A stretch of 64,000 nucleotides of DNA, taken from NCBI GenBank assembly GCA_001648575.1, contig LQXN01000067.1, positions 186,001-250,000 of the forward strand. The letters run 5' to 3'. The position numbers were made by a program, and so were the translations under genes. The notes beneath the pieces are model-generated. The model saw nothing but the letters and a program-made list of their open reading frames with translations, searched no databases and was not told the origin of the DNA. Shown here one piece after another: positions 1-64,000 of the stretch. Source of the stretch: Sutcliffiella horikoshii DSM 8719 (lineage in GTDB: Bacteria; Bacillota; Bacilli; Bacillales; Bacillaceae_I). Each line of letters opens with the position of its first letter. Position 1 is the first letter of the stretch.

Positions 1-212
1 AACTCATACCGATCGTCTACCGTTCTTATCGGCACTTTATAGTACGTGCATTTATCACTCAATTTTTTCATTGTGTTGGCAGAGGCATCACTGGCAACAA
101 GCACCAGCTTTGCATTTCCTGCCCTGATTTCTTTAAGGACAAGCTCTTCCCCGGTTATTGCCTTTCTTGCTCTTGTGGCAAGGCCGACTATGGATAGCCA
201 TTGATTATTCAT
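1..212 (-). CDS. ylxQ: L7Ae-family ribosomal-type RNA-binding protein YlxQ (partial, C-terminus off the left edge)
   Basis: The first 70 codons of a small L7Ae/L30e-fold protein run off the left edge of the window. The visible protein begins MNNQWLSIVGLATRARKA, followed by a GEELVLKEIRAGNAKLVLVASDAS segment typical of the K-turn-binding L7Ae/YlxQ fold. The ATG at 210-212 overlaps the end of rnpM by 8 bases, so the two are translationally coupled. By family knowledge it binds structured RNA; its cellular target is not established. Its place after nusA and rnpM matches the nusA-rnpM-ylxQ-infB order of Bacillales. Confidence 0.88.
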   Translation of the reverse strand, partial: MNNQWLSIVGLATRARKAITGEELVLKEIRAGNAKLVLVASDASANTMKKLSDKCTYYKVPIRTVDDRYE

Positions 213-492
213 GTGTTGAGCCATTCTCCATTTCTGCCAGTTGAAGCAATTCATCATACAATGAATCATCAATCGCTACTTCCAGGTGACGGGCTAGGAT
301 ATTTTTCTTTTTTGCAAGGAGGATGCTTTCCTTGTTTTTGGCAAGATATGCTCCTCTACCTGATTTTTTACCGGTAGGGTCAATGGAAACTTCGCCTTCT
401 TTTGAACGGACAATCCTAATCAATTCTTTTTTCGGCTTCAGTTCTTGACTTGCCACACATTTACGCATTGGCACCTTTTTGCGATTGTTCAC
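205..492 (-). CDS. rnpM: RnpM/YlxR family RNA-binding protein (RNase P modulator)
   Basis: A small basic protein of about 95 residues. It carries the family marks RKCVASQE near the N-terminus and the glycine-rich DPTGKKSGRGAYL loop in the middle. YlxR proteins bind RNA, and the B. subtilis member has been described as a modulator of RNase P (established knowledge). I start it at the GTG at 492, which aligns with family members beginning MNxKKK; it has AGAAGGTGA a few bases upstream. A second GTG three codons earlier (501) is possible. It sits 22 bases after nusA and overlaps ylxQ. Confidence 0.9.
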   Translation of the reverse strand: MNNRKKVPMRKCVASQELKPKKELIRIVRSKEGEVSIDPTGKKSGRGAYLAKNKESILLAKKKNILARHLEVAIDDSLYDELLQLAEMENGSTHE

Positions 493-514
493 CTGGTTCA
501 CCTTCTTTTAAAGT

Positions 515-1633
515 TCACTCATTTTCTTCGTCATAGTAATCATCTTCCAAGTCTTCTGTGTCATTTTTGGAAAAAGACAGACTAGGATAGATCCCTAATT
601 CCTCAGCTTCGGTCTCACTCTTGATATCAATCTTCCAGCCAGTAAGCTTAGCGGCAAGTCGTGCATTTTGACCACGTTTACCGATTGCCAGGGATAGTTG
701 GTAATCAGGAACGATGACAGTCGTGGCCTTTTCTTCTTCATTAACTTGAACTTCCAGCACTTTAGAAGGACTTAATGCATTTGCAACAAATTCAACCGGA
801 TCCTTGGACCAACGTACAATGTCGATCTTTTCACCTTTAAGTTCGTTAACAATCGCTTGAACTCTTTGTCCCTTTGGCCCGACACATGCACCGACCGGAT
901 CTACTTCCGGATTTTCACAATGAACGGAGATCTTGGAGCGGTCTCCTGCTTCACGTGCCACGGATTTTATTTCTACCGTACCATCATAAATTTCTGGAAC
1001 TTCAAGTTCAAAAAGACGCTTTAAAAGTCCTGGGTGAGAACGGGAAACAAATATTTGTGGACCTTTCGTGGTTTTCTCCACTTTAGTGAGGAACACTTTT
1101 ATTCTATCATGAGGCTTGTAATGTTCATTAGGCATTTGCTCATTCACCGGAAGTAAAGCCTCAATTTTCCCAAGGCTGACATAGATGAACTTGGAGTCCA
1201 ATCGTTGAACAATACCTGTCATGATATCTTCTTCACGTTCGATATATTCCGAATAGATTACCCCGCGCTCTGCCTCTCTGACTCGTTGTGTCACCACTTG
1301 TTTGGCAGTTTGTGCTGCAATGCGGCCGAAGTCTTTTGGAGTTACTTCAATTTCAAGTACATCATTCTCTTGGTAGTTCGGATTAATTTGGCGTGCTTCT
1401 TGTACGGAAATTTCCAAACGAGAATCAAATACTTCCTCTACTACATCTTTTCGTGCAAATACGCGCATTGTACCTGTTTCAAGGTTCATATCAACCCGTA
1501 CATTTTGTGCTTGATTAAAATTTCGTTTGTAAGCAGATATAAGTGCAGCCTCAATCGCTTCAATAATTACATCTTTACTAATGCCTTTTTCCTTTTCCAT
1601 CAGGGTTAAAGCATCAAATAACTCACTGCTCAT
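515..1633 (-). CDS. nusA: Transcription termination/antitermination factor NusA
   Basis: At 372 residues it has the short NusA form usual in Bacilli, without the C-terminal acidic repeats of Proteobacteria. In order it shows an N-terminal RNA polymerase-binding region (about 1-125), an S1 domain (about 135-200, GIVQRLDSKFIYVSLGK) and two KH domains with GxxG loops (GPKGQRVQ and GKRGQNARLAAK). It ends in a short acidic tail (DDYYDEENE). It stimulates pausing and intrinsic termination. The rimP-nusA order and the attenuator-like leader upstream of rimP suggest NusA limits its own operon. Confidence 0.97.
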   Translation of the reverse strand: MSSELFDALTLMEKEKGISKDVIIEAIEAALISAYKRNFNQAQNVRVDMNLETGTMRVFARKDVVEEVFDSRLEISVQEARQINPNYQENDVLEIEVTPKDFGRIAAQTAKQVVTQRVREAERGVIYSEYIEREEDIMTGIVQRLDSKFIYVSLGKIEALLPVNEQMPNEHYKPHDRIKVFLTKVEKTTKGPQIFVSRSHPGLLKRLFELEVPEIYDGTVEIKSVAREAGDRSKISVHCENPEVDPVGACVGPKGQRVQAIVNELKGEKIDIVRWSKDPVEFVANALSPSKVLEVQVNEEEKATTVIVPDYQLSLAIGKRGQNARLAAKLTGWKIDIKSETEAEELGIYPSLSFSKNDTEDLEDDYYDEENE

Positions 1634-1724
1634 AAAACCATGTCCCCCTTAAAATACCTATACTTCATTTTTAGTTACCATTCTTCCTTATGCTGGATGG
1701 GATGGTCTATCAGGTGAATACCTA

Positions 1725-2195
1725 TCAGAACCTAACTGCCAAACGTGCTTTTGCAACCTTTGGGTATGGAATTGAAACTTCTTTTTTACGTGTTTTTATT
1801 GTCATGGAGAGTTTGATCGTTTCTCCATCAAAATCAAGAAGATCGCCTTCAAAAGACTTTAATCCGTCAATCGGTTCGTACGTTTTGATATTCACATATT
1901 TACCGACGGCTTTTTCCAAGTCTTCCTTTTTCTTTAAAGGTCTCTCTGCACCTGGTGAGGAAACTTCAAGAAAATAATTGTGAGGGATGGGATCTAGTTC
2001 ATCAAGCTTTTCGCTTAGTTTTTCGCTTACAGTTCCGCAATCCTCAATATCAATTCCGCCTTCTTTATCGACGAATACACGTAAGAACCAAGAGGATCCT
2101 TCTTTAACGTATTCAATATCCACTAATTCTACATTCATTTCTGTTACGATGGGTAAAGCAAGTTCTTCCACCGTTTCTGTCACATTTTTGCTCAT
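1725..2195 (-). CDS. rimP: Ribosome maturation factor RimP
   Basis: A protein of about 156 residues with the RimP core: [35 protein letters not shown] and the very conserved [11 protein letters not shown]. It helps mature the 30S subunit. I start it at the second of two adjacent ATGs (MSKNV), 6 bases after AAGGAGG; the longer reading frame upstream is leader sequence. It is the first gene of the rimP-nusA-rnpM-ylxQ operon. Confidence 0.95.
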
Positions 2196-2239
2196 CATTT
2201 TCCTCCTTCGCAAGCGCGAGACGATGTGTTTAAAATCTG

Positions 2240-2270
2240 AACAAAAGACCCTGCTGTATAATAAGCAGGG
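2240..2270 (-). terminator. Attenuator-like hairpin in the rimP-nusA leader
   Basis: On the minus strand CCCTGCT pairs with AGCAGGG (7 bp, 8-base loop) and is followed by an interrupted U tract (TCTTTTGTT). The hairpin lies between the promoter and rimP. A weak hairpin with an imperfect U tract is the class that needs NusA to terminate. In B. subtilis NusA is reported to attenuate its own operon this way; applying that here is inference. Confidence 0.6.
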
Positions 2271-2349
2271 AATCATAAACAAGCAAGCTTATGTACAGCT
2301 GATACGGAATCCAACAACTCCTTGATAACTCAGGATTGCCAGAAAGATG

Positions 2350-2384
2350 GGAATACAATACGAAAGAGCGGGTTTCCCCACTCT
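2350..2384 (-). terminator. Hairpin with GAAA loop at the start of the rimP-nusA leader
   Basis: The minus-strand RNA AGAGUGGG-GAAA-CCCGCUCU forms an 8-bp stem including one G-U pair, capped by a GNRA-type tetraloop. The U-rich but mixed tail UUUCGUAUUGUAUU follows. On the plus strand the G-U becomes a C-A mismatch, so the fold suits the minus-strand transcript. It could terminate polC read-through or act early in the nusA leader, since it lies just after the predicted promoter. Confidence 0.5.
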
Positions 2385-2418
2385 CTGCTAATTACCTGTA
2401 TATAGCATTTCCAATGTA

Positions 2419-2447
2419 AATATATCATATCCCCTGCCATTATGCAA
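2419..2447 (-). promoter_or_regulatory. Predicted SigA promoter of the rimP-nusA operon
   Basis: The minus strand reads TTGCAT, a 17-base spacer ending in TGA, then TATATT: a good -35 (4/6), an extended -10 TG and a 5/6 -10. It lies after the polC stop and about 220 bases before rimP, leaving a leader with two hairpins. The whole 309-bp gap from 2196 to 2504 is accounted for by this promoter and leader. Confidence 0.65.
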
Positions 2448-2504
2448 ATCTTTCTAGTGTTGACAGGGGTCTATGGCTACCACTCAGGTTGACTTTCTTT
2501 CAAA

Positions 2505-5500
2505 TTAAAAAAGTGAAAGCTGGTTTTGATCTGGCAGTCCTTCGAGGCAGCCGTGGTTGTCCAGATACTCAAGAATCGTTTTGGAAATTCTTCCTCTTTG
2601 TTGGAGATCCTCTTTGGATAGAAATTCTCCGTCTTTCCTTGAATTTACAATATTGATGGCAGCATTGGTCCCCAACCCGGGAATGGAGTTGAAAGGCGGG
2701 ATAAGTGAATCCCCTTCTATTAAGAAGTCAGTTGCGCTTGATTTATATAAATCTACCTTTTTGAAGGAATAGCCGCGTTCACTCATTTCAAGTGCCAATT
2801 CCAGTACTGTCAGCAAGGATTTTTCCTTTGGTGATGCTTCCAGGCCTTTCGCATTTATCTCTTCCACCACTTTACGTATGGCGGCAGAACCTTTAACCAT
2901 TGTATCGACATCAAAATCGTCTGCCCTGACAGTAAAGTAAGCCGCATAATACATAAGTGGAAAATGCACTTTGAAATAAGCAATACGAACAGCCATAAGT
3001 ACATAGGCTGCGGCATGTGCTTTAGGGAACATATATTTGATTTTCAAGCAGGAATCAATATACCAAGCAGGCACATCATTCTTGATCATTTCTTCTTTGA
3101 ATTCATCAGAAAGACCTTTACCTTTACGTACGGACTCCATAATCTTAAAGGCCATTGAAGGATCTAAACCCTTATAGATTAGATAAACCATGATATCATC
3201 ACGACACCCTATCACTTCACTGAGCGTACAGGTCTTGTTATGAATCAGTTCCTGTGCATTTCCGAGCCACACATCCGTACCATGAGATAATCCGGAGATT
3301 TGGACCAGCTCTGAGAAGGTGGATGGCTTCGTATCCTCTAACATCTGGCGGACGAAACGGGTTCCAAACTCCGGAATCCCCAGTGTGCCGGTCTTACACA
3401 TAATTTGTTCCTCTGTTACACCAAGCGATTCTGTGCCGCTGAATATTTTCATCACATACGGGTCGTCAGTCGGTATGGTCTTGGGATCTATTCCGCTGAG
3501 ATCCTGCAGCATCCTGATAACAGTTGGATCATCGTGTCCAAGTATATCAAGCTTAAGCAGGTTATCATGAATGGAATGGAAATCAAAATGGGTCGTTTTC
3601 CATTCTGAATTTTGATCATCTGCAGGATATTGAATAGGCGAAAAATCAAAAATATCCATATAATCCGGCACTACTATGATTCCCCCTGGATGCTGGCCGG
3701 TGGATCTTCTTACACCCGTACAACCCGAGGATAGCCTGTCTATTTCCGCCCCGCGCAGAATTAGATTTCTATCATTGGCATAACCTTTCACATAACCATA
3801 TGCTGTCTTATCAGCTACCGTTCCTATGGTACCTGCGCGGAAAACGTACTCTTCCCCGAATAACACCTTTGTGTAGTTATGTGCTCTTGGCTGATACTCA
3901 CCAGAGAAGTTCAAATCGATATCAGGAACCTTGTCCCCTTTAAATCCAAGGAACGTTTCGAACGGGATATCATGCCCATCCTTTGTAAATGCTTCTCCAC
4001 AATTTGGACAATTCTTATCAGGCAAGTCAAATCCTGACCCGACAGAACCATCATCGAAGAATTCGGATAGCTTACAGGTCGGACACACATAATGCGGAGG
4101 CAGTGGGTTAACCTCCGTTATTTCTGTCATCGTTGCAACAAAAGAAGAACCTACCGATCCACGAGAACCTACTAGATAACCATCATCCAGTGATTTCTTC
4201 ACAAGCTTTTGAGAAATTAAATAGATAACGGCGAATCCATGCCCGATAATACTTTTCAATTCTTTTTCAATTCGCTTTTCTACAATTTCTGGCAAGTCTT
4301 CCCCGTAGATACTTCTTGCTCTTGTATAACTCATTTCCCTGATTTCTTCATCAGCACCTTCAATTTTCGGTGTGTAAAGGTCGTCTTTAATTGGTTTTAT
4401 CTCCTCAGTCATCTCTGCGATCTTTTGTGTATTGGTGACTACGATTTCCTTCGCCTTTTCCTCCCCTAAAAAGGAAAAAGCAGCAAGCATTTCATCGGTC
4501 GTCTTAAAATGCACATCAGGAAGCTGATGCCTGTTAAGGGGATTTGCCCCTGATTGAGAACGAACAAGGATTTCACGGTGGATCTTGTCAGTTTCTTTCA
4601 AATAATGGACATTTCCTGTTGCCACTACTGGTTTGTCCAACTTTTCACCAAGTTTTACAATGTTGGTGATGATTTCTTTGAGTGCTTTCTCATCTCTGAC
4701 AAGTTCCAGCTCCAACAAGTGAGCATAATTGCTCGGTGGCTGGACTTCAATATAATCATAGAATTCCGCGATGCCTTCTACTTCATCGGGGGATTTCTGC
4801 ATCATCCCCTCGAAAACTTCACCCTTATCACATGCAGTGCCTACAATTATACCTTCTCGTAACTTCTGCAGCTGAGATCGAGGGATCCTTGGGACACGGA
4901 AAAAGTAATTCATATGTGATATAGATACGATTTTAAATATATTCTTTAATCCTATATCATTTATGGCAAGCAATGTCACATGGGATGGTCTTGCTCGTTT
5001 ATATGCATCTGTCGTTCCAGAATGCTCATTCAGTTCATCATGGTATGTGATGCCTTTTTCCATCGCATCCTTGAGCATCTTCACCAAAAGGTATCCTGTG
5101 GCTTCTGCATCGTAAATTGCTCGGTGATGTTGAGTCAATTCGATATCGAACTTTTTACACAGGGTGTTCAGGCGGTGATTTTTTAAAGATGGGAAGAGTA
5201 GCCTTCCAAGTTCCAAGGTATCGATGACAGGGTTTTTCGCTTTTCCAAGCCCTATCCTCTTAAAGCCGATATTCAAAAAGCCCATATCAAAACTGGCATT
5301 ATGCGCAACTAGGATATCATCTCCCATCCATTCGGAGAAATCCCTTAAGACATCTTCCACTTCAGGCGCATTTCTCACCATATCATCGGTGATGCCTGTC
5401 AGATTGATGGTTGTGGCAGAAAGGGCATGATGTGGATTGGCAAAAGACTCAAACCTGTCGATTATCTCTCCGCCTTTCACCTTTACAGCCGCCAGTTCAA

Positions 5501-6818
5501 TGATGGTATCGTACATGGCGGACAAACCGGTTGTTTCCACATCAAATACCACATAAGTATCTTCTGCAAGGTCACGGTGAGCAGGATTATATGCGATTGG
5601 TACACCATCATCAACAAGGTTCGCCTCTAAGCCATAAAGTATTTTCACACCATTCTTTTTCCCGGCCGCATATGCCTCAGGGTATGCTTGAGCAACGGCA
5701 TGGTCTGTCACCGCAATGGCATTATGCCCCCATTTTTTCGCTTGTGCTACGAGTGAGGAAATGGAGCTGACGGCATCCATGGTACTCATTGGGGTATGCA
5801 AATGCAGTTCCACCCTTTTTTCCCCTTCAGGTGCTGTGTCCATTCTTTCTTTTGCTTGAAATTCGTTTATATCATTTGCCATCATCACAAGATCCCGAAC
5901 AAAGGTATCATTTTGGATGCTCCCTCTAACCTTCAACCACATACCTTTTTTCACTGCTTGTAAGAGCGGCACATCCTCTTTATCCCTTGAGAACATCTTC
6001 ACCATGATGGAATTTGTATAGTCGGTAATTTTAAATGTCAGTAATGTCCTTCCGCTACGAAGCTCTTTTGTTTCCGCATCAAAAACGTAACCTTGTACTG
6101 CCACACGTCTTTCCTCTTCCACTATCTCGGACAGTGTCTTGATTTCTGCATCATCCTTGATTGTATAACCAATCATGACCGGTCCGCTTATAGAATTGTC
6201 ATTCTTGCTTGCATCCTTCTTCTCCATTTCCGTGACTGCAGCCAATGCCTTCTGTTTATCCTCTTGCTGTTTTTGCTCGACAAACTGCTGATACTCCTCC
6301 TCTGAATGGGATAGGCTTGTATCAAGCAAGAATGTCGGAAAACCAAATCCTTCATAGGTGGAACAGATAGTTGTACTAAGTTTCTTTTTAACAGCAATGG
6401 CCTCTGCTTCATTCCTGGCTTTCAGCATAAGCTTATTACCTTGTATAGTCGGCACTTGCCCATTTAAAAGCATTAAAAGAGGTGGAGAGCATGCTTGCAG
6501 CTCCTTTAAACAGCTCGGCCAATAATCGGCAATAAATGAATTCTCAAATGTACGGTCCTGGACCGACAATGAAAAAGATACATTTGCTATATGTGCAAAG
6601 CTTTTTGTCAGCCTATCATAAAAAAGCTCATATAGTTTTGCAGGAAGTATCCTTGCTAGCACAAAGTGGAAATGCCATCTCTTCGTTGTTTTTTCAACTG
6701 TCAGTTTTTCAATTCCAGCCTCTGCAAAGTAAGGAAAAATATCATCACTTGTCAATTCTAGTTGTTGGAGTAATAAACGAAATCTATCTTTTTTCTCTTG
6801 AGACATCTGGTCTAGCAA
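2505..6818 (-). CDS. polC: DNA polymerase III alpha subunit, PolC type
   Basis: The replicative polymerase of low-GC Gram-positives. Domains in order are an N-terminal region (1-220), an OB fold (about 230-320), a PHP domain ([10 protein letters not shown] onward) split by a DnaQ-like 3'-5' exonuclease (DVETTGL near 425, [19 protein letters not shown]), a zinc finger (CPTC...CPNC), and the palm with [12 protein letters not shown] near 965. The stop is TAA at 2505-2507. I prefer a TTG start at 6818, 8 bases after AAAGGGGA. It gives 1437 residues and lines up with the usual PolC N-terminus. The upstream GTG at 6863 lacks a good ribosome binding site. Confidence 0.96.
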
Positions 6819-6885
6819 AGTTCGGTCCCCTTTCCCTTGCATAGTAAAAACAATTGTTGTCACTTTTCTCTATATCGACATAATG

Positions 6886-6914
6886 GAAGGTACCGCCATG
6901 ATGGGGGTACCTTC
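6886..6914. other. Strong hairpin between proS and polC
   Basis: GAAGGTACC pairs with GGTACCTTC (9 bp). After one mismatch there are three more pairs, leaving a 3-base loop. Neither side has a clear U tract, so it is not a textbook terminator. It lies 31 bases after the proS stop and before the polC start, and could be a terminator of weak type or an mRNA stability element. Confidence 0.45.
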
Positions 6915-6944
6915 GTTTAATATTCACTTCTATTGTACTACATT

Positions 6945-8633
6945 TTAACGGAGCTTTTGTAACAATTGGTCAACAGTTAATTCTTCCTTGTCACCTGTTT
7001 TTCTCCATTTGACTTCAACCACTTTTTCATCTGCTCTTTTACCGACTGTTATACGAACCGGCAATCCTATCAAGTCGGAGTCGGTGAATTTGACACCGGG
7101 ACGCTCTTGACGATCGTCCAACAAGACAGCCTTGCCTGCATTTTTAAATTCTGTATAAATTTCTTCTGCCAATGAGGCTTGTGTTTCGTTTTTCATGTTT
7201 ACAGGAATGACGTGTATATCATACGGGGTCACTGCCTGTGGCCATACTATTCCATTTTCATCATGATACTGTTCCACAATCGCAGCAAGGACGCGGGATA
7301 CCCCTATGCCATAGCACCCCATGATCATCGGTTGGTTTCTGCCATTCTCATCTAAGAAGTTTGCTCCCATCGCTTCACTGTAGCGAGTGCCAAGCTTGAA
7401 GATATGACCTACTTCTATTCCTTTTGCAAATTGGATGACACCTTGTCCATCCGGGGATAGATCTCCTTCCTCAATGAAACGCAAGTCGGCGTATTGTTTC
7501 ACTTCGAAATCTTTGGAAGGATTGACATTTTTATAGTGGACATCCTCTTCATTAGCACCAGTTACCGCATTGACCATATATTCAACTGCCGTATCTGCAA
7601 CGATTTCCACAGTATCTTGTACACCGATCGGCCCTAAAGATCCAACGGAGCAGCCCATTACCTTTTGCACTTCTTCAGCAGTAGCAGTTTCTACCACGGA
7701 TGCCTGGAAAAGGTTCTTCACTTTTACATCATTTATTTCATGGTCTCCTCTTGCCAACACTAGAACGAATCTTTCATCCACTTTGAAAACAATGGATTTA
7801 ATCAGGTCCATTTCAGCCAATTCCAAAAAGCTTGCCACATCTTCGATAGTTTTTTGCCCTGGAGTGCTAACCTTTTCCTTTTCCAATACCGCCTCAGATT
7901 TCTTTTCATAGTTGGCGACGACCGGAGCCATCTCGATATTCGCTGCAAAAGAGGATTCATTGGAATAGGCAATGGTATCTTCCCCGATTTCAGAAAGAAC
8001 CATGAACTCATGTGTATCTTTTCCTCCCATCGCTCCGGAGTCGGCAATGACTGCACGGAAATTCAATCCGAGCCTTGTGAAGATATTAGAATAAGCTGTA
8101 AACATCTTTTCATAAGTCTCATCCAATGACTCCGCATTTGCATGGAAAGAATAGGCATCTTTCATAAGGAATTCACGTCCTCTTAACAGGCCGAAGCGAG
8201 GGCGTTTTTCATCACGGAATTTGGTTTGTATTTGATAAAGCGAAAGAGGAAGCTTTTTATAGGATTTCACTTCATCCCTTACAAGTGTTGTAATTACTTC
8301 TTCGTGTGTGGCACCAAGTGCGAATTCACGATTATGTCTGTCTTTTAATCTCATAAGTTCTGGCCCGTAGGAGTACCATCTTCCGGATTCCTGCCATAAT
8401 TCTGCTGCTTGCATCGCCGGCATCAGCAATTCCACCGCTCCTGCGTTTTCCATTTCATCCCTGACGATATCTTCAACTTTCTTAAGCACTTTTTTCCCAA
8501 GTGGAAGGAAGCTGTAAATACCGCTCGTGTTTTGGCGGATATATCCTGCTCTAAGCAGTAGTTGATGACTTTTAACCTCAGCGTCTGATGGTACTTCTCT
8601 TAATGTTGGAATAAGCATATTGCTTTGTTTCAT
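6945..8633 (-). CDS. proS: Prolyl-tRNA synthetase, bacterial type with editing domain
   Basis: A class II aminoacyl-tRNA synthetase of 562 residues that charges tRNA-Pro. Motif 2 ([18 protein letters not shown], about 137-155) and motif 3 ([17 protein letters not shown], about 440-457) flank an inserted editing domain (about 225-400) that clears mischarged alanine. A C-terminal anticodon-binding domain includes [21 protein letters not shown]. The ATG at 8633 follows GGGGTG by 5 bases. No T-box leader is visible upstream, where the space is taken by repeats. Confidence 0.97.
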
Positions 8634-8692
8634 TTCTGCACCCCATAACCATTTTCTATAGTATTTATGTATTTTTGGAATTAAAATTAACT

Positions 8693-8830
8693 CCCTGTTT
8701 CCTTACGTTCCAGGTGTTCGCTTTCCGCGGGACGGTGCTTGAGAGCCTCCTCGGGCTACGCCCTGCGGGGTCTCATGAATATCGCTATCCCCCCGCTGGA
8801 GTCTCACATCTTGCACTTCAGTCAACAGGG
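8693..8830 (+). repeat. Structured intergenic repeat, copy 1
   Basis: A GC-rich element of about 138 bp bounded by CCCTGTT and AACAGGG. Internal blocks shared with the other copies are CGCTTTCCGCGGG, GAGCCTCCTCGG, TGCGGGGTCTC, CGCTAtCcCCCGC-GGAGTCT and CACTTCAGTCAACAG. It lies between rseP and proS, in opposite orientation to copy 2 and 51 bases from it. Confidence 0.85.
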
Positions 8831-8881
8831 GCAATTTCTTATGACAAATAAATTTCTTTATCTCCATTAATAAACATTTTA

Positions 8882-9008
8882 GCTGTTGATTGGAGTATAG
8901 GGCGAAGACTCCTGCGGGAGGTAGCGCATAGTGGAGACCCCGAAGGCTTGCCGAGGAGGCTCCACAGGCGCCCCGCGGAAAGCGAAGCCCAGTGCGGAAA
9001 TCAACAGC
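8882..9008 (-). repeat. Structured intergenic repeat, copy 2 (inverted relative to the others)
   Basis: A 127-bp element with perfect 10-bp terminal inverted repeats GCTGTTGATT and AATCAACAGC. Read on the minus strand it is closest to copy 4. It shares TTTCCGCACTGGGCT, CTTTCCxCGGGGC, CTTCCTCGGC-like and GCGCTACCTCCCGxAGGAGTCT blocks. It lies directly after the rseP terminator. Confidence 0.88.
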
Positions 9009-9030
9009 GGTGAAAAACATATCGATTAAT

Positions 9031-9065
9031 GAAAGAAAACTTGCATCACATTTCATGATGCAAGT
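9031..9065 (-). terminator. Intrinsic terminator of the uppS-cdsA-dxr-rseP operon
   Basis: The minus-strand ACTTGCATCA and TGATGCAAGT form a perfect 10-bp stem with a 7-base loop, followed by TTTCTTTC. It is 21 bases after the rseP stop. Confidence 0.8.
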
Positions 9066-9086
9066 CCATGTGCTTATATTTCTATT

Positions 9087-10346
9087 TTACAGGAAGAATT
9101 TCTGAATGTCATTCCATGTTACGACAAGCATCAATAACATCAGCAATGCAAAACCGATAAAGTGGACAAGACCTTCTTTATGGCGGTCGACAGGCTTTCC
9201 TCTAACTGCTTCTGCGGCAAAAAACATAAGCCTTCCGCCATCCAAAGCCGGGATCGGCAGTAAGTTGATGATTCCTAAATTGATGCTAAGGACGGCAGCC
9301 CATCTCATCAAAAGGAACACGCCGGATTCTGCTACCACTTCAGTCGATTTGTAAATGCCGACTGGACCAGATAACATGTCTAAGGAAAACTGACCTGTAA
9401 TCAATTTACCTAGCCCAATTACAATTTCTTTGGACCAGTTAAAAGTTTCGGTTGCTGCTTTAGGGAAAGAACCCAAGAATGATTTTTCCATCGGCATGTA
9501 GACACCTATGATTCCGCGGGTCTCCCCTTCTATCGTTTCTGCTTTAGGAGTTATCGGGATGGTCTCGGATTGTCCATTTCTTTCAATCACAAATTGAAGT
9601 TCCTCACCCGGATTCACCTGTATGATCTTTACGACTTCTTCCCATGTCGATACTTCAGTGTCATTGATTGCGACGACTTTGTCACCTTGTTGCAATCCAG
9701 CTGCCTGGGCAGCGCCATCCTGGGTCAATTCACCAATCAACGATTCATTGACCGGATAGCCTTGTACCATGCCTAGGAAAGTAAAGATGAAAAACGCTAA
9801 AATGAAATTCATCATAGGTCCGGCAAAGATGGCCATCGTCCGTTGGCCAAGTGTTTTGGAACCAAATTGCCTTGTGTACGGGGCGTTCTGAATTTCCTGC
9901 CCATCCATGACAAAATACGATTCTTCACTTACCTTGTATTCTTTTAATATTTCTTCTTCATTCAGCTCATAGCCTCTGATTACAAGTTCCTTCTCAAGGT
10001 CTGCATGCTCGACCTCTATGACCTTTGCATTCGGGTGCTTGTCTTTGTTGTTGACAACCACTTTGTTGACTTCCCCTTTTGCATTGAATAAAAGGCCAAT
10101 ATGATAACCGGGCTTGATTTCAATCGTTTCTGGATCCTCACCAGCCATACGAACAAAACCGCCTATAGGAAGAAGTCTGATCGTATAAACAGTTTCATTT
10201 TTTTTGAAGGAAAATACCTTCGGACCAAATCCGATGGCAAACTCTCTGCAAAGTATGCCGGCTCTTTTTGCAAAAACAAGATGACCTAATTCATGAACAA
10301 ATACTAGCACTCCAAAAATAATGATAAAAGCGATAACAGTATTCAC
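9087..10346 (-). CDS. rseP: Site-2 zinc metalloprotease RseP/RasP family
   Basis: A membrane protease of 419 residues that cleaves transmembrane segments of anti-sigma factors and leftover signal peptides. The zinc site HELGH is at residues 18-22 inside the first membrane helix. A PDZ domain lies at about 190-275 (GDKVVAINDTEVSTWEEV), and the second active-site motif NLLPIPALDGGR is near 361-372, followed by a last membrane helix. The start is GTG at 10346, after GAGGTGG. It follows dxr by 13 bases, as in other Bacilli. Confidence 0.95.
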   Translation of the reverse strand: MNTVIAFIIIFGVLVFVHELGHLVFAKRAGILCREFAIGFGPKVFSFKKNETVYTIRLLPIGGFVRMAGEDPETIEIKPGYHIGLLFNAKGEVNKVVVNNKDKHPNAKVIEVEHADLEKELVIRGYELNEEEILKEYKVSEESYFVMDGQEIQNAPYTRQFGSKTLGQRTMAIFAGPMMNFILAFFIFTFLGMVQGYPVNESLIGELTQDGAAQAAGLQQGDKVVAINDTEVSTWEEVVKIIQVNPGEELQFVIERNGQSETIPITPKAETIEGETRGIIGVYMPMEKSFLGSFPKAATETFNWSKEIVIGLGKLITGQFSLDMLSGPVGIYKSTEVVAESGVFLLMRWAAVLSINLGIINLLPIPALDGGRLMFFAAEAVRGKPVDRHKEGLVHFIGFALLMLLMLVVTWNDIQKFFL

Positions 10347-10359
10347 TAGATTTCCACCT

Positions 10360-11511
10360 CTAATCTATTAGTGAACGAACATAATGCCTTGTGTCCAAAT
10401 CCACTTCTTTAATGGTTTCCAAATCCGGGGCCATTTGAATAGTATGTTTGGACATGGCATTTTCAATAAATGTTTCTATGGTCAAAAAGTCGATTTTTCC
10501 GTTTAGGAAAGCATCTACTGCAACTTCATTGGCTGCATTTAGTACGGTCGTCATCGTGCCTCCAGCTTTCCCCGCATCATATGCATACTGTAAACACCGG
10601 AAACGGTTAAAGTCCATCTTTTCAAAATGCATTTTGCCCATCTCCATAAAGTTCAGCCTCTTCCCTCGTGGATGAGGCAACCTGTCTGGATATGTCAGAG
10701 CGTATTGAATCGGAACCCTCATATCAGGAGTTCCGAGCTGTGCTATGACACTGGTATCGTGAAATTCCACCATTGAGTGAACAACGCTTTCCCTGTGGAG
10801 TACCACTTGTATATCTTCATACGGGATACCAAATAGCCAATGGGCTTCTATCACTTCTAATCCCTTGTTCATCATGGTGGCTGAATCTATCGTAATTTTC
10901 GCACCCATGGACCAGTTGGGGTGATTGAGGGCATCTTCCCTCGTCACTCCTATTAATTCATCTCTTGTCCGGTCGCGAAAGCTTCCACCAGATGCCGTAA
11001 GGATAATTGTATTGATATTCTTCTCTTTTTCCCCTTGTAAACATTGATAAATAGCCGAATGCTCGCTATCTACTGGTAAAATGGGAACTTGATGCTTCCT
11101 GGCTGCTTCCATCACAATATGACCTGCTGTAACAAGTGTTTCCTTATTGGCAAGGGCAATCACCTTTTTGCATTCTATGGCATGCAATGTAGGAACAAGC
11201 CCTACACTTCCCATAACGGCATTAACCAGGACATCTGCTTCTTTAACGGTAGCAACTTCAATCAACCCTTCTTCCCCATACACAAAACGTATATTCGAGG
11301 AAGAGTATTCAAGTTTCAATGCTTCACAATCTTCTTTAGTCTGGACAGAGACTACCAGTGGAGAAAATTCATTGATTAACTCTTTTGCAACCTTGACATT
11401 TCCGCCTACACTGAAAGCAAGCAACTCGAATTGATCATTATGTTGCCTTATGACTTCTATCGTCTGTACCCCTATTGAGCCTGATGCTCCCAATAAACTT
11501 ATTTTCCTCAC
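10360..11511 (-). CDS. dxr: 1-deoxy-D-xylulose 5-phosphate reductoisomerase
   Basis: The second enzyme of the MEP pathway to isoprenoids, forming 2-C-methyl-D-erythritol 4-phosphate with NADPH. At 383 residues it is the normal length. It shows the NADPH-binding GASGSIG at 8-14, the substrate/metal loop [11 protein letters not shown] (about 147-157), the ASGGSFR loop and the [14 protein letters not shown] block. The start is GTG at 11511, following AGAGGTGA. Clustering with uppS and cdsA links isoprenoid supply to undecaprenyl and phospholipid synthesis. Confidence 0.96.
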
Positions 11512-11556
11512 TCACACTCACCTCTTTCAAACAAAAACCTTCTTCTATCTATTGTG

Positions 11557-12342
11557 TCAGAAAAGAAAGATATGTATAAAATGTAAAAGTGGCAATACGA
11601 AAAGAAGGCTGTCAAAACGATCTAATATACCACCGTGACCAGGTAAAATGGAACCCGAGTCTTTAATTTTGTAATGTCTCTTCAAAGCAGATTCCACTAA
11701 ATCGCCAATTTGTCCAAAAATGGATAGCAGGATCGCAATGAGGATGGTTATTAGCAGGGAGTGTTCAAATCCTACAGTGAATTGAAAAATGAATGCTACA
11801 ACAACTGCACAAACGACCCCGCCAAGTGACCCCTCCACTGTCTTATTTGGACTGATATCCGGCCACAACTTAGTTTTCCCCATAGATTTTCCAATGAAAT
11901 ATGCCCCAGAATCCGTTGTCCATATTACAAACAAAGCAAAGAATACGTATGCTAGAGCAAGTTCCCGTATTTCAATGAAATAATAGAAACCCAAACCGAC
12001 ATATAAAGTGGAAATAAGCAAAAAGCCTACATCATCAAACGTAAATTTATTCTTTGAAAGGACTGTATATGAGAGTAACAACAAGAATATTAGTAAGACA
12101 AACTCCATTTTGGTCAATACCAACTCTGAATTCATTTCCGAAGGTATCAACAGAAACCATAATAACAGCAAGGATAGTACACCTGGTACACTTGCCAAAG
12201 ACATCTGTTTCATTCTCAGCGCTTCAAACAAGCCCACAGATGCCAAAATATAGATGAAAATGACAAACGGTAAATTTCCGTAGATTACGATTGGTAAAAA
12301 TACTGCTGCTGCAATGGCAGCTGTAATGATTCTTTGTTTCAT
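11557..12342 (-). CDS. cdsA: Phosphatidate cytidylyltransferase (CDP-diglyceride synthase)
   Basis: An integral membrane protein of 261 residues with about seven or eight hydrophobic helices. It makes CDP-diacylglycerol from phosphatidate and CTP, the branch point of phospholipid synthesis. The family signature near the C-terminal third is visible: [28 protein letters not shown] and later [26 protein letters not shown]. It is 18 bases downstream of uppS in the same operon. Confidence 0.95.
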
Positions 12343-12360
12343 TGTATGTCCAACACCTTC

Positions 12361-13134
12361 TTATATACCACCAAATCTTCGCCCGCGCATTTGATAACTG
12401 TTGATTGCTTCATATAAATGTTTTTCATCAAAATCAGGCCATAGTACATCTGTAAAATAAAATTCCGCATATGCCAATTGCCACAGCATAAAATTGCTTA
12501 ATCGTATCTCACCGCTTGTACGAATGAGAAGATCTGGATCAGGTAATAAATTGCTGAAAAGATATTCAGAGAACATCTCTTCTGTTAATTGATCGGTTGT
12601 AAGCTCGTTATCTTTCACAGCAGCAGCTACATCCTTAACAGCACGCAGGATTTCGTCACGTCCCCCATAATTTAATGCAAAGTTGAGAATAAGTCCAGTG
12701 TTATCCTTCGTCTTCTCCATAGCATTTTCGACAGCACGCAATGTGTGCTCAGGTAAATCGGACTTGTTCCCCATGAGCCTGACTTGCACGTTTTCTTCCA
12801 TTAATTCGGGCAAAAATGTCCCCAAGAATTCCTCTGGCAGTTTCATTAAGAAATCGACTTCAAGCTTGGGTCTTTTCCAATTTTCAGTAGAGAAAGCATA
12901 CATAGTCAGAACTTTTACACCTAGGCTGTTTGCGGCCTTAGTGATTTTCCTAACGGTTTTCATTCCTTCATGATGCCCGGCTACTCTAGGGAGTGCACGC
13001 TTCTTCGCCCATCTCCCGTTTCCGTCCATGATGACGGCTATATGTTCCGGGATGGGATGCTTCTCAATTTCATTCTTCAAGCTAAGCGATTTAGAGGTTT
13101 CTTTGCCTCTCCACTCTTGTATTTTCTTCAGCAT
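12361..13134 (-). CDS. uppS: Undecaprenyl diphosphate synthase (isoprenyl transferase)
   Basis: A cis-prenyltransferase that condenses isopentenyl diphosphate onto farnesyl diphosphate, giving the lipid carrier of cell-wall synthesis. In 257 residues it shows the catalytic Asp motif IMDGNGRWAKKR (about 35-46), HHEGMKTVR, YAFSTENWKRP, LNYGGRDEI and the C-terminal PDLLIRTSGEIRLSNFMLWQ block. The start ATG follows GGAGG by 6 bases. It is the first gene after the frr terminator. Confidence 0.97.
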   Translation of the reverse strand: MLKKIQEWRGKETSKSLSLKNEIEKHPIPEHIAVIMDGNGRWAKKRALPRVAGHHEGMKTVRKITKAANSLGVKVLTMYAFSTENWKRPKLEVDFLMKLPEEFLGTFLPELMEENVQVRLMGNKSDLPEHTLRAVENAMEKTKDNTGLILNFALNYGGRDEILRAVKDVAAAVKDNELTTDQLTEEMFSEYLFSNLLPDPDLLIRTSGEIRLSNFMLWQLAYAEFYFTDVLWPDFDEKHLYEAINSYQMRGRRFGGI

Positions 13135-13203
13135 AAAAATCCTCCATTAAAAATAAACAGATGCACCTAAAAGGCTTCAATCCATTTATAGTAACAGTAT
13201 TAA

Positions 13204-13233
13204 CAAAAAAACCCCCTGTAAACATTAGAGGGT
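13204..13233 (-). terminator. Intrinsic terminator after frr
   Basis: The minus-strand ACCCTCT and AGGGGGT form a 7-bp stem with one G-U pair and a 9-base loop, followed directly by six T. It is about 33 bases after the frr stop and separates pyrH-frr from uppS-cdsA-dxr-rseP. Confidence 0.8.
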
Positions 13234-13265
13234 CTTTCCATCTTTCTATTTTACATGTAAATCGC

Positions 13266-13823
13266 TTATACTTCCATGATTTCTTTTTCTTTTTCTTTTG
13301 TAACAGAATCTACTTTAGCAATGAACGAGTCAGTTTGCTTCTGAATATCTTCTGTATAACCGCGCAATTCATCCTCGGTGATCTCACCGCTCTTTTCAAG
13401 TTTCTTCAAATCATCGTTTCCATCACGACGAATATTGCGGATTCCCACTTTTGCTTCTTCAGAAATTTTCTTGATCTGTTTCACTAGATCCTTACGTCTT
13501 TCTTCTGTTAAGGCAGGAATGGAAATGCGGATCACTGAGCCATCATTGGATGGATTAAGACCTAGATCCGCTCTGATGATCGCTTTTTCGATATCTCCCA
13601 AAGAAGATTTATCATAAGGTTGAACCACAAGAAGTCTTGCTTCAGGTACATTCATAGAAGCTAATTGGTTAACCGGAGTTGGAGCACCATAGTAATCTAC
13701 CGTAACTTTGTCCAATAACGCTGCACTTGCACGGCCTGCACGGATTGTCGCTAACTCTCTTGAAAAAGCTTGTACCGCTTTTTCCATTCTTTCTTTCGTT
13801 TGATTAATAACTTGGTTTGCCAT
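13266..13823 (-). CDS. frr: Ribosome recycling factor
   Basis: A 185-residue RRF that splits post-termination ribosomes with EF-G. It has the normal length and family sequence: [36 protein letters not shown] in domain I/II and [19 protein letters not shown] in the C-terminal helix. It starts 3 bases after the pyrH stop, so the two are co-transcribed, as in most bacteria. Confidence 0.97.
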
Positions 13824-13825
13824 GA

Positions 13826-14548
13826 TTATTTCCCCCTCACAATCGTTCCAATATTTTCACCTAACACCACTCGTTTGATGTTTCCTTCTTCCATGATGGA
13901 GAAAACGATAATTGGAATATCGTTATCCATACATAGGGAAGAAGCAGTTGAATCCATCACAGCCAGTCCTTCACGTAAAACATCCAGATAGGATAAAGTT
14001 TCGTATTTGGTTGCTGTTGCATCAATGGACGGGTCTGCACTATACACGCCGTCTACATTATTTTTTGCCATCAAGATGACATCTGCTTCTATTTCAGCTG
14101 CACGCAGGGCTGCTGTTGTGTCTGTTGAGAAGTAAGGATTCCCTGTACCTGCTGCAAAGATCACTACCCGCTTCTTTTCCAGGTGCCGAATCGCTTTCCT
14201 TCTTATGTATGGTTCTGCAACCTGACGCATTTCAATAGAAGTCTGTACACGTGTTTGTACGCCTGAATTTTCAAGGCTGTCTTGAAGTGCCAAGGAGTTC
14301 ATTACAGTTGCCAGCATGCCCATATAATCCGCTGATGCACGGTCCATGCCCATCTCACTGCCGACTTTACCTCTCCAGATGTTACCGCCGCCTACAACAA
14401 CCGCTACTTCTACTCCAAGTTCGGTCAATTCTTTTACCTGATGTGATACGGATTTGATGACAGTGGGATTGATGCCGAAGCCTTGTTCACCTGCAAGTGC
14501 TTCCCCACTTAGTTTAAGTACGATACGTTGATATTTAGCTTGAGCCAT
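13826..14548 (-). CDS. pyrH: UMP kinase
   Basis: An amino-acid-kinase-fold enzyme of 240 residues that phosphorylates UMP to UDP and is normally regulated by GTP and UTP. Motifs are the N-terminal [19 protein letters not shown], the glycine-rich [28 protein letters not shown] and [20 protein letters not shown] use the ATG at 14548 (MAQAKYQ), which follows GGAGGT; the upstream ATG at 14560 lies in the ribosome binding site itself. Between it and tsf lie repeat copy 3 and the tsf terminator. Confidence 0.96.
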
Positions 14549-14595
14549 AGTTACCTCCATTAATATTAATAAAAGGGTTGAGATTTTCGTTTACT

Positions 14596-14724
14596 CCTGT
14601 TTCCTTCCGTTCCAGGTGTCCGCTTTCCGAGGGGCGGTGCTAGAGCCACCTCACGACGCTTCAGGGGTCTCAACCTACCGCTACCTCCCTTTGGAGTCTC
14701 ACACCTTGCACTTCAGTCAACAGG
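14596..14724 (+). repeat. Structured intergenic repeat, copy 3
   Basis: A 129-bp element bounded by CCTGTT and AACAGG, in the same orientation as copy 1 and close to it (CTGTTTCCTTxCGTTCCAGGTGT, CTTTCCGxGGG, GTCTCACACCTTGCACTTCA). It sits between the tsf terminator and pyrH. Confidence 0.85.
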
Positions 14725-14755
14725 GAAATAGGTCAGAGATATTCAAGCCTATCCT

Positions 14756-14790
14756 TTCAAAAAGAGGAACACAAATTGTGTTCCCCTCTT
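14756..14790 (-). terminator. Intrinsic terminator after tsf
   Basis: On the minus strand AGAGG(G)GAACACA pairs with TGTGTTCCTCT across a very small loop, with one bulge, followed by TTTTTGA. It is 17 bases after the tsf stop. Confidence 0.8.
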
Positions 14791-14806
14791 ATATCTGTTG
14801 TTCCTC

Positions 14807-15688
14807 TTATTTTTTAACTTGGCTCATTACTTCTTCAGCAAAGTTGTCTTGACGTTTCTCGATTCCTTCTCCAACTTCATAGCGGATGAAAGATTTAACT
14901 GTAGCGCCTTTGCTCTCTACGAATTGACGTACTTTCATGTCAGGGTTTTTAACGAAAGTTTGGTCAAGCAGACAGATATCTTCGAAGTACTTTCCAAGAC
15001 GTCCTTCTACCATTTTAGCCACGATGTTTTCTGGCTTGCCTTCGTTTAATGCTTGCTCAGTTAATACTTTGCGCTCGCGGTCTGCTTCTTCTTGAGAAAC
15101 TTCGTCACGAGAGATGTATTTAGGGTTGATTGCAGCGATGTGCATAGCAACGTCTTTAGCTGCAGCTTCATCAGTAGTACCTTCAAGAAGAGTCAATACA
15201 CCGATGCGTCCGCCCATATGCAAGTAAGCACCAAAAGCGTCTGCGTCAGTTTTTGTAACGATAGTGTAGCGACGAAGAGTCAGTTTTTCCCCGATTTTAG
15301 CGATAGCAGAGTTGATGTGCTCAGAAACTGCAACACCGTTGTCCATTTTCGTTTCAAGAGCAACTTCTACAGACTCAGGCTTGTTGGAGATAAGGAATTC
15401 TCCTAACTCGTTTACAAGTGTTTTGAAACCTTCATTTTTAGCAACAAAGTCAGTCTCGGAGTTCACTTCAAGGATAACCGCTTCGTTTCCTTTTGTAACT
15501 ATCGCAGTCAGACCTTCAGCAGCGATACGATCTGTTTTCTTAGCAGCTTTAGCAATACCTTTTTCACGTAAGAAATCGATTGCTTTTTCCATGTCTCCGT
15601 TTGTTTCCGTTAACGCTTTTTTGCAATCCATCATTCCAGCGCCAGTTTTTTCACGTAATTCTTTTACCATTTGAGCAGTAACAGCCAT
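14807..15688 (-). CDS. tsf: Translation elongation factor Ts
   Basis: The nucleotide exchange factor for EF-Tu, 293 residues. It shows the N-terminal UBA-like domain ([21 protein letters not shown]), the TDFVAKN motif that contacts EF-Tu (about residues 80-86), the DVAMHIAA region and a C-terminal [13 protein letters not shown] block. The start ATG follows GGAGG by 9 bases. A strong terminator and repeat copy 4 lie between rpsB and this gene, so its expression is probably lowered relative to rpsB or comes partly from its own promoter, which I could not identify. Confidence 0.97.
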
Positions 15689-15744
15689 TATTCATTTCCT
15701 CCTTAGAATATGTAAATAGTTTCATTTCGATAGTCATATTTTCC

Positions 15745-15780
15745 AAAAAAAAGTGATAAAAGGCTTTCCCCTCTTATCAC
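15745..15780 (-). terminator. Strong intrinsic terminator between rpsB and tsf
   Basis: The minus-strand GTGATAAGAGG and CCTTTTATCAC form an 11-bp stem with one G-U pair and a 6-base loop, followed by eight T. It lies 57 bases before the tsf start, downstream of repeat copy 4. Confidence 0.85.
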
Positions 15781-15806
15781 CTTTTCTTTAGGCCCTATTA
15801 AACACC

Positions 15807-15935
15807 GCTGGTGATTTCCGCACTGGGCTACACTTTCCACGGGGCACTTGCAGAGCTTCCTCGGCCTAAGCCTGCGGGGTCTCTGCTAAGCGCTACCTCC
15901 CGTAGGAGTCTACGCCCTGTGCTCCAATCACCAGC
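15807..15935 (+). repeat. Structured intergenic repeat, copy 4
   Basis: A 129-bp element with perfect 10-bp terminal inverted repeats GCTGGTGATT and AATCACCAGC. Compared with copy 2, the fifth base of the left arm (T to G) and its partner in the right arm (A to C) have both changed, which keeps the pairing. It lies between rpsB and tsf. Confidence 0.88.
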
Positions 15936-15988
15936 TAGGATACTCGTTTTCAGCAATATACTTTAAAAGAGCTTTTTCTTAAATCAAA

Positions 15989-16708
<720 letters not shown>

Positions 16709-16740
16709 CTAATGGTTTTTTTTCCTCCGTCAACGTCATC

Positions 16741-16776
16741 TCCAAGCAAAACTGACGAATCAGCACCAATGCTTAG
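16741..16776 (-). ncRNA. Candidate structured leader of rpsB
   Basis: In the minus-strand rpsB leader, CTAAGCA and TGCTTGG form an outer stem with one mismatch. Inside it is a small hairpin CTGA-TTCG-TCAG. It lies between the predicted start of transcription (near 16805) and the ribosome binding site, where a feedback site for S2 would be expected. I know of no named leader family that I can assign it to. Confidence 0.4.
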
Positions 16777-16811
16777 ATCGGTAAACGTGTGAATTTATAA
16801 CACCGAAAATA

Positions 16812-16840
16812 AATATATCACAATCACTTTTCACAATCAA
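16812..16840 (-). promoter_or_regulatory. Predicted SigA promoter of rpsB
   Basis: The minus strand reads TTGATT, a 17-base spacer, TATATT. It lies just past the swrB stop, giving a leader of about 110 bases before rpsB. Confidence 0.75.
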
Positions 16841-16854
16841 GTTTTAAATAGGGT

Positions 16855-17328
16855 TCATTGTCGAAATTTCAACAGTAATTCTATTTCTGTCTTACCTTTA
16901 TCAAGACTTCTTGCTATTTCTTCAGATGTTAACCCATTTTGGCTAAGATGTAAAACCTTATCCATTAGGTTCAATTCTTCAAAAGGCTTCTGGGTAAACT
17001 CAGCTTCTTTTGAATTCCCCTCACTGCTTTCTTGTTGGAGCAGTTCCTTTAGATCTGAATTCGAAAGCTTGTCTTCCTGTTCATCAAAGCCTTCCGACTC
17101 TGGGCCACCCTTTTCATGGGAGTGTTCATGAAGCCTTTCAAGGAAGTTACGGTTTTCTTCCTTGAGTTCCATTACATAGCTTGTGATTGTATCCTCCGCT
17201 TCCTGTAACAGGTTGCGGTATTGTTGTTCCAACTGTTTTACGCTTGAGAATTTGATATAAAGCAAGATAATGAAAAAGAAAGCAAGAAGTATCAGGGCAA
17301 AATTGATGATAGAAAAGATTACCAACAT
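16855..17328 (-). CDS. swrB: Swarming motility protein SwrB (YlxL)
   Basis: A 157-residue protein with one N-terminal membrane helix (about 3-26), a coiled-coil segment (SVKQLEQQYRNLLQEAEDTI) and an acidic linker. Its C-terminal helix-turn-helix-like stretch is KVLHLSQNGLTSEEIARSLDKGKTEIELLLK. In B. subtilis SwrB promotes basal-body maturation and type III export, and so late flagellar gene expression. Its position as the last gene of the fla/che operon after sigD matches that role. The sequence is not strongly conserved, so identity rests on architecture plus position. Confidence 0.85.
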   Translation of the reverse strand: MLVIFSIINFALILLAFFFIILLYIKFSSVKQLEQQYRNLLQEAEDTITSYVMELKEENRNFLERLHEHSHEKGGPESEGFDEQEDKLSNSDLKELLQQESSEGNSKEAEFTQKPFEELNLMDKVLHLSQNGLTSEEIARSLDKGKTEIELLLKFRQ

Positions 17329-17379
17329 TTTTTCACATTCCTTTATTACATAGGCTGTTATCGTAAACTTTGTTGCATA

Positions 17380-18144
17380 TCACCATAAGGGATCTAACTG
17401 TTTCCTTAATTTAAAGATCGCTTTAGAGTGTATCTGAGAAATACGGGAGGTTGTAAGTCCTAATACTTGTCCGATTTCTGTTAAAGTAAGTTCTTCCTTA
17501 TAAAACAAGCTGATTACCAGTTGTTCATTCTCTGTCAAACTCTCAATCTGATGGACAAGTTGCTGAATTGCTTCAGATTTGATTAATTCCTCCTCAGGAG
17601 ATTTCGTCTTTTCATCCTTAAGTACATATGCACCTTGAGAGATCTCATCATTTTCTTTCGGCATTTCATCCATTGAAAGAATGTTGGAGTAGAATACTTC
17701 GTGCAGTACAGCGGACACTTCTTCTTCCGGCATTCCCAATTGCGTTGCAACTTCTTCCAAAGTAGCATTCCTCATAAGGCTTTGTTCAAGTTGTTCCAAA
17801 GTGGATTCAATTCGTTTGGCTTTCTCCCTGACACTTCTTGGCAGCCAGTCCTCTTTTCTTAAACCATCTATAATAGAGCCTCTGATCCTGAAAGAGGCAT
17901 ACGTATCAAACTTCAAATCCCGTGAAGGATCAAATTTCTCGATTGCATCAAACAGCCCCATGAAAGCAAGGCTCTTCAACTCCTCCCTTTTAACACTTTT
18001 GGGGAGGCCGGTAGAGATACGTTGCACATGGTAGTGGACAAGGGGCATATATTTTTTAACAAGAAAATCTCCGGCGTCTGGGTCTTTCTTTGTTTTCCAT
18101 AGATTCCAGTATGCGGAATCGTTTGTTGAAGTTGAAGTAGTCAT
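17380..18144 (-). CDS. sigD: RNA polymerase sigma factor SigD (FliA family, motility)
   Basis: A sigma-28 type factor of 254 residues. Region 2 includes YMPLVHYHVQRI, SLAFMGLFDAIEKFDPSRDLKFDTYASFRIRGSIIDGLRKEDW. Region 3 has RSVREKAKRIE, and region 4 is the C-terminal helix-turn-helix (LTLTEIGQVLGLTTSRISQIHSKA). It directs expression of flagellin, autolysins and chemoreceptors. It is second to last in the long operon, where distance from the promoter limits its level in B. subtilis. Confidence 0.96.
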   Translation of the reverse strand: MTTSTSTNDSAYWNLWKTKKDPDAGDFLVKKYMPLVHYHVQRISTGLPKSVKREELKSLAFMGLFDAIEKFDPSRDLKFDTYASFRIRGSIIDGLRKEDWLPRSVREKAKRIESTLEQLEQSLMRNATLEEVATQLGMPEEEVSAVLHEVFYSNILSMDEMPKENDEISQGAYVLKDEKTKSPEEELIKSEAIQQLVHQIESLTENEQLVISLFYKEELTLTEIGQVLGLTTSRISQIHSKAIFKLRKQLDPLW

Positions 18145-18181
18145 GGCTTTCCTCCTTATATATTCCTAAGACCGAAAGCAG

Positions 18182-18682
18182 TTAGATGTATCGAATTCCT
18201 TTATTTACTGTTTTAATCATCAGTTTTCCATTATCCGGATTAAACTCTATCGTTCTACCATTGTTTCCCCCGCAGTCTTCACTGATAAGAGGGATATGCA
18301 TGGCTTGTAATCTTTCTTTTACCGCTTCCACATTCCTTGGTCCGATTCTCATCATCTCACTGGACGGGTTTGAGAACTGGAACATTTGTGATCCTCCTGC
18401 GATTTTGGCCCTCATGCTGTTTGGTCTTACCCCTTCGGAAAGAAGACAGTCTACTAAATGTACAATCCCGGTATCTGCATACTTGTCATGATTGAAAGAT
18501 GTCAACCTGCTTAGGTTTGAATTAGGGAGCATTACATGTACCATGCCCGCAATTTTTACAGTACTGTCATAAATGACCACCCCGACACAGGAACCAAGGC
18601 CAGATGTGCGAATAAGGTCCGGGGCCTTGACAATCCCCATTTCTGCAATACCGACTTTTACTATAGTTGCTGCCTCTAACAT
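18182..18682 (-). CDS. cheD: Chemoreceptor glutamine deamidase CheD
   Basis: A 166-residue enzyme that deamidates receptor glutamines and binds CheC. The catalytic Cys lies in LGSCVGVVIYD (near residue 32) and the His in GMVHVMLP (near 49). AKIAGGSQMF and IGPRNVEAVKERL complete the family pattern. Its last cheC-facing base is shared with the cheC stop, so they are translated as a coupled pair. Confidence 0.95.
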   Translation of the reverse strand: MLEAATIVKVGIAEMGIVKAPDLIRTSGLGSCVGVVIYDSTVKIAGMVHVMLPNSNLSRLTSFNHDKYADTGIVHLVDCLLSEGVRPNSMRAKIAGGSQMFQFSNPSSEMMRIGPRNVEAVKERLQAMHIPLISEDCGGNNGRTIEFNPDNGKLMIKTVNKGIRYI

Positions 18683-19308
18683 TACTTTTCACCCAAGGCT
18701 GCTAGGATTTTTTCAAACGAATCCGGGTAAGGGATAAGGAAAAAATGACCTTTAGTCTTTTCCACTAAATTGTCGGTAGTATCTGTCAGTTCTGTATCAA
18801 TAAAAATGGAATGGTCACTAACTTGAGAAATTTCTAAAAGTCCCGTTACAACAATGGCCCCTACCATATCAATCGTTACCTGTGGTACAGAGGGGGTGAC
18901 TATTAAGCCTATGCATTCCGATAATGCAGTTAAATAGTGTGCAGAAATGATGTTTCCAACTTCTTGAAGAGCAGAAAGCCCAAGCTCATGGGAGGGCAAG
19001 TCCTGTTCGTTCACCTGGTTCTCTTGTATAAGTTGATTAACAAGCTTAGTTGCATCCGCAACGGAGAGGACAAAAAACAAACTGCCTGACAACTCCCCTT
19101 CCATGCGCAGGAAAACCGCTGCCACGGGTCTGTCGGAACCACCCATAAGTTCCATCATTTCGTTGAACGAGACGATGCTTGCAAAAGGGACATTCATATT
19201 GATCTCTTTATTAAGAAGCTTTGACAACGCAGTTGCCGCATTTCCTGCTCCAATATTGCCTAACTCTTTAAGAAGATCTAATTCACTGAGTTTTTCTACA
19301 TTGTTCAT
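18682..19308 (-). CDS. cheC: CheY-P phosphatase CheC
   Basis: A two-lobed CheC/CheX/FliY-type phosphatase of about 208 residues. Both phosphatase sites are visible: ELGNIGAGNAATALS near the N-terminus and ALQEVGNIISAHYLTALSE in the middle, each with the E...N pair. It lowers CheY-P for adaptation and its activity is raised by CheD. I start it at the ATG at 19308, 8 bases after GAGG; the longer frame upstream overlaps cheW. Confidence 0.93.
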   Translation of the reverse strand: MNNVEKLSELDLLKELGNIGAGNAATALSKLLNKEINMNVPFASIVSFNEMMELMGGSDRPVAAVFLRMEGELSGSLFFVLSVADATKLVNQLIQENQVNEQDLPSHELGLSALQEVGNIISAHYLTALSECIGLIVTPSVPQVTIDMVGAIVVTGLLEISQVSDHSIFIDTELTDTTDNLVEKTKGHFFLIPYPDSFEKILAALGEK

Positions 19309-19318
19309 TATGACATCC

Positions 19319-19768
19319 TCATCCCTTAAGCTCTTGCAAGAGGAGGACTTCATCAAGGTCTAGGCATACAAAGAGCCTTTTATCAATCTTTACAACACCT
19401 TTTACATATTTGTTCTCAACAGAGCCGACAACTTCTGGTGCTGGCTCAATGTCATCTTCTGTAATATCCACTACATCATTTGCTGCATCCACTATAAATC
19501 CTACTTCCAGATCCTCTACCACGGTGATGATCATCCGGGATGAACCTGATGGCGCCGTTTCCTCCATCCCAAAACGGGACCGCAAGTCCACTATGGGAGT
19601 GATAACACCTCTAAGGTTGATTACCCCCTTAATATATGAAGCCACATTTGGTACCCGAGTTATGTGCATCAACTTTTCAATGGAACGGATCTGCTGAACG
19701 GGAATTGCGTATTCCTCTCCATTTAGTTCGAAAATGATAAGTTTCATTTTCTGTCCGATTTCCTGCAT
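19319..19768 (-). CDS. cheW: Chemotaxis coupling protein CheW
   Basis: A scaffold of about 149 residues that joins receptors to CheA, made of one CheW/SH3-like domain: KLIIFELNGEEYAIPVQQI, IRSIEKLMHITRVPN and GVINLRGVITPIVDLRSRFGM. I use the ATG at 19768, 8 bases after GGAGG; the upstream extension overlaps the cheA end and lacks a good site. Confidence 0.95.
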   Translation of the reverse strand: MQEIGQKMKLIIFELNGEEYAIPVQQIRSIEKLMHITRVPNVASYIKGVINLRGVITPIVDLRSRFGMEETAPSGSSRMIITVVEDLEVGFIVDAANDVVDITEDDIEPAPEVVGSVENKYVKGVVKIDKRLFVCLDLDEVLLLQELKG

Positions 19769-19794
19769 GTTCATTGCCTCCTGTCTGTAAATCA

Positions 19795-21828
19795 CTATTT
19801 GATCAGAGCGTTGCAATCGATAATAAGTGCCACTTGGCCGTCTCCAAGGATAGTGGCCCCGCTCATTGCGAAAGCGGAGTTCAGATAATGCCCAAGCGAC
19901 TTAAGTACCACTTCCTGTTGCCCGATAAATGAATCAACTACTAATGCTGCCACCTTATCTCCCTTTTTAACTAGTACAATTGAATATAGCTCTGGTGCGA
20001 TTTCGTTTTCTTTTTCCACTTTGAACACTTCATCCAAAAAGATTACAGGTACAATCTTTCCTCTGAAATCGATTACTTTCTGATTATGTGCCGTAAGGAT
20101 TTCTTCCTTTTTGATAATTGCCGTTTCAATGATAGAAGATAATGGAATGGCATATTTCTCACTTTCAATTTCCGTCAATAAAACAGATATGATGGAAAGG
20201 GTTAATGGCAGTTGGATTGAAAAGGTCGTTCCTGCTCCTTCTTCAGAATCGATCGTAATTTTTCCTCCGAGGGATTCAATCGTGTTTTTCACTACGTCAA
20301 GACCGACTCCACGACCGGAAATGTCGGAAATGACCTCTGCAGTTGAAAACCCTGAGGACATAATTAACTGGTATACTTCCTGGTCACTTAGCCGTTCTGC
20401 ATCCTGAGGAGTAATGACTCCTTTACTTATTGCTTTATTGAGCACTTTCACCCTGGAAATTCCAGCCCCATTATCCATGATTTCAATAAAAACATGGTTT
20501 CCGCTATGATATGCCTTGAGAGTGATTTTTCCATCCTCAGTTTTACCATTGGCATCACGGACTCCCGGTGTTTCAATACCATGGTCTATCGCGTTCCGTA
20601 ATAGGTGCACGAGTGGATCACCAATTTCATCCATTACTGTTCTGTCTAACTCTGTTTCTGCCCCTATGATTTCTATTTCTACTTTCTTGCCAAGGTCTCT
20701 GGCTAATTGCCTTACCATTCTTGGGAACCTATTAAATACTGTGTCAATAGGAACCATCCTCATATTCAGGATGATATTTTGTAAATCATTAGAAATCCTC
20801 GACATTCTTTCTACTGTTTCAATCAATTCGCTTTCGTTAAGCTCCTTGGATATTTGTTCAAGCCTTCCTCTGTCAATAACGAGTTCTTCAAAAAGATTCA
20901 TTAAGCCATCTAAGCGATCGATACTTACTCTGATAGTTTTATTGGATATCGCACTTCCTTTGGATGGGACAGCTTTTTCTTCAGGCTTTTTGATCTGTGC
21001 TGTTGCCGTTGCAGCTTCCTTTTGGGCTGACAATGCTTCTTGAACTGCAGTTTCCTTTTCGTTTTCCAATTCGGATGAATTGAACGCTTTTGTATCCAGC
21101 TTGATGATATTTACATGTTCAAGCTCAGAAACTTTCATGATTTTTGCTTCAATACTATTTGCATCTTCTTTTGAAACCATTGTGATCTGGAAACTGTTAT
21201 CAAATTTCTCTTCTTCTAGCATATCTACTGAAGGGTTGCTTTTGATTACTTCTCCAATCCCTTCCACCACTTCAAAGACCATAAATACTCTGGCAGCCTT
21301 TAATAGGCAATCCTGTCTAAGGGTAATGGTGACCTCATATGGAAAGTATCCTTGTTCTTCAGATTGCTGCATGATGGTAAGTTCATACGAATCGTAGGAT
21401 TGCTCGGCACCCTCCTTGTCCACTATGGATTCAGGGGCTGAATAATCTTCCCCTTTCTCGATTTTCACAAGTAGTTCTACCACATCTTTCACATCTTTCT
21501 TTCCGTCTCCCCCTTCAGATATGGATATCACCATTTCTTCAAGGTACTCAACAGAACGGAAAATCACATCCAAAAGATTTGCTGTGACATTCAATTTTCC
21601 ATTGCGGATAAGGTCAAGCACATTCTCCATTTGATGCGTTAAACTGGCAAGGTCTTCATACCCCATGGTGGCTGACATCCCCTTAAGGGTATGTGCGGAT
21701 CGGAAGATTTCACTGACAATTTCTAAGTTTTCCGGGTGTTTCTCCAATTCCAATAAATGAGTATTAATCGTTTGCAAATGTTCTTTGCTTTCTTCTAGAA
21801 ATATATCTAAATATTGGTTTAAGTCCAT
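19795..21828 (-). CDS. cheA: Chemotaxis histidine kinase CheA
   Basis: A kinase of 677 residues. The HPt domain carries the phosphoacceptor His46 in FRSAHTLKGMS. A CheY-binding P2 region and an acidic/alanine-rich linker follow, then P3 dimerisation (KTIRVSIDRLDGLMNLFEELV). P4 is the ATPase with HLLRNAIDHGIE (N box), MDNGAGI (G1) and GRGVGLDVVK (G2), and P5 is a CheW-like regulatory domain. I start at ATG 21828, after GGGGTG. It phosphorylates CheY and CheB encoded in the same operon. Confidence 0.96.
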   Translation of the reverse strand: MDLNQYLDIFLEESKEHLQTINTHLLELEKHPENLEIVSEIFRSAHTLKGMSATMGYEDLASLTHQMENVLDLIRNGKLNVTANLLDVIFRSVEYLEEMVISISEGGDGKKDVKDVVELLVKIEKGEDYSAPESIVDKEGAEQSYDSYELTIMQQSEEQGYFPYEVTITLRQDCLLKAARVFMVFEVVEGIGEVIKSNPSVDMLEEEKFDNSFQITMVSKEDANSIEAKIMKVSELEHVNIIKLDTKAFNSSELENEKETAVQEALSAQKEAATATAQIKKPEEKAVPSKGSAISNKTIRVSIDRLDGLMNLFEELVIDRGRLEQISKELNESELIETVERMSRISNDLQNIILNMRMVPIDTVFNRFPRMVRQLARDLGKKVEIEIIGAETELDRTVMDEIGDPLVHLLRNAIDHGIETPGVRDANGKTEDGKITLKAYHSGNHVFIEIMDNGAGISRVKVLNKAISKGVITPQDAERLSDQEVYQLIMSSGFSTAEVISDISGRGVGLDVVKNTIESLGGKITIDSEEGAGTTFSIQLPLTLSIISVLLTEIESEKYAIPLSSIIETAIIKKEEILTAHNQKVIDFRGKIVPVIFLDEVFKVEKENEIAPELYSIVLVKKGDKVAALVVDSFIGQQEVVLKSLGHYLNSAFAMSGATILGDGQVALIIDCNALIK

Positions 21829-21839
21829 TTCTTGCACCC

Positions 21840-22913
21840 CTAAGAATATAAGTATTGGTAGATCCTTTTCGCAACATTGTCCAAATGGAGGACTTCGTTT
21901 ACAAGCCCCGTCTGGATTGCCGCTTTCGGCATGCCGAACACTACAGATGAATCCTCTGATTCAGCTAGTGCAAGGGTACCTTCCGCATCCTGTTCCTTCA
22001 TTTGTTTAAGCCCGTTCGTACCGTCGTTGCCCATACCAGTGAGGATCACGGCAATTTTCCGTTGATTCTGTAATTTGCTCACAGAGGCAAATAATGCATC
22101 CACAGATGGGCGATGCCCTTTAAGAGAAGGAGATTGAAGGAGCTGTATAACCATGCTCCCTTTTTGCTTTATGACCTCCATATGGAAATCTCCAGGTGCA
22201 ATGTATGCAGTCCCTGCTTCCACCTTTTGATTATGTATGGCTTCCACGACATGTATGGCACTCATGGAGTCTAGCCTGCTTGCAAGCGATTTAGTAAAAT
22301 GCCGAGGCATATGCTGTACAATTAAAATTGGCGCTGGAAAATCAATTGGCAGCCTGGTCAATATGGATTGTAAAGCTCTTGGCCCACCGGTTGATGTCCC
22401 GATGCAAACCAATGTATTGTCAGGTTTTTTAAATGAGTCTAGTTTTCTATACTCTTCATTACTGGATAATGCTGTCTTATCTTTTTTTCTCTCAGTTTTT
22501 AACACACTCACATTTGTCTTGGAAGCAAGTAGGATTTTTGAGGTCAGTTCCTCTTTGACTTTGTGAATATCCAAGGAAATGGAACCGGATGGTTTAGCCA
22601 CGAAATCCACTGCGCCTTTTTCCATGGCGATGATTGTGTTTAACGACCCTTCTGAAGTGGTGCTAGAGAGCATGATGGTCGGGACAGGATGTGATTGCAT
22701 AATTCTTTCCAATGCCTGTAATCCGTTCATTTGAGGCATCTCAACATCCAAAGTGACAACATCCGGAGAATGCTCATGAATTTTCTCTAATGCATCCAAC
22801 CCATTTTTTGCCGTTGCCACCACTTCAATAAGCGGATGCTTTTCCAGTAAATCTGATAACAACTTCCTCATAAAGATAGAATCATCTGTTATAAGAACTT
22901 TCACTTTTTTCAA
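21840..22913 (-). CDS. cheB: Chemoreceptor methylesterase/glutaminase CheB
   Basis: A 357-residue response regulator with an enzyme output. The receiver domain (1-120) has the DD pair in ITDDSIFMRK and the acceptor Asp in VTLDVEMPQMNG. The methylesterase domain (about 165-355) shows the Ser site GTSTGGPRAL, the His site QHMPRHFT and the Asp site LTGMGNDGTNG. It removes methyl groups from receptors during adaptation. Confidence 0.96.
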   Translation of the reverse strand: MKKVKVLITDDSIFMRKLLSDLLEKHPLIEVVATAKNGLDALEKIHEHSPDVVTLDVEMPQMNGLQALERIMQSHPVPTIMLSSTTSEGSLNTIIAMEKGAVDFVAKPSGSISLDIHKVKEELTSKILLASKTNVSVLKTERKKDKTALSSNEEYRKLDSFKKPDNTLVCIGTSTGGPRALQSILTRLPIDFPAPILIVQHMPRHFTKSLASRLDSMSAIHVVEAIHNQKVEAGTAYIAPGDFHMEVIKQKGSMVIQLLQSPSLKGHRPSVDALFASVSKLQNQRKIAVILTGMGNDGTNGLKQMKEQDAEGTLALAESEDSSVVFGMPKAAIQTGLVNEVLHLDNVAKRIYQYLYS

Positions 22914-22943
22914 GTTAATCTCTTCCTCTCCCCTGAAGCTACG

Positions 22944-23819
22944 CTACCGGAATAACTCCCGCAGCTTGGTCATAAATGTGTATGTGTTCTTAGTGACAGA
23001 AGAGTTTCTTTCTATTAAATAACTTCCAGTCAATTCTTTGATTGCCCGACTTGCTTGGCAGGATGGATATTTTATTGTAAAGGGCGTCTGCTCCATGACT
23101 GCCTTGGATACATATTTATCGTCCGGCAAAGAACCCAGATGGGAGAGGCCCTTCTTCAGGAATTGTTGTGTGACCGATTGTAGCCTGACAGCGGTATTTT
23201 TTGCATGCTTTGCATTAATGGCACGATTGATTATCAATTGAAATGGGATACTTTGATCATGATTATGGATAAATTTCAGGGCAGAATAAGCATCAGTCAT
23301 CGCAGTTGGCTCACAAGTCGTAACTAGAAAAACTTCATTGCAGGAAAGGACCAATTGCAGACTTTCCGTTGTGATGCCAGCACCCATATCAAGAAGGATA
23401 TAGTCATATTGATAAGAGAGTGCTTGGAGTTGGGTCAGAAAGTGACTGCGCTTTTGTTCATCGAATTGAAAAATATCCCTCAGTCCTGAACCTCCTGCAA
23501 TATAAGAAATTCCCTCTGGTCCTCTTTGAATGATCTGTTCCATGGAAATGTCTGATTCAAACAGGTGAATGATATTGTATCTTTGGGTGTTGCCCAAAAG
23601 AATATCAATATTGGCCATGCCGATATCCATATCAAACAATAATACTTTGTATCCTCTTTTTTGAAGATTCAATGAAAAATTAAGGGAGAAATTCGATTTC
23701 CCCACCCCTCCTTTTCCACTGACGACCGCAATTGCCCTTGCTTCTTTTTTAAAAGTGGATGGAGGTTTATATTTCGATTGAATTACTTGTTCTCTTAGCA
23801 TTTTTGCTTGATCATTCAT
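22944..23819 (-). CDS. flhG: MinD-like ATPase FlhG (YlxH), flagellar number regulator
   Basis: A 291-residue ParA/MinD ATPase. Its N-terminus has the DQAKMLR version of the DQAxxLR motif, known to stimulate the FlhF GTPase. The deviant Walker A SGKGGVGKSN follows at about 34-43, with FDMDIGMANIDILLG and DMGAGI later. Basic and aromatic residues at the C-terminus fit a membrane-targeting helix. It overlaps flhF by 4 bases. It controls the pattern of flagella with FlhF and FliY/FliM. Confidence 0.95.
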   Translation of the reverse strand: MNDQAKMLREQVIQSKYKPPSTFKKEARAIAVVSGKGGVGKSNFSLNFSLNLQKRGYKVLLFDMDIGMANIDILLGNTQRYNIIHLFESDISMEQIIQRGPEGISYIAGGSGLRDIFQFDEQKRSHFLTQLQALSYQYDYILLDMGAGITTESLQLVLSCNEVFLVTTCEPTAMTDAYSALKFIHNHDQSIPFQLIINRAINAKHAKNTAVRLQSVTQQFLKKGLSHLGSLPDDKYVSKAVMEQTPFTIKYPSCQASRAIKELTGSYLIERNSSVTKNTYTFMTKLRELFR

Positions 23820-24961
23820 TTTTGCAATTCCTCAGTCAGAGACTTCGCCAGAAGCTCCCGTGTGAATGGAATGAGGTCCTCAGGGACGTTTTGTCCATCT
23901 GTTACAAACGCAGTCCCCTTTTTGTATAATTTTGAGAGGCCGTACATGGCACTGCTACTAGTCGTTTCATCCTTTTTGGTAAAAACGAATTGATGGATTC
24001 CCACACTCCAGAACTGATCGGTGATTTTCTTCATGTCCTCGAATTTGGAAGTAAGGGCCAATACAAGATATGTTGTCATTTCCGCCTGGAAATCCAACAC
24101 AGCTCTTAATTCATTTACAAATTCCCCATTCAGGAAATTGCGACCTGCTGTGTCAATAAACACGACATCCAGGTGGGCGAGATTTGTTTTGGCCACCTTA
24201 AAATCTTCAGCAGAGTAACATACTTCTACAGGGGCTTCTAAAATATTTGCATATATTTTCAGTTGCTCGATTGCCGCGATTCTGTAAGTATCCGTTGTAA
24301 TGAAGCCGATTTTTTTGCCATGCTTTAGAGTGGCATTTGCTGCAAGCTTGGCTAGTGTCGTTGTTTTTCCAACTCCTGTAGGACCGACCACACAAACAAA
24401 TTTCTTTTTATAGGGATTTTCCTCAAATGGAACTTCTTCTAAAGAAAGAAATACTTTTTGTTCAACTAGATTGAGCAATGCCATTTCATCCAAAGTCTTA
24501 TTTTTTTGCCAGTCATGGTAGAGGCTTTCCATGATGTCTTCGACAAAGGCTTCCCCAACATCGGTTTTTGATAACTTTTCTTCTATTTCATGAAAAAAGT
24601 CGGGAAGTGAAGGATCTAGATTATTTTTCTTTGTTATGCTTTTCATCATTTTTTTCATATCTAAAATACTCTCAAGCAATCGATCCTGTTCCAGATTCGG
24701 ACTGGTTTTTTGAACGCCGACAGGATCAATCTGTTTCATAGTGGCGATTGTTGATTCGTTGTTTTTTTTCGTTTTCAATGGTTGTGGCGGCTCTTCATCG
24801 ACAGCTGCAATTACTTCCACACTTTTTTTCGATATAAGACCGAAAAATTTGTATTTTTTCACCGCCTTGGAATTGAGGATGACCGCTTGATCCCCAAGCT
24901 CTAAACGGACAAGCTGCATTGCTTCCTGCATATTTTCCGCCTTATATTTTTTCACTTTCAT
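23816..24961 (-). CDS. flhF: SRP-family GTPase FlhF
   Basis: A 381-residue GTPase with a variable basic N-terminal B domain (1-110), an N domain and a G domain. The P-loop is [16 protein letters not shown], then TTDTYRIAAIEQLK, FIDTAGR and the TKKDET specificity motif. It is the third SRP GTPase besides Ffh and FtsY and marks the site of flagellar assembly. It overlaps both flhA and flhG by 4 bases. Confidence 0.96.
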   Translation of the reverse strand: MKVKKYKAENMQEAMQLVRLELGDQAVILNSKAVKKYKFFGLISKKSVEVIAAVDEEPPQPLKTKKNNESTIATMKQIDPVGVQKTSPNLEQDRLLESILDMKKMMKSITKKNNLDPSLPDFFHEIEEKLSKTDVGEAFVEDIMESLYHDWQKNKTLDEMALLNLVEQKVFLSLEEVPFEENPYKKKFVCVVGPTGVGKTTTLAKLAANATLKHGKKIGFITTDTYRIAAIEQLKIYANILEAPVEVCYSAEDFKVAKTNLAHLDVVFIDTAGRNFLNGEFVNELRAVLDFQAEMTTYLVLALTSKFEDMKKITDQFWSVGIHQFVFTKKDETTSSSAMYGLSKLYKKGTAFVTDGQNVPEDLIPFTRELLAKSLTEELQK

Positions 24962-27000
24962 CCTTCCACATTCACCACCCCTATGCTTTGTACTTCTATA
25001 CTTGCTTCCAGCTCATTGTAAGAAAGAACAGGGAGTTGCGGTATATACCTCTCCAGCAACTGCTTCACGTACATCCTTACCGCTGGGGAGCATAGAAGGA
25101 TCGGTGTTTGTTCATAAACTGCGAACTGTTCCATCTGTTCCCCAACTTTTTGGACAATTTCCATGGATGCATTGGGATCCAGGGAAAGAAAATTACCATG
25201 TTCGGTTTGTTGAATATTATCTGCGATAAGCTTTTCCACTCTTCCTGATAGCGTAACCACCTTAAAGGATTCGCTACCTACCACATATTGATTGGTTATC
25301 TGTTTGCTCAAAGCCTGCCTCACGTACTCTGTCAACAGATCAGTGTCGGCTGACATTTTCCCATAGTCTGCCAGTGTTTCGAAGATGATGGGAAGATTAC
25401 GTATGGATACATTTTCCTTCAGCAGTTTAGCAAGCACTTTCTGGACATCCCCTATGGATAATGGAGATGGTGTAACCTCCTCCACAAGGATTGGCGTGCT
25501 TTCTTTCAGATGATCTACCAACTGTTTGGTTTCCTGCCTTCCAAGCAGTTCATAAGCATGTTGCTTCATTTTCTCCGTTATATGGGTGGAAACGACAGAT
25601 GGCGGATCTACCACCGTATAGCCATACATCTCCGCTTCGTCCTTCATATCATCACTTATCCACTTTGCAGGCAATCCAAAGGAAGGTTCTACTGTATCGA
25701 TCCCTTCAATACTATCTTCCTCCATCCCAGGACTCATCGCCAAGTAATGATCGAGCAACAATTCTCCTTTTGCTACCTCATTGCCTTTGATTTTCAAACG
25801 GTATTCATTAGGCTGAAGCTGGATGTTATCCCGGATACGGACGACCGGGATAACCAAACCAAGTTCTAGGGCAAGTTGGCGCCTTATCATGACAATCCTA
25901 TCTAGCAAGTCCCCTCCTTGCTTGGAGTCGGCCAAAGGTATCAATCCGTAGCCAAATTCGAATTCAATCGGATCTACAGATAATAAGTTGACAACACTGT
26001 CTGGACTGCGGAGTTCGTCGGTAACCACTTCTTCTTCCGTCTCCTCCTCGATAAAAACATCCTTTTTTTGTTTTTTACCTATCAAATATCCGCCTACTAT
26101 GATGAGAGCGGCTACAGGTGCAGTGAGCAATGGACCGATAGGTGTGGCAATCCCCAATAGTAAAATGGTGATCCCGGCAACATACAGCATTTGCGGATAA
26201 GCGAATAACTGCTTTGTGATATCTCCGCCTAGGTTACCTTCCGAAGCTGCCCTTGTAACGACAATACCAGTTGCTGTTGCAATCAATAATGCTGGAATCT
26301 GGGAAACGATCCCGTCCCCTACAGTCAAAAGGGTGAATTTCTGAGCCGACTCACCAAAGCTCAACCCCATCTGCGCCATTCCGATTATGATACCGAAAAT
26401 GACATTGATGAACACAATGATAATACCCGCGATGGCATCCCCTTTCACAAATTTACTCGCCCCGTCCATCGCTCCATAGAAGTCTGCTTCCTTGGCGATT
26501 TTTTCTCGTCGTTCTTTTGCAATCTGTTCGGAAATCATTCCTGCGTTCAGGTCAGCATCGATACTCATCTGTTTCCCAGGCATGGCGTCCAAGGTGAAGC
26601 GGGCTGCAACTTCCGACACACGTTCCGCACCTTTGGTAATAACCACAAACTGAATAACTACCAAAATAATGAATACAACGAGCCCCACTACCACATTCCC
26701 GCCAACAACAAATGTTCCAAACGTTTCTACTACAGTACCCGCCGTACCTTCACTTAGGATGGATCTTGTCGTAGAAACGTTTAGACCTAATCGGTACAAT
26801 GTCAGTAATAAAAGTAAGGATGGAAAAATGGCGAATTGCAATGGCTCCTGTATATTCATGGTCGTCAATAGGACAATCAATGCAAGAGAGATATTGATAA
26901 TGATAAATATACTTAGCATCCAAGGATAAAAAGGAATAATAAGCATGGCAATAATTAGGATGACACTAAGTAATACGGATAAATCTCTGGCTGACAACAT
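24958..27000 (-). CDS. flhA: Flagellar type III export gate protein FlhA
   Basis: At 680 residues it has about eight N-terminal membrane helices (1-320), with the conserved cytoplasmic loop (TKGAERVSEVAARFTLDAMPGKQMSIDADLNAG, GDAIAGIIIVFIN). A large cytoplasmic domain that docks chaperone-substrate complexes follows. It forms the nonameric ring of the export gate with FlhB, FliP, FliQ and FliR. No truncation is seen. Confidence 0.97.
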   Translation of the reverse strand: MLSARDLSVLLSVILIIAMLIIPFYPWMLSIFIIINISLALIVLLTTMNIQEPLQFAIFPSLLLLLTLYRLGLNVSTTRSILSEGTAGTVVETFGTFVVGGNVVVGLVVFIILVVIQFVVITKGAERVSEVAARFTLDAMPGKQMSIDADLNAGMISEQIAKERREKIAKEADFYGAMDGASKFVKGDAIAGIIIVFINVIFGIIIGMAQMGLSFGESAQKFTLLTVGDGIVSQIPALLIATATGIVVTRAASEGNLGGDITKQLFAYPQMLYVAGITILLLGIATPIGPLLTAPVAALIIVGGYLIGKKQKKDVFIEEETEEEVVTDELRSPDSVVNLLSVDPIEFEFGYGLIPLADSKQGGDLLDRIVMIRRQLALELGLVIPVVRIRDNIQLQPNEYRLKIKGNEVAKGELLLDHYLAMSPGMEEDSIEGIDTVEPSFGLPAKWISDDMKDEAEMYGYTVVDPPSVVSTHITEKMKQHAYELLGRQETKQLVDHLKESTPILVEEVTPSPLSIGDVQKVLAKLLKENVSIRNLPIIFETLADYGKMSADTDLLTEYVRQALSKQITNQYVVGSESFKVVTLSGRVEKLIADNIQQTEHGNFLSLDPNASMEIVQKVGEQMEQFAVYEQTPILLCSPAVRMYVKQLLERYIPQLPVLSYNELEASIEVQSIGVVNVEG

Positions 27001-27030
27001 ATTCTGCTATCTCTCCTTTTCTTCCACCAA

Positions 27031-28119
27031 TCATTTCACTTGATTTTGTAACCGGTAAACATAAGCCAATATTTCTGCCACTGCCTGGAAAAACTCTTCA
27101 GGGATGGCGTCCCCAATTTCAGCTTGACTATAAAGTGCTCTGGCAAGCGGTTTATTTTCCACAGTAGCAACATGATGCTCATTTGCTTTTTCCTTTATTT
27201 TCTTAGCTACAAAATCCACCCCTTTTGCAAGTACAATCGGGGCATCCCCTTTTTCTGCTTCATACTTCAATGCAATGGCATAATGGGTGGGATTTGTGAT
27301 GATAACATCTGCATTTGGCACATCCTGCATCATCCGCTGCATCGCCATTTCCCGCTGCTTCTGCTTAATCTTGGATTTGATCAACGGGTCCCCTTCGGCT
27401 TTTTTATATTCATCTTTAACATCATGCTTAGACATCCTGATATTTTTTTCATAATCGTATTTCTGATACAAGTAATCAAAAATGGACAAAAACAGTAACG
27501 CACCACCTGCAAATAGACCCATGCGAACCGTTAAGGTCCCTAAGAACGAGAATGACTCATGCAAGTTTTTTTGCGAAAGAATCAGAACATCTTCCAGGCT
27601 TAGCCAAAGAATCGAAAATGTAATGACTCCGACAAACACAATCTTCAGCATCGATTTTACAAATTCCACAATGGCCCGAACAGAATAGATTCGTTTGAAT
27701 CCTTGGATAGGATCGAGTTTATTGAGTTTCATATGTATGGCTTCAGTTGAAAATAACGGTCCCACTTGCACATAATTAGATATTATTGCACCTATGATGG
27801 CAGCCAGCATAATTGGACCTATCACCCATATCAACTGCATAATCAGCTCTAAAAAAATCATATGGACCCTATCAATCGTCACTTCCTCCAATAAGTAAAT
27901 TTGGAAGGACTGAACAAACAGCGTCGTGATCTGACCTTTCATCCATGGTCCGAGAGCAAGCAGGCACAGGAATACCGCAATTAAAACAAAGGCAGTGTTA
28001 ACATCTGCGCTTTTCGCAACCTGCCCCTTTTTTCTTGTGTCCTGCCTTTTTTTCGGAGTGGCTTTTTCCGTCTTTTCACCGCTGAAATATTGTAAATCCA
28101 ATCTCAACCATCCGGTCAT
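27031..28119 (-). CDS. flhB: Flagellar export switch protein FlhB
   Basis: A 362-residue gate protein with four membrane helices and a cytoplasmic tail. The self-cleavage site NPTH is visible in DVIITNPTHYAIALKYE (about 270), and the post-cleavage tail continues to AEILAYVYRLQNQ. It changes export from rod/hook to filament substrates when FliK signals hook length. I start at ATG 28119, 8 bases after GGGGG; this start overlaps the fliR stop. Confidence 0.96.
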   Translation of the reverse strand: MTGWLRLDLQYFSGEKTEKATPKKRQDTRKKGQVAKSADVNTAFVLIAVFLCLLALGPWMKGQITTLFVQSFQIYLLEEVTIDRVHMIFLELIMQLIWVIGPIMLAAIIGAIISNYVQVGPLFSTEAIHMKLNKLDPIQGFKRIYSVRAIVEFVKSMLKIVFVGVITFSILWLSLEDVLILSQKNLHESFSFLGTLTVRMGLFAGGALLFLSIFDYLYQKYDYEKNIRMSKHDVKDEYKKAEGDPLIKSKIKQKQREMAMQRMMQDVPNADVIITNPTHYAIALKYEAEKGDAPIVLAKGVDFVAKKIKEKANEHHVATVENKPLARALYSQAEIGDAIPEEFFQAVAEILAYVYRLQNQVK

Positions 28120-28120
28120 A

Positions 28121-28897
28121 TCAGAAACCCCCAAGCAATTCCATTAAACCTCTCATAGTCCGCAGCATCAGTTCAAAGAGCTTATAAAATAACGTAAATA
28201 ATATAGTTAGAGAAAAAATGATCGTAATAAAACTTACGCCTATTTTTAAAGGAAGTCCCACAACAAAAACATTGAGCTGCGGGACTGTCCGGGCAACTAT
28301 GCCGAGTGCAACATCGACTAAGAAAAGTACACCTACTATCGGGATGGCCAATTGCAAGGCAATGATGAACATTCTATTGACTGTACTTAATACAAATTCG
28401 AACACCCCAGCATCCCCGAGTGGGATCCACGCCTGCGTCAAGGATATGAGTTCATAGCTGAAATATATCCCGTCAAGCATCAAGTGGTGGCCATTTACCG
28501 CCAATAGCAGCAACATCGCGAACATATAGAAGAATTGACCAATGATCGGACTCTGCACTCCAGTTTGCGGATCGATCACGTTGGCAATGGCAAAGCCCAT
28601 CTGGAAATCAATAAAACCGCCGGCTATCTGGATGGCAGCAAGCACCATATAAGCGACAAGACCGATCAGCAACCCTACCATAAGCTCCTTCAATACAAGA
28701 AGTATATAAGCACCATCGATTCCGATAACCGGGAGGTCCATTGATAAAGCCATGACTAGAGCAAAGAAAAAACCGAAACCGACTTTAAAAGTGGAAGGTA
28801 CATTCCGATATGAAAAGAGTGGAAGCGTCACAAAAAAAGCGGTTACTCTTGTCAGCACCAATAAAAATGCGGGAAAATAGTTTAACCAATCAAGCAT
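28121..28897 (-). CDS. fliR: Flagellar export gate protein FliR
   Basis: A membrane protein of 258 residues with about six hydrophobic helices. It has family blocks LTRVTAFFVTLPLFS at the N-terminus and DFQMGFAIANVIDPQTGVQSPIIGQF in the middle. It is part of the FliP5-FliQ4-FliR1 channel. It lies 4 bases after fliQ and overlaps flhB, keeping the usual fliP-fliQ-fliR-flhB-flhA order. Confidence 0.95.
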   Translation of the reverse strand: MLDWLNYFPAFLLVLTRVTAFFVTLPLFSYRNVPSTFKVGFGFFFALVMALSMDLPVIGIDGAYILLVLKELMVGLLIGLVAYMVLAAIQIAGGFIDFQMGFAIANVIDPQTGVQSPIIGQFFYMFAMLLLLAVNGHHLMLDGIYFSYELISLTQAWIPLGDAGVFEFVLSTVNRMFIIALQLAIPIVGVLFLVDVALGIVARTVPQLNVFVVGLPLKIGVSFITIIFSLTILFTLFYKLFELMLRTMRGLMELLGGF

Positions 28898-28901
28898 CAG
28901 C

Positions 28902-29171
28902 TTAACTCACAAATCGATGGATGTTATTGAATATTTCCAATGCGTAAGAAAGCATGTTAGACAACATCCATGGACCAAAAACGACTAGACCAACCAAAAC
29001 AGCCACTATTTTCGGGATAAAAGCCAGTGTCTGCTCTTGGATCTGGGTTGTCGCTTGAAAAATACTGACAATTAAGCCCACAACCAAAGCCAGTATCAAA
29101 AGAGGTGCACTGATTAGCAGTATTGTATATACTCCTCTTTCTGCCATTGATATTACAAATTCCGGGCTCAT
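28902..29171 (-). CDS. fliQ: Flagellar export gate protein FliQ
   Basis: A very small protein (89 residues) with two hydrophobic helices (about 14-37 and 53-75) joined by ATTQIQEQTLAFIPK, which is diagnostic of FliQ. It begins after GAGGTGTAAAC. It is a four-copy subunit of the export channel. Confidence 0.95.
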   Translation of the reverse strand: MSPEFVISMAERGVYTILLISAPLLILALVVGLIVSIFQATTQIQEQTLAFIPKIVAVLVGLVVFGPWMLSNMLSYALEIFNNIHRFVS

Positions 29172-29184
29172 GTTTACACCTCAT

Positions 29185-29850
29185 TCAAAATGTCTGCAAT
29201 AAAGATTTTACAATCAGATACCATCCATCCACCAATACAAATAGCAATATTTTAAATGGTAAGGATATCATGACTGGCGGAAGCATCATCATCCCCATAC
29301 TCATTAGCACACTTGCCACGACCATATCGATGACTAAAAAGGGAATAAAGATCATGAATCCTATTTGAAAGGCCGTCTTCAGTTCACTTATGGCAAATGC
29401 GGGCACCAGCACGGTCAACGGGATATCTTCTAAACTTTCTGGGCGATCCATCTGAGCATAATCAAGGAAGAGAGCGAGATCCTTTTGCCTTGTATGCTTG
29501 CTCATGAATTCCTTCAAGGGGATACTTGCCCGCTCATATGCCTCATCCAAATCAATTTCCTCGTTAAACAAGGGTTGAAGCGCCTGATCATTCACTTGTG
29601 CAAATGTCGGTGCCATGATAAAAAAAGTCAAAAATAATGCCAAACCGATCAGGACCTGGTTGGGAGGCATTGATTGAGTTGCCAGGGAAGTCCTGACAAA
29701 GGATAAAACAATGATGATACGGGTAAAGCTCGTCATCAAGATCAGGATGGCAGGCGCCAAAGAAAAAACAGTCAATAATAATAGAAGCTGTACAGAGGTA
29801 GAGACGGTGGAGGCTTCATTCCCACTAAATATGTCTATGAATTCCGTCAT
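29185..29850 (-). CDS. fliP: Flagellar export gate protein FliP
   Basis: A 221-residue core gate protein with conserved blocks [42 protein letters not shown] and [26 protein letters not shown]. It lacks a clear signal peptide, which is usual in Bacilli. Its start overlaps the fliO stop by 4 bases. Confidence 0.96.
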
Positions 29851-30527
29851 CGTCCAAGCTCCTTCTTATCATCGTAATCATCCATTTTCTTTTTCCTATC
29901 CTTGGATAATTGTCCTAACTGATCTTGTAACATAACGGAAAACCGAGACTGATTCTTGGAAGTTCTCGCTTCTTTGAATTTTTCGATCAGCCCTGATATC
30001 TTATCGGATTGGATAGGCATGTTTTCAGTCCTGTCCCGGTATGACTGTAACAATTGCTCTCGTTCCTCATCATCCGTGATTTCCTTCAATAGATTGATAG
30101 AGTCCCCCACACCCACTACCAATATACTGTTTCCGACCTTAACAAGTTGAAGAGATTTGTTATTACCGAGGTTTGTCCCCCCGATGTTTTCGACTGATCT
30201 ACCATTTGATAACTTATTTTTACTATTTATGAGTTTTAATGCACCGTAGAGCAAGGCCAATACAAAGAGCAACGCAAACATCATTTTAATGAAATCAAAA
30301 ATGGAAACGGAGGGTGGTTTATGTTCACTCACTTCCGCTTGCCCTCCAGTGGATATATCCTTTTCCTCTGCAGGTATTTCCGTTTGTTCCTTTGGGTCTT
30401 TGAACTGGTTAAAAACACTATCGTCTATGCCCTCTTTGATGTTTGCAAGACCTTGGGACGGCAGTACGAAAAGAAAGACCGCCACCATTAAAATGGTTAA
30501 ATACCTTTTAACATACAAAACAGACAC
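29847..30527 (-). CDS. fliO: Flagellar biosynthesis protein FliO (FliZ of Bacillus)
   Basis: A 226-residue membrane protein with an N-terminal signal peptide (hydrophobic 11-28, ending near SQGLA), a short acidic extracytoplasmic region and a second membrane helix (about 78-99). A cytoplasmic FliO domain follows ([37 protein letters not shown]). It helps assemble the FliP ring. Its place between cheY and fliP is as in B. subtilis. Confidence 0.92.
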
Positions 30528-30529
30528 CT

Positions 30530-30892
30530 CTATGATAGAGTTTTGTGGATAGCTTCAATTACTCTGTCCGCTTGAAACGGTTTGACGATGAAATCTTTCG
30601 CACCAGCCTGGATTGCATCGATGACCATCGCTTGCTGCCCCATCGCAGAGCACATGATGACCTTTGCATTTGGATTAATTGCTTTAATCTCTTTCAATGC
30701 AGTTATCCCATCCATCTCTGGCATGGTGATATCCATTGTTACAAGGTCAGGGTGATGTTCTTTATACTTTTCAACCGCTTGTGCGCCGTCAGCAGCCTCT
30801 CCTACTACGTCATATCCATTCTTTGTAAGAATATCCTTGATCATCATTCTCATAAATGCCGCATCGTCCACAATTAAAATTCGTTTACTCAT
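30530..30892 (-). CDS. cheY: Chemotaxis response regulator CheY
   Basis: A 120-residue single receiver domain. It has the acidic pair in IVDDAAFMRMM, the phospho-acceptor Asp in DLVTMDITMPEMDG (near residue 54), the Thr/Ser position in IMCSAMGQQ and the Lys in DFIVKPFQ. CheY-P binds FliM and FliY, which are encoded directly upstream. Confidence 0.97.
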   Translation of the reverse strand: MSKRILIVDDAAFMRMMIKDILTKNGYDVVGEAADGAQAVEKYKEHHPDLVTMDITMPEMDGITALKEIKAINPNAKVIMCSAMGQQAMVIDAIQAGAKDFIVKPFQADRVIEAIHKTLS

Positions 30893-30910
30893 GTCGTTTC
30901 CTCCTAGGAT

Positions 30911-32101
30911 CTATCGAAGTTTTCTAATTCTATCTGTCTGACTAACTATATCTGTAACCCTTACTCCGAAACTCTCATCAATGACCACCACTTCACCCTG
31001 TGCGATCAGTTTGTTATTGACAAGAATATCCACCGGTTCACCCGCAAGCTTGTCCAGCTCAATAATCGAACCTGTAGACAATTCCAGGATATCTTTTACA
31101 GAACGTTTCGTTCTCCCAAGTTCCACCGTAACCTGAAGAGGGATATCAAGAAGCATGTTTAAATTATTCGGTTCTGCCTCTTCCACTGCTGTTGTTTCAA
31201 AATTTGAGAAGACGGCAGGCTGGACATTAACAGCTGGTTGGGCTTTCGTAGTATTGTTTCTAGTCTGCCCACCCGCTGCGTAGACGGGTTCTTTATGCTG
31301 AGTCTCTGCATTTGACTGTTCTTCCTGGTAGTATGGAGTCTGTGTTACCTCTTGCTCCTCATAAGTAGGAACAGGGTGACTCTCCTCCACACCCGTCTCT
31401 TGATTGTCAGCATTCTTGCTCGGGTTCAATAACTCGCCTACAAGGTTCTTGGCAAATGGATATGGCAGTATCTGCATAATGGAAGAGTCAATCAATTTGC
31501 CGATTTTTATAGAAAAGGCAACCTTTATTAATAATTCATCCTCTGGCATCTCATCTGCACCGTCGCCACCTTTGAAGTCAAGCAACATTACCGACGGAGG
31601 AGAAATATCAATTTTTTTAGAAAATACAGTGGACATGGAAGTTGCAGCAGAGCCCATCATTTGATTCATTGCTTCATGAACGGCACTTAAGTGTATTTCA
31701 TCAAATTGCGATTGCGGTGTTTCTCCTGTTCCACCAAGCATTAAATCCGCAATAATTGCTGCATCCTTTTGTTCGACCACCAATATATTGGATCCTGTGA
31801 AACCTTCAGTATAACTAACTCTAATTGCTACATACGGCTCAGGGAATTCACTTTCCAAACGCGCTCTTTCCACCAATGAGACCTTAGGGGTAGTAATCTC
31901 CACTTTTTGGTTCAATAGTGTTGATAATGCAGTTGCAGAACTGCCAAAAGAAATGTTCCCGATTTCACCAAGTGCATCTTGTTCCATTATAGATAGATAT
32001 TCTTCTATGTTAAGATCCACAAAGAGGGGTTCTTCATTGGTGGTATCTGTTCCTCGAAGTAACGCATCTATCTCATCTTGAGATAACATTCCATCACTCA
32101 T
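30911..32101 (-). CDS. fliY: Flagellar switch and CheY-P phosphatase FliY
   Basis: A protein of about 396 residues that joins three parts. The N-terminal CheY-P-binding peptide is MLSQDEIDALLRG. The CheC-like phosphatase domain has two sites (DALGEIGNISFGSSATALS and AVHEAMNQMMGSAATSMS). A Q/E/T-rich linker (about 230-300) leads to a C-terminal FliN-type SpoA domain (LDIPLQVTVELGRTKRSVKDIL). It replaces FliN in the switch of Bacilli and removes CheY-P at the motor. Confidence 0.95.
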   Translation of the reverse strand: MSDGMLSQDEIDALLRGTDTTNEEPLFVDLNIEEYLSIMEQDALGEIGNISFGSSATALSTLLNQKVEITTPKVSLVERARLESEFPEPYVAIRVSYTEGFTGSNILVVEQKDAAIIADLMLGGTGETPQSQFDEIHLSAVHEAMNQMMGSAATSMSTVFSKKIDISPPSVMLLDFKGGDGADEMPEDELLIKVAFSIKIGKLIDSSIMQILPYPFAKNLVGELLNPSKNADNQETGVEESHPVPTYEEQEVTQTPYYQEEQSNAETQHKEPVYAAGGQTRNNTTKAQPAVNVQPAVFSNFETTAVEEAEPNNLNMLLDIPLQVTVELGRTKRSVKDILELSTGSIIELDKLAGEPVDILVNNKLIAQGEVVVIDESFGVRVTDIVSQTDRIRKLR

Positions 32102-33092
32102 CATCCTCATATCCCTCCTTGATTTTCTCCATGATCTGTACTGCCATATTTCTCTTAACCTTCCCGACCTGAGCGTAGAAGCTTGGTTTATTATCCACCT
32201 TGACGGAGATCGGTTCGTCGATTTTCTGTTTAAGTGTCAGGACATCTCCAATACTAATATTCAACATGTCGGAGAATGTTATTTCCGAACACCCAAGCTC
32301 TGCCGTTACAGTCAATGGCGCTGTTCGGATTACCTTCTCCAATAGTTCAATTTCGTGTTCTTGACGGACTTTGTTCTTCTCTTCCATCCAGTAATGGGCG
32401 GAGAGTTTTGGAATGACTGGTTCCAACACGACATGCGGAATACATACATTAATCATTCCAGTCACTTCACCAATGGTGATATTCATTGAAATCACAATCA
32501 CTGTTTCATTAGGTGAAACCAGTTGCAAGAATTGAGGATTAACTTCCAAGTCTGATAGAAATGGTTGAATATTCGAGACCGTGTCCCATGCTTCCCCAAA
32601 ATTTTCAACCGCTCCTTCAAAAAGGTTGGTCAGCAGTTTTGTTTCGATTTCCGTTAAACTGTCACTCTTTTTTCCACCCGAACCCTTCCCGCCAAGCTGC
32701 CTGTCCAACATGGCATATGCAATGGTGGGATTGACTTCAAGCACTACCCTTCCTTCTAAGGGGGCAACCTCAAACACATTAAGGATGGTCATTTTCGGAA
32801 TGGACCTGATGAATTCCTCATATGGAAGCTGATCGACAGATGCAACACTTATTTGAATGTACGTCCGTAGCTGAGCAGAAAAATAAGTGGTTAGAAGTCT
32901 AGCGAAATTCTCATGGATTCTAGTGAGATTCCTGATCTGGTCCTTCGAAAACCGCAGAGCCCGTTTAAAATCATACACTTTTACTTTCTTTTCTTGATTT
33001 TCCTTTTTCAGTTCTTCAGCATTCATCTCCCCGGTAGACAAAGCAGAGAGAAGCGCATCTATTTCGCTTTGTGACATTACTTCTGTTGACAA
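32094..33092 (-). CDS. fliM: Flagellar motor switch protein FliM
   Basis: About 332 residues. The N-terminal CheY-P-binding helix (MSQSEIDALLSALSTGEM) is followed by the CheC-like middle domain, including DFKRALRFSKDQIRNLTRIHENFARLLT and MLDRQLGG. A SpoA domain closes it (LTVTAELGCSEITFSDMLNISIGDVL). I prefer a TTG start at 33092, 8 bases after GGAGG, which fits the family N-terminus; ATGs at 33098 and 33101 lie too close to the binding site. It overlaps fliY by 8 bases. Confidence 0.94.
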   Translation of the reverse strand: MSTEVMSQSEIDALLSALSTGEMNAEELKKENQEKKVKVYDFKRALRFSKDQIRNLTRIHENFARLLTTYFSAQLRTYIQISVASVDQLPYEEFIRSIPKMTILNVFEVAPLEGRVVLEVNPTIAYAMLDRQLGGKGSGGKKSDSLTEIETKLLTNLFEGAVENFGEAWDTVSNIQPFLSDLEVNPQFLQLVSPNETVIVISMNITIGEVTGMINVCIPHVVLEPVIPKLSAHYWMEEKNKVRQEHEIELLEKVIRTAPLTVTAELGCSEITFSDMLNISIGDVLTLKQKIDEPISVKVDNKPSFYAQVGKVKRNMAVQIMEKIKEGYEDDE

Positions 33093-33128
33093 ATCCATCA
33101 CCTCCTATTTACATGGATCTCATGGTGA

Positions 33129-33560
33129 TTAATTTTGGAGGAGGAAGGAGGTTGTATATACTTTCACTATTTCCCCGTCCTGCATCACTTCATTAATTTT
33201 CCTTTGAATATCTTCTTCAAGTTGCGTCAGGCCATTATCTCCATCAAAATCGGATGCCGACTTGTTTGCAATTTCATGAATGACTATGCTCTGAACTTGA
33301 AAGTCCCTTTTTAGCAATTCCGCTGTCGCTTTTTTGCTGTCCGTCTGAACTTTCATCTTTAAACGAACATACCCTCCGCTTTGAAGATTAGTAGTGATTT
33401 CATCAAAGTCCACCGAATATTTTATAATTTCGTCAATCGTAGGCTCTTCAGCTGTCTCGTCTGCATACAGTTTGTCCACAGCTACGAGTGCCACCACTCC
33501 CAAAAGTGTTATTACCAAAAGAATTATCATCATGGCATTCAATAATTTATTGCGAAACAT
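33129..33560 (-). CDS. fliL: Flagellar basal body-associated protein FliL
   Basis: A 143-residue protein with one N-terminal membrane helix (about 9-32), an acidic linker and an extracytoplasmic FliL domain (YVRLKMKVQTDSKKATAELLKRDFQVQSIVIHEIANKSASD). It associates with stators. The ATG at 33560 is 9 bases after GGAGG and overlaps the end of flbD; the longer frame upstream belongs to the flbD overlap. Confidence 0.92.
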   Translation of the reverse strand: MFRNKLLNAMMIILLVITLLGVVALVAVDKLYADETAEEPTIDEIIKYSVDFDEITTNLQSGGYVRLKMKVQTDSKKATAELLKRDFQVQSIVIHEIANKSASDFDGDNGLTQLEEDIQRKINEVMQDGEIVKVYTTSFLLQN

Positions 33561-33765
33561 CTTTTTTAGCCTCCAAATATGTCCCATGATGCATGTGGGC
33601 ATAGAACTCTTTGCATAGGAGAATCACTTCTTGCATTCTCTCTTTCACTATTACTTTTTTCCCATTATTCAAGGTGATCATAGTATCAGGTGTTTCTTCG
33701 ACTTGTTCGATCAGCCATACATTCACTGCAAAGGCCTTTCCGTTCAGCTTGGTCAGCTTTATCAT
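33547..33765 (-). CDS. flbD: FlbD family small flagellar protein (SwrD/YlzI)
   Basis: A protein of only 72 residues with the family start MIKLTKLNGKAFAVNVWLIEQVEETPDTMITLNNGKKVIVKE. In B. subtilis the equivalent gene, between flgE and fliL, is needed for full motor torque and swarming (established knowledge). It overlaps fliL by 14 bases. Confidence 0.9.
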   Translation of the reverse strand: MIKLTKLNGKAFAVNVWLIEQVEETPDTMITLNNGKKVIVKERMQEVILLCKEFYAHMHHGTYLEAKKDVSQ

Positions 33766-33805
33766 TGTTAGATGGGCTAAGCGATAACGCTTTAGCCCTC
33801 CCTCC

Positions 33806-35287
33806 TTAACGCTTCAGATTGACAAGCTCTTGTAATATCTCATCTGATGTCGTGATGATTCTGGTATTTGCCTGGAATCCCCTTTGAGCTGTAATCATCT
33901 CGGTAAATTCTTCAGACAAGTCTACATTTGACATTTCAAGAGTACCTGAAATGATGGCTGCAGCACCGTTTTCACCAGGTCTGAACATTTCATTAAGTTG
34001 TATACCATCTCCGTTTTTGTCCATTGTCCCGGAATTGTTTGATTGCTGGAACAGGTTTTCACCGATTCTTTCCAATCCGGCATCATTCGGGAATTTTGCA
34101 AGCATCAGCTGCCCAGCCACTTTAAGATTTCCAAATTGATCGATGAAGTTCACTTTTCCATCACCGGAAATGCTGAAGCTCCGTGCATTTGGCGGTATTT
34201 GGATAAGGCCCGCACTTCCGCTCAAGGAGTCGGTCCAAGAAGGTTGTTGGACCATTTCGGCTGTCCCTATAAAGTTTTCAAATGTCTTATAAGCGGTATC
34301 TAAACTAGTTTTCACTGATTGGGCATAGCTTACAAGATTTGAAAGGTCATTGATGTTTGCTGTTGTTGCATCAGGAATTGTAATGCTAGGGTTTTGAACA
34401 ACCGGATCACTCATTCGATAAGCGATTTCTCCTGTGGATGTTATAAAACTATCAATCCCTTGGTTCATCGTTCGCGCTGATTCAATAAATGCTGCCCTTT
34501 CACCCGCATAAATATCTGTGTTGAAATCATTAAACTGGGTAGCAGCGTTATCTCTGGCAGTTTGTGCTGCAGCTGCAGCTGCTGCCAATTGTTGATCCGT
34601 ACCACCAGCCTCCAAATTAGCTTTCTCCGCATCTTCAAATGTTCTTTGGGCCTCCAAGAACTTCATTGCTAGGTCAAGGAACTTGTTTGTATCATTTCTA
34701 AAGTCTCTGTATTCATCATAGAAAATCTCTCCTGCATTTAATGCCGCATTTGATGCAGCCATAATGCTATCGTTAGGAATTCTTTTCTCTCCTGTTTCTC
34801 CTATCAAGTACATCCCATTGGCGTTGACAATGTATCCATTATTATCAAGATAGAAATTTCCGGAACGTGTGTAATTCATCGAAACAGCATTATTTATGGC
34901 TCCACCTAAAATTTTGTTGTCCCCATAAGATGTATTTGTATCAACATTCACTCTTGTTATATCCGCTATGGAAGCCACTGCGAAGAACCCGTCCCCAGAA
35001 AGCGCCAAGTCAAGAGGTCTTGCTGTGGTCTGGAGGGACCCTTGCGTCTGAATGGTATCGATTGAGCTGATCATAGAGCCAAGACCTATCTGTTTGGCAT
35101 TGACTCCGCCCTTTCCTGCCGCTGGCCCACTTGCACCAGATAATTGCTGCACCATCATTTCCTGAAACGTTGTTCTTCCCTTTTTAAAGCCATACGTATT
35201 GACATTTGCAATGTTGTTTCCGATTACATCCAACTTTGTTTGAAAGTTTCTTAGAGCCCCTATGCTTGAATACATTGAACGTAGCAT
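33806..35287 (-). CDS. flgE: Flagellar hook protein FlgE (called FlgG in older Bacillus annotation), with a large central insertion
   Basis: The ends are typical of the B. subtilis hook protein at this locus. The N-terminus is MLRSMYSSIGALRNFQTKLDVIGNNIANVNTYGF, and the C-terminus has LEMSNVDLSEEFTEMITAQRGFQANTRIITTSDEIL. At 493 residues it is far longer than the roughly 260 of the B. subtilis hook. The extra part is a block of about 195 residues (about 164-360), rich in Ala, Asp, Asn and helix-forming sequence with a seven-alanine run near 235-241. It is placed between the FYLDNNGYIVNANGMYLIGE region and the LIQIPPNARSFSISGDGKVN region. The frame is open throughout, so this is not a frameshift. 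Confidence 0.93.
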   Translation of the reverse strand: MLRSMYSSIGALRNFQTKLDVIGNNIANVNTYGFKKGRTTFQEMMVQQLSGASGPAAGKGGVNAKQIGLGSMISSIDTIQTQGSLQTTARPLDLALSGDGFFAVASIADITRVNVDTNTSYGDNKILGGAINNAVSMNYTRSGNFYLDNNGYIVNANGMYLIGETGEKRIPNDSIMAASNAALNAGEIFYDEYRDFRNDTNKFLDLAMKFLEAQRTFEDAEKANLEAGGTDQQLAAAAAAAQTARDNAATQFNDFNTDIYAGERAAFIESARTMNQGIDSFITSTGEIAYRMSDPVVQNPSITIPDATTANINDLSNLVSYAQSVKTSLDTAYKTFENFIGTAEMVQQPSWTDSLSGSAGLIQIPPNARSFSISGDGKVNFIDQFGNLKVAGQLMLAKFPNDAGLERIGENLFQQSNNSGTMDKNGDGIQLNEMFRPGENGAAAIISGTLEMSNVDLSEEFTEMITAQRGFQANTRIITTSDEILQELVNLKR

Positions 35288-35314
35288 GTGTTTTCCCCCT
35301 TTATTATTGAAGTG

Positions 35315-35968
35315 TTACTGTGTGATTTTAGTGATGGCATCCAACGGTATCTTCTCTTCTGACAATCGTGCGTCTGTAACGATCAGGTGCGCTTTCCCTT
35401 CTTTCATAAGGACCGATTTTACAGGTATGTCCTCGTAACCATCTCCTCCAAAAGTAAAAGAAACTTTTTTCCCGATAAGATGACTTGCAGTCAATAGTTG
35501 TGCATTACCAGCCTGTGAGTTGTCCCCCGGCTGATTCACTTTTGTGATTTGCTCCACTGCTATTTCAGTTCCATCATCCATTACAAGTCTTGCTTTTCCG
35601 TCTTGCATCGAAATACTTTTTACAGTACCGTTCTTTTGTTCGACAAATGGTTCCTCATCCACATAATAAACATGTTGCCATGTAAGGTTTGAACCAAGAT
35701 ACTGTTGAAGAGAGAGGACATTCATTTTGTTTTGTGTAGCAACGAAGCCTTCCATGCTTTTGTTTAAGTTGGCCATTTGCTCAAGTGAGGAGAAGTTCGC
35801 CATTTGGGCAATGAATTCCCTATCCTCCATGGGATTAAGCGGATCCTGATTCTGCAGCTGCGCAATCAGTAAGCGAAGAAAATCATCCTTCCCCATGACA
35901 TTATTTTGCTTGGACGTGTCAACCTGCCTATTTTGGATATAAAGATCAGATGAAATCGTGTTTGTCAT
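35315..35968 (-). CDS. flgD: Flagellar hook capping protein FlgD
   Basis: A scaffold of 217 residues that caps the growing hook. The conserved N-terminal block is clear: VMGKDDFLRLLIAQLQNQDPLNPMEDREFIAQMANFSSLEQM. The C-terminal part contains short beta-rich repeats (KVSFTFGGDGYEDIPVKSVLMKEGKAHLIV). It overlaps fliK by 4 bases and sits between fliK and flgE as in B. subtilis. Confidence 0.94.
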   Translation of the reverse strand: MTNTISSDLYIQNRQVDTSKQNNVMGKDDFLRLLIAQLQNQDPLNPMEDREFIAQMANFSSLEQMANLNKSMEGFVATQNKMNVLSLQQYLGSNLTWQHVYYVDEEPFVEQKNGTVKSISMQDGKARLVMDDGTEIAVEQITKVNQPGDNSQAGNAQLLTASHLIGKKVSFTFGGDGYEDIPVKSVLMKEGKAHLIVTDARLSEEKIPLDAITKITQ

Positions 35969-37173
35969 TCTCCGTCACCTTCAGCTTTTTTTATTTCTAA
36001 TTCTTCTAATAGAACCTCTTCAAAGGAGTGTTTGTCATCCTCATCATTTGAATCCTTTTTAGAGAAGTGTTTTGAATGAGATTCACCATCATTGGTGCCT
36101 TTATGTTGTTGTGTGAACTTTTGCTCCTGTTCTTGAAAGACTACCTCGAGCTTTTCCATGTTCACATTCGATTGTGCCAAGGCCTGCTTAAGGTTTGCCA
36201 TCCCGCTCTCAAGTAAAGAAGCAGCAGATTTAGAGTGGACAATCAATTTCGCTACAAATCCATGTTGTGTTTCCTGCAGTTTTATATGTAACGTCCCTAG
36301 ATGTTCTGGAGCCAACCTTATTGTCATTGTCTGGTTGCCATTTACATATCTAGCTTGAGTTTTTGCAAGAATCCCCTCGAGCTTTGATAGCAGTTGCTCA
36401 CGTGCTGCCTCATTAGATGTGGTATCAATGACCCATTGGATGGTTGCCTGCTTTGGGAGCTGTAGTTGATTCATGCTTACTGCTCCATTTGGAAATACTA
36501 CTTCAGGAACTGTTATCGTGGTTGAGCGGACCGGTACTGTGTCCGTCACCTGTAAAGAGCTTGTAATAGCATTTCTTTCAAGCGGCAATAGCTTATCAAG
36601 CCTTGTCTCAATCATTTTTATCAGTTCTTTCAGTTCTGCATTCACTTTTACTGTGGGAAGGGCAGGCTCACCTCTTTTGCTATCTTTTTCAAAGTAGCCC
36701 TTGATAAACATCAAAACCCTTTCTGAAAGACGTGAGAATGATTCCAGTACCTCTTGTGATTCCTTTTGAGGAGTGGGATTTAAGGTAGTGAGTAATTGGA
36801 TCATGCTCATAACATCTTCAAGCATTCCAAAATAATCTTCAGGCATTTCTTCTAAATCCTGGGAAGAGCCAAGATTATTTTCCGGCTCCCTCATTTCATT
36901 CAACCCTAAAAGCAGCAGGGACAATACTTCATCCATTTTAGGCAATATATCTCCAAAAGATTTATCAAGATTTGCAACTTCAGCAAGCACTTCATTTCCA
37001 TTCTTTTCTAGAGGTGTCTCAAAAAAAGAAGTAAGGAGGCTCTTGAATAAGGTATTGCTGAAACTTTGGGGTGTGTCTTTGGATCCCTGCTCCGGTTTCC
37101 CTTGTATCTTCGCTGTTTTTCCTGAATGAATGGAGGCGGTATCTGGCATAACTAAAAAGTTCACTTCGTTCAT
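35965..37173 (-). CDS. fliK: Flagellar hook-length control protein FliK
   Basis: A 402-residue secreted ruler and switch. The low-complexity N-terminal two thirds is followed by a FliK C-terminal domain (about 255-345) with MTIRLAPEHLGTLHIKLQETQHGFVAKLIVHSKSAASLLESGMANLKQAL. The tail is charged and Ser/Asp/Glu/Lys-rich. It ends rod/hook export by acting on FlhB. The N-terminal part is poorly conserved in the family, so identity rests on the C-terminal domain and position. Confidence 0.92.
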   Translation of the reverse strand: MNEVNFLVMPDTASIHSGKTAKIQGKPEQGSKDTPQSFSNTLFKSLLTSFFETPLEKNGNEVLAEVANLDKSFGDILPKMDEVLSLLLLGLNEMREPENNLGSSQDLEEMPEDYFGMLEDVMSMIQLLTTLNPTPQKESQEVLESFSRLSERVLMFIKGYFEKDSKRGEPALPTVKVNAELKELIKMIETRLDKLLPLERNAITSSLQVTDTVPVRSTTITVPEVVFPNGAVSMNQLQLPKQATIQWVIDTTSNEAAREQLLSKLEGILAKTQARYVNGNQTMTIRLAPEHLGTLHIKLQETQHGFVAKLIVHSKSAASLLESGMANLKQALAQSNVNMEKLEVVFQEQEQKFTQQHKGTNDGESHSKHFSKKDSNDEDDKHSFEEVLLEELEIKKAEGDGE

Positions 37174-37187
37174 TCCTTTCTGGAAAC

Positions 37188-37763
37188 CTACTCATTTCGG
37201 GCTAGTAATTCAGTGAACCTAGCCGCCTGTTCGGGTTCCATTTGTCCTAACAGAGAAGATGTCTTTGAAGTACTTAACTCTTTCAGAAGTAAAAGTGCCA
37301 TATCTTCTTCAAGCTCCAAAATGATCTGGGCGGCTTTTTTCGTGGACATCCCTTCATAAAGCTTTGCTAACTCTCGTGTCGAGGCTTTTACTTCCTTTTG
37401 TTGTTGTTCAAGTTCCTCTATGCGTTTGTTCGCTTGTTCAATCTGTGAAATCAGTTTGGTTATTTCCCTTTCCTTGTCACTGACCTTTCTCTCTAGAAGG
37501 ATAACTTCTTGTGAAGAGTTTCCACTTTCCTTCACTTCCGGGGAAGATGCTTCTCGTTCCTCTTTGTCCACTTCAGAAATACCGGTCTCTTCCTTTTCAG
37601 GCAAAAAGGTCTGAGCAACTTCAAAGATATTTTTTCCTTCGTAGGTCAGATACCCCAGGATGACTACCACTGTAAAAAGCAGAGGTATGATAAAAAGGTA
37701 TAGCAGTTTTTGCATGAAGGTGTATTTTCCTTCTACTTCTTCGGTTTGATTGGTTTTTTTCAT
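37188..37763 (-). CDS. ylxF: MotE-like flagellar protein YlxF
   Basis: A 191-residue protein with one membrane helix (about 17-40), an acidic Ser/Glu stretch and a long coiled coil (about 85-130, ERKVSDKEREITKLISQIEQANKRIEELEQQ). The C-terminal MgtE-N/MotE-like helical domain is KAAQIILELEEDMALLLLKELSTSKTSSLLGQMEPEQAARFTELLA. Relatives work at the stator or in flagellar assembly; the exact job in Bacilli is not established. Confidence 0.85.
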   Translation of the reverse strand: MKKTNQTEEVEGKYTFMQKLLYLFIIPLLFTVVVILGYLTYEGKNIFEVAQTFLPEKEETGISEVDKEEREASSPEVKESGNSSQEVILLERKVSDKEREITKLISQIEQANKRIEELEQQQKEVKASTRELAKLYEGMSTKKAAQIILELEEDMALLLLKELSTSKTSSLLGQMEPEQAARFTELLARNE

Positions 37764-37770
37764 TGTTTAT

Positions 37771-38220
37771 TCACCTATTTGCTTGTTGCGAATATTGAAG
37801 TATGGAAAGCTCATCTATATGTGTTGCCTCCACTTTAAGGTCATTTTGTTTCCATAAAAGCTTCTCTTTATCATCCAACAACTCATATTTTTTGCATTCT
37901 ACAGACTGTTCCTTAAGTTTTTCTTCCTTAAGGTTCATAAACGCTCTGGCATGGCTTACCTTTTTCTGTTGGTGAAAGACGTTTTTTTCTAAATTACCCA
38001 TAAAAAATTGCTGTTGCATAAGACTCTCTATAGGAATTCCTGTTAGCAACTTCTCTTGCAGCGCTTCTTCTAATTTTTCCTTCTTCTTCAAAAGGTCATA
38101 TAATGCCTGGCCCTCTGATTCAAACAAGGAAATTGCTTGTTGATACTCCGAGCTTGCCAAATCTTTTTCTGCTTTTTTAACAACTAATATTTTTTCTAAG
38201 CGCCCTTTTCTTACAGCCAT
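37771..38220 (-). CDS. fliJ: Flagellar export protein FliJ
   Basis: A coiled-coil protein of about 149 residues (RLEKILVVKKAEKDLASSEYQQAISLFESEGQALYDLLKKKEKLEEALQEKLL) that couples the FliI ATPase to the FlhA gate. FliJ is weakly conserved, so identity rests on length, all-helical character and position after fliI. I use the ATG at 38220; a GTG three codons upstream lies within the ribosome binding site. Confidence 0.88.
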   Translation of the reverse strand: MAVRKGRLEKILVVKKAEKDLASSEYQQAISLFESEGQALYDLLKKKEKLEEALQEKLLTGIPIESLMQQQFFMGNLEKNVFHQQKKVSHARAFMNLKEEKLKEQSVECKKYELLDDKEKLLWKQNDLKVEATHIDELSILQYSQQANR

Positions 38221-38234
38221 GTCTTTCACCTACT

Positions 38235-39548
38235 CTACTTCATTAATTTCGAAAGTTCTGCCTTACTATCCGCAAAGCTCCATTTATCTTCTACTTCCTG
38301 CTTCAAGTATTGAATGATAGACGGATAGGATTGAATAGCATCGTCTATCTCCCTCGAACTCCCCCGCTTGTAAGCACCAATATTTATCAGATCCTCAGCC
38401 TGATAGTATTTTGAAAGTTTTTCACGCATCGACTCTGCTGCCTTCTTGTGATCGTTGGCCACAATGTTGTTCATAACACGACTTACACTTTTCAGGACAT
38501 TTATAGCTGGGTACTGTCCTTTATTTGCTAAATCCCTATCAAGTACAAAATGGCCGTCAAGGATTCCTCGAACCGTGTCTGCGATCGGTTCATTCATGTC
38601 ATCTCCGTCAACAAGGACTGTATAGAAAGCCGTAATCGAGCCATTCTTATTGGTTCCGGTTCTTTCCAGAAGTTTGGGAAGCATAGAAAATACGGAAGGT
38701 GTGTAGCCCTTTGTTGTCGGAGGTTCTCCGACAGCTAGTCCTACCTCCCGCTGTGCCATGGCCACCCTTGTGACGGAATCCATCATGAGCATTACGTTAT
38801 ATCCTGAATCACGAAAGTATTCAGAGATTGCGGTTGCGGTATAAGCTCCCTTGATTCGCATAAGGGCAGGTTGATCGGAAGTTGCAACTATGACAATGGA
38901 CCTTTTTAACCCCTCTGGACCTAAATCACGTTCCAAAAAATCACGAACCTCTCTACCTCGTTCCCCAATAAGTGCTATTACATTAATATCAGCATGTGTA
39001 TTCCTGGCGATCATACCAAGCAGTGTACTTTTCCCAACGCCACTGCCGGCAAAAATCCCGACTCTTTGGCCCTTGCCGACTGTCAGCAACCCGTCGATCA
39101 CTTTAACTCCGACTTCCAACTCTTCAGAGATCGAAGGCCTGGTCATTGGGTTTGGTGGAGCCTGATCTGTCGGATATTTCCCAAGGCCAACCGGTAATTC
39201 TTCTTCAGGGTTCAATGGAAGTCCCACCGCATTAAGTACCAACCCCCTGAGCTCTTCTCCGATCCGTATTTCGAGTGGATTATTCGTAGCCTCGACCATA
39301 CAACCAGGTGCTATGTCTTGAATTTCTGTAAAGGGCATCAATATCACATGGTCATCCCGAAAGCCAACAACTTCAGCCTGGACAATCCTATTTTTCTTTT
39401 TACTGATGAAAATGTTACAAACATCGCCGATTGAGCTTTCAGGCCCTTTGGATTCTATCATGAGACCTATTACCCTTTTTACTTTCCCGTAGCGTTTGTA
39501 AGCATTTATGTTTTCCACTTCATACAACAATTCTTCGATGGTAATCAT
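38235..39548 (-). CDS. fliI: Flagellar export ATPase FliI
   Basis: A 437-residue F1-beta-like ATPase. It has Walker A GIFAGSGVGKSTLLGMIA (about 164-181), the ALIGERGREVRDFLE motif, Walker B VMLMMDSVTRVAMAQREVGLA, and the FliI/YscN-specific GEPPTTKGYTPSVFSMLPKLLERTG. It unfolds and delivers export substrates. It overlaps fliH by 4 bases. Confidence 0.97.
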   Translation of the reverse strand: MITIEELLYEVENINAYKRYGKVKRVIGLMIESKGPESSIGDVCNIFISKKKNRIVQAEVVGFRDDHVILMPFTEIQDIAPGCMVEATNNPLEIRIGEELRGLVLNAVGLPLNPEEELPVGLGKYPTDQAPPNPMTRPSISEELEVGVKVIDGLLTVGKGQRVGIFAGSGVGKSTLLGMIARNTHADINVIALIGERGREVRDFLERDLGPEGLKRSIVIVATSDQPALMRIKGAYTATAISEYFRDSGYNVMLMMDSVTRVAMAQREVGLAVGEPPTTKGYTPSVFSMLPKLLERTGTNKNGSITAFYTVLVDGDDMNEPIADTVRGILDGHFVLDRDLANKGQYPAINVLKSVSRVMNNIVANDHKKAAESMREKLSKYYQAEDLINIGAYKRGSSREIDDAIQSYPSIIQYLKQEVEDKWSFADSKAELSKLMK

Positions 39549-40330
39549 CGATTTTCCCCCACATTTACCATCTGGAGCAAGTGATCTTTAATTTCAGCCA
39601 ATTGAGTTTGGATGGAAACCTCCATCCTTCCGGCTGTTGAATCGATCCAGCATCCATCGTCCTTTAAATCCGACTCCGGGAAGATGGCAAGATCATATTG
39701 ACTGTTAATAATATTTTGAAGAAGTTGTTTATTTTCTAATAAAAACGGGTATTGTATTGGGCTTACATAAATTCTTATTTCTTCTTTTTCCTTAACCTCT
39801 TTCAACGCCGTTTGTACCATATTGATAAAGGTAGAGGGATCTGCATCTAATTTTGTTCCAAGAATCTTTTCCGCTACTTTCATGCTTAGCAAAACGATTG
39901 ACTCGATGGAGTTATCCAATTTTTTGTGATGCTCCACTTTGGCAAGTTCTATGATGCTCTTAGCTTCTGCCAGGCTTGCTTCATACTGTTTCAAGGCTTC
40001 CTTTTCACCAGCCAGGTAGCCTTTCTGGTGGCCTTCTGTGAAAGCTTGATGAATTAATGTTTCTTTTTCTTCTTCCCATGCATTTTTTTCTTCTTCAATC
40101 AGCATTCTCGCTTTATTTTGTTCTTTGGATGCGTGCTCCATGATGGCTGCCGCTTCCTGCTTGACCTTTTCAATTGTTTGGTTAATCTGTTCAATACTGA
40201 GAACAGTGCCAGACTCTGATGGTGCATCTGTTTGTTTTCTTGTGAATATTGGAGCAACCTTGATCGAGACCGTACCGGTTCCAGCATCTTCTAAGTAAGA
40301 CGCTTTAATGAGCTTAGACAATGATGTCAT
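39545..40330 (-). CDS. fliH: Flagellar assembly protein FliH (FliI regulator)
   Basis: About 261 residues, with a Glu/Lys/Ala-rich coiled coil (about 50-140, including EKVKQEAAAIMEHASKEQNKARMLIEEEKNAWEEE) and a C-terminal FliI-binding domain (VLLSMKVAEKILGTKLDADPSTFINMVQTALKEVKEKEEIRIYVSP). It inhibits and localises FliI. The start region overlaps the end of fliG by 17 bases, and the fliG GGAGG codons form its ribosome binding site. Confidence 0.93.
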   Translation of the reverse strand: MTSLSKLIKASYLEDAGTGTVSIKVAPIFTRKQTDAPSESGTVLSIEQINQTIEKVKQEAAAIMEHASKEQNKARMLIEEEKNAWEEEKETLIHQAFTEGHQKGYLAGEKEALKQYEASLAEAKSIIELAKVEHHKKLDNSIESIVLLSMKVAEKILGTKLDADPSTFINMVQTALKEVKEKEEIRIYVSPIQYPFLLENKQLLQNIINSQYDLAIFPESDLKDDGCWIDSTAGRMEVSIQTQLAEIKDHLLQMVNVGENR

Positions 40331-41333
40331 CTCCTCCACCCCGGGCAATCACTATCTCTCCTGCTTCTTCAAGCTTTCTGATGATGCCTACAATGCGGGA
40401 TTGTGATTCTTCTACATCTTTTAAGCGGACAGGACCCATATATTCCATGTCGTCCTTCATGGTTTCTACCATTCTCTTAGACATATTCTTAAATACGATG
40501 TCTTTAACTTCTTCACTTGCCACTTTCAGTGCAAGCATCAAATCTTCATTTTCCACATCGCGGATGACCCTCTGGATAGCCATATTATCCAATGTGACAA
40601 TGTCTTCGAATACAAACATACGTTTTTTGATTTCTTCCGCAAGTTCGGGATCTTGTATTTCAAGCGAATCCAATATTGTCCTTTCTGTACTTCTATCCAC
40701 TTGATTTAGCACTTCCACAACAGAATCGATTCCACCTGTATTTGTGTAATCACGAGTGACCGTGGTGGACAGCTTCCGTTCTAAAATCTGTTCCACTTCA
40801 TTGATGATTTCGGGGGAAGTGCTATCCATAACCGCTATTCTTTTAGCAATATCTGCCTGTAACTCCTGAGGTAACTCGGATAATATTTGTCCGGATTTTG
40901 TTGGTTCTAAATAGGACAATACAAGAGCTATTGTTTGCGGGTGTTCGTTTTGGATAAAGTTAAGAATCTGTGATGCATCTGCTTTCCTTGCAAAATCAAA
41001 GGGCTTTACCTGTAATGAAGAAGTCAGCCGGGTGATGATCGCTTGTGCCTGTTCTTTCCCCAACGCTTTTTCCAGTACAGTCTTGGCATAGCCGATTCCG
41101 CCCTGTGAAATATAATCCTGGGCAAGGGCAATCTGATGAAATTCTTCTAAGACGTCCTCTTTTATATGACTATCCACAGTCCTAACACCACTGATTTCAA
41201 GTGTCAGCTTTTCGATTTCATCTTCTGAAAGATGCTTATAGACAGATGCAGATACATCAGGACCCAGTGAGATCAATAATATGGCCGCTTTTTGTTTATT
41301 TGAAAACGATTTTGATTGGGTTGCTTTTGCCAT
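40314..41333 (-). CDS. fliG: Flagellar motor switch protein FliG
   Basis: A 339-residue rotor protein. The N-terminal FliF-binding domain includes SNKQKAAILLISLGPDVSASVYKHL. The middle domain has EHPQTIALVLSYLEPTKSGQILSELP, the EHPQ motif being diagnostic. The C-terminal torque domain carries charged residues (EEIKKRMFVFEDIVTLDNMAIQRVIRDVE and FKNMSKRMVETMKDDMEYMGPV). It converts stator force to rotation. Length and spacing to fliF (13 bases) are normal. Confidence 0.97.
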   Translation of the reverse strand: MAKATQSKSFSNKQKAAILLISLGPDVSASVYKHLSEDEIEKLTLEISGVRTVDSHIKEDVLEEFHQIALAQDYISQGGIGYAKTVLEKALGKEQAQAIITRLTSSLQVKPFDFARKADASQILNFIQNEHPQTIALVLSYLEPTKSGQILSELPQELQADIAKRIAVMDSTSPEIINEVEQILERKLSTTVTRDYTNTGGIDSVVEVLNQVDRSTERTILDSLEIQDPELAEEIKKRMFVFEDIVTLDNMAIQRVIRDVENEDLMLALKVASEEVKDIVFKNMSKRMVETMKDDMEYMGPVRLKDVEESQSRIVGIIRKLEEAGEIVIARGGGDDIIV

Positions 41334-41346
41334 TTATATCTCTCCT

Positions 41347-42936
41347 TTACTCAGAGAGCCACGAACGTAACAACTTTGCAAATTCATCCGGTTTTTCCTT
41401 TGCCATCTTTTCAAGTTGCTTTCTACGAGCAGTGCCTTCTGATTCTTTTTCATTGTTTATATCCGGTATATGCACCTGGACAGTTTCTTCTTCTATAAAT
41501 GCTTCCTCTTCTTCGTCCTCATCCTTTTTACTCCTCAATAACAGGAACAATAATAGGAGTATGACTGCCAATAAGATCCCTGCAGTTATATAAACCCATA
41601 ACGGGATGGAGGTTGCTTGTGTTTCATCCATTTCAACCTTACCGTTGAACGGTTGGACAGATACCACAACTTTATCCTCTATATTTGCATTCTGAGGATC
41701 TTCCCCCAACATGTTCTTATCAATGGTGGTACGCACTATCGTGCTTAAAATCTGCCTAATATCATCAACCGTGGTTTCTTGGATGGACAAAGGATCATCT
41801 GCAATCGGCGGTTCCACCATTACCTGGATACCCATGTCCCTAACCTTGTATGGACTTTCTACAATTTCTTTCTTGATTCTATTCACATCATTATTTATTC
41901 GTTCTTCCATTCTTTCATAGTCGCCGCTTCCGTTTCCGCCACCAGCAACATATGCAGGAATGTCTGCTTCCCCGGTGCCTGGGACACCTCCAGATGCCTC
42001 TTCACTTCCAGTGTAAGTTTCTGTGATTCGCTCTACACTTACAGCTATACCTTCCATGTTTTCTGTATCCACCGGAGTTACAAGGTCTTCCAGACGATTT
42101 TCCTGAGTGAAATCTATATCCGTTGTAACCGAAACCACAACTTTGTTATAACCCATCATCATACCCAGCATTTGTTGAACTTGTCTTTGAATATCTCTTT
42201 CAATCTCTTTTTTCAATTCCAGCTGTGTAGCGACATTAAATGAATTTCCATTATTTTGATTATTTTTTAAATCAAAGTACTCAAAGTTTTGATTCATAAT
42301 GACGATATTATCAGTAGATAGGTTGGGAACGCTTTTGGAAACGAGATGATAGAGAGCGTTTATATGGCTTTGATCAAATTGATAACCCGCTTCATTATGT
42401 ATAACAATGGAAGCTGATGCCTCCTGACTCGATTCCCTGACGAAAACCCCTTCTTCCGGAAGACTCAGCATCACCTGCGCATCCCGTACTCCTTCTATAC
42501 TTTTTACGAGATTGGACAATTCCGTTTGCATAGCATCAAGCTTCATAATCTGAAATTCATTATCTGTCATTCCAAATCCCGATCTTTCACCAAAGAAGCT
42601 ATAGTCTATACTGCCGCTTTTTGGGACTCCTTCAGCAGCCAGCTCCACCTTCAGGGAGTCTACTGCTTGATCGGGAACTAGGATGGCCGTGCCATTGTTC
42701 GTTATATGAGATTGGATTCCTCTTCCATCCAACACTTCCTTGATTTGTCCTGTCTCTTGGACTGTCAAGTCTTTATAAAGGGGTGCCATATCCGTCTTTG
42801 TCAAAAAATATACGATAGCAAAAACTGCTAAGATTGATACGACCACCGAACTAATTATCGCTGTCTTTTGGGTTTTATTTCTATTTGTCCAAAAGGAAGT
42901 AGTTTTTATCTTTATCTCTTGTAATTTTTCTTTCAT
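41347..42936 (-). CDS. fliF: Flagellar MS-ring protein FliF
   Basis: A 529-residue protein with a first membrane helix (about 24-46) and ring-building motifs (DLTVQETGQIKEVLDGRGIQSHI, EFQIMKLDAMQTELSNLVKSIEGVRDAQVMLSLPEE). It has a large extracytoplasmic part, a second membrane helix (about 437-460) and an acidic C-terminal tail that binds FliG (EGTARRKQLEKMAKEKPDEFAKLLRSWLSE). It is the base on which the flagellum is built. Confidence 0.97.
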   Translation of the reverse strand: MKEKLQEIKIKTTSFWTNRNKTQKTAIISSVVVSILAVFAIVYFLTKTDMAPLYKDLTVQETGQIKEVLDGRGIQSHITNNGTAILVPDQAVDSLKVELAAEGVPKSGSIDYSFFGERSGFGMTDNEFQIMKLDAMQTELSNLVKSIEGVRDAQVMLSLPEEGVFVRESSQEASASIVIHNEAGYQFDQSHINALYHLVSKSVPNLSTDNIVIMNQNFEYFDLKNNQNNGNSFNVATQLELKKEIERDIQRQVQQMLGMMMGYNKVVVSVTTDIDFTQENRLEDLVTPVDTENMEGIAVSVERITETYTGSEEASGGVPGTGEADIPAYVAGGGNGSGDYERMEERINNDVNRIKKEIVESPYKVRDMGIQVMVEPPIADDPLSIQETTVDDIRQILSTIVRTTIDKNMLGEDPQNANIEDKVVVSVQPFNGKVEMDETQATSIPLWVYITAGILLAVILLLLFLLLRSKKDEDEEEEAFIEEETVQVHIPDINNEKESEGTARRKQLEKMAKEKPDEFAKLLRSWLSE

Positions 42937-43004
42937 TACGTCAATTCCCCCGGTTATTATCTTGCAGCACAGTTATGCAGTGAATAACCGCATGTATTTG
43001 GCAA

Positions 43005-43301
43005 TTACACTTGCATTCTCATAATCTCTTGGTAAGCTTCTACGCCTTTATTTCTTACTTCCATCGTCAACTGCATTGCGACACTCGCTTTTTGCTGGGC
43101 AATCAGGACATCATGAAGCTCAACACCTTCATTATTGACCAATTTCGTTGTGATTTGATTAGAAGCAGCTTGTGAGTTGTTGACCTCATTGATAGCATCC
43201 TTCAGATAGCTTGAAAATTGCTTATGGACATCACCGCTTGTTTTAAGACCATTATTTGTCTGTGGTATTACCTGGCTGGTGTTCGTTATTTTGGAAATCA
43301 T
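43005..43301 (-). CDS. fliE: Flagellar hook-basal body protein FliE
   Basis: A 98-residue export substrate that joins the MS ring to the rod. The C-terminal block EGVELHDVLIAQQKASVAMQLTMEVRNKGVEAYQEIMRMQV is the family signature. It is the third gene of the operon, in the order flgB-flgC-fliE-fliF. Confidence 0.95.
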   Translation of the reverse strand: MISKITNTSQVIPQTNNGLKTSGDVHKQFSSYLKDAINEVNNSQAASNQITTKLVNNEGVELHDVLIAQQKASVAMQLTMEVRNKGVEAYQEIMRMQV

Positions 43302-43316
43302 CTATTAACCTCCCAC

Positions 43317-43769
43317 TTATTTACCAAGTTCTAAAGTTTTCATCATGATTCCTTTAGAGGCATTAAAAACCGTTACGTTCGCTTCGTAGGACCTTGAAGC
43401 ACTCATCAGATCCACCATTTCCTTTAAGGGATCGACATTTGGCAATTGAACATATCCTTCTTCATTCGCATCGGGATGCTCGGGATCAAACACCAGCCTG
43501 AACGGAGCATCATCTTCTTTTATTCTTGTGATATGAACACCACTGCCAATCCCCTTGTCTGTGCCTGAAGCCTTCTGCAGATACGATTTAAAACTGTTTT
43601 CTTTTGCTGCAGTTTCGACCACTTTTCTCTTGTATGGCTCCCATTGGCCATTTCGGTACGTCCCCCTTGTAGAGTCCACATTCGCCATATTAGATGAGAT
43701 GACGTCCATACGGAGCCTTTGGGCAGTAAGTGCAGATGCAGAAATATTCATGCTTTTAAACATCGACAT
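43317..43769 (-). CDS. flgC: Flagellar proximal rod protein FlgC
   Basis: A rod protein of 150 residues with the N-terminal rod/hook motif ISASALTAQRLRMDVISSNMANVDST and the C-terminal motif VDLMSASRSYEANVTVFNASKGIMMKTLELGK. The first base of its start shares position with the last base of the flgB stop, so the two are coupled. Confidence 0.96.
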   Translation of the reverse strand: MSMFKSMNISASALTAQRLRMDVISSNMANVDSTRGTYRNGQWEPYKRKVVETAAKENSFKSYLQKASGTDKGIGSGVHITRIKEDDAPFRLVFDPEHPDANEEGYVQLPNVDPLKEMVDLMSASRSYEANVTVFNASKGIMMKTLELGK

Positions 43770-44158
43770 TATGCCCTGCCTCCTTTAATCACAGATTGCA
43801 GCGATTGAAACTTCCCATTCATCTGATCAATTAAAGTGTAATAATATATTTGATTTTCGGCCAAGTCTGACATTTCTTTATCTATGTCTACATTGTTCCC
43901 GTTATGCGAATAGGAATGACGGGTATTTTCCATGCGATATGATGCACTGGAAGTTCCCTTGAATTCCTGATGCTTGACATTAGTTTTGGTGGCCATGAGA
44001 GCCTGTTGAAACGTTTCTCCGAAATTCGGTGCAATTTCTTTTCGTTTGAAATTTGGAGTATCCACATTTGCGATATTATGTGATATCGCCTTATGTTTTG
44101 CCCCTGAGTATTGTATTCCTTTTTCCAATGCTTGGATGGATGTCGAAAAAATCTTCAT
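43769..44158 (-). CDS. flgB: Flagellar proximal rod protein FlgB
   Basis: About 129 residues, with the rod motif KIFSTSIQALEKGIQYSGAKHKAISHNIANVDTPNFKRKE and the C-terminal EMSDLAENQIYYYTLIDQMNGKFQSLQSVI. I use the ATG at 44158 (MKIFSTS), 5 bases after a GGGGG ribosome binding site; an upstream ATG at 44176 gives a six-residue extension. It is the first gene of the fla/che operon. Confidence 0.95.
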   Translation of the reverse strand: MKIFSTSIQALEKGIQYSGAKHKAISHNIANVDTPNFKRKEIAPNFGETFQQALMATKTNVKHQEFKGTSSASYRMENTRHSYSHNGNNVDIDKEMSDLAENQIYYYTLIDQMNGKFQSLQSVIKGGRA

Positions 44159-44180
44159 TGGTACCCCCATAAACAAGTCG

Positions 44181-44208
44181 TTTATAACGAACTATATATA
44201 TTTGTCGA
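44181..44208 (-). promoter_or_regulatory. Possible SigA-type promoter of the fla/che operon
   Basis: The minus strand reads TCGACA, a 16-base spacer, TATAAA. It gives a very short leader before flgB. A perfect TTGACA at 44255-44260 lacks a good -10 at normal distance. The gap to the codY terminator (44177-44353) is AT-rich, and I could not find a clear SigD promoter in it. Confidence 0.35.
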
Positions 44209-44353
44209 AATATGTATGTTTTCATTGTAAATTAAGGAAACAAATATGTCTATGTGTCAATTGTTAAAAAAAATCGATAATTCGACTCATTTTGCAAACT
44301 GGGTAATTAGTACTATGAGATATTTAAACGAGGTAAATTCGACTTGAAAAGCA

Positions 44354-44399
44354 CAAAAAAAGGCCTGACCAACTGCTTAAGGGCAGTAAAGGTCAGACC
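44354..44399 (-). terminator. Intrinsic terminator after codY
   Basis: On the minus strand GGTCTGACC pairs with GGTCAGGCC (9 bp, one G-U), with an inner stem ACTGC/GCAGT, followed by seven T. It separates codY from the flagellar operon. Confidence 0.88.
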
Positions 44400-44418
44400 A
44401 GATATTTTGATATAACTA

Positions 44419-45198
44419 TTAATGAGATTTAAGCTTTGAAAGTTCCATCAAGAACTTATCATTAAGGACTTTAATGTATGTCCCCTTCATTCCAAGTGAA
44501 CGAGACTCGATCACACCGGCACTTTCTAGTTTACGAAGTGCATTGACGATAACCGAACGGGTGATTCCCACTCTATCGGCAATTTTACTTGCTACAAGCA
44601 AACCTTCTTTTCCATCAAGCTCTTCAAAGATATGCTCGATCGCTTCAAGCTCACTGTAAGATAAGGAGCTGATCGCCATTTGTACAACAGCTTTGCTTCT
44701 GGCTTCCTCTTCAATTTCTTCCGCTTTTTCACGAAGGATCTCCATCCCTACCACTGTCGCACCATATTCAGCCAAGATGAGATCATCATCAGAGAATGGC
44801 TCTTGCAGACGTGCAAGAATCAGTGTGCCAAGACGTTCCCCGCCACCGATAATAGGTACGATAGTGGTTAAACCTGATTTGAACAAATCCTTATTCTCCA
44901 CAGGGAAAGCTGTATATTCACTATCCACGTCAAGATTGGAAGATGTTTCAGAGACATTGAAAAGGTTCTTTGTGTACTCTTCCGGGAATTGTCGGTCTTC
45001 AAGCATTTTGATCATACGCTCGTTTTCAATCTGTTGATTGATGGAATATCCCAAGAGCTTTCCACGGCGGGACAGCACAAATACGTTTGCTTCGATTACA
45101 TTGCATAATGTTTCAGACATTTCTTTGAAATTAACCGGTTTTCCCGCTGCTTTCTGTAGCATGGCGTTGATGGTTCTTGTTTTTTGTAATAATGGCAT
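44419..45198 (-). CDS. codY: GTP- and branched-chain amino acid-responsive repressor CodY
   Basis: A 259-residue global regulator. The N-terminal GAF domain (about 1-155) binds isoleucine, leucine and valine. The C-terminal winged helix is [44 protein letters not shown]. It is one of the best conserved Bacillales proteins and sits last in the xerC-hslV-hslU-codY operon, the layout of the B. subtilis codVWXY operon. Confidence 0.98.
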
Positions 45199-45222
45199 TT
45201 TATTTCCTCCTAAAATCTACTT

Positions 45223-46623
45223 CTATAAGATAAATTGACTTAAATCTTTATTTTTAACGATGTCACCTAATTTTTCGTCCACATACTTCGGAGTGATCAC
45301 AATTTTTTCGAGATTGATATCCGGTGCCTCAAAGGATAAATCCTCTAAGAGCTTTTCAAGAATGGTATGTAGGCGGCGGGCCCCGATGTTATCGGTATCC
45401 TGATTGACCTGGAATGCTACTTCTGCTATTTTACGAATAGCATCGTCAGAAAATTCGACTTTTATACCTTCTGTTTCCAATAAAGCGGTATATTGCTTCA
45501 ACAAAGCATTATCCGGCTCGATCAATATTCTTACAAAGTCTTCAATAGACAGTTTTGTAAGTTCGACACGAATTGGAAAACGCCCTTGCAATTCAGGAAT
45601 GAGATCTGACGGCTTTGCAATATGGAAGGCCCCTGCCGAAATGAAAAGGACATGATCCGTTTTTACTTGTCCGTATTTAGTAACAACTGTGGAACCTTCC
45701 ACTATAGGAAGGATATCACGCTGTACACCTTCACGGGAAACATCTGCGGAAGATCCGCTGTTCTTTTTGGCTATCTTATCGATTTCATCGATGAAGATAA
45801 TCCCGCTCTGTTCTGCACGCCTAATCGCATCCTGGGTCACTTCATCCATATCTATTAGTTTCTGGGCTTCTTCATGTGACAATACAGGTCTTGCTTCTCG
45901 TACCGTAAGCTTTCTCTTTTTCCTTTTCTTTGGCATCAGGTTGCTAAGGGCATCCTGCATGTTCATGCCCATTTGTTCCATACCCGACCCTTGAAGCATA
46001 TCAAACATGGAGCCTTGCTGCTCCTCTACCTCAACGGTAATATAGCGGTCCTCTAGCTCACCCAATGCAAGTTGGTGTGCCATCCTTCTTCGCTGCTCGT
46101 TAATGGAGACCTCTTCTTGTTTTTCCTGTTCTTCCGTTTCATTGCCTGAGGCATTTCCACCAAAGAACATCTCTAAAGGATTTTTATAGGAAGTGTTCTT
46201 TTGCTTGCCTGGTACCAATAGTTCTACAATTCGTTTGTTTGCATTTTCCAAAGCTTTATCCTTGACGCTTGCCATTTTTTCCTCTTTCACTAACCGTACG
46301 GAAGTTTCTACAAGGTCCCTGACCATCGATTCCACATCACGGCCGACATACCCGACTTCGGTAAACTTCGTCGCTTCTACTTTGATGAATGGGGCACCTA
46401 CGAGCTTAGCGATCCTCCGGGCAATTTCTGTCTTCCCTACACCGGTCGGACCTATCATGAGAATGTTCTTAGGTACCACTTCATCACGGAGACTGCCTTG
46501 CAGCAGACTTCTTCTGTATCTGTTTCTAAGTGCTACTGCAACTGCCTTTTTAGCATTTGTCTGGCCCACAATATATTGGTCAAGCATCTCTACTATTTGC
46601 CTAGGGGTCAATTTTGTACTCAT
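45223..46623 (-). CDS. hslU: HslU/ClpY ATPase subunit (CodX)
   Basis: An AAA+ unfoldase of about 466 residues. It has [34 protein letters not shown], Walker [18 protein letters not shown], an intermediate I domain (about 110-240), Walker [14 protein letters not shown] and a C-terminal arginine/sensor region. It feeds proteins to HslV. I start at the ATG at 46623, 8 bases after AAGGCGG; a GTG two codons earlier is too close to that site. Confidence 0.97.
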
Positions 46624-46640
46624 GTCCACAACCGCCTTTT

Positions 46641-47183
46641 CTATAGTTCTTCTACAATGATATTGTCGTTCGTATACACACAGATCTCCCCTGCAGTTTC
46701 CAGGGATGCTTTTGCTATTTCACGCGCGGTCATGTGTTCGCCGGCATACTTTTTCAAGGCGCGCCCTGCTGAAAGAGCATAATTCCCGCCAGAACCTATT
46801 GCAAGTATTCCATCATCAGGTTCAATTACTTCCCCTGTCCCAGATACCAATAACATGCTAGACTCATCCATTACAATTAACATCGCTTCCAATTTCCTCA
46901 GTACTTTGTCACTTCGCCATTCTTTGGCAAGTTCGACAGCAGAACGTTGGATGTTCCCGTTATATTCCTCAAGCTTAGCCTCAAACATCTCGAACAAGGT
47001 GAATGCATCTGCGACAGACCCAGCAAAACCAGCCAAGATCTTCCCATTAAAAAGCTTACGCACCTTCCGAGCTGTATGCTTCATGACAACAGCGTTTCCA
47101 AATGTAACCTGGCCGTCCCCTGACATTGCACTGCGTCCGTTATGCTGGACTGCAAATATCGTGGTAGCATGAAATGTTGACAT
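46641..47183 (-). CDS. hslV: HslV/ClpQ protease subunit (CodW)
   Basis: A proteasome-like peptidase of about 180 residues, starting at the ATG at 47183, 8 bases after GGAGG. The N-terminus is [27 protein letters not shown]. Removal of Met would expose Ser, as in the B. subtilis enzyme, reported as an N-terminal serine protease; most HslV proteins use Thr. [13 protein letters not shown] and [16 protein letters not shown] are family blocks. Confidence 0.96.
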
Positions 47184-47205
47184 CAAATGATCCTCCATTC
47201 ATTCC

Positions 47206-48114
47206 TCACGCACGAGGGTGAAATTGATTATAAGTCTTTTGTAAATGTTCTTTTGACACATGTGTGTAAATCTGAGTGGACGAAAGACTCGCATGACCAA
47301 GCAATTCTTGCACCACCCGAAGATCTGCCCCTTCATTCAGCATATGCGTGGCAAAGGTGTGTCTTAGCATATGTGGACTAATATGTAAGGTTGTGCATGC
47401 CTGTTTTACCAGATCGTTCAAGACCACTCGCACTCCACGGGGAGTCAGCGCACCGCCACGAAAGTTTAAGAACAGGTGTTTAGCAGGGGTCTGCCCTTTC
47501 TGTTTTTCAAGCAATGTTCTGCGGCCGTCCCCCATATAGGTTCTCAATGCATCTTGCGCAAAGCTGCCAAATGGTACATAGCGTTGCTTGTTTCCTTTAC
47601 CGGTAACAAGGATGGTACCGACCTGAAAGTCAATGTCCTGCACTTGTATGTGACAACATTCACTTATTCGGATACCAGTAGCATATAGAAGTTCAAGCAG
47701 GGCTTGATTCCGCTGTCCAAGTGCCGTAGATAGATCGGAGGCGGCAAACAATTTCTCCAGCTCTTCACTATACAAAAACTGCGGCAGGCGCTTATCCTGT
47801 TTTGGTAATGAAACCACGGTAAAGGGATTTTGCTCCACTTTTTCTTCTCGTAGCAAGTACTTATAAAAGCTCCGCAAGCTGGAAGTCTTCCTTGCAACCG
47901 TCTTTCTTGCATATTTCTTTTGATGCAGCTTGGTCAAATACAAACGTGCTTCTGTATGAGTGACTTCATTGATGCTAGAAATGGCTTCTTCTTTCATAAA
48001 TTCAAAGAAATCTTCAATATCCTTTTGATAAAATACCACAGTATATTTTGAATAGTTTTTCTCAATTTGTAAATATTCCAGAAAAGAAATTAACGAAATG
48101 TTAACATTTTGCAT
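47206..48114 (-). CDS. xerC: Tyrosine recombinase XerC (CodV)
   Basis: A site-specific recombinase of about 302 residues. The SAM-like N-terminal domain is LISFLEYLQIEKNYSKYTVVFYQKDIEDF. The catalytic domain has Arg in YATGIRISECCHIQ, Lys in TGKGNKQRYVP, HxxR in HMLRHTFATHML, His in LGHASLSSTQIYTHVS and the nucleophile Tyr in the last. With XerD it resolves chromosome dimers at dif. I start at ATG 48114 after GAGGTGAT; a long hairpin lies directly before that site. Confidence 0.95.
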   Translation of the reverse strand: MQNVNISLISFLEYLQIEKNYSKYTVVFYQKDIEDFFEFMKEEAISSINEVTHTEARLYLTKLHQKKYARKTVARKTSSLRSFYKYLLREEKVEQNPFTVVSLPKQDKRLPQFLYSEELEKLFAASDLSTALGQRNQALLELLYATGIRISECCHIQVQDIDFQVGTILVTGKGNKQRYVPFGSFAQDALRTYMGDGRRTLLEKQKGQTPAKHLFLNFRGGALTPRGVRVVLNDLVKQACTTLHISPHMLRHTFATHMLNEGADLRVVQELLGHASLSSTQIYTHVSKEHLQKTYNQFHPRA

Positions 48115-48127
48115 ATTTATCACCTCA

Positions 48128-48166
48128 CAAGGGCTACTAAATAGTATCACAATTTAGTAGCCCTTG
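48128..48166 (-). other. Perfect 15-bp hairpin touching the xerC ribosome binding site
   Basis: On the minus strand CAAGGGCTACTAAAT pairs without mismatch with ATTTAGTAGCCCTTG around a 9-base loop. One base later comes the GAGGTGAT ribosome binding site of xerC. There is no U tract in either direction. It is also 13 bases after the trmFO stop, so it may mark the 3' end of trmFO mRNA or tune xerC translation. Confidence 0.6.
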
Positions 48167-48178
48167 CAATTAATTTGA

Positions 48179-49480
48179 TTAATTTTTTACAAAATTCTGA
48201 ATTGTTTCCAACACTCTCCTAGCATGAGCTTCATTACGTTCTTGCTTGTTCTTGATTTTTTTCGGCAGGTCCGGAAATAGCCCGAAGTTTGCATTCATCG
48301 GTTGGAAGTTTTTCGAATTTGTTGCAGTAATATAGTTCGCCATGCTTCCAATAGCTGTTTCCTTTGGAAAAACTAGCGGCTCAAGTCCTTGTACAAGTCT
48401 AGCAGCATTGAGCCCTGCAACAAGGCCTGAAGCCGCAGACTCTACATACCCTTCCACGCCTGTCATTTGTCCGGCAAAGAACAGGTCCTCTCTTGCCTTG
48501 AATTGATAGGTTGGTTTAAGCAGATTTGGTGAATTGATGAAAGTATTACGGTGCATTACACCATATCGTACAATTTCAGCATTCTCCAAGCCAGGTATTA
48601 AACGAATCACTTCTTTTTGAGGACCCCACTTTAAATGTGTCTGAAAACCAACAATGTTATATAACGTGCCTGCTGCATCATCCTGACGAAGCTGCACGAC
48701 GGCAAATGGACGTTTGTCCGTTTTAGGGTCTTCAAGTCCCACAGGTTTCATCGGGCCGAACAACATTGTTTTCTTTCCACGGTTTGCCATTACTTCAATC
48801 GGCATGCACCCTTCAAAGAAAATCTCCTTCTCAAACTCTTTTAAAGGAACCGTTTCAGCCTCCACCAATGCATTGTAGAATCGATCAAACTGCTCTTCGG
48901 TCATCGGACAGTTCAAGTATGCAGCTTCCCCTTTATCGTATCTGGATTTTAAATAAACAATATCCATGTCGATGCTGTCTTTTTCAATGATCGGTGCAGC
49001 TGCGTCGTAGAAGTAAAGGTATTCCTCCCCGGTTAGTGAACGAAGTTGATCTGACAGGGACTTGGATGTCAATGGGCCAGTTGCAATGATCGTCGGCCCT
49101 TCTGGAATTTGTTCCATTTCTTCATTGAATACGGTCACATTCGGATGCTCTTTGACACGCTCTGTTACTTTCGCAGCAAATTCATGCCTGTCCACGGCAA
49201 GAGCACCTCCTGCCGGTACAGCGCAGTCGTCTGCAGAACGGATAATGACAGAATCCAGTAATCGCATTTCTTCTTTTAATACTCCTACTGCATTTGTCAG
49301 GTTGTTGGCACGAAGTGAATTCGAACAAACAAGCTCGGCAAATTTATCTGTATGATGAGCCGGGGTTTGTTTCACCGGTCGCATTTCATAGAGGTTTACT
49401 TGTATCCCTTTGTTTGCCAACTGCCATGCAGCTTCACTTCCTGCAAGCCCGGCACCAATTACATTAACTGTTGTTGTCAT
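48179..49480 (-). CDS. trmFO: Methylenetetrahydrofolate-tRNA-(uracil-5-)-methyltransferase TrmFO (Gid)
   Basis: A flavoprotein of about 433 residues that makes m5U54 in tRNA using methylene-THF. The N-terminal FAD site is [18 protein letters not shown]. Conserved blocks include [24 protein letters not shown] and [30 protein letters not shown] start at ATG 49480, 9 bases after GGAGG; a longer upstream frame overlaps the topA terminator and is not supported. Confidence 0.96.
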
Positions 49481-49525
49481 AACTAGATTCCTCCAAATAC
49501 GTTGTAAAATTGTTTTACCACAAAG

Positions 49526-49562
49526 GAAAAAGGGCTGACATAACCGCTTCAGTGTCAGTCCC
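49526..49562 (-). terminator. Intrinsic terminator after topA
   Basis: On the minus strand GGG(A)CTGACA pairs with TGTCAGCCC (9 bp with one bulge), followed by TTTTTCC. It is about 20 bases after the topA stop. Confidence 0.8.
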
Positions 49563-49581
49563 CTCATCCCAACCTAATTGC

Positions 49582-51660
49582 TTAACCCTGTGGCTCTTCT
49601 TTATAGTCACACTCTACACATTGTACCTGAACACCTTTTTTAAGCTTTTTCTCAACCAGCAAGGATTCACACTTAGGACATTTCCTGGCGATAGGCTTAT
49701 CCCATGAAAGGAATTCACAGGAAGGGTACTGGTCACAACCATAGAAGATGCGTTTCTTCTTACTCTTTCTTTCGACAATATTCCCTTTTTCACATTTAGG
49801 GCAAGGTACACCTATATCTTTTACGATTGGTTTAGTGTTCCGACAATCTGGGAAGTTAGAGCATGCCATGAACTTTCCATATCTACCCATTTTGTAGACC
49901 ATCTCATGACCGCATAATTCGCAATCCTCACCGGCTGGTTCATCTTTGATTTCTATTTCCTGCATTTCCAGCTCCGCTTTTTCAAGGCGCTTGGCAAATT
50001 CGTGATAGAAACCATCTATAATGTTAACCCAATTCACTTTTCCATCTTCCACATTATCCAGGTTCGTTTCCAAGTCTGCAGTAAATTCCACATTTATTAT
50101 TTCTGGGAAGAACTCCAAGATAAGTTGAATGACAATCTCCCCAAGCTCAGTTGGGACAAATCGTTTATTATCAAGAGCCACATAGCCACGCTTTTGGATA
50201 GTGTCAAGAGTCGGAGCATATGTGGACGGTCTCCCGATTCCCAACTCTTCAAGCGTCCTTACAAGACGGGCTTCTGTGTATCTTGGCGGTGGTTGAGTAA
50301 AATGCTGTTTAGGATCTATATCTTTGGAAAAGACTGTGTCGCCTTTCTCCAAAGGCGGAAGAAGGTTTTCTTTTTCTTCCTGCTGATCATCGTTTCCTTC
50401 TACATACACTTTCATAAAGCCGGCAAACTTAACCGTGGAGCCTGTCGCTCGGAACTGCACTTTATTTTGTGTCATATCCACACTGACGGTATCCAATATG
50501 GCAGGAGCCATTTGACTTGCAACAAACCGTTCCCATATCAATTTATATAGGCGATATTGGTCTCTTGACAGATATTCTTTGATAGATAACGGGTCTTTCA
50601 TCGTAGAAGTCGGTCGTATCGCTTCATGGGCATCTTGTGCATTGCTTTTTTTCGTTTCTTTTCTTTCTTCATTGGAAACGAATTGTTTGCCATATGTTTT
50701 TTCGATGTATTCCGCTGCTTCTTTTTTTGCTGTTTCGGATATACGTGTCGAATCTGTACGCATATAGGTAATGAGACCGACCGTTCCTTCTTTGCCAAGC
50801 TCGATTCCCTCGTATAGCTGTTGAGCCATCATCATCGTTTTCTTTGCACGGAAATTTAACTTACGGGCAGCTTCCTGTTGCAGGGAAGAAGTAATGAAAG
50901 GTAGGGCGGGATTACGCTTGCGCTCTTTTTTTGTGACACTTTTCACTTCAAATGCATTGCCTTCTAGTTTCCCAAGAACCTCTTTGACTTCGGCTTCTGA
51001 ATTTAATTCTGTCTTCTTACCATCTATGCCGTAGAAATTCGCTTCAAATTCCTTGGATTTCCCTGTTAGGAATGAACTTTTGATAGACCAGTATTCTTCC
51101 GGTATGAAAGCATTTATTTCTTGCTCTCTTTCAATTACAAGTCGAACGGCAACGGATTGAACCCTGCCGGCACTCAAACCCTTTTTCACTTTCTTCCATA
51201 ATAAAGGGCTTATATTGTAACCTACAAGACGGTCTAGAATCCTTCTGGCCTGTTGTGCGTCAACTACATCTAGATTGATCGGCCTTGGATGTTTGAAAGA
51301 CTCTTTGATCGCATCTTTTGTTATTTCATTAAATACAACTCTGCAGTCTGAAGTGATGTCAATATCAAGACTATGAGCAAGATGCCAAGCAATCGCTTCC
51401 CCTTCGCGATCCGGGTCAGCTGCGAGAAAGATTTTCTTTGCTTTTTTGGCAGCTGTCTTAAGTTCCTTCAGGACAGGTCCTTTGCCTCGAATGGTAATAT
51501 ACTTTGGTTCAAATTCATGATCCACATTCACGCCCATTTGGCTTTTAGGAAGGTCTCTGACATGTCCCATGGAAGCTTTCACTTTATATTTTTTTCCTAG
51601 ATAACGTTCGATTGTTTTTGCTTTTGCGGGTGATTCCACAATAACTAGATAATCTGACAT
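49582..51660 (-). CDS. topA: DNA topoisomerase I
   Basis: A type IA topoisomerase of about 692 residues. The Toprim domain at the N-terminus has [19 protein letters not shown] and [18 protein letters not shown]. The active-site Tyr lies in [14 protein letters not shown], and three C-terminal Cys4 zinc ribbons follow (CELC...C, CPKC...C, CPKC...C). It relaxes negative supercoils. I start at ATG 51660 (MSDYLVI); a TTG at 51666 lies closer to the GAGGAGG site and is the alternative. Confidence 0.97.
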
Positions 51661-51800
51661 TCTCAATAATCCTCCTCAAGAGGGTAAATTCTTAGAAAAA
51701 ACATGATGTGGAGTTTTCTCAAAGTTTTTAGCTTCTATGATTAATTTTAAATAAGTAAAAGTGTAATTATTATTTGCATTCCCATTTAGAAATCTTCACC

Positions 51801-51830
51801 ATTATCAAATATTATGTAACCGTTTGTCAA
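51801..51830 (-). promoter_or_regulatory. Predicted SigA promoter of topA
   Basis: The minus strand reads TTGACA, an 18-base spacer, GATAAT: a perfect -35 and a 5/6 -10. It is about 140 bases before topA. Confidence 0.6.
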
Positions 51831-51997
51831 ACAGGACTGCGTATTTATTCTATTTTCCTAGATTCCAATTTGATAAACATTCACATATTAGTTTATGTAT
51901 TATATGTAGACACAGAATGTACTTTATATACTTCACTCAGATAACTTTTATCCGGCAGGTCAAGATGATAACGACATTATAATGTAGAAATACCATC

Positions 51998-52033
51998 CAG
52001 AAAAGGGTACAAGATGTAATATCATTGTACCCT
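51998..52033 (-). terminator. Intrinsic terminator downstream of dprA
   Basis: On the minus strand AGGGTACAA pairs with TTGTACCCT (9 bp, with weaker inner pairs), followed by TTTCTGG. It is about 100 bases after the dprA stop. Confidence 0.65.
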
Positions 52034-52135
52034 ATAATAATATAGACATATATTCATTTGTAAAGCTTAAATCAAAAAATCTATGGAAAAAGTGAACGTT
52101 CTTTGTCACTTCCACTTAATTTGTTTGATTTTTTT

Positions 52136-53023
52136 TCATCTGACCGATATCCACCCCTTCAACTCTTCAAGAATATCATTTGGTTCTGTAACAAGTTTGG
52201 CCCCTTGCTTGATAAGGGAGTTCGTTCCTTGTGAAGTTTCTGAGAGAATCGAACCAGGTACAGCAAATACCTCCCTGCCCTGTTCCATCGCTTGATCGGC
52301 AGTTATGAGGGATCCACTTCTTTCTTTGGCTTCCACGACAAGTACACCCTCACTCAATCCGCTGATGATGCGGTTCCTCTTTGGAAAATTCCATTTTGTT
52401 GGAGCTGTGTATGGGGGGTATTCGGAGAGTAGAAGGTTATTTTGGGATATGAAGTGCGCTATTCCCTCATGCTCTTTCGGGTAAATATTGAATATTCCGC
52501 TTCCAAGTACCGCAATCGTATTTCCGCCATTATCCATCGCGAGACTGTGTGCCTGGATGTCCACTCCTTTTGCCAACCCGCTCACTATCGTAAATTTATC
52601 TTGAAGGAGCGGCGGTATCAATTTCATTAACACCTCTCTGCCATAGTGAGACATCATTCTGGCACCCACCACACCTATCATCCTGGTTTTCAGAAGGTCT
52701 TGATTGCCCTTAACATATAAAACGAGGGGAGGATCATAGATTTCTTTCAGCAGGGGCGGATATTCTTGATCTAGGATGGTTATCAGCTTGATGTTTTGTT
52801 CATTGTATATGGAAAGTAGCTTTATGATGTTGTTCTGTCGGATGTAGAGGTGGATTGTTTCTGCCTGCTGGTGAGTGATGGAGTAAAAGGAAGCAATATC
52901 AGATGGCGAGAGCACATAAAGATGATCTAGGTTGGGGTCGTGTTCGAGAATTTTTCTTAATGTTTTGCAGCTTAGTCGGGGACAGTGGTGGAGGGTGATT
53001 AATCTTTGTTTCGACAATTGCAT
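52136..53023 (-). CDS. dprA: DNA-processing protein DprA (Smf)
   Basis: A 295-residue protein with an N-terminal helical region and the DprA Rossmann domain. It shows YPPLLKEIYDPPLVLYVKGN, IGVVGARMMSHYGREVL (the family usually has GSR or GAR here), IVSGLAKGVDIQAHSLAM, GGNTIAVLGSGI and FPKRNRIISGLS. It protects incoming single strands and loads RecA in transformation. I saw no ComK-type box upstream. The usual winged-helix C-terminus is short or absent. Confidence 0.95.
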   Translation of the reverse strand: MQLSKQRLITLHHCPRLSCKTLRKILEHDPNLDHLYVLSPSDIASFYSITHQQAETIHLYIRQNNIIKLLSIYNEQNIKLITILDQEYPPLLKEIYDPPLVLYVKGNQDLLKTRMIGVVGARMMSHYGREVLMKLIPPLLQDKFTIVSGLAKGVDIQAHSLAMDNGGNTIAVLGSGIFNIYPKEHEGIAHFISQNNLLLSEYPPYTAPTKWNFPKRNRIISGLSEGVLVVEAKERSGSLITADQAMEQGREVFAVPGSILSETSQGTNSLIKQGAKLVTEPNDILEELKGWISVR

Positions 53024-53126
53024 ATTATGCGCGCACCTCTTTCGTTTTTTAACTGTTTTGGTTTTTCAGGTGGGGCTTCAGGCATTTCATATAAAATGCT
53101 ATGGAGGCTCGATTTAATGTTTTGCT

Positions 53127-53163
53127 GAAAAAACAGAAAGAGGGATAGCCTCTCGACTACCCC
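53127..53163 (-). terminator. Intrinsic terminator after sucD
   Basis: On the minus strand GGGGTAG pairs with CTATCCC (7 bp, one G-U, 8-base loop), followed by TCTTTCTGTTTTTT. It is 13 bases after the sucD stop. Confidence 0.75.
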
Positions 53164-53175
53164 GTTTTCAATCTA

Positions 53176-54078
53176 TCAGTGAGTTTTACATTTTTCGTAA
53201 ATGCCTTGATCCTTGATGACCTTAATAAGCGTTTCACCCATAACAGATGGAGTATCCGCCACTTCAATGCCACACTCATTCATCACACGAATCTTCTCAT
53301 CTGCAGTACCTTTACCGCCAGAGATGATTGCTCCTGCATGACCCATACGCTTGCCAGGAGGTGCAGTACGGCCGCCGATGAAGCCGACAACAGGTTTAGT
53401 CATGTTCTCTTTAACCCATAGAGCTGCTTCTTCTTCAGCTGTTCCACCGATTTCACCGATCATGATAACCGCATACGTATCTTCATCTTCATTGAATGCT
53501 TTTAATACATCAATGAAATCAGTACCGTTAACCGGGTCTCCACCGATACCTACCGCTGTAGATTGACCGATGCCTTCTTGGGATAATTGGTGAACCGCTT
53601 CGTACGTCAATGTACCAGAACGGGAAACAACCCCAACATGGCCCTTAGTGTGGATATAACCAGGCATGATTCCGATTTTGCACTCGCCAGGAGTGATAAC
53701 GCCCGGGCAGTTAGGACCAACAAGACGAGTCTTTTTTCCTTCCATATAACGCTTCACTTTTACCATATCAAGTACTGGAATATGTTCTGTGATACATATA
53801 GCCAAATCAAGCTCTGCATCTACCGCTTCCATGATTGCATCTGCAGCAAAAGGAGCCGGTACATAGATGACAGATGCATTTGCACCAGTAGCCTTGACAG
53901 CTTCTTCTACTGTATGGAATACAGGTACACCTTCAACTTCAGTGCCGCCTTTACCTGGTGTAACCCCACCAACGATTTGTGTGCCATACTCAAGCATTTG
54001 CTTTGTATGGAACAACGCTGTGGAACCAGTAATACCTTGTACGATTACTTTTGTATCTTTATTAATGAATACACTCAT
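53176..54078 (-). CDS. sucD: Succinyl-CoA synthetase alpha subunit
   Basis: A 300-residue ADP/GDP-forming ligase subunit. The CoA-binding Rossmann domain has [33 protein letters not shown]. The catalytic His region is [28 protein letters not shown], where GHAGA carries the phosphohistidine. [20 protein letters not shown] is also typical. With SucC it interconverts succinyl-CoA and succinate in the TCA cycle. Confidence 0.98.
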
Positions 54079-54096
54079 GAATGTCCCCTGCCTTTC

Positions 54097-55257
54097 TTAT
54101 CCTACTTGCGCTACGATTTTTTGTGCACCATCAGCCATTGATTCCGCTGCTACGATGTTTAAGCCAGACTCACGTAAGATTTGTTTTCCTAAGTCTACGT
54201 TTGTACCTTCCAGACGTACTACTAGAGGAACTTCAAGTCCTACTTGTTTCGCTGCTTCCACAACTCCTGTAGCAATGATGTCACACTTCATGATTCCACC
54301 GAAAATGTTAACGAAAATACCTTTTACATTATCATCAGAAAGGATAATTTTGAAAGCTTCTGTCACTTTCTCAGCAGTCGCACCGCCCCCAACGTCCAGG
54401 AAGTTAGCGGGGTCTCCACCATAATGTTTGATAATATCCATCGTAGCCATCGCAAGACCGGCACCATTTACCATACATCCGATGTTTCCATCAAGTGAAA
54501 TGTAGCTTAGATCGTATTTGGATGCTTCGATTTCTTTTGCATCTTCTTCTTCCAAGTCACGATATTCTACAATGTCCTTATGACGGTATAGAGCATTGGC
54601 ATCAAAGTTAAGCTTCGCATCCAGTGCCATTACCTTCGCATCACCTGTAACCACAAGAGGATTGATTTCTGCGATAGAGCAGTCCTTTTCCACAAACGCA
54701 GTGTAAAGGCTCATCATGAATTTAACTGCTTGTCCGACCAATTCTTTCGGAATGTTGATGTTAAATGCAATACGGCGAGCTTGGAAGCCAGTTAAACCAA
54801 CAACAGGATCCACTACTTCTTTGAAGATTTTTTCAGGCGTTTGCTCTGCCACTTCTTCAATTTCCGTTCCGCCTTCTTCAGATGCCATTAACACGACACG
54901 GGAAGTTGCACGATCTAATACAAGACCAATATAGTATTCTTTCTTGATGTCGCATCCTTCTTCGATAAGTAAGCGTTTTACTTCTTTACCTTCAGGGCCA
55001 GTTTGATGAGTGATCAACGTTTTACCCAGGATTTCACCTGCGTATTCGCGAACTTCATCCAAGTTTTTAGCAACCTTCACTCCGCCGGCTTTACCGCGGC
55101 CGCCAGCGTGAATCTGCGCCTTCACTACACAAATTTCCGTTCCCAGTTCTTTTGCGGCTTCTACTGCTTCTTCAACAGTGAATGCTACACGGCCGTTTGG
55201 AACAGCCACCCCGTATTTTCTGAGGATCTCTTTTCCTTGATATTCATGGATATTCAT
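54097..55257 (-). CDS. sucC: Succinyl-CoA synthetase beta subunit
   Basis: A 386-residue subunit with an ATP-grasp domain at the N-terminus ([40 protein letters not shown]), the [11 protein letters not shown] block, and a C-terminal CoA-ligase domain ([52 protein letters not shown]). It is the first gene of sucCD, with a strong promoter and long leader upstream. Confidence 0.98.
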
Positions 55258-55302
55258 TTCCCATCCTCCTATCTTATGTATAACAGAACATTATTTAAAA
55301 AT

Positions 55303-55316
55303 AGACTGCGCTTTCA
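55303..55316 (-). promoter_or_regulatory. Candidate CcpA cre site in the sucC leader
   Basis: The minus-strand TGAAAGCGCAGTCT matches the cre pattern TGWAANCGNTNNCW at all but one fixed position. It lies downstream of the predicted promoter, where CcpA could act as a roadblock. This is a pattern match only. Confidence 0.4.
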
Positions 55317-55428
55317 TTTTATTAAATGCGCCATCAAATGTCTACCTTTCTGCAAAAATATTATACTATTTTCAAAAAATTAATAGATTGACATCTGAAT
55401 ATGTCGACAAAATCAACCTGTAGCGCAA

Positions 55429-55457
55429 AATATAATGTTATTTGACAGATAATTCAA
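55429..55457 (-). promoter_or_regulatory. Predicted SigA promoter of sucCD
   Basis: The minus strand reads TTGAAT, a 17-base spacer, TATATT. It lies 27 bases after the ylqH stop, giving a leader of about 165 bases. A second -10-like TATAAT at 55360-55365 lacks a good -35. Confidence 0.65.
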
Positions 55458-55483
55458 TCTTCTTTCGTTATGCTGAAAAACTT

Positions 55484-55780
55484 TCACGTGGACTTTTTCA
55501 CATTCTTTTCCGCTTGTTCATGGAGGTTGTAAACAAATGCCAGAACCTCTGCCACGACCTCATACAGCTCTTCAGGTATTATTTCATTCAGCTCGAGTTC
55601 CATCAAGATTTCCAAAAGGGCTTCGTCTTCTTGAACTGGTATTTGATGCTTTTTTGCTTCTTCCATAATGTTTTCTGCAATAATACCTGCCCCTTTCGCC
55701 TTTACAACAGGTGCAGCGGTTTTCGCTTGCTCGTATTTGATTGCTACAGCTTTTTTTCTCTTTTGTTGGTCCTTATTCAT
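55484..55780 (-). CDS. ylqH: FlhB C-terminal domain-like protein YlqH
   Basis: A cytoplasmic protein of only 98 residues. It matches the part of FlhB that follows the self-cleavage site: KKAVAIKYEQAKTAAPVVKAKGAGIIAENIMEEAKKHQIPVQED, then ELNEIIPEELYEVVAEVLAFVYNLHEQ. FlhB in this window has HYAIALKYEAEKGDAPIVLAKG at the same place and ends IPEEFFQAVAEILAYVYRLQ. It lacks membrane helices and the NPTH motif. Its start overlaps the ylqG stop by 4 bases. Its function is unknown. Confidence 0.88.
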   Translation of the reverse strand: MNKDQQKRKKAVAIKYEQAKTAAPVVKAKGAGIIAENIMEEAKKHQIPVQEDEALLEILMELELNEIIPEELYEVVAEVLAFVYNLHEQAEKNVKKST

Positions 55781-57105
55781 ATTTTAATATCCACCCCTAT
55801 ATCAGTAGGAATAAGAATTTTCTTAAAAAAATCCACAGCCATGCCACCTGGTTCCTCCTGCTCTTTCCGTTCCGCTTTCACTGAGCTCAGGGTAAAGCCC
55901 TTTGCGGAAAGGCTTTTCTTAAGAAGCGCTGTACCATTCTGAAGTAGCAACTCCATCCCCGGATAGGAATGTTGCAGGGAGAGGTTGACTACCTTCTGCT
56001 GGACAAATACATCCACCATGACAGATGAAAATACAGGCAGATCTAAAAAAATCACGATGCGGCAATAGTCCGGATCAAGCATGTCTTCTTTTTTCTTTGA
56101 GCTAATATGTACATACCATTCCTTTGCTTCTTCATTCATTTTGATAGGGATGGGCATAAAAAGATGGTGAAGATTGCCTTCTTCTCTGGAAAGCAGCTGG
56201 AAACCTGTTAATTTGGTGAGCAGCTGGGTTATCGCACTTTTTTCTTCAGACGTTTCCACTTGTTGCAGATAATTCATCAATAATGGTTTCAATTGCTCCA
56301 TTTTCACCTCAGATAAAGGTTGATTGTGCCGGATCATTTCACTTAATCCTCTTTCAAAGTCAAGGCCAAGCAAGGAAACAACCTGCCTGATAAAGTGAAT
56401 AGCTTCTGCTTTTGTATGGAGTGTTTGCGACTGCTGCATCTGCTGAATGAGTTCTACTAGTTTCTGCTGTACAGGTGTTGGTGAAGCAGCCTTTTGAATA
56501 TCAGCTTCGATTTTAGCAAGTACTTGCAATACTTTTTCTTTTTCAGAGAACCCTGACAATACCATTTGGAGCTTTTCAGGGATATTTGAAACCCCAGTCC
56601 GGTTAACCAGTAATTTCAGCATCTCCATTGCCCGTTCCTTTTCTATGGCGGGGAGGGGGTCTATCATGCCTACAAGATGTTTTATAGCAGTCGGCGGTAT
56701 ACTTTCCCCTTTTGGAGTAAGCATAGCCTGAAGGCGCTCGTGAGTAGTTTGCAGGGGGGATGATAATTGCGACGGGCGAGCAGCCGGAACTCCAGCTGTA
56801 TCCTTTTCCACCTTGGAAGGGAGGGTCCGGGTGACAGCAGGCATTTTATCCGTAGGTATCAAATACAACCCTTCCGGCCCCTTCTTAACCTGAAAGAGAT
56901 ATTCCTTCCCGACCTCCACTTTCCCAAGGATGATAGACTTGGAAGTGACTGTACCATTTTGAATGGAAAAAAGAGCACCATTAAGCTGCTCCAATACCCT
57001 TGCTTGAAAAACCCTTCCAAGTATATTTGCTTGTGATTCGAGGGATGTCCTTCCTAACATCGACTCAGGACCTTTAGACTGGATCAATTGCCAGATATTC
57101 ATCAT
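55777..57105 (-). CDS. ylqG: FliK C-terminal-like protein YlqG
   Basis: A 442-residue protein with no membrane segment. The N-terminal part is Gln/Leu-rich and helical. The last 110 residues resemble the FliK C-terminal domain (IVIFLDLPVFSSVMVDVFVQQKVVNLSLQHSYPGMELLLQNGTALLKKSLSAKGFTLSSVKAE), with the same pattern of two strands, a helix, then a strand as in FliK. It is coupled to ylqH and follows rnhB by 12 bases. Family function is not established. A role related to hook-length or export switching is inference from the two partners. Confidence 0.83.
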   Translation of the reverse strand: MMNIWQLIQSKGPESMLGRTSLESQANILGRVFQARVLEQLNGALFSIQNGTVTSKSIILGKVEVGKEYLFQVKKGPEGLYLIPTDKMPAVTRTLPSKVEKDTAGVPAARPSQLSSPLQTTHERLQAMLTPKGESIPPTAIKHLVGMIDPLPAIEKERAMEMLKLLVNRTGVSNIPEKLQMVLSGFSEKEKVLQVLAKIEADIQKAASPTPVQQKLVELIQQMQQSQTLHTKAEAIHFIRQVVSLLGLDFERGLSEMIRHNQPLSEVKMEQLKPLLMNYLQQVETSEEKSAITQLLTKLTGFQLLSREEGNLHHLFMPIPIKMNEEAKEWYVHISSKKKEDMLDPDYCRIVIFLDLPVFSSVMVDVFVQQKVVNLSLQHSYPGMELLLQNGTALLKKSLSAKGFTLSSVKAERKEQEEPGGMAVDFFKKILIPTDIGVDIKI

Positions 57106-57117
57106 TATCTCCTTTAT

Positions 57118-57888
57118 TCAGTCAACCATTTCCTTAACAGGGGAGAATGATTGACGGTGTTCACGAGTCACTCCAGCCTTATGCAAAGCTGAAAGATGCT
57201 CTTGTGTACCGTATCCCATATTTTTGTCAAAACCGTAATGAGGAAATTCTCGGGCAAGGTTCTTCATATATGTATCCCTGGTCTCTTTTGCCAAAACAGA
57301 TGCTGCAGCGATGGATATGCTAATCGAATCCCCTTTAATGATGGGTGTCTGCCTTATGGGGAGATCCAATTTCATCGCATCAATAAGCAGGTGATCAGGT
57401 GTTCGGACCAGATTCTTCACTGCTTCGATCATCGCAAGCTTTGTCGCTTCATAAATATTGATTTGATCGATTATCTTGGAGTCTACCATTCCGATCCCAA
57501 AGCTTATCGCATGCTCTTTAATATAATGGAAAAAGCATTCCCTTTTCTGCTGATTCAACTTTTTTGAGTCAGTAAGTCCCGGCAAATGAAAATCCTCTGG
57601 TAATATGACTGCAGCAGCAATAACCGGACCTGCAAGCGGACCCCGTCCTACTTCATCGATCCCTGCGATATAACGGCATCCATCATTCCATAGGGAACGT
57701 TCGTATTTTTTCATTTCTTCAAACTGTTCAAGAAGTCCCTGATGTTCGTGTCTTCTCTTCTCCCATCTTTTCAGTAGCGCCTGGACACCTTTTCGTTCAT
57801 CGGCTCTGATCGACAAGATGAAGGGATCATCTTCATTTTTTACTTCTACCAGCATTCTTTCTATAACTTTTATCGGCTTCTTTTCCAT
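57118..57888 (-). CDS. rnhB: Ribonuclease HII
   Basis: A 256-residue enzyme that removes single ribonucleotides from DNA. The catalytic domain begins YIAGIDEVGRGPLAGPVIAAAVIL, carrying the Asp-Glu pair. LTDSKKLNQQKRE, LLIDAMKLDLP and KGDSISISIAAASVLAKETRD complete the active site. An N-terminal extension of about 70 residues is usual in Bacilli. The start ATG is 8 bases after GGAG. Confidence 0.96.
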   Translation of the reverse strand: MEKKPIKVIERMLVEVKNEDDPFILSIRADERKGVQALLKRWEKRRHEHQGLLEQFEEMKKYERSLWNDGCRYIAGIDEVGRGPLAGPVIAAAVILPEDFHLPGLTDSKKLNQQKRECFFHYIKEHAISFGIGMVDSKIIDQINIYEATKLAMIEAVKNLVRTPDHLLIDAMKLDLPIRQTPIIKGDSISISIAAASVLAKETRDTYMKNLAREFPHYGFDKNMGYGTQEHLSALHKAGVTREHRQSFSPVKEMVD

Positions 57889-57911
57889 GTTCTTAACTCC
57901 ATTTCCCCAAA

Positions 57912-57937
57912 AGAAAAAGGCTGTGCAAAAGACAGCC
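57912..57937 (-). terminator. Intrinsic terminator after rbgA
   Basis: On the minus strand GGCTGT pairs with ACAGCC (6 bp, 7-base loop), followed by TTTTTCTTTT. It lies between rbgA and rnhB, so rnhB may depend on partial read-through. Confidence 0.7.
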
Positions 57938-57942
57938 CTTCT

Positions 57943-58800
57943 TTAAAGTTTTTCCGGTCTTTCAAAGCTAAGCTTTCCAAGCTTTTCTTGACGGATCTCA
58001 CGGATGATCAATTCTGCGGTTTTATCATAATCAATAAGACCCCCGCTCATTTTGCATCCCCGTTTGAAGCCTATCGCATCAAAAAGATCCACGATATCTT
58101 CAGGTATTTCCTCAAGTCCATATCTGTCCTTTAACCGCTCAGGATATGCATCTGTCAGGAACCTTAGGGCAAATACAGCAATATCCTGTAGATTTATGAT
58201 TGTATCTTTGATGGCACCTGTCGTAGCTAAGCGGTAACCAACTTCCTGATCCTCAAATTTCGGCCAAAGTATCCCTGGAGTATCGAGCAACTCCAATTCC
58301 TTGCCTACTTTCACCCATTGCTGAGCTTTTGTCACACCTGGTCTGTCGCCAGTTTGTGCAATATTTTTCTTGGCAAGTCTATTGATCAACGTCGATTTCC
58401 CAACGTTCGGGATTCCGACGATCAAAGCCCTGATTGCTCTTGGTCTGATGCCGCGTGACTGCATTTTATCAAATTTCTCTTTTAGCAGTTCTTTAGACAA
58501 AGCAGCTATCTGCTGGATTCCTTTGCCAGTCTGTGAATCAATGGCAATAGCTTTTGTAGAAGAACCTGGCAAATTGAAATAATCCAACCACTCCCGCGTC
58601 ACCTTTGAGTCTGCCATATCCGCTTTATTCAACAAGATTATCCGCGGCTTATTTGTGATGATTTCATCAATCATCGGGTTCCGTGAGGAGACGGGGATCC
58701 GTGCATCCACCAGTTCGTAAACGATATCTATTAATTTTAGTTTTTCTGTCACCTGTCTGCGGGCTTTTGCCATATGTCCCGGAAACCATTGTATTGTCAT
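57943..58800 (-). CDS. rbgA: Ribosome biogenesis GTPase RbgA (YlqF)
   Basis: A circularly permuted GTPase of about 285 residues. The order G4 ([10 protein letters not shown]), then G1 ([15 protein letters not shown]), then G3 ([10 protein letters not shown]) is the mark of the family. [12 protein letters not shown] at the start and a C-terminal ANTAR-like helical domain are typical. It completes late 50S assembly. I start at ATG 58800, 8 bases after GGAGG; the longer frame upstream is not supported. Confidence 0.96.
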
Positions 58801-58858
58801 GAGAATTGCCTCCTGAAGTCCTTGCACAGTCAAAGCTATTTTTAAGTAATATTAAACG

Positions 58859-58952
58859 CCTCTGTTGATTTACTACGCCTTAGCTCCGCTTTGCGAAGAG
58901 GCTTAGGGTTGCATAATCCAAGTGTGTATACCTTGTACTCCAAGCAATGGCG
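58859..58952 (+). repeat. Possible decayed copy of the structured intergenic repeat
   Basis: CTCTGTTGATTTACTACGCC at the left resembles the copy 4 left end. GTGTATACCTTGTACTCCAAGC at the right matches about two thirds of the copy 4 right end. The middle is shortened and carries a small GC-rich hairpin. It lies between the signal peptidase gene and rbgA. Confidence 0.35.
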
Positions 58953-58964
58953 TGTAAACATTTT

Positions 58965-59516
58965 CTACTTTACTCTACGTAAATCTGATACCGGCCAATA
59001 GACGATATTTGTTTTTCCTAAAACCTCTTCTTGAGGAACAGTGCCTATATGACGTCCGTCTCTGCTGAATCTGCGGTTATCACCCAATACAAAGATGTGT
59101 CCTGCCGGAACCACTTTGTGTCCAGTTTTCTCTTCCAATGTGAAATCCTCTGTCAAAGGACCGTCGGGAAATTGTGTTTTGAATTCATCCAGATATGGTT
59201 CATCATAAGCTTCTCCATTGATGTAAAGAACATCGTCCCGATACTCTATTTCATCGCCCGGCAAACCGATGACCCGTTTAATATAGTCCTTGTCCACCGT
59301 AGCATGAAACACCACAATGTCAAACCTTTCAGGGTCTCCAACCTTGTAGCCGATTTTATTAACAATCATTCTGTCCTGATCGTGAAGGGTAGGCAACATC
59401 GAGTCTCCATCCACCACTATCGGAGCAAAAAAGAAATAACGAATTCCTGCAGCAAGGATTATAGCGATCGCTAGCGCCTTGATCCATTCCCACAACTCAT
59501 TTTTAGAACGTGCCAT
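58965..59516 (-). CDS. sipS: Type I signal peptidase (SipS/LepB)
   Basis: A 183-residue P-type signal peptidase with one N-terminal membrane helix (about 12-31). The nucleophile Ser39 lies in VVDGDSMLPTL and the general base Lys80 in KDYIKRVIGLPGDEI. The C-terminal box is GHIFVLGDNRRFSRDGRHIGTVP. It removes signal peptides of secreted proteins. The gene lies between rplS and rbgA, next to SRP genes further upstream, a placement I recall in some Bacillaceae but not in B. subtilis. The symbol is by similarity. Confidence 0.94.
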   Translation of the reverse strand: MARSKNELWEWIKALAIAIILAAGIRYFFFAPIVVDGDSMLPTLHDQDRMIVNKIGYKVGDPERFDIVVFHATVDKDYIKRVIGLPGDEIEYRDDVLYINGEAYDEPYLDEFKTQFPDGPLTEDFTLEEKTGHKVVPAGHIFVLGDNRRFSRDGRHIGTVPQEEVLGKTNIVYWPVSDLRRVK

Positions 59517-59587
59517 ATTTGTTCCTCCGCCGTTTCCGTTATGCTGCTCGTAAATACGAGAGTTTATATGTATTTATTGTTACCCTT

Positions 59588-59616
59588 ATTATATACTTTG
59601 TAACTGCTGATGGAAA
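59588..59616 (-). promoter_or_regulatory. Predicted promoter of the signal peptidase gene
   Basis: The minus strand reads TTTCCA, a 17-base spacer, TATAAT: a perfect -10 with a modest -35. It lies between the rplS terminator and sipS. Confidence 0.5.
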
Positions 59617-59653
59617 ACTAATAACCCGATTTATTTTACCTTGCTTCAGGATG

Positions 59654-59685
59654 GTAAAAAAAAGAGAGCTTGTCAACAAGCTCCC
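59654..59685 (-). terminator. Intrinsic terminator after rplS
   Basis: On the minus strand GAGCTTG pairs perfectly with CAAGCTC (7 bp, TTGA loop), followed by TCTTTTTTTT. It is 7 bases after the rplS stop. Confidence 0.88.
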
Positions 59686-59692
59686 CTTTCTA

Positions 59693-60058
59693 TTATCGAA
59701 TTTCTTTAATACGCGCTTTTTTACCACGTAATGCACGTAGATAGTAAAGTTTCGCACGACGTACTTTACCACGACGAACAACATCGATTCCCTCGATCTT
59801 TGGAGAATGCACAGGGAATGCACGCTCAACTCCAACACCGTAAGAGATCTTACGAACTGTGAAAGTTTCGCTGATTCCGCCGCCACGACGTTTGATTACT
59901 ACTCCTTCATACACCTGAATACGCTCACGCGTACCCTCTACAACCCTAACGTTAACACGTACAGTGTCACCAGGACGGAAAGAAGGAAGATCAGTTTTCA
60001 ACTGCTCTTGAGTAATATCTTGAATTAATTTTTGCATAGTTTTCTGCTCCTTTTCCAC
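59693..60058 (-). CDS. rplS: 50S ribosomal protein L19 (bL19)
   Basis: A 121-residue protein with family blocks [67 protein letters not shown] and a basic C-terminus [22 protein letters not shown]. It lies at the 30S-50S interface. It has its own promoter at the end of trmD and a structured leader. Confidence 0.98.
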
Positions 60059-60060
60059 AG

Positions 60061-60128
60061 ATGCTCATACCATACTTGTTTGATGCAGCGGAACATCGTT
60101 TTTAGACATAGCGATAGCTAAGTCACAA
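60061..60128 (-). ncRNA. Candidate L19 leader upstream of rplS
   Basis: After the predicted promoter, the minus-strand leader folds a hairpin from GAC-TT-AGC and GCT-AT-GTC, and a second from GATG and CATC, before AAGGAGC. A ribosomal L19 leader is known upstream of rplS in Bacilli; I assign it by position and small stems, not by a model match. Confidence 0.45.
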
Positions 60129-60133
60129 AGAGT

Positions 60134-60162
60134 ATAATAGCATATTGTATGAATAAAATCAA
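60134..60162 (-). promoter_or_regulatory. Predicted SigA promoter of rplS, overlapping the trmD stop
   Basis: The minus strand reads TTGATT, a 17-base spacer, TATTAT. The -35 covers the last codons and stop of trmD. Confidence 0.65.
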
Positions 60163-60908
60163 TAAGGATTATCCTCTTTTTCAATTTCTTGCAGCCACTT
60201 CTGCTGTTCTTCCGTCAACGGATATTTCTCGAATAAGTCAGGTCTTCTGCTCCAAGTTCTTCTTAAGGATTCTTTCGTCCGCCATTCTTCAATATGTGCA
60301 TGATTTCCTGAAAGAAGGACATCAGGAACCTTCATTCCCCGAAAATCAGCCGGCCTTGTATAATGGGGGTGTTCAAGAAGCCCGGTACTGAAGCTGTCTT
60401 GTTCATGGGATGCCGCCTTACCTATAACATCCGGCAATAAACGGACGACACTGTCCACTATCACCATGGATGCCAACTCTCCACCAGTCAGGACATAGTC
60501 ACCAATCGAGATCTCATCTGTAACTACATGCTGTCTTATCCGCTCATCATAACCTTCATAATGACCACATATGAAAATCAGGTGCTCTTCTTCTGCAAGT
60601 TCCTCCGCTTTCTTCTGGGAATATCGTTCTCCCTGTGGGCACATAAGGATGACACGAGGCTTTTTGGCGGAAGGCTTTCCATCTGCAAGGGAAAGAACGG
60701 CATCAAAGATTGGCTGGGCTTTCAGCACCATCCCTGCCCCGCCTCCATAAGGGTAATCATCCACCGTTTTATGCTTGTTATCAGCAAACTCCCGGAAGTC
60801 TGTCACACTGTATTCCACGGCACCTTTTTCGGCCGCTTTTTTTAATATGGAAGATTCCAATACTCCTTTGAACATTTCAGGGAAAATGGAAAGAATATCG
60901 ATCTTCAT
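60159..60908 (-). CDS. trmD: tRNA (guanine-N1)-methyltransferase TrmD
   Basis: A SPOUT-class enzyme of 249 residues that makes m1G37, preventing frameshifts. It has [44 protein letters not shown], the knotted SAM site ([46 protein letters not shown]) and the basic C-terminal domain. It starts 1 base after rimM stops, so the pair is coupled. Confidence 0.97.
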
Positions 60909-60909
60909 A

Positions 60910-61428
60910 TTAAAATAGCCCCTCTAACGGCTCAATGATGATGGTTTTTTCCTTAACATCCACTTTTTTGACTACTTGATCGATGTAGGGAATCAAAATG
61001 TCTTTCCCTTTTTTTGCTTTCACGACCCAGACATCGTTTGCACCGGGAGTCAAGACTTCCTTGACTATACCCAACTCCTCCATGCTTTCCTGCAAGATGA
61101 CTTTGCAGCCTACGATTTCATGGAAATAATATTCCCCTTCTTCTAGATCTCCGAGTTGATCTTCCGGAACTTTTACGATGGCACCTTTGAATTTTTCCAC
61201 TTCATTTACATTATGGTAACCTTCAAAGGTGAGGAGATCAAAAGATTTATGGACCCTTCTAGATGACACCTTCACTTCAATAGGTTCCTTTTCATTAGGC
61301 ATGAATAAATAAAGAAGATTCCCCTTTTTATAACGTTCATCAGGAAAATCGGTTCTCGAAACAACACGTACCTCACCTTTTATACCGTGCGTATTGACAA
61401 GCTTACCTACATTGAACCACTTTACCAT
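60910..61428 (-). CDS. rimM: 16S rRNA processing/maturation factor RimM
   Basis: About 172 residues, with an N-terminal barrel ([30 protein letters not shown]) and a C-terminal PRC barrel ([40 protein letters not shown]). It helps assemble the head of the 30S subunit. I start at ATG 61428, 6 bases after GGAGGTG. It has its own near-consensus promoter because a terminator ends khpA. Confidence 0.96.
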
Positions 61429-61504
61429 TTCTTGCACCTCCATTGCGCAGCTTTCAACTGTTCTATGTAACACTAGCGTACCCTTTTAAAGGGACACTTA
61501 AATC

Positions 61505-61533
61505 ATTATAATGAGTGTTATTGTGTCGTTCAA
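61505..61533 (-). promoter_or_regulatory. Strong predicted SigA promoter of rimM-trmD
   Basis: The minus strand reads TTGAAC, a 17-base spacer, TATAAT. It lies directly after the khpA terminator. Confidence 0.8.
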
Positions 61534-61536
61534 CCA

Positions 61537-61567
61537 TAAGAAAAGGGGAAGCTCAAAAGCCTCCCCT
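61537..61567 (-). terminator. Intrinsic terminator overlapping the khpA stop codon
   Basis: On the minus strand AGGGGAGGCT pairs with AGCTTCCCCT (10 bp, one G-U, 4-base loop), followed by TTTTCTTATGG. The left arm includes the last two bases of the khpA stop codon. Confidence 0.85.
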
Positions 61568-61796
61568 ACTCCATAATCTCTAATTGCACTCGTTTATTCT
61601 CGTGGGAGGCAGCGGCGAACAAAACTGTCCGGATCGCTTTAGCAATTCTACCCTGCTTGCCAATCACTTTCCCTAAATCATCTTGATGTACTGTAAGTTG
61701 ATACGTGAGGACATTACCTGTTTCCTTTTCCGTAACCACTACATTTTCTGGATGATCTACCAACGACGTCACAATTGTTTGGATTAATTCTGTCAT
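61566..61796 (-). CDS. khpA: KH-domain RNA-binding protein KhpA (YlqC)
   Basis: A 76-residue single KH domain with TELIQTIVTSLVDHPENVVVTEKE and the GxxG loop in DLGKVIGKQGRIAKAIRTVLFAAAS. It partners with the Jag/KhpB protein and binds RNA. It follows rpsP by 8 bases. The ylqD gene that follows it in B. subtilis is absent here. Confidence 0.95.
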   Translation of the reverse strand: MTELIQTIVTSLVDHPENVVVTEKETGNVLTYQLTVHQDDLGKVIGKQGRIAKAIRTVLFAAASHENKRVQLEIME

Positions 61797-61804
61797 TTTG
61801 TCTC

Positions 61805-62077
<273 letters not shown>

Positions 62078-62116
62078 TTAATATAGCACCTCCGAAAATA
62101 TTTCACACAAGATAGT

Positions 62117-62145
62117 ATGATAACAAGTAGTTACTTGTTTGTAAA
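62117..62145 (-). promoter_or_regulatory. Predicted rpsP promoter containing a perfect 18-bp palindrome
   Basis: The minus strand reads TTTACA, a 17-base spacer, TATCAT. The spacer, plus the outermost base of the -10, consists of AACAAGTA-AC-TACTTGTT (62122-62139), a perfect inverted repeat placed where a repressor would block polymerase. Confidence 0.6.
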
Positions 62146-62196
62146 GTGTTTTTTCTTGTCACTTGATTTATTAAGAGAAAAAATGGTGTTGATGCC

Positions 62197-63543
62197 TTAC
62201 ATGAACGGGAATTTGAAGCCGCCTTTTTTGCCTTTCCCTTTTTGCATGCTTGTCATCTGCTTCATCATTTTTTTCATCTCTTCAAATTGTTTGAGCAAGC
62301 GGTTTACTTCCTGAATTGGTCGTCCGCTTCCTTTTGCTATCCGCTTTTTGCGGCTGGCATTAAGCAAATCCGGGTTTTCTTTCTCCGCTTTGGTCATCGA
62401 TTGAATGATCGCCTCGACATGACCGATCTGCTTTTCATCCACCTGGACATTTTTTAAGCCTTTCATCTTGTTGGCTCCAGGTATCATTCCCAGAATTTCA
62501 TCGAGCGGGCCCATGTTTCTCACTTGCCCAAGCTGCTCCAGGAAATCATCAAACGTAAAGTTCATCGTACGCAGCTTCTGTTCGAGCTCTTTGGCTTTCT
62601 CTTCGTCCACGTTCGATTGCGCTTTCTCAATAAGAGTCAGCACATCTCCCATACCTAATATACGGGAAGCCATACGTTCAGGATGGAATGGTTCGATGGC
62701 ATCCAACTTTTCTCCCATACCAATGTACTTGATGGGAGTATTCGTTACCGCCTTGACGGATAATGCCGCCCCCCCACGGGTGTCTCCATCCAGTTTCGTT
62801 AATACGACACCGGTCAAGCCCAGCTGTTCATTGAAGCTTTGGGCCACATTTACAGCATCTTGTCCTGTCATCGCATCCACTACAAGAAAGATTTCATCCG
62901 GGTTGGATAGCTCTTTTACCTGCTTCAGCTCGTCCATCAATGTCTCATCCACATGCAAGCGTCCCGCGGTATCGATCAACACATAATCATGATGCTCATC
63001 TTTTGCTTTTTGGATGGCCTGCTTGGCGATTTCGACTGGACTTACCTGATCTCCCAAAGAGAAAACAGGCATGCTAAGTTGTTTCCCAAGTGTTTCAAGC
63101 TGTTTGATAGCTGCCGGTCGGTAAATATCCGCCGCAACCAGAAGGGGCTTTCTATTGTGCTTTTTGCGCAATAGGTTTGCAAGCTTTCCTGTTGTCGTCG
63201 TTTTACCTGCACCTTGAAGACCTACCATCATGATGACGGTCGGTGGTCGGCTGCTTACAGCGATTTTACTTTGCTCCCCGCCCATGAGTGCGGTGAGTTC
63301 TTCTTTAACTACTTTGATAACTTGCTGACCGGGTGTAAGACTTTTCATGACTTCTTGTCCAACTGCACGCTCATTTACGCGTTTCACAAAGTCTTTCACT
63401 ACTTTGAAGTTTACATCCGCTTCAAGTAAAGCCAGTCGAACTTCACGCATCATTTCTTTAACGTCCTGCTCGCTTACCTTCCCTTTTCCGCGAATCTTCT
63501 GTATCGTATTTTGCAAACGGTCGGCTAAACCTTCAAATGCCAT
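62197..63543 (-). CDS. ffh: Signal recognition particle GTPase Ffh
   Basis: A 448-residue protein with an N domain, a G domain (P-loop MMVGLQGAGKTTTTGKLANLL, DTAGRLHVDE, TKLDGDTRGGAALS) and a methionine-rich M domain that binds SRP RNA and signal peptides (GMIPGANKMKG, ASRKKRIAKGSGRPIQEVNRLLKQFEEMKKMMKQM). It targets membrane and secreted proteins. It follows ylxM by 12 bases. Confidence 0.98.
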   Translation of the reverse strand: MAFEGLADRLQNTIQKIRGKGKVSEQDVKEMMREVRLALLEADVNFKVVKDFVKRVNERAVGQEVMKSLTPGQQVIKVVKEELTALMGGEQSKIAVSSRPPTVIMMVGLQGAGKTTTTGKLANLLRKKHNRKPLLVAADIYRPAAIKQLETLGKQLSMPVFSLGDQVSPVEIAKQAIQKAKDEHHDYVLIDTAGRLHVDETLMDELKQVKELSNPDEIFLVVDAMTGQDAVNVAQSFNEQLGLTGVVLTKLDGDTRGGAALSVKAVTNTPIKYIGMGEKLDAIEPFHPERMASRILGMGDVLTLIEKAQSNVDEEKAKELEQKLRTMNFTFDDFLEQLGQVRNMGPLDEILGMIPGANKMKGLKNVQVDEKQIGHVEAIIQSMTKAEKENPDLLNASRKKRIAKGSGRPIQEVNRLLKQFEEMKKMMKQMTSMQKGKGKKGGFKFPFM

Positions 63544-63555
63544 GTATGCCGCCCC

Positions 63556-63894
63556 CTAATCTAATTTCTCAAGCGAATCGATCAGCACCAAAAGGGATTT
63601 TGCGTTTGAGGTGTCATCCACCTTTTCAGCTTCATCCTTCAACTGCTGCAGTAACGACTGCCGCTCTTGAAACTTTTGAAATAACAAAAGCTTTTCTTCA
63701 TATTGCTCAAGCATCTGTTCTGTACGTTTTATGTTATCATACACTGCTTGGCGACTTATGTTATATTCCTCTGCTATCTCACCAAGGGAGTGATCATCTA
63801 AGTAATACAAAGACATATAGCTTCGTTGCTTTGGTGTTAACAACGACTGATAAAAATCAAAAAGATAGTTCATTCTCGTTGTTTTTTCAAGCAT
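63556..63894 (-). CDS. ylxM: YlxM family SRP-associated DNA-binding-like protein
   Basis: About 112 residues, mostly helical. The N-terminal helix-turn-helix of sigma-70 region 4 type is [51 protein letters not shown], followed by a charged coil. YlxM is always paired with ffh in Firmicutes and its partner stimulates the SRP pathway in some species. I use ATG 63894; a GTG three codons earlier (63903) sits in the ribosome binding site. Confidence 0.92.
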
Positions 63895-63939
63895 CCTCTT
63901 CACTCTCCCTTGTTAAGTGAAATGCCTTTACAATAGCTT

Positions 63940-63968
63940 AGTTTACAGGGTGGGATTGGGATTGTCAA
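63940..63968 (-). promoter_or_regulatory. Predicted SigA promoter of ylxM-ffh
   Basis: The minus strand reads TTGACA, a 17-base spacer, TAAACT. It gives a leader of about 40 bases. Confidence 0.75.
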
Positions 63969-63984
63969 GTTTTTTTCTTGACCT

Positions 63985-64000
63985 GAAAAAAGCCGCCCAT
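63985..64000 (-). terminator. Right arm of a terminator cut by the window edge
   Basis: The minus strand reads ATGGGCGGCTTTTTTCAGG. A GC-rich arm followed by six T is the 3' half of an intrinsic terminator for the preceding gene, outside the window (ftsY by usual gene order, which is inference). Confidence 0.5.

Follow-up and report, generated by a model that had tools for sequence, protein, structure and literature searches.

Intergenic repeats of Sutcliffiella horikoshii are probably the folded cores of gene-less IS1595-type elements and share their fold with a second kind of carrier

The four folded repeats found in the 64,000-nucleotide stretch of Sutcliffiella horikoshii DSM 8719 analysed here (the window; contig LQXN01000067.1, positions 186,001 to 250,000) are confirmed as cores of a huge dispersed family, and in our judgement they are very likely the internal cores of gene-less MITEs of IS1595 type (chassis B), with a core common to a second carrier (chassis A) and a fold that perhaps acts in transcripts. 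A covariance model detected at least 150 core copies in the genome itself, and the core was found in all 15 congeners. Across the order, in a sample that took in the own genus, 114 of 150 genomes and 65 of 83 genera have it. Among plasmid records 6/72,556 match the core, none of them from the Bacillus cereus group, and none of 50,697 phage records carries it. A check against described RNA families had been proposed and gave no match for the repeats: at gathering scores Rfam placed only an L19_leader elsewhere in the window, and with E values up to 5 it returned nothing relevant around the repeats (8400-16100). No described family was recognised in the searchable part of the literature on repeats, MITEs and IS1595, and strings of the core and end motifs gave matches judged unrelated on titles and the starts of abstracts. 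A repeat present in at least 100 copies in many Bacillus-like genomes thus appears to be nameless in Rfam and in the literature as far as it is searchable, and its many natural copies offer a chance to ask why a mobile element keeps a fold at the RNA or DNA level.

All four repeats described in an earlier sequence-only reading are present and intergenic: copy 1 at 8694..8829 (+; CCCTGTT end-type; 96.5 bits; repeats D1/D2), copy 2 at 8882..9008 (-; GCTGTTGATT end-type; 134.2 bits), copy 3 at 14596..14724 (+; CCCTGTT end-type; 112 bits) and copy 4 at 15807..15935 (+; GCTGGTGATT...AATCACCAGC; 134.3 bits). The covariance model R1 recovers them at 96.5-134.3 bits, which is a consistency check only, since all four are among its building sequences. 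They lie in spacers that we take, judging by the protein sequences, to be rseP-proS (two copies), tsf-pyrH and rpsB-tsf, and a 117-aa ORF at 8703-9056 that overlaps copies 1 and 2 looks spurious. The paired stem changes reported by that reading can be seen in the letters: the outer arms go from TGTTGATT/AATCAACA to TGGTGATT/AATCACCA, an inner stem from GCGGG/CCCGC to ACGGG/CCCGT and another stem from GTGGAG/CTCCAC to GCAGAG/CTCTGC. Copies 1 and 3 have diverged ends of the type CCCTGTT...AACAGGG, and their folds are weak (z of -1.4 and +0.1 as DNA, -1.8 to -2.5 as RNA), while copies 2 and 4 reach z of -3.6 to -4.6 as DNA and -5.0 to -7.6 as RNA, with -5.9 and -7.6 for the two strands of copy 4. 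The boundaries first drawn around the repeats hold for the hairpin core and not for the mobile unit, which is larger.

That larger unit is best seen at copy 4, which is contained in a full type B (IS1595-type) MITE at 15791..15974 (+) made of the left TIR GGCCCTATTAAACACC, the structured core and a right arm ending TTTAAAAGAGCT, with a length of 183 or 184 bp set by the register of the duplication. The TIR pair and the duplication were located by script. The target-site duplications, TTTCTTTA at 15783..15790 on the left and TTTCTTAA at 15975..15982 on the right (bases read from the sequence), are identical at 7/8 positions in the best of 16 registers, against 6/8 at a fixed register. The rpsB-tsf spacer measures 300 bp in the own genome and has no core in 15/15 congeners; in 14 of them it is 105-136 bp long, and in the fifteenth (L210) it is 233 bp, also without a core match. 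The suggestion that flanks be checked for target duplications and empty sites turned out in favour of transposition. Ends were also sought for copies 1, 2 and 3 (the CCCTGTT type and copy 2), and none was resolved. Same-type copies occupy the place of copy 3 in three congener loci (L197, L200, L205), and among 12 aligned spacers copy 2 is present in the own genome and L201, a single core is found in L197-L200 and L203-L205, and L207-L209 have no core.

In the wider family, the core of chassis B sits between inverted ends of about 30 bp (GGCTCTGTTAAA-N4-NTGTTGATTTTT), the left arm of the core, GCTGTTGATTTCCGC, doubling as the inward-facing half of the left end. The whole unit is about 183-188 bp, with most units at 180-190 bp; it contains no transposase gene, has many copies and is accompanied by empty sites. 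Both ends were recovered in 31 of 162 flank sets, against 0.1 per run in shuffled flanks, although four of the 31 qualify as chassis A too, which is probably what they are. A duplication matching at 6/8 or more positions was present in 16/31 sets (five perfect; 3.4% with swapped flanks), and 15/31 had fewer than 6/8 matching bases. Perfect duplications also occur in two genomes from other families of the order (L261, L262). At the thresholds used, neither chassis was complete in 108/162 flank sets (31 show B, 27 show A and 4 both), so that most copies have decayed or belong elsewhere.

The link to IS1595 comes from a Pontibacillus plasmid (NZ_CP062975.1) carrying an IS1595-family transposon with the same GGCTCTGTTAAAG ends as the MITEs, a perfect duplication, ATTCGAAA, and a transposase that matches NF033547 (E 7e-62). 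As the ends of copy 4 match this transposon, we assign the units to IS1595-type MITEs. The earlier proposal of a small non-autonomous mobile element agrees with the empty sites and 8-bp duplications, with the terminal inverted repeats and with the finding of an autonomous relative in the IS1595 family, and mobility of the repeats is well supported. In one congener (L232), chassis B ends flanked by a perfect duplication enclose GNAT and NUDIX reading frames but no transposase. In the congener G002, one B-like end (13 bases, one mismatch) lies about 60 bp from a broken IS1595 remnant (L250), a finding that is only suggestive of a link between IS1595 and chassis B. The own genome, a draft of 67 contigs, yielded no IS1595 transposase, and the IS1595 domain gave four matches in 2/18 family genomes (G002 and G016). 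Examined as partners, three of the four have other ends, and the fourth is the G002 remnant. Both findings weigh against the putative mobilisation in trans as a process active in this genome.

What stands out is that at least two kinds of element carry one and the same folded module. Chassis A is about 217 bp long, with ends AGGCCACTGAAAAA, 8-bp duplications and the same core as chassis B, and both of its ends were found in 27/162 flank sets and in none after shuffling. With the ends moved one base outwards, a shift made after the first register had given 0/27 duplications of at least 6, the duplication matched at 6/8 or more in 14/26 loci, nine of them perfect, against 3.1% with swapped flanks; one of the 27 loci had been dropped as an orthologue. 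The empty site falls in a predicted hairpin loop in 20/26 cases, against 144/600 random intergenic positions, a control unmatched for G+C, and 2/16 chassis B sites. The loops entered are mostly those of other cores, with apparent terminator hairpins among the sites as well. Chassis A also exists without the core, as all three of its loci in G016 are coreless and have perfect duplications. A search for an autonomous partner among inverted pairs up to 3 kb apart in about 0.86 Mb gave none, 62 plasmid records with the left arm, none of Bacillaceae, held no partner, and neither did the 144 places with exact ends in 18 genomes. Inspection of these by eye showed one facing pair less than 3 kb apart, a 156-bp coreless MITE in G016.

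The loop-seeking behaviour of chassis A suggests that its transposition target is a structure and not a sequence, and landing in sibling elements or apparent terminator hairpins would let the element spread while leaving genes intact. It is conceivable, if only as a tentative reading, that the core is a module selfish in its own right. At least two chassis with unrelated ends would have captured it, any transposase at hand would spread it and, with chassis A drawn to hairpin loops, it would be the favoured landing site of a sibling element. If this were true, selection would act on the fold both as cargo and as target, and the outcome would be elements that nest in their own kind and stay out of genes.

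Under the explanation that we prefer, in which the repeats are the cores of IS1595-type MITEs, an IS1595-family transposase supplied in trans would cut the chassis B ends and the unit would insert into target sites, for the most part AT-rich, that are duplicated over 8 bp. Chassis A, with the same core, would be moved by a further transposase, also with 8-bp duplications, and would favour hairpin loops, mostly those of older core copies. Our best guess is that the hairpin, long and irregular as it is, works at the level of transcripts. On the sense strand of an operon spacer, an insert that folds may be tolerated, and fold-competent source copies would consequently leave most descendants, which is the reason we would offer for selection on the fold.

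Two alignments of core copies were used. Alignment A1 was built with MAFFT, structure-free, from 45 of 46 extracted copies (one was dropped as identical to another), and the structure tested on it was itself predicted from A1; alignment A2 took the best 150 (148 distinct) among the 171 matches that 96 selected loci gave. The covariation check called for in the earlier reading was positive on A1, where 18/33 pairs had changed on both sides, with 0/500 shuffles as high. In this alignment 95.7% of the cells pair, and double-change cells number 124 against 38.4 in shuffles (0/500 as high) and 9-21 with partners slid, so paired changes are far beyond chance. The core has a covarying secondary structure, as would a scattered structured RNA, the other proposal of the earlier reading, which is a conceivable identity for the repeats. 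The claim of selection for folding is only partly upheld, since it agrees with the covariation between subfamilies and disagrees with the picture within young clusters, where 41/60 single-copy stem changes break a pair; the fold is therefore apparently not strictly maintained copy by copy.

These young changes bear on whether paired changes could arise without selection, through template switching (quasi-palindrome correction) during replication that copies a mutation from one hairpin arm to the other, an account we regard as rather unlikely. Ten of the 60 stem singletons sit in pairs changed on both sides (about five pairs), which exceeds independent mutation by our rough estimate, and most other stem singletons break their pair, pointing to a weak constraint in situ. 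However, template switching should erase internal mismatches too, yet the internal loops are conserved and a number of columns do not vary (T23, C25, C27-T30 and G97-A99 among them, some in stems), and two T.G pairs are fixed on the model strand. Singletons are also rarer in stems (60/4230) than in loops (90/3964), which again speaks against it.

An action of the fold in transcripts could also mean that the repeat is a host-useful cis-acting RNA, for example a hairpin for mRNA processing or stability, that was spread by transposition and kept for operon function, which we consider unlikely. Copies lie in the rpsB-tsf, tsf-pyrH and rseP-proS spacers, and the model strand is antisense in 42/50 copies between co-directional genes, a hand count that was then tested and that left out 27/77 copies located between convergent or divergent genes or over a called ORF (ORF overlap removed 8 on C67, with short ORFs counted as well, and 3 in G014, with any ORF of less than 500 bases over a copy disregarded). 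This orientation bias points weakly to RNA, and copy 2 of the window runs opposite to it. In all four window copies, RNA of the strand complementary to the model strand, which is sense in copies 1, 3 and 4 but not in copy 2, has the better fold (-51.4 vs -49.6 kcal/mol for copy 1, -63.1 vs -56.4 for copy 2, -46.5 vs -41.8 for copy 3 and -73.2 vs -64.7 for copy 4). A comparable Bacillus cereus repeat, bcr3, correlates with longer mRNA half-life, a link that its authors, in the accessible part of their text, call difficult to conclude from (PMC3446304). Against a role kept for the host, sites are polymorphic between congeners, the orientation of the repeat within one and the same spacer can be reversed from one species to another, and 41 of the 60 young stem changes break pairs.

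For our preferred explanation, too, the orientation bias is a hint of an action as RNA, though a weak one. A further hint is that on the model strand A.C cells outnumber G.T cells (76 vs 39), which corresponds to G.U on the other strand; the two fixed T.G pairs on the model strand argue the other way. For the repeat copies, the direction of the genes can hardly be told apart from that of replication; in the separable cases two copies follow transcription, and one doubtful copy follows replication. In young stems G>A changes number 24 against 14 for C>T, a small difference; the corresponding loop counts are 18 and 33, with rates per site that are similar.

Two further mobilisers are very improbable. 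A REPIN-like element moved as single-stranded DNA by the RAYT (Y1) transposase of the genome would fit the presence of a RAYT-like Y1 gene (two hits, one on a short contig repeating the other) and a strand bias along the chromosome of one congener, but the start of the RAYT gene is ringed by GGGTCAGACCCC-type palindromes with the core absent (none by eye within 950-2200 of L001), on which surroundings this route was rejected. The core units also have inverted ends and 8-bp duplications, which Y1 transposition is not known to make. Equally remote is membership in the bcr1-type repeats of B. cereus, which would imply movement at TTTAT by a site-specific-like mechanism: the available text on those repeats (PMC6542083, PMC2267715) shows them to be similar in size, in folding and in lying between genes, but the 8-bp duplications at the inverted ends vary in sequence here, and the six plasmid records with the core include none of the B. 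cereus group, though bcr1 is reported on plasmids in that text. Nor does the restriction of bcr1 to the B. cereus group apply to a core found in 65/83 sampled genera of the order.

Among known systems, IS elements such as IS1397, which are autonomous and of other families, enter REP palindromes, that is, the hairpin loops of another repeat. Chassis A likewise enters hairpin loops of another repeat but is, unlike IS1397, a MITE carrying the hairpin type in which it often lands. MIC231-type cassettes have IS ends around passenger genes without a transposase, as does the congener cassette with chassis B ends (L232), whereas the copies examined here are gene-less and hold only the hairpin core. 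Mobile insertion cassettes such as MIC231 are named in the accessible part of PMC6542083. As far as its description in PMC3852290 goes, the IS1595-family MITE of H. walsbyi related to ISHwa6 (165 bp, 7 copies) shares inverted ends of about 25-30 bp, an 8-bp duplication and a short, gene-less body with the elements described here, which differ in their at least 150 cores, in an interior that is a conserved covarying hairpin in 65/83 sampled genera and in sharing this interior with a second chassis with other ends. The bcr1-bcr3 repeats, according to the portions of PMC6542083 and PMC3446304 available, are similar in being 100-400 bp, folded, intergenic, often inside mRNAs and mobile, but there mobility is tied to TTTAT and bcr1 is limited to the B. 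cereus group, while our duplications have no such motif and the core no such restriction. Bhal-1 of B. halodurans, a stem-loop family described in the accessible part of PMC2267715, is likewise an intergenic folded repeat of a Bacillaceae genome and, compared by its description (74 bp) only, could be related to the core.

The sequence-only reading had described four structured repeats lying between genes, and our analysis confirmed both their existence and their position. The structured cores lie at 8694-8829 (+) and 8882-9008 (-) in the rseP-proS spacer (copies 1 and 2), at 14596-14724 (+) between tsf and pyrH (copy 3) and at 15807-15935 (+) between rpsB and tsf (copy 4), and they were rescored at 96.5-134.3 bits by a covariance model whose training set included all four. 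Copies 2 and 4 have arms of the GCTGTTGATT type in common and an RNA fold z of -5.0 to -7.6 versus shuffled sequence; copies 1 and 3 have weak folds and belong to a diverged end-type (CCCTGTT...AACAGGG). The suggested Rfam check returned no match for any of the four copies; at gathering scores, the whole window gave a single Rfam match, a ribosomal protein L19 leader (60058-60099, -).

The paired stem changes seen in these copies extend to the wider family. In an alignment of 45 core copies, made with MAFFT without structure and also used to build the model, both sides were altered in 18 of 33 pairs. Double-change cells numbered 124 vs 38.4 in shuffles, none of 500 shuffles reached as high, and sliding the partners by 1-3 columns left 9-21. 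With 148 distinct model-fitted copies, an alignment type biased towards structure, 21/33 pairs were altered on both sides (521 cells vs 152). The hairpin is broken by conserved internal loops. Both of the mobile units described below include a form of the core in which a further hairpin of ~50-60 bp, GAAAATGC...GCATTTTC, stands next to the TCC/GGA stem (L199, 3091-3219 region; L234, 2370-2550; L235, 1290-1480; L270).

Searching the own genome at the DNA level gave at least 52 matches (best 40 of 237 candidates scored), and the model matched all 150 scored, the best 150 of 1221 candidates, which sets the number of copies at 150 or more. Copy numbers in the own genome and 15/15 congeners range from 59 to 150 or more, and the core is present in 18/18 genomes of the family and, under stricter filters, in 114/150 genomes and 65/83 genera of an order sample that included the own genus. 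Among 72,556 plasmid records, only 6 matched a core sequence, and all 6 are from Bacillaceae; no match came from 50,697 phage records. The Tsf of the window is closest, among named relatives, to that of Mesobacillus foraminis (83% identity). Across 32 Tsf loci of relatives (L041-L072), a copy was detectable in one, Neobacillus niacini PL-B1, and as it lies 9 kb from tsf, none was detected in tsf spacers outside the genus. Three cores stand head-to-tail at 166 bp spacing in a relative (G014:C1:3190508-3190968). In the rseP-proS spacer (L197-L205 and the own genome), the CCCTGTT-type core occurs in opposite orientations among congeners, which reflects either independent insertions or inversion.

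The rpsB-tsf spacer measures 300 bp in the own genome and 105-136 bp in 14/15 congeners; in the fifteenth (L210) it is 233 bp and has no core match. The insert holding copy 4 spans 15791-15974 (183-184 bp) between TTTCTTTA and TTTCTTAA, a target duplication 7/8 identical at the best of 16 registers and 6/8 at a fixed register. Among 162 distinct flank sets, 31 had both ends of this IS1595-type MITE (chassis B), vs 0.1 expected from shuffled flanks, and 16 of these 31 had duplications of at least 6/8 bases (swapped flanks, 3.4%). The inner half of its left end is the left arm of the core (GGCTCTGTTAAACACC-GCTGTTGATTTCCGC vs right end GGCTCTGTTAAAGCATACTGTTGATTTTTGC). Chassis B with perfect duplications was also found in genomes from other families of the order (L261, L262); in a further family, none of ten copies from the genomes G043 and G085 passed for both ends.

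A plasmid search using the consensus end led to a 2.2-kb element of Pontibacillus sp. ALD_SL1 with chassis B ends and a perfect duplication, ATTCGAAA, which encodes an IS1595-family transposase (NF033547, E 7e-62; PF12762, E 2e-13) and passengers. From the matching ends we infer that an IS1595-family enzyme would be the mover of chassis B, probably acting in trans. PF12762 had four matches, in 2/18 family genomes, and was not found in a search of the own draft genome; the ends of three of these elements are of another type, GCCTGTTTTC or GGCTGTTTTC. The fourth, a broken IS1595 remnant in relative G002 (L250, 1396-1797), shares 45% identity with the Pontibacillus enzyme over 113 residues, and ~60 bp off is one chassis-B-like end of 13 bases with one mismatch, its inner half unmatched; it is possibly the trace of a lost chassis B partner in the genus. 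The same genome holds a different IS1595-family element (L248, L249) with GCCTGTTTTC ends and 8-bp duplications. In congener G011, a mobile insertion cassette (L232, 551-1716) has chassis B IS1595-type ends and a perfect 8-bp duplication; its cargo is a reading frame for a GNAT protein together with a NUDIX fragment, and no transposase lies within.

The same core is carried by a second MITE, chassis A, in 217-bp units with AGGCCACTGAAAAA ends, both found in 27/162 flank sets vs 0 with shuffled flanks. The first register tried gave duplications of at least 6 in 0 sets; with the ends one base outwards, 14/26 had at least 6/8, nine of them perfect (swapped, 3.1%), and neighbouring registers gave 0 and 4 of 26. 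When the element and one duplication were removed, the site fell in a predicted hairpin loop in 20/26 cases vs 144/600 random intergenic positions (Fisher p 5e-8) and vs 2/16 for chassis B (p 8e-5). By eye, ~18/26 sites lie in another core, mostly its terminal loop (a script motif flags 17, one doubtful), and those of L022, L038 and L039 resemble terminator loops. In a second batch of 20 loci, both ends were found in 17, duplications of at least 6/8 (best of six registers) in 16/17, 11 perfect, and a hairpin loop at 10/17 sites. All three units with chassis A ends in relative G016 are 156 bp long, with perfect duplications and no core seen. Inverted end pairs, plasmid records and exact ends in 18 genomes yielded no autonomous partner.

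IS1595-derived MITEs are already known (PMC3852290), and Bacillus genomes have known structured repeats between genes, among them bcr1-18 (PMC6542083, PMC3446304) and Bhal-1 (PMC2267715). A term search of a review of prokaryotic MITEs (PMC10969869) gave no occurrence of Bacillus, IS1595, compensatory or covariation. Within the searches made, the openly searchable literature gave no description of a covarying core common to two chassis, nor of a MITE landing in its siblings' hairpin loops.

Between co-directional genes, the model strand was antisense in 42/50 copies (p 1e-6; simple ORF calls, hand-counted), a bias in which transcription is nearly confounded with replication direction. The antisense share was 14/16 on contig C67 and 28/34 in tiles from G014, and a single tandem array accounts for three of the eight sense copies. 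Window copies 1, 3 and 4 fit this bias, and copy 2 is opposite. Mismatches on the model strand were A.C in 76 cases vs G.T in 39 (two fixed T.G pairs excluded; rows non-independent), so G.U would be favoured on the strand mostly in mRNA; in young stems this difference shrank to 24 vs 14. In nine young clusters (65 copies, ~10% divergence at most on average), singletons hit 60/4230 stem sites vs 90/3964 loop sites; of those 60, 41 were pair-breaking, 9 were kept as G.U and 10 lay in pairs altered on both sides. Our reading is that selection for the fold acts on the source lineage and that individual copies are weakly maintained. A serious rival is template switching between hairpin arms, which would explain part of the covariation. 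As to what the fold is selected for, the role we prefer is one at the RNA level in operon spacers, at roughly an even chance.

A RAYT-like Y1 gene lies at 1249-2064 of L001 and 1267-2082 of L002, beside a gene that we take to be spoIIQ-like. Its start overlaps GGGGTCAGACCCC palindromes, and the 3.9-kb contig C28, probably an assembly duplicate, repeats this stretch.
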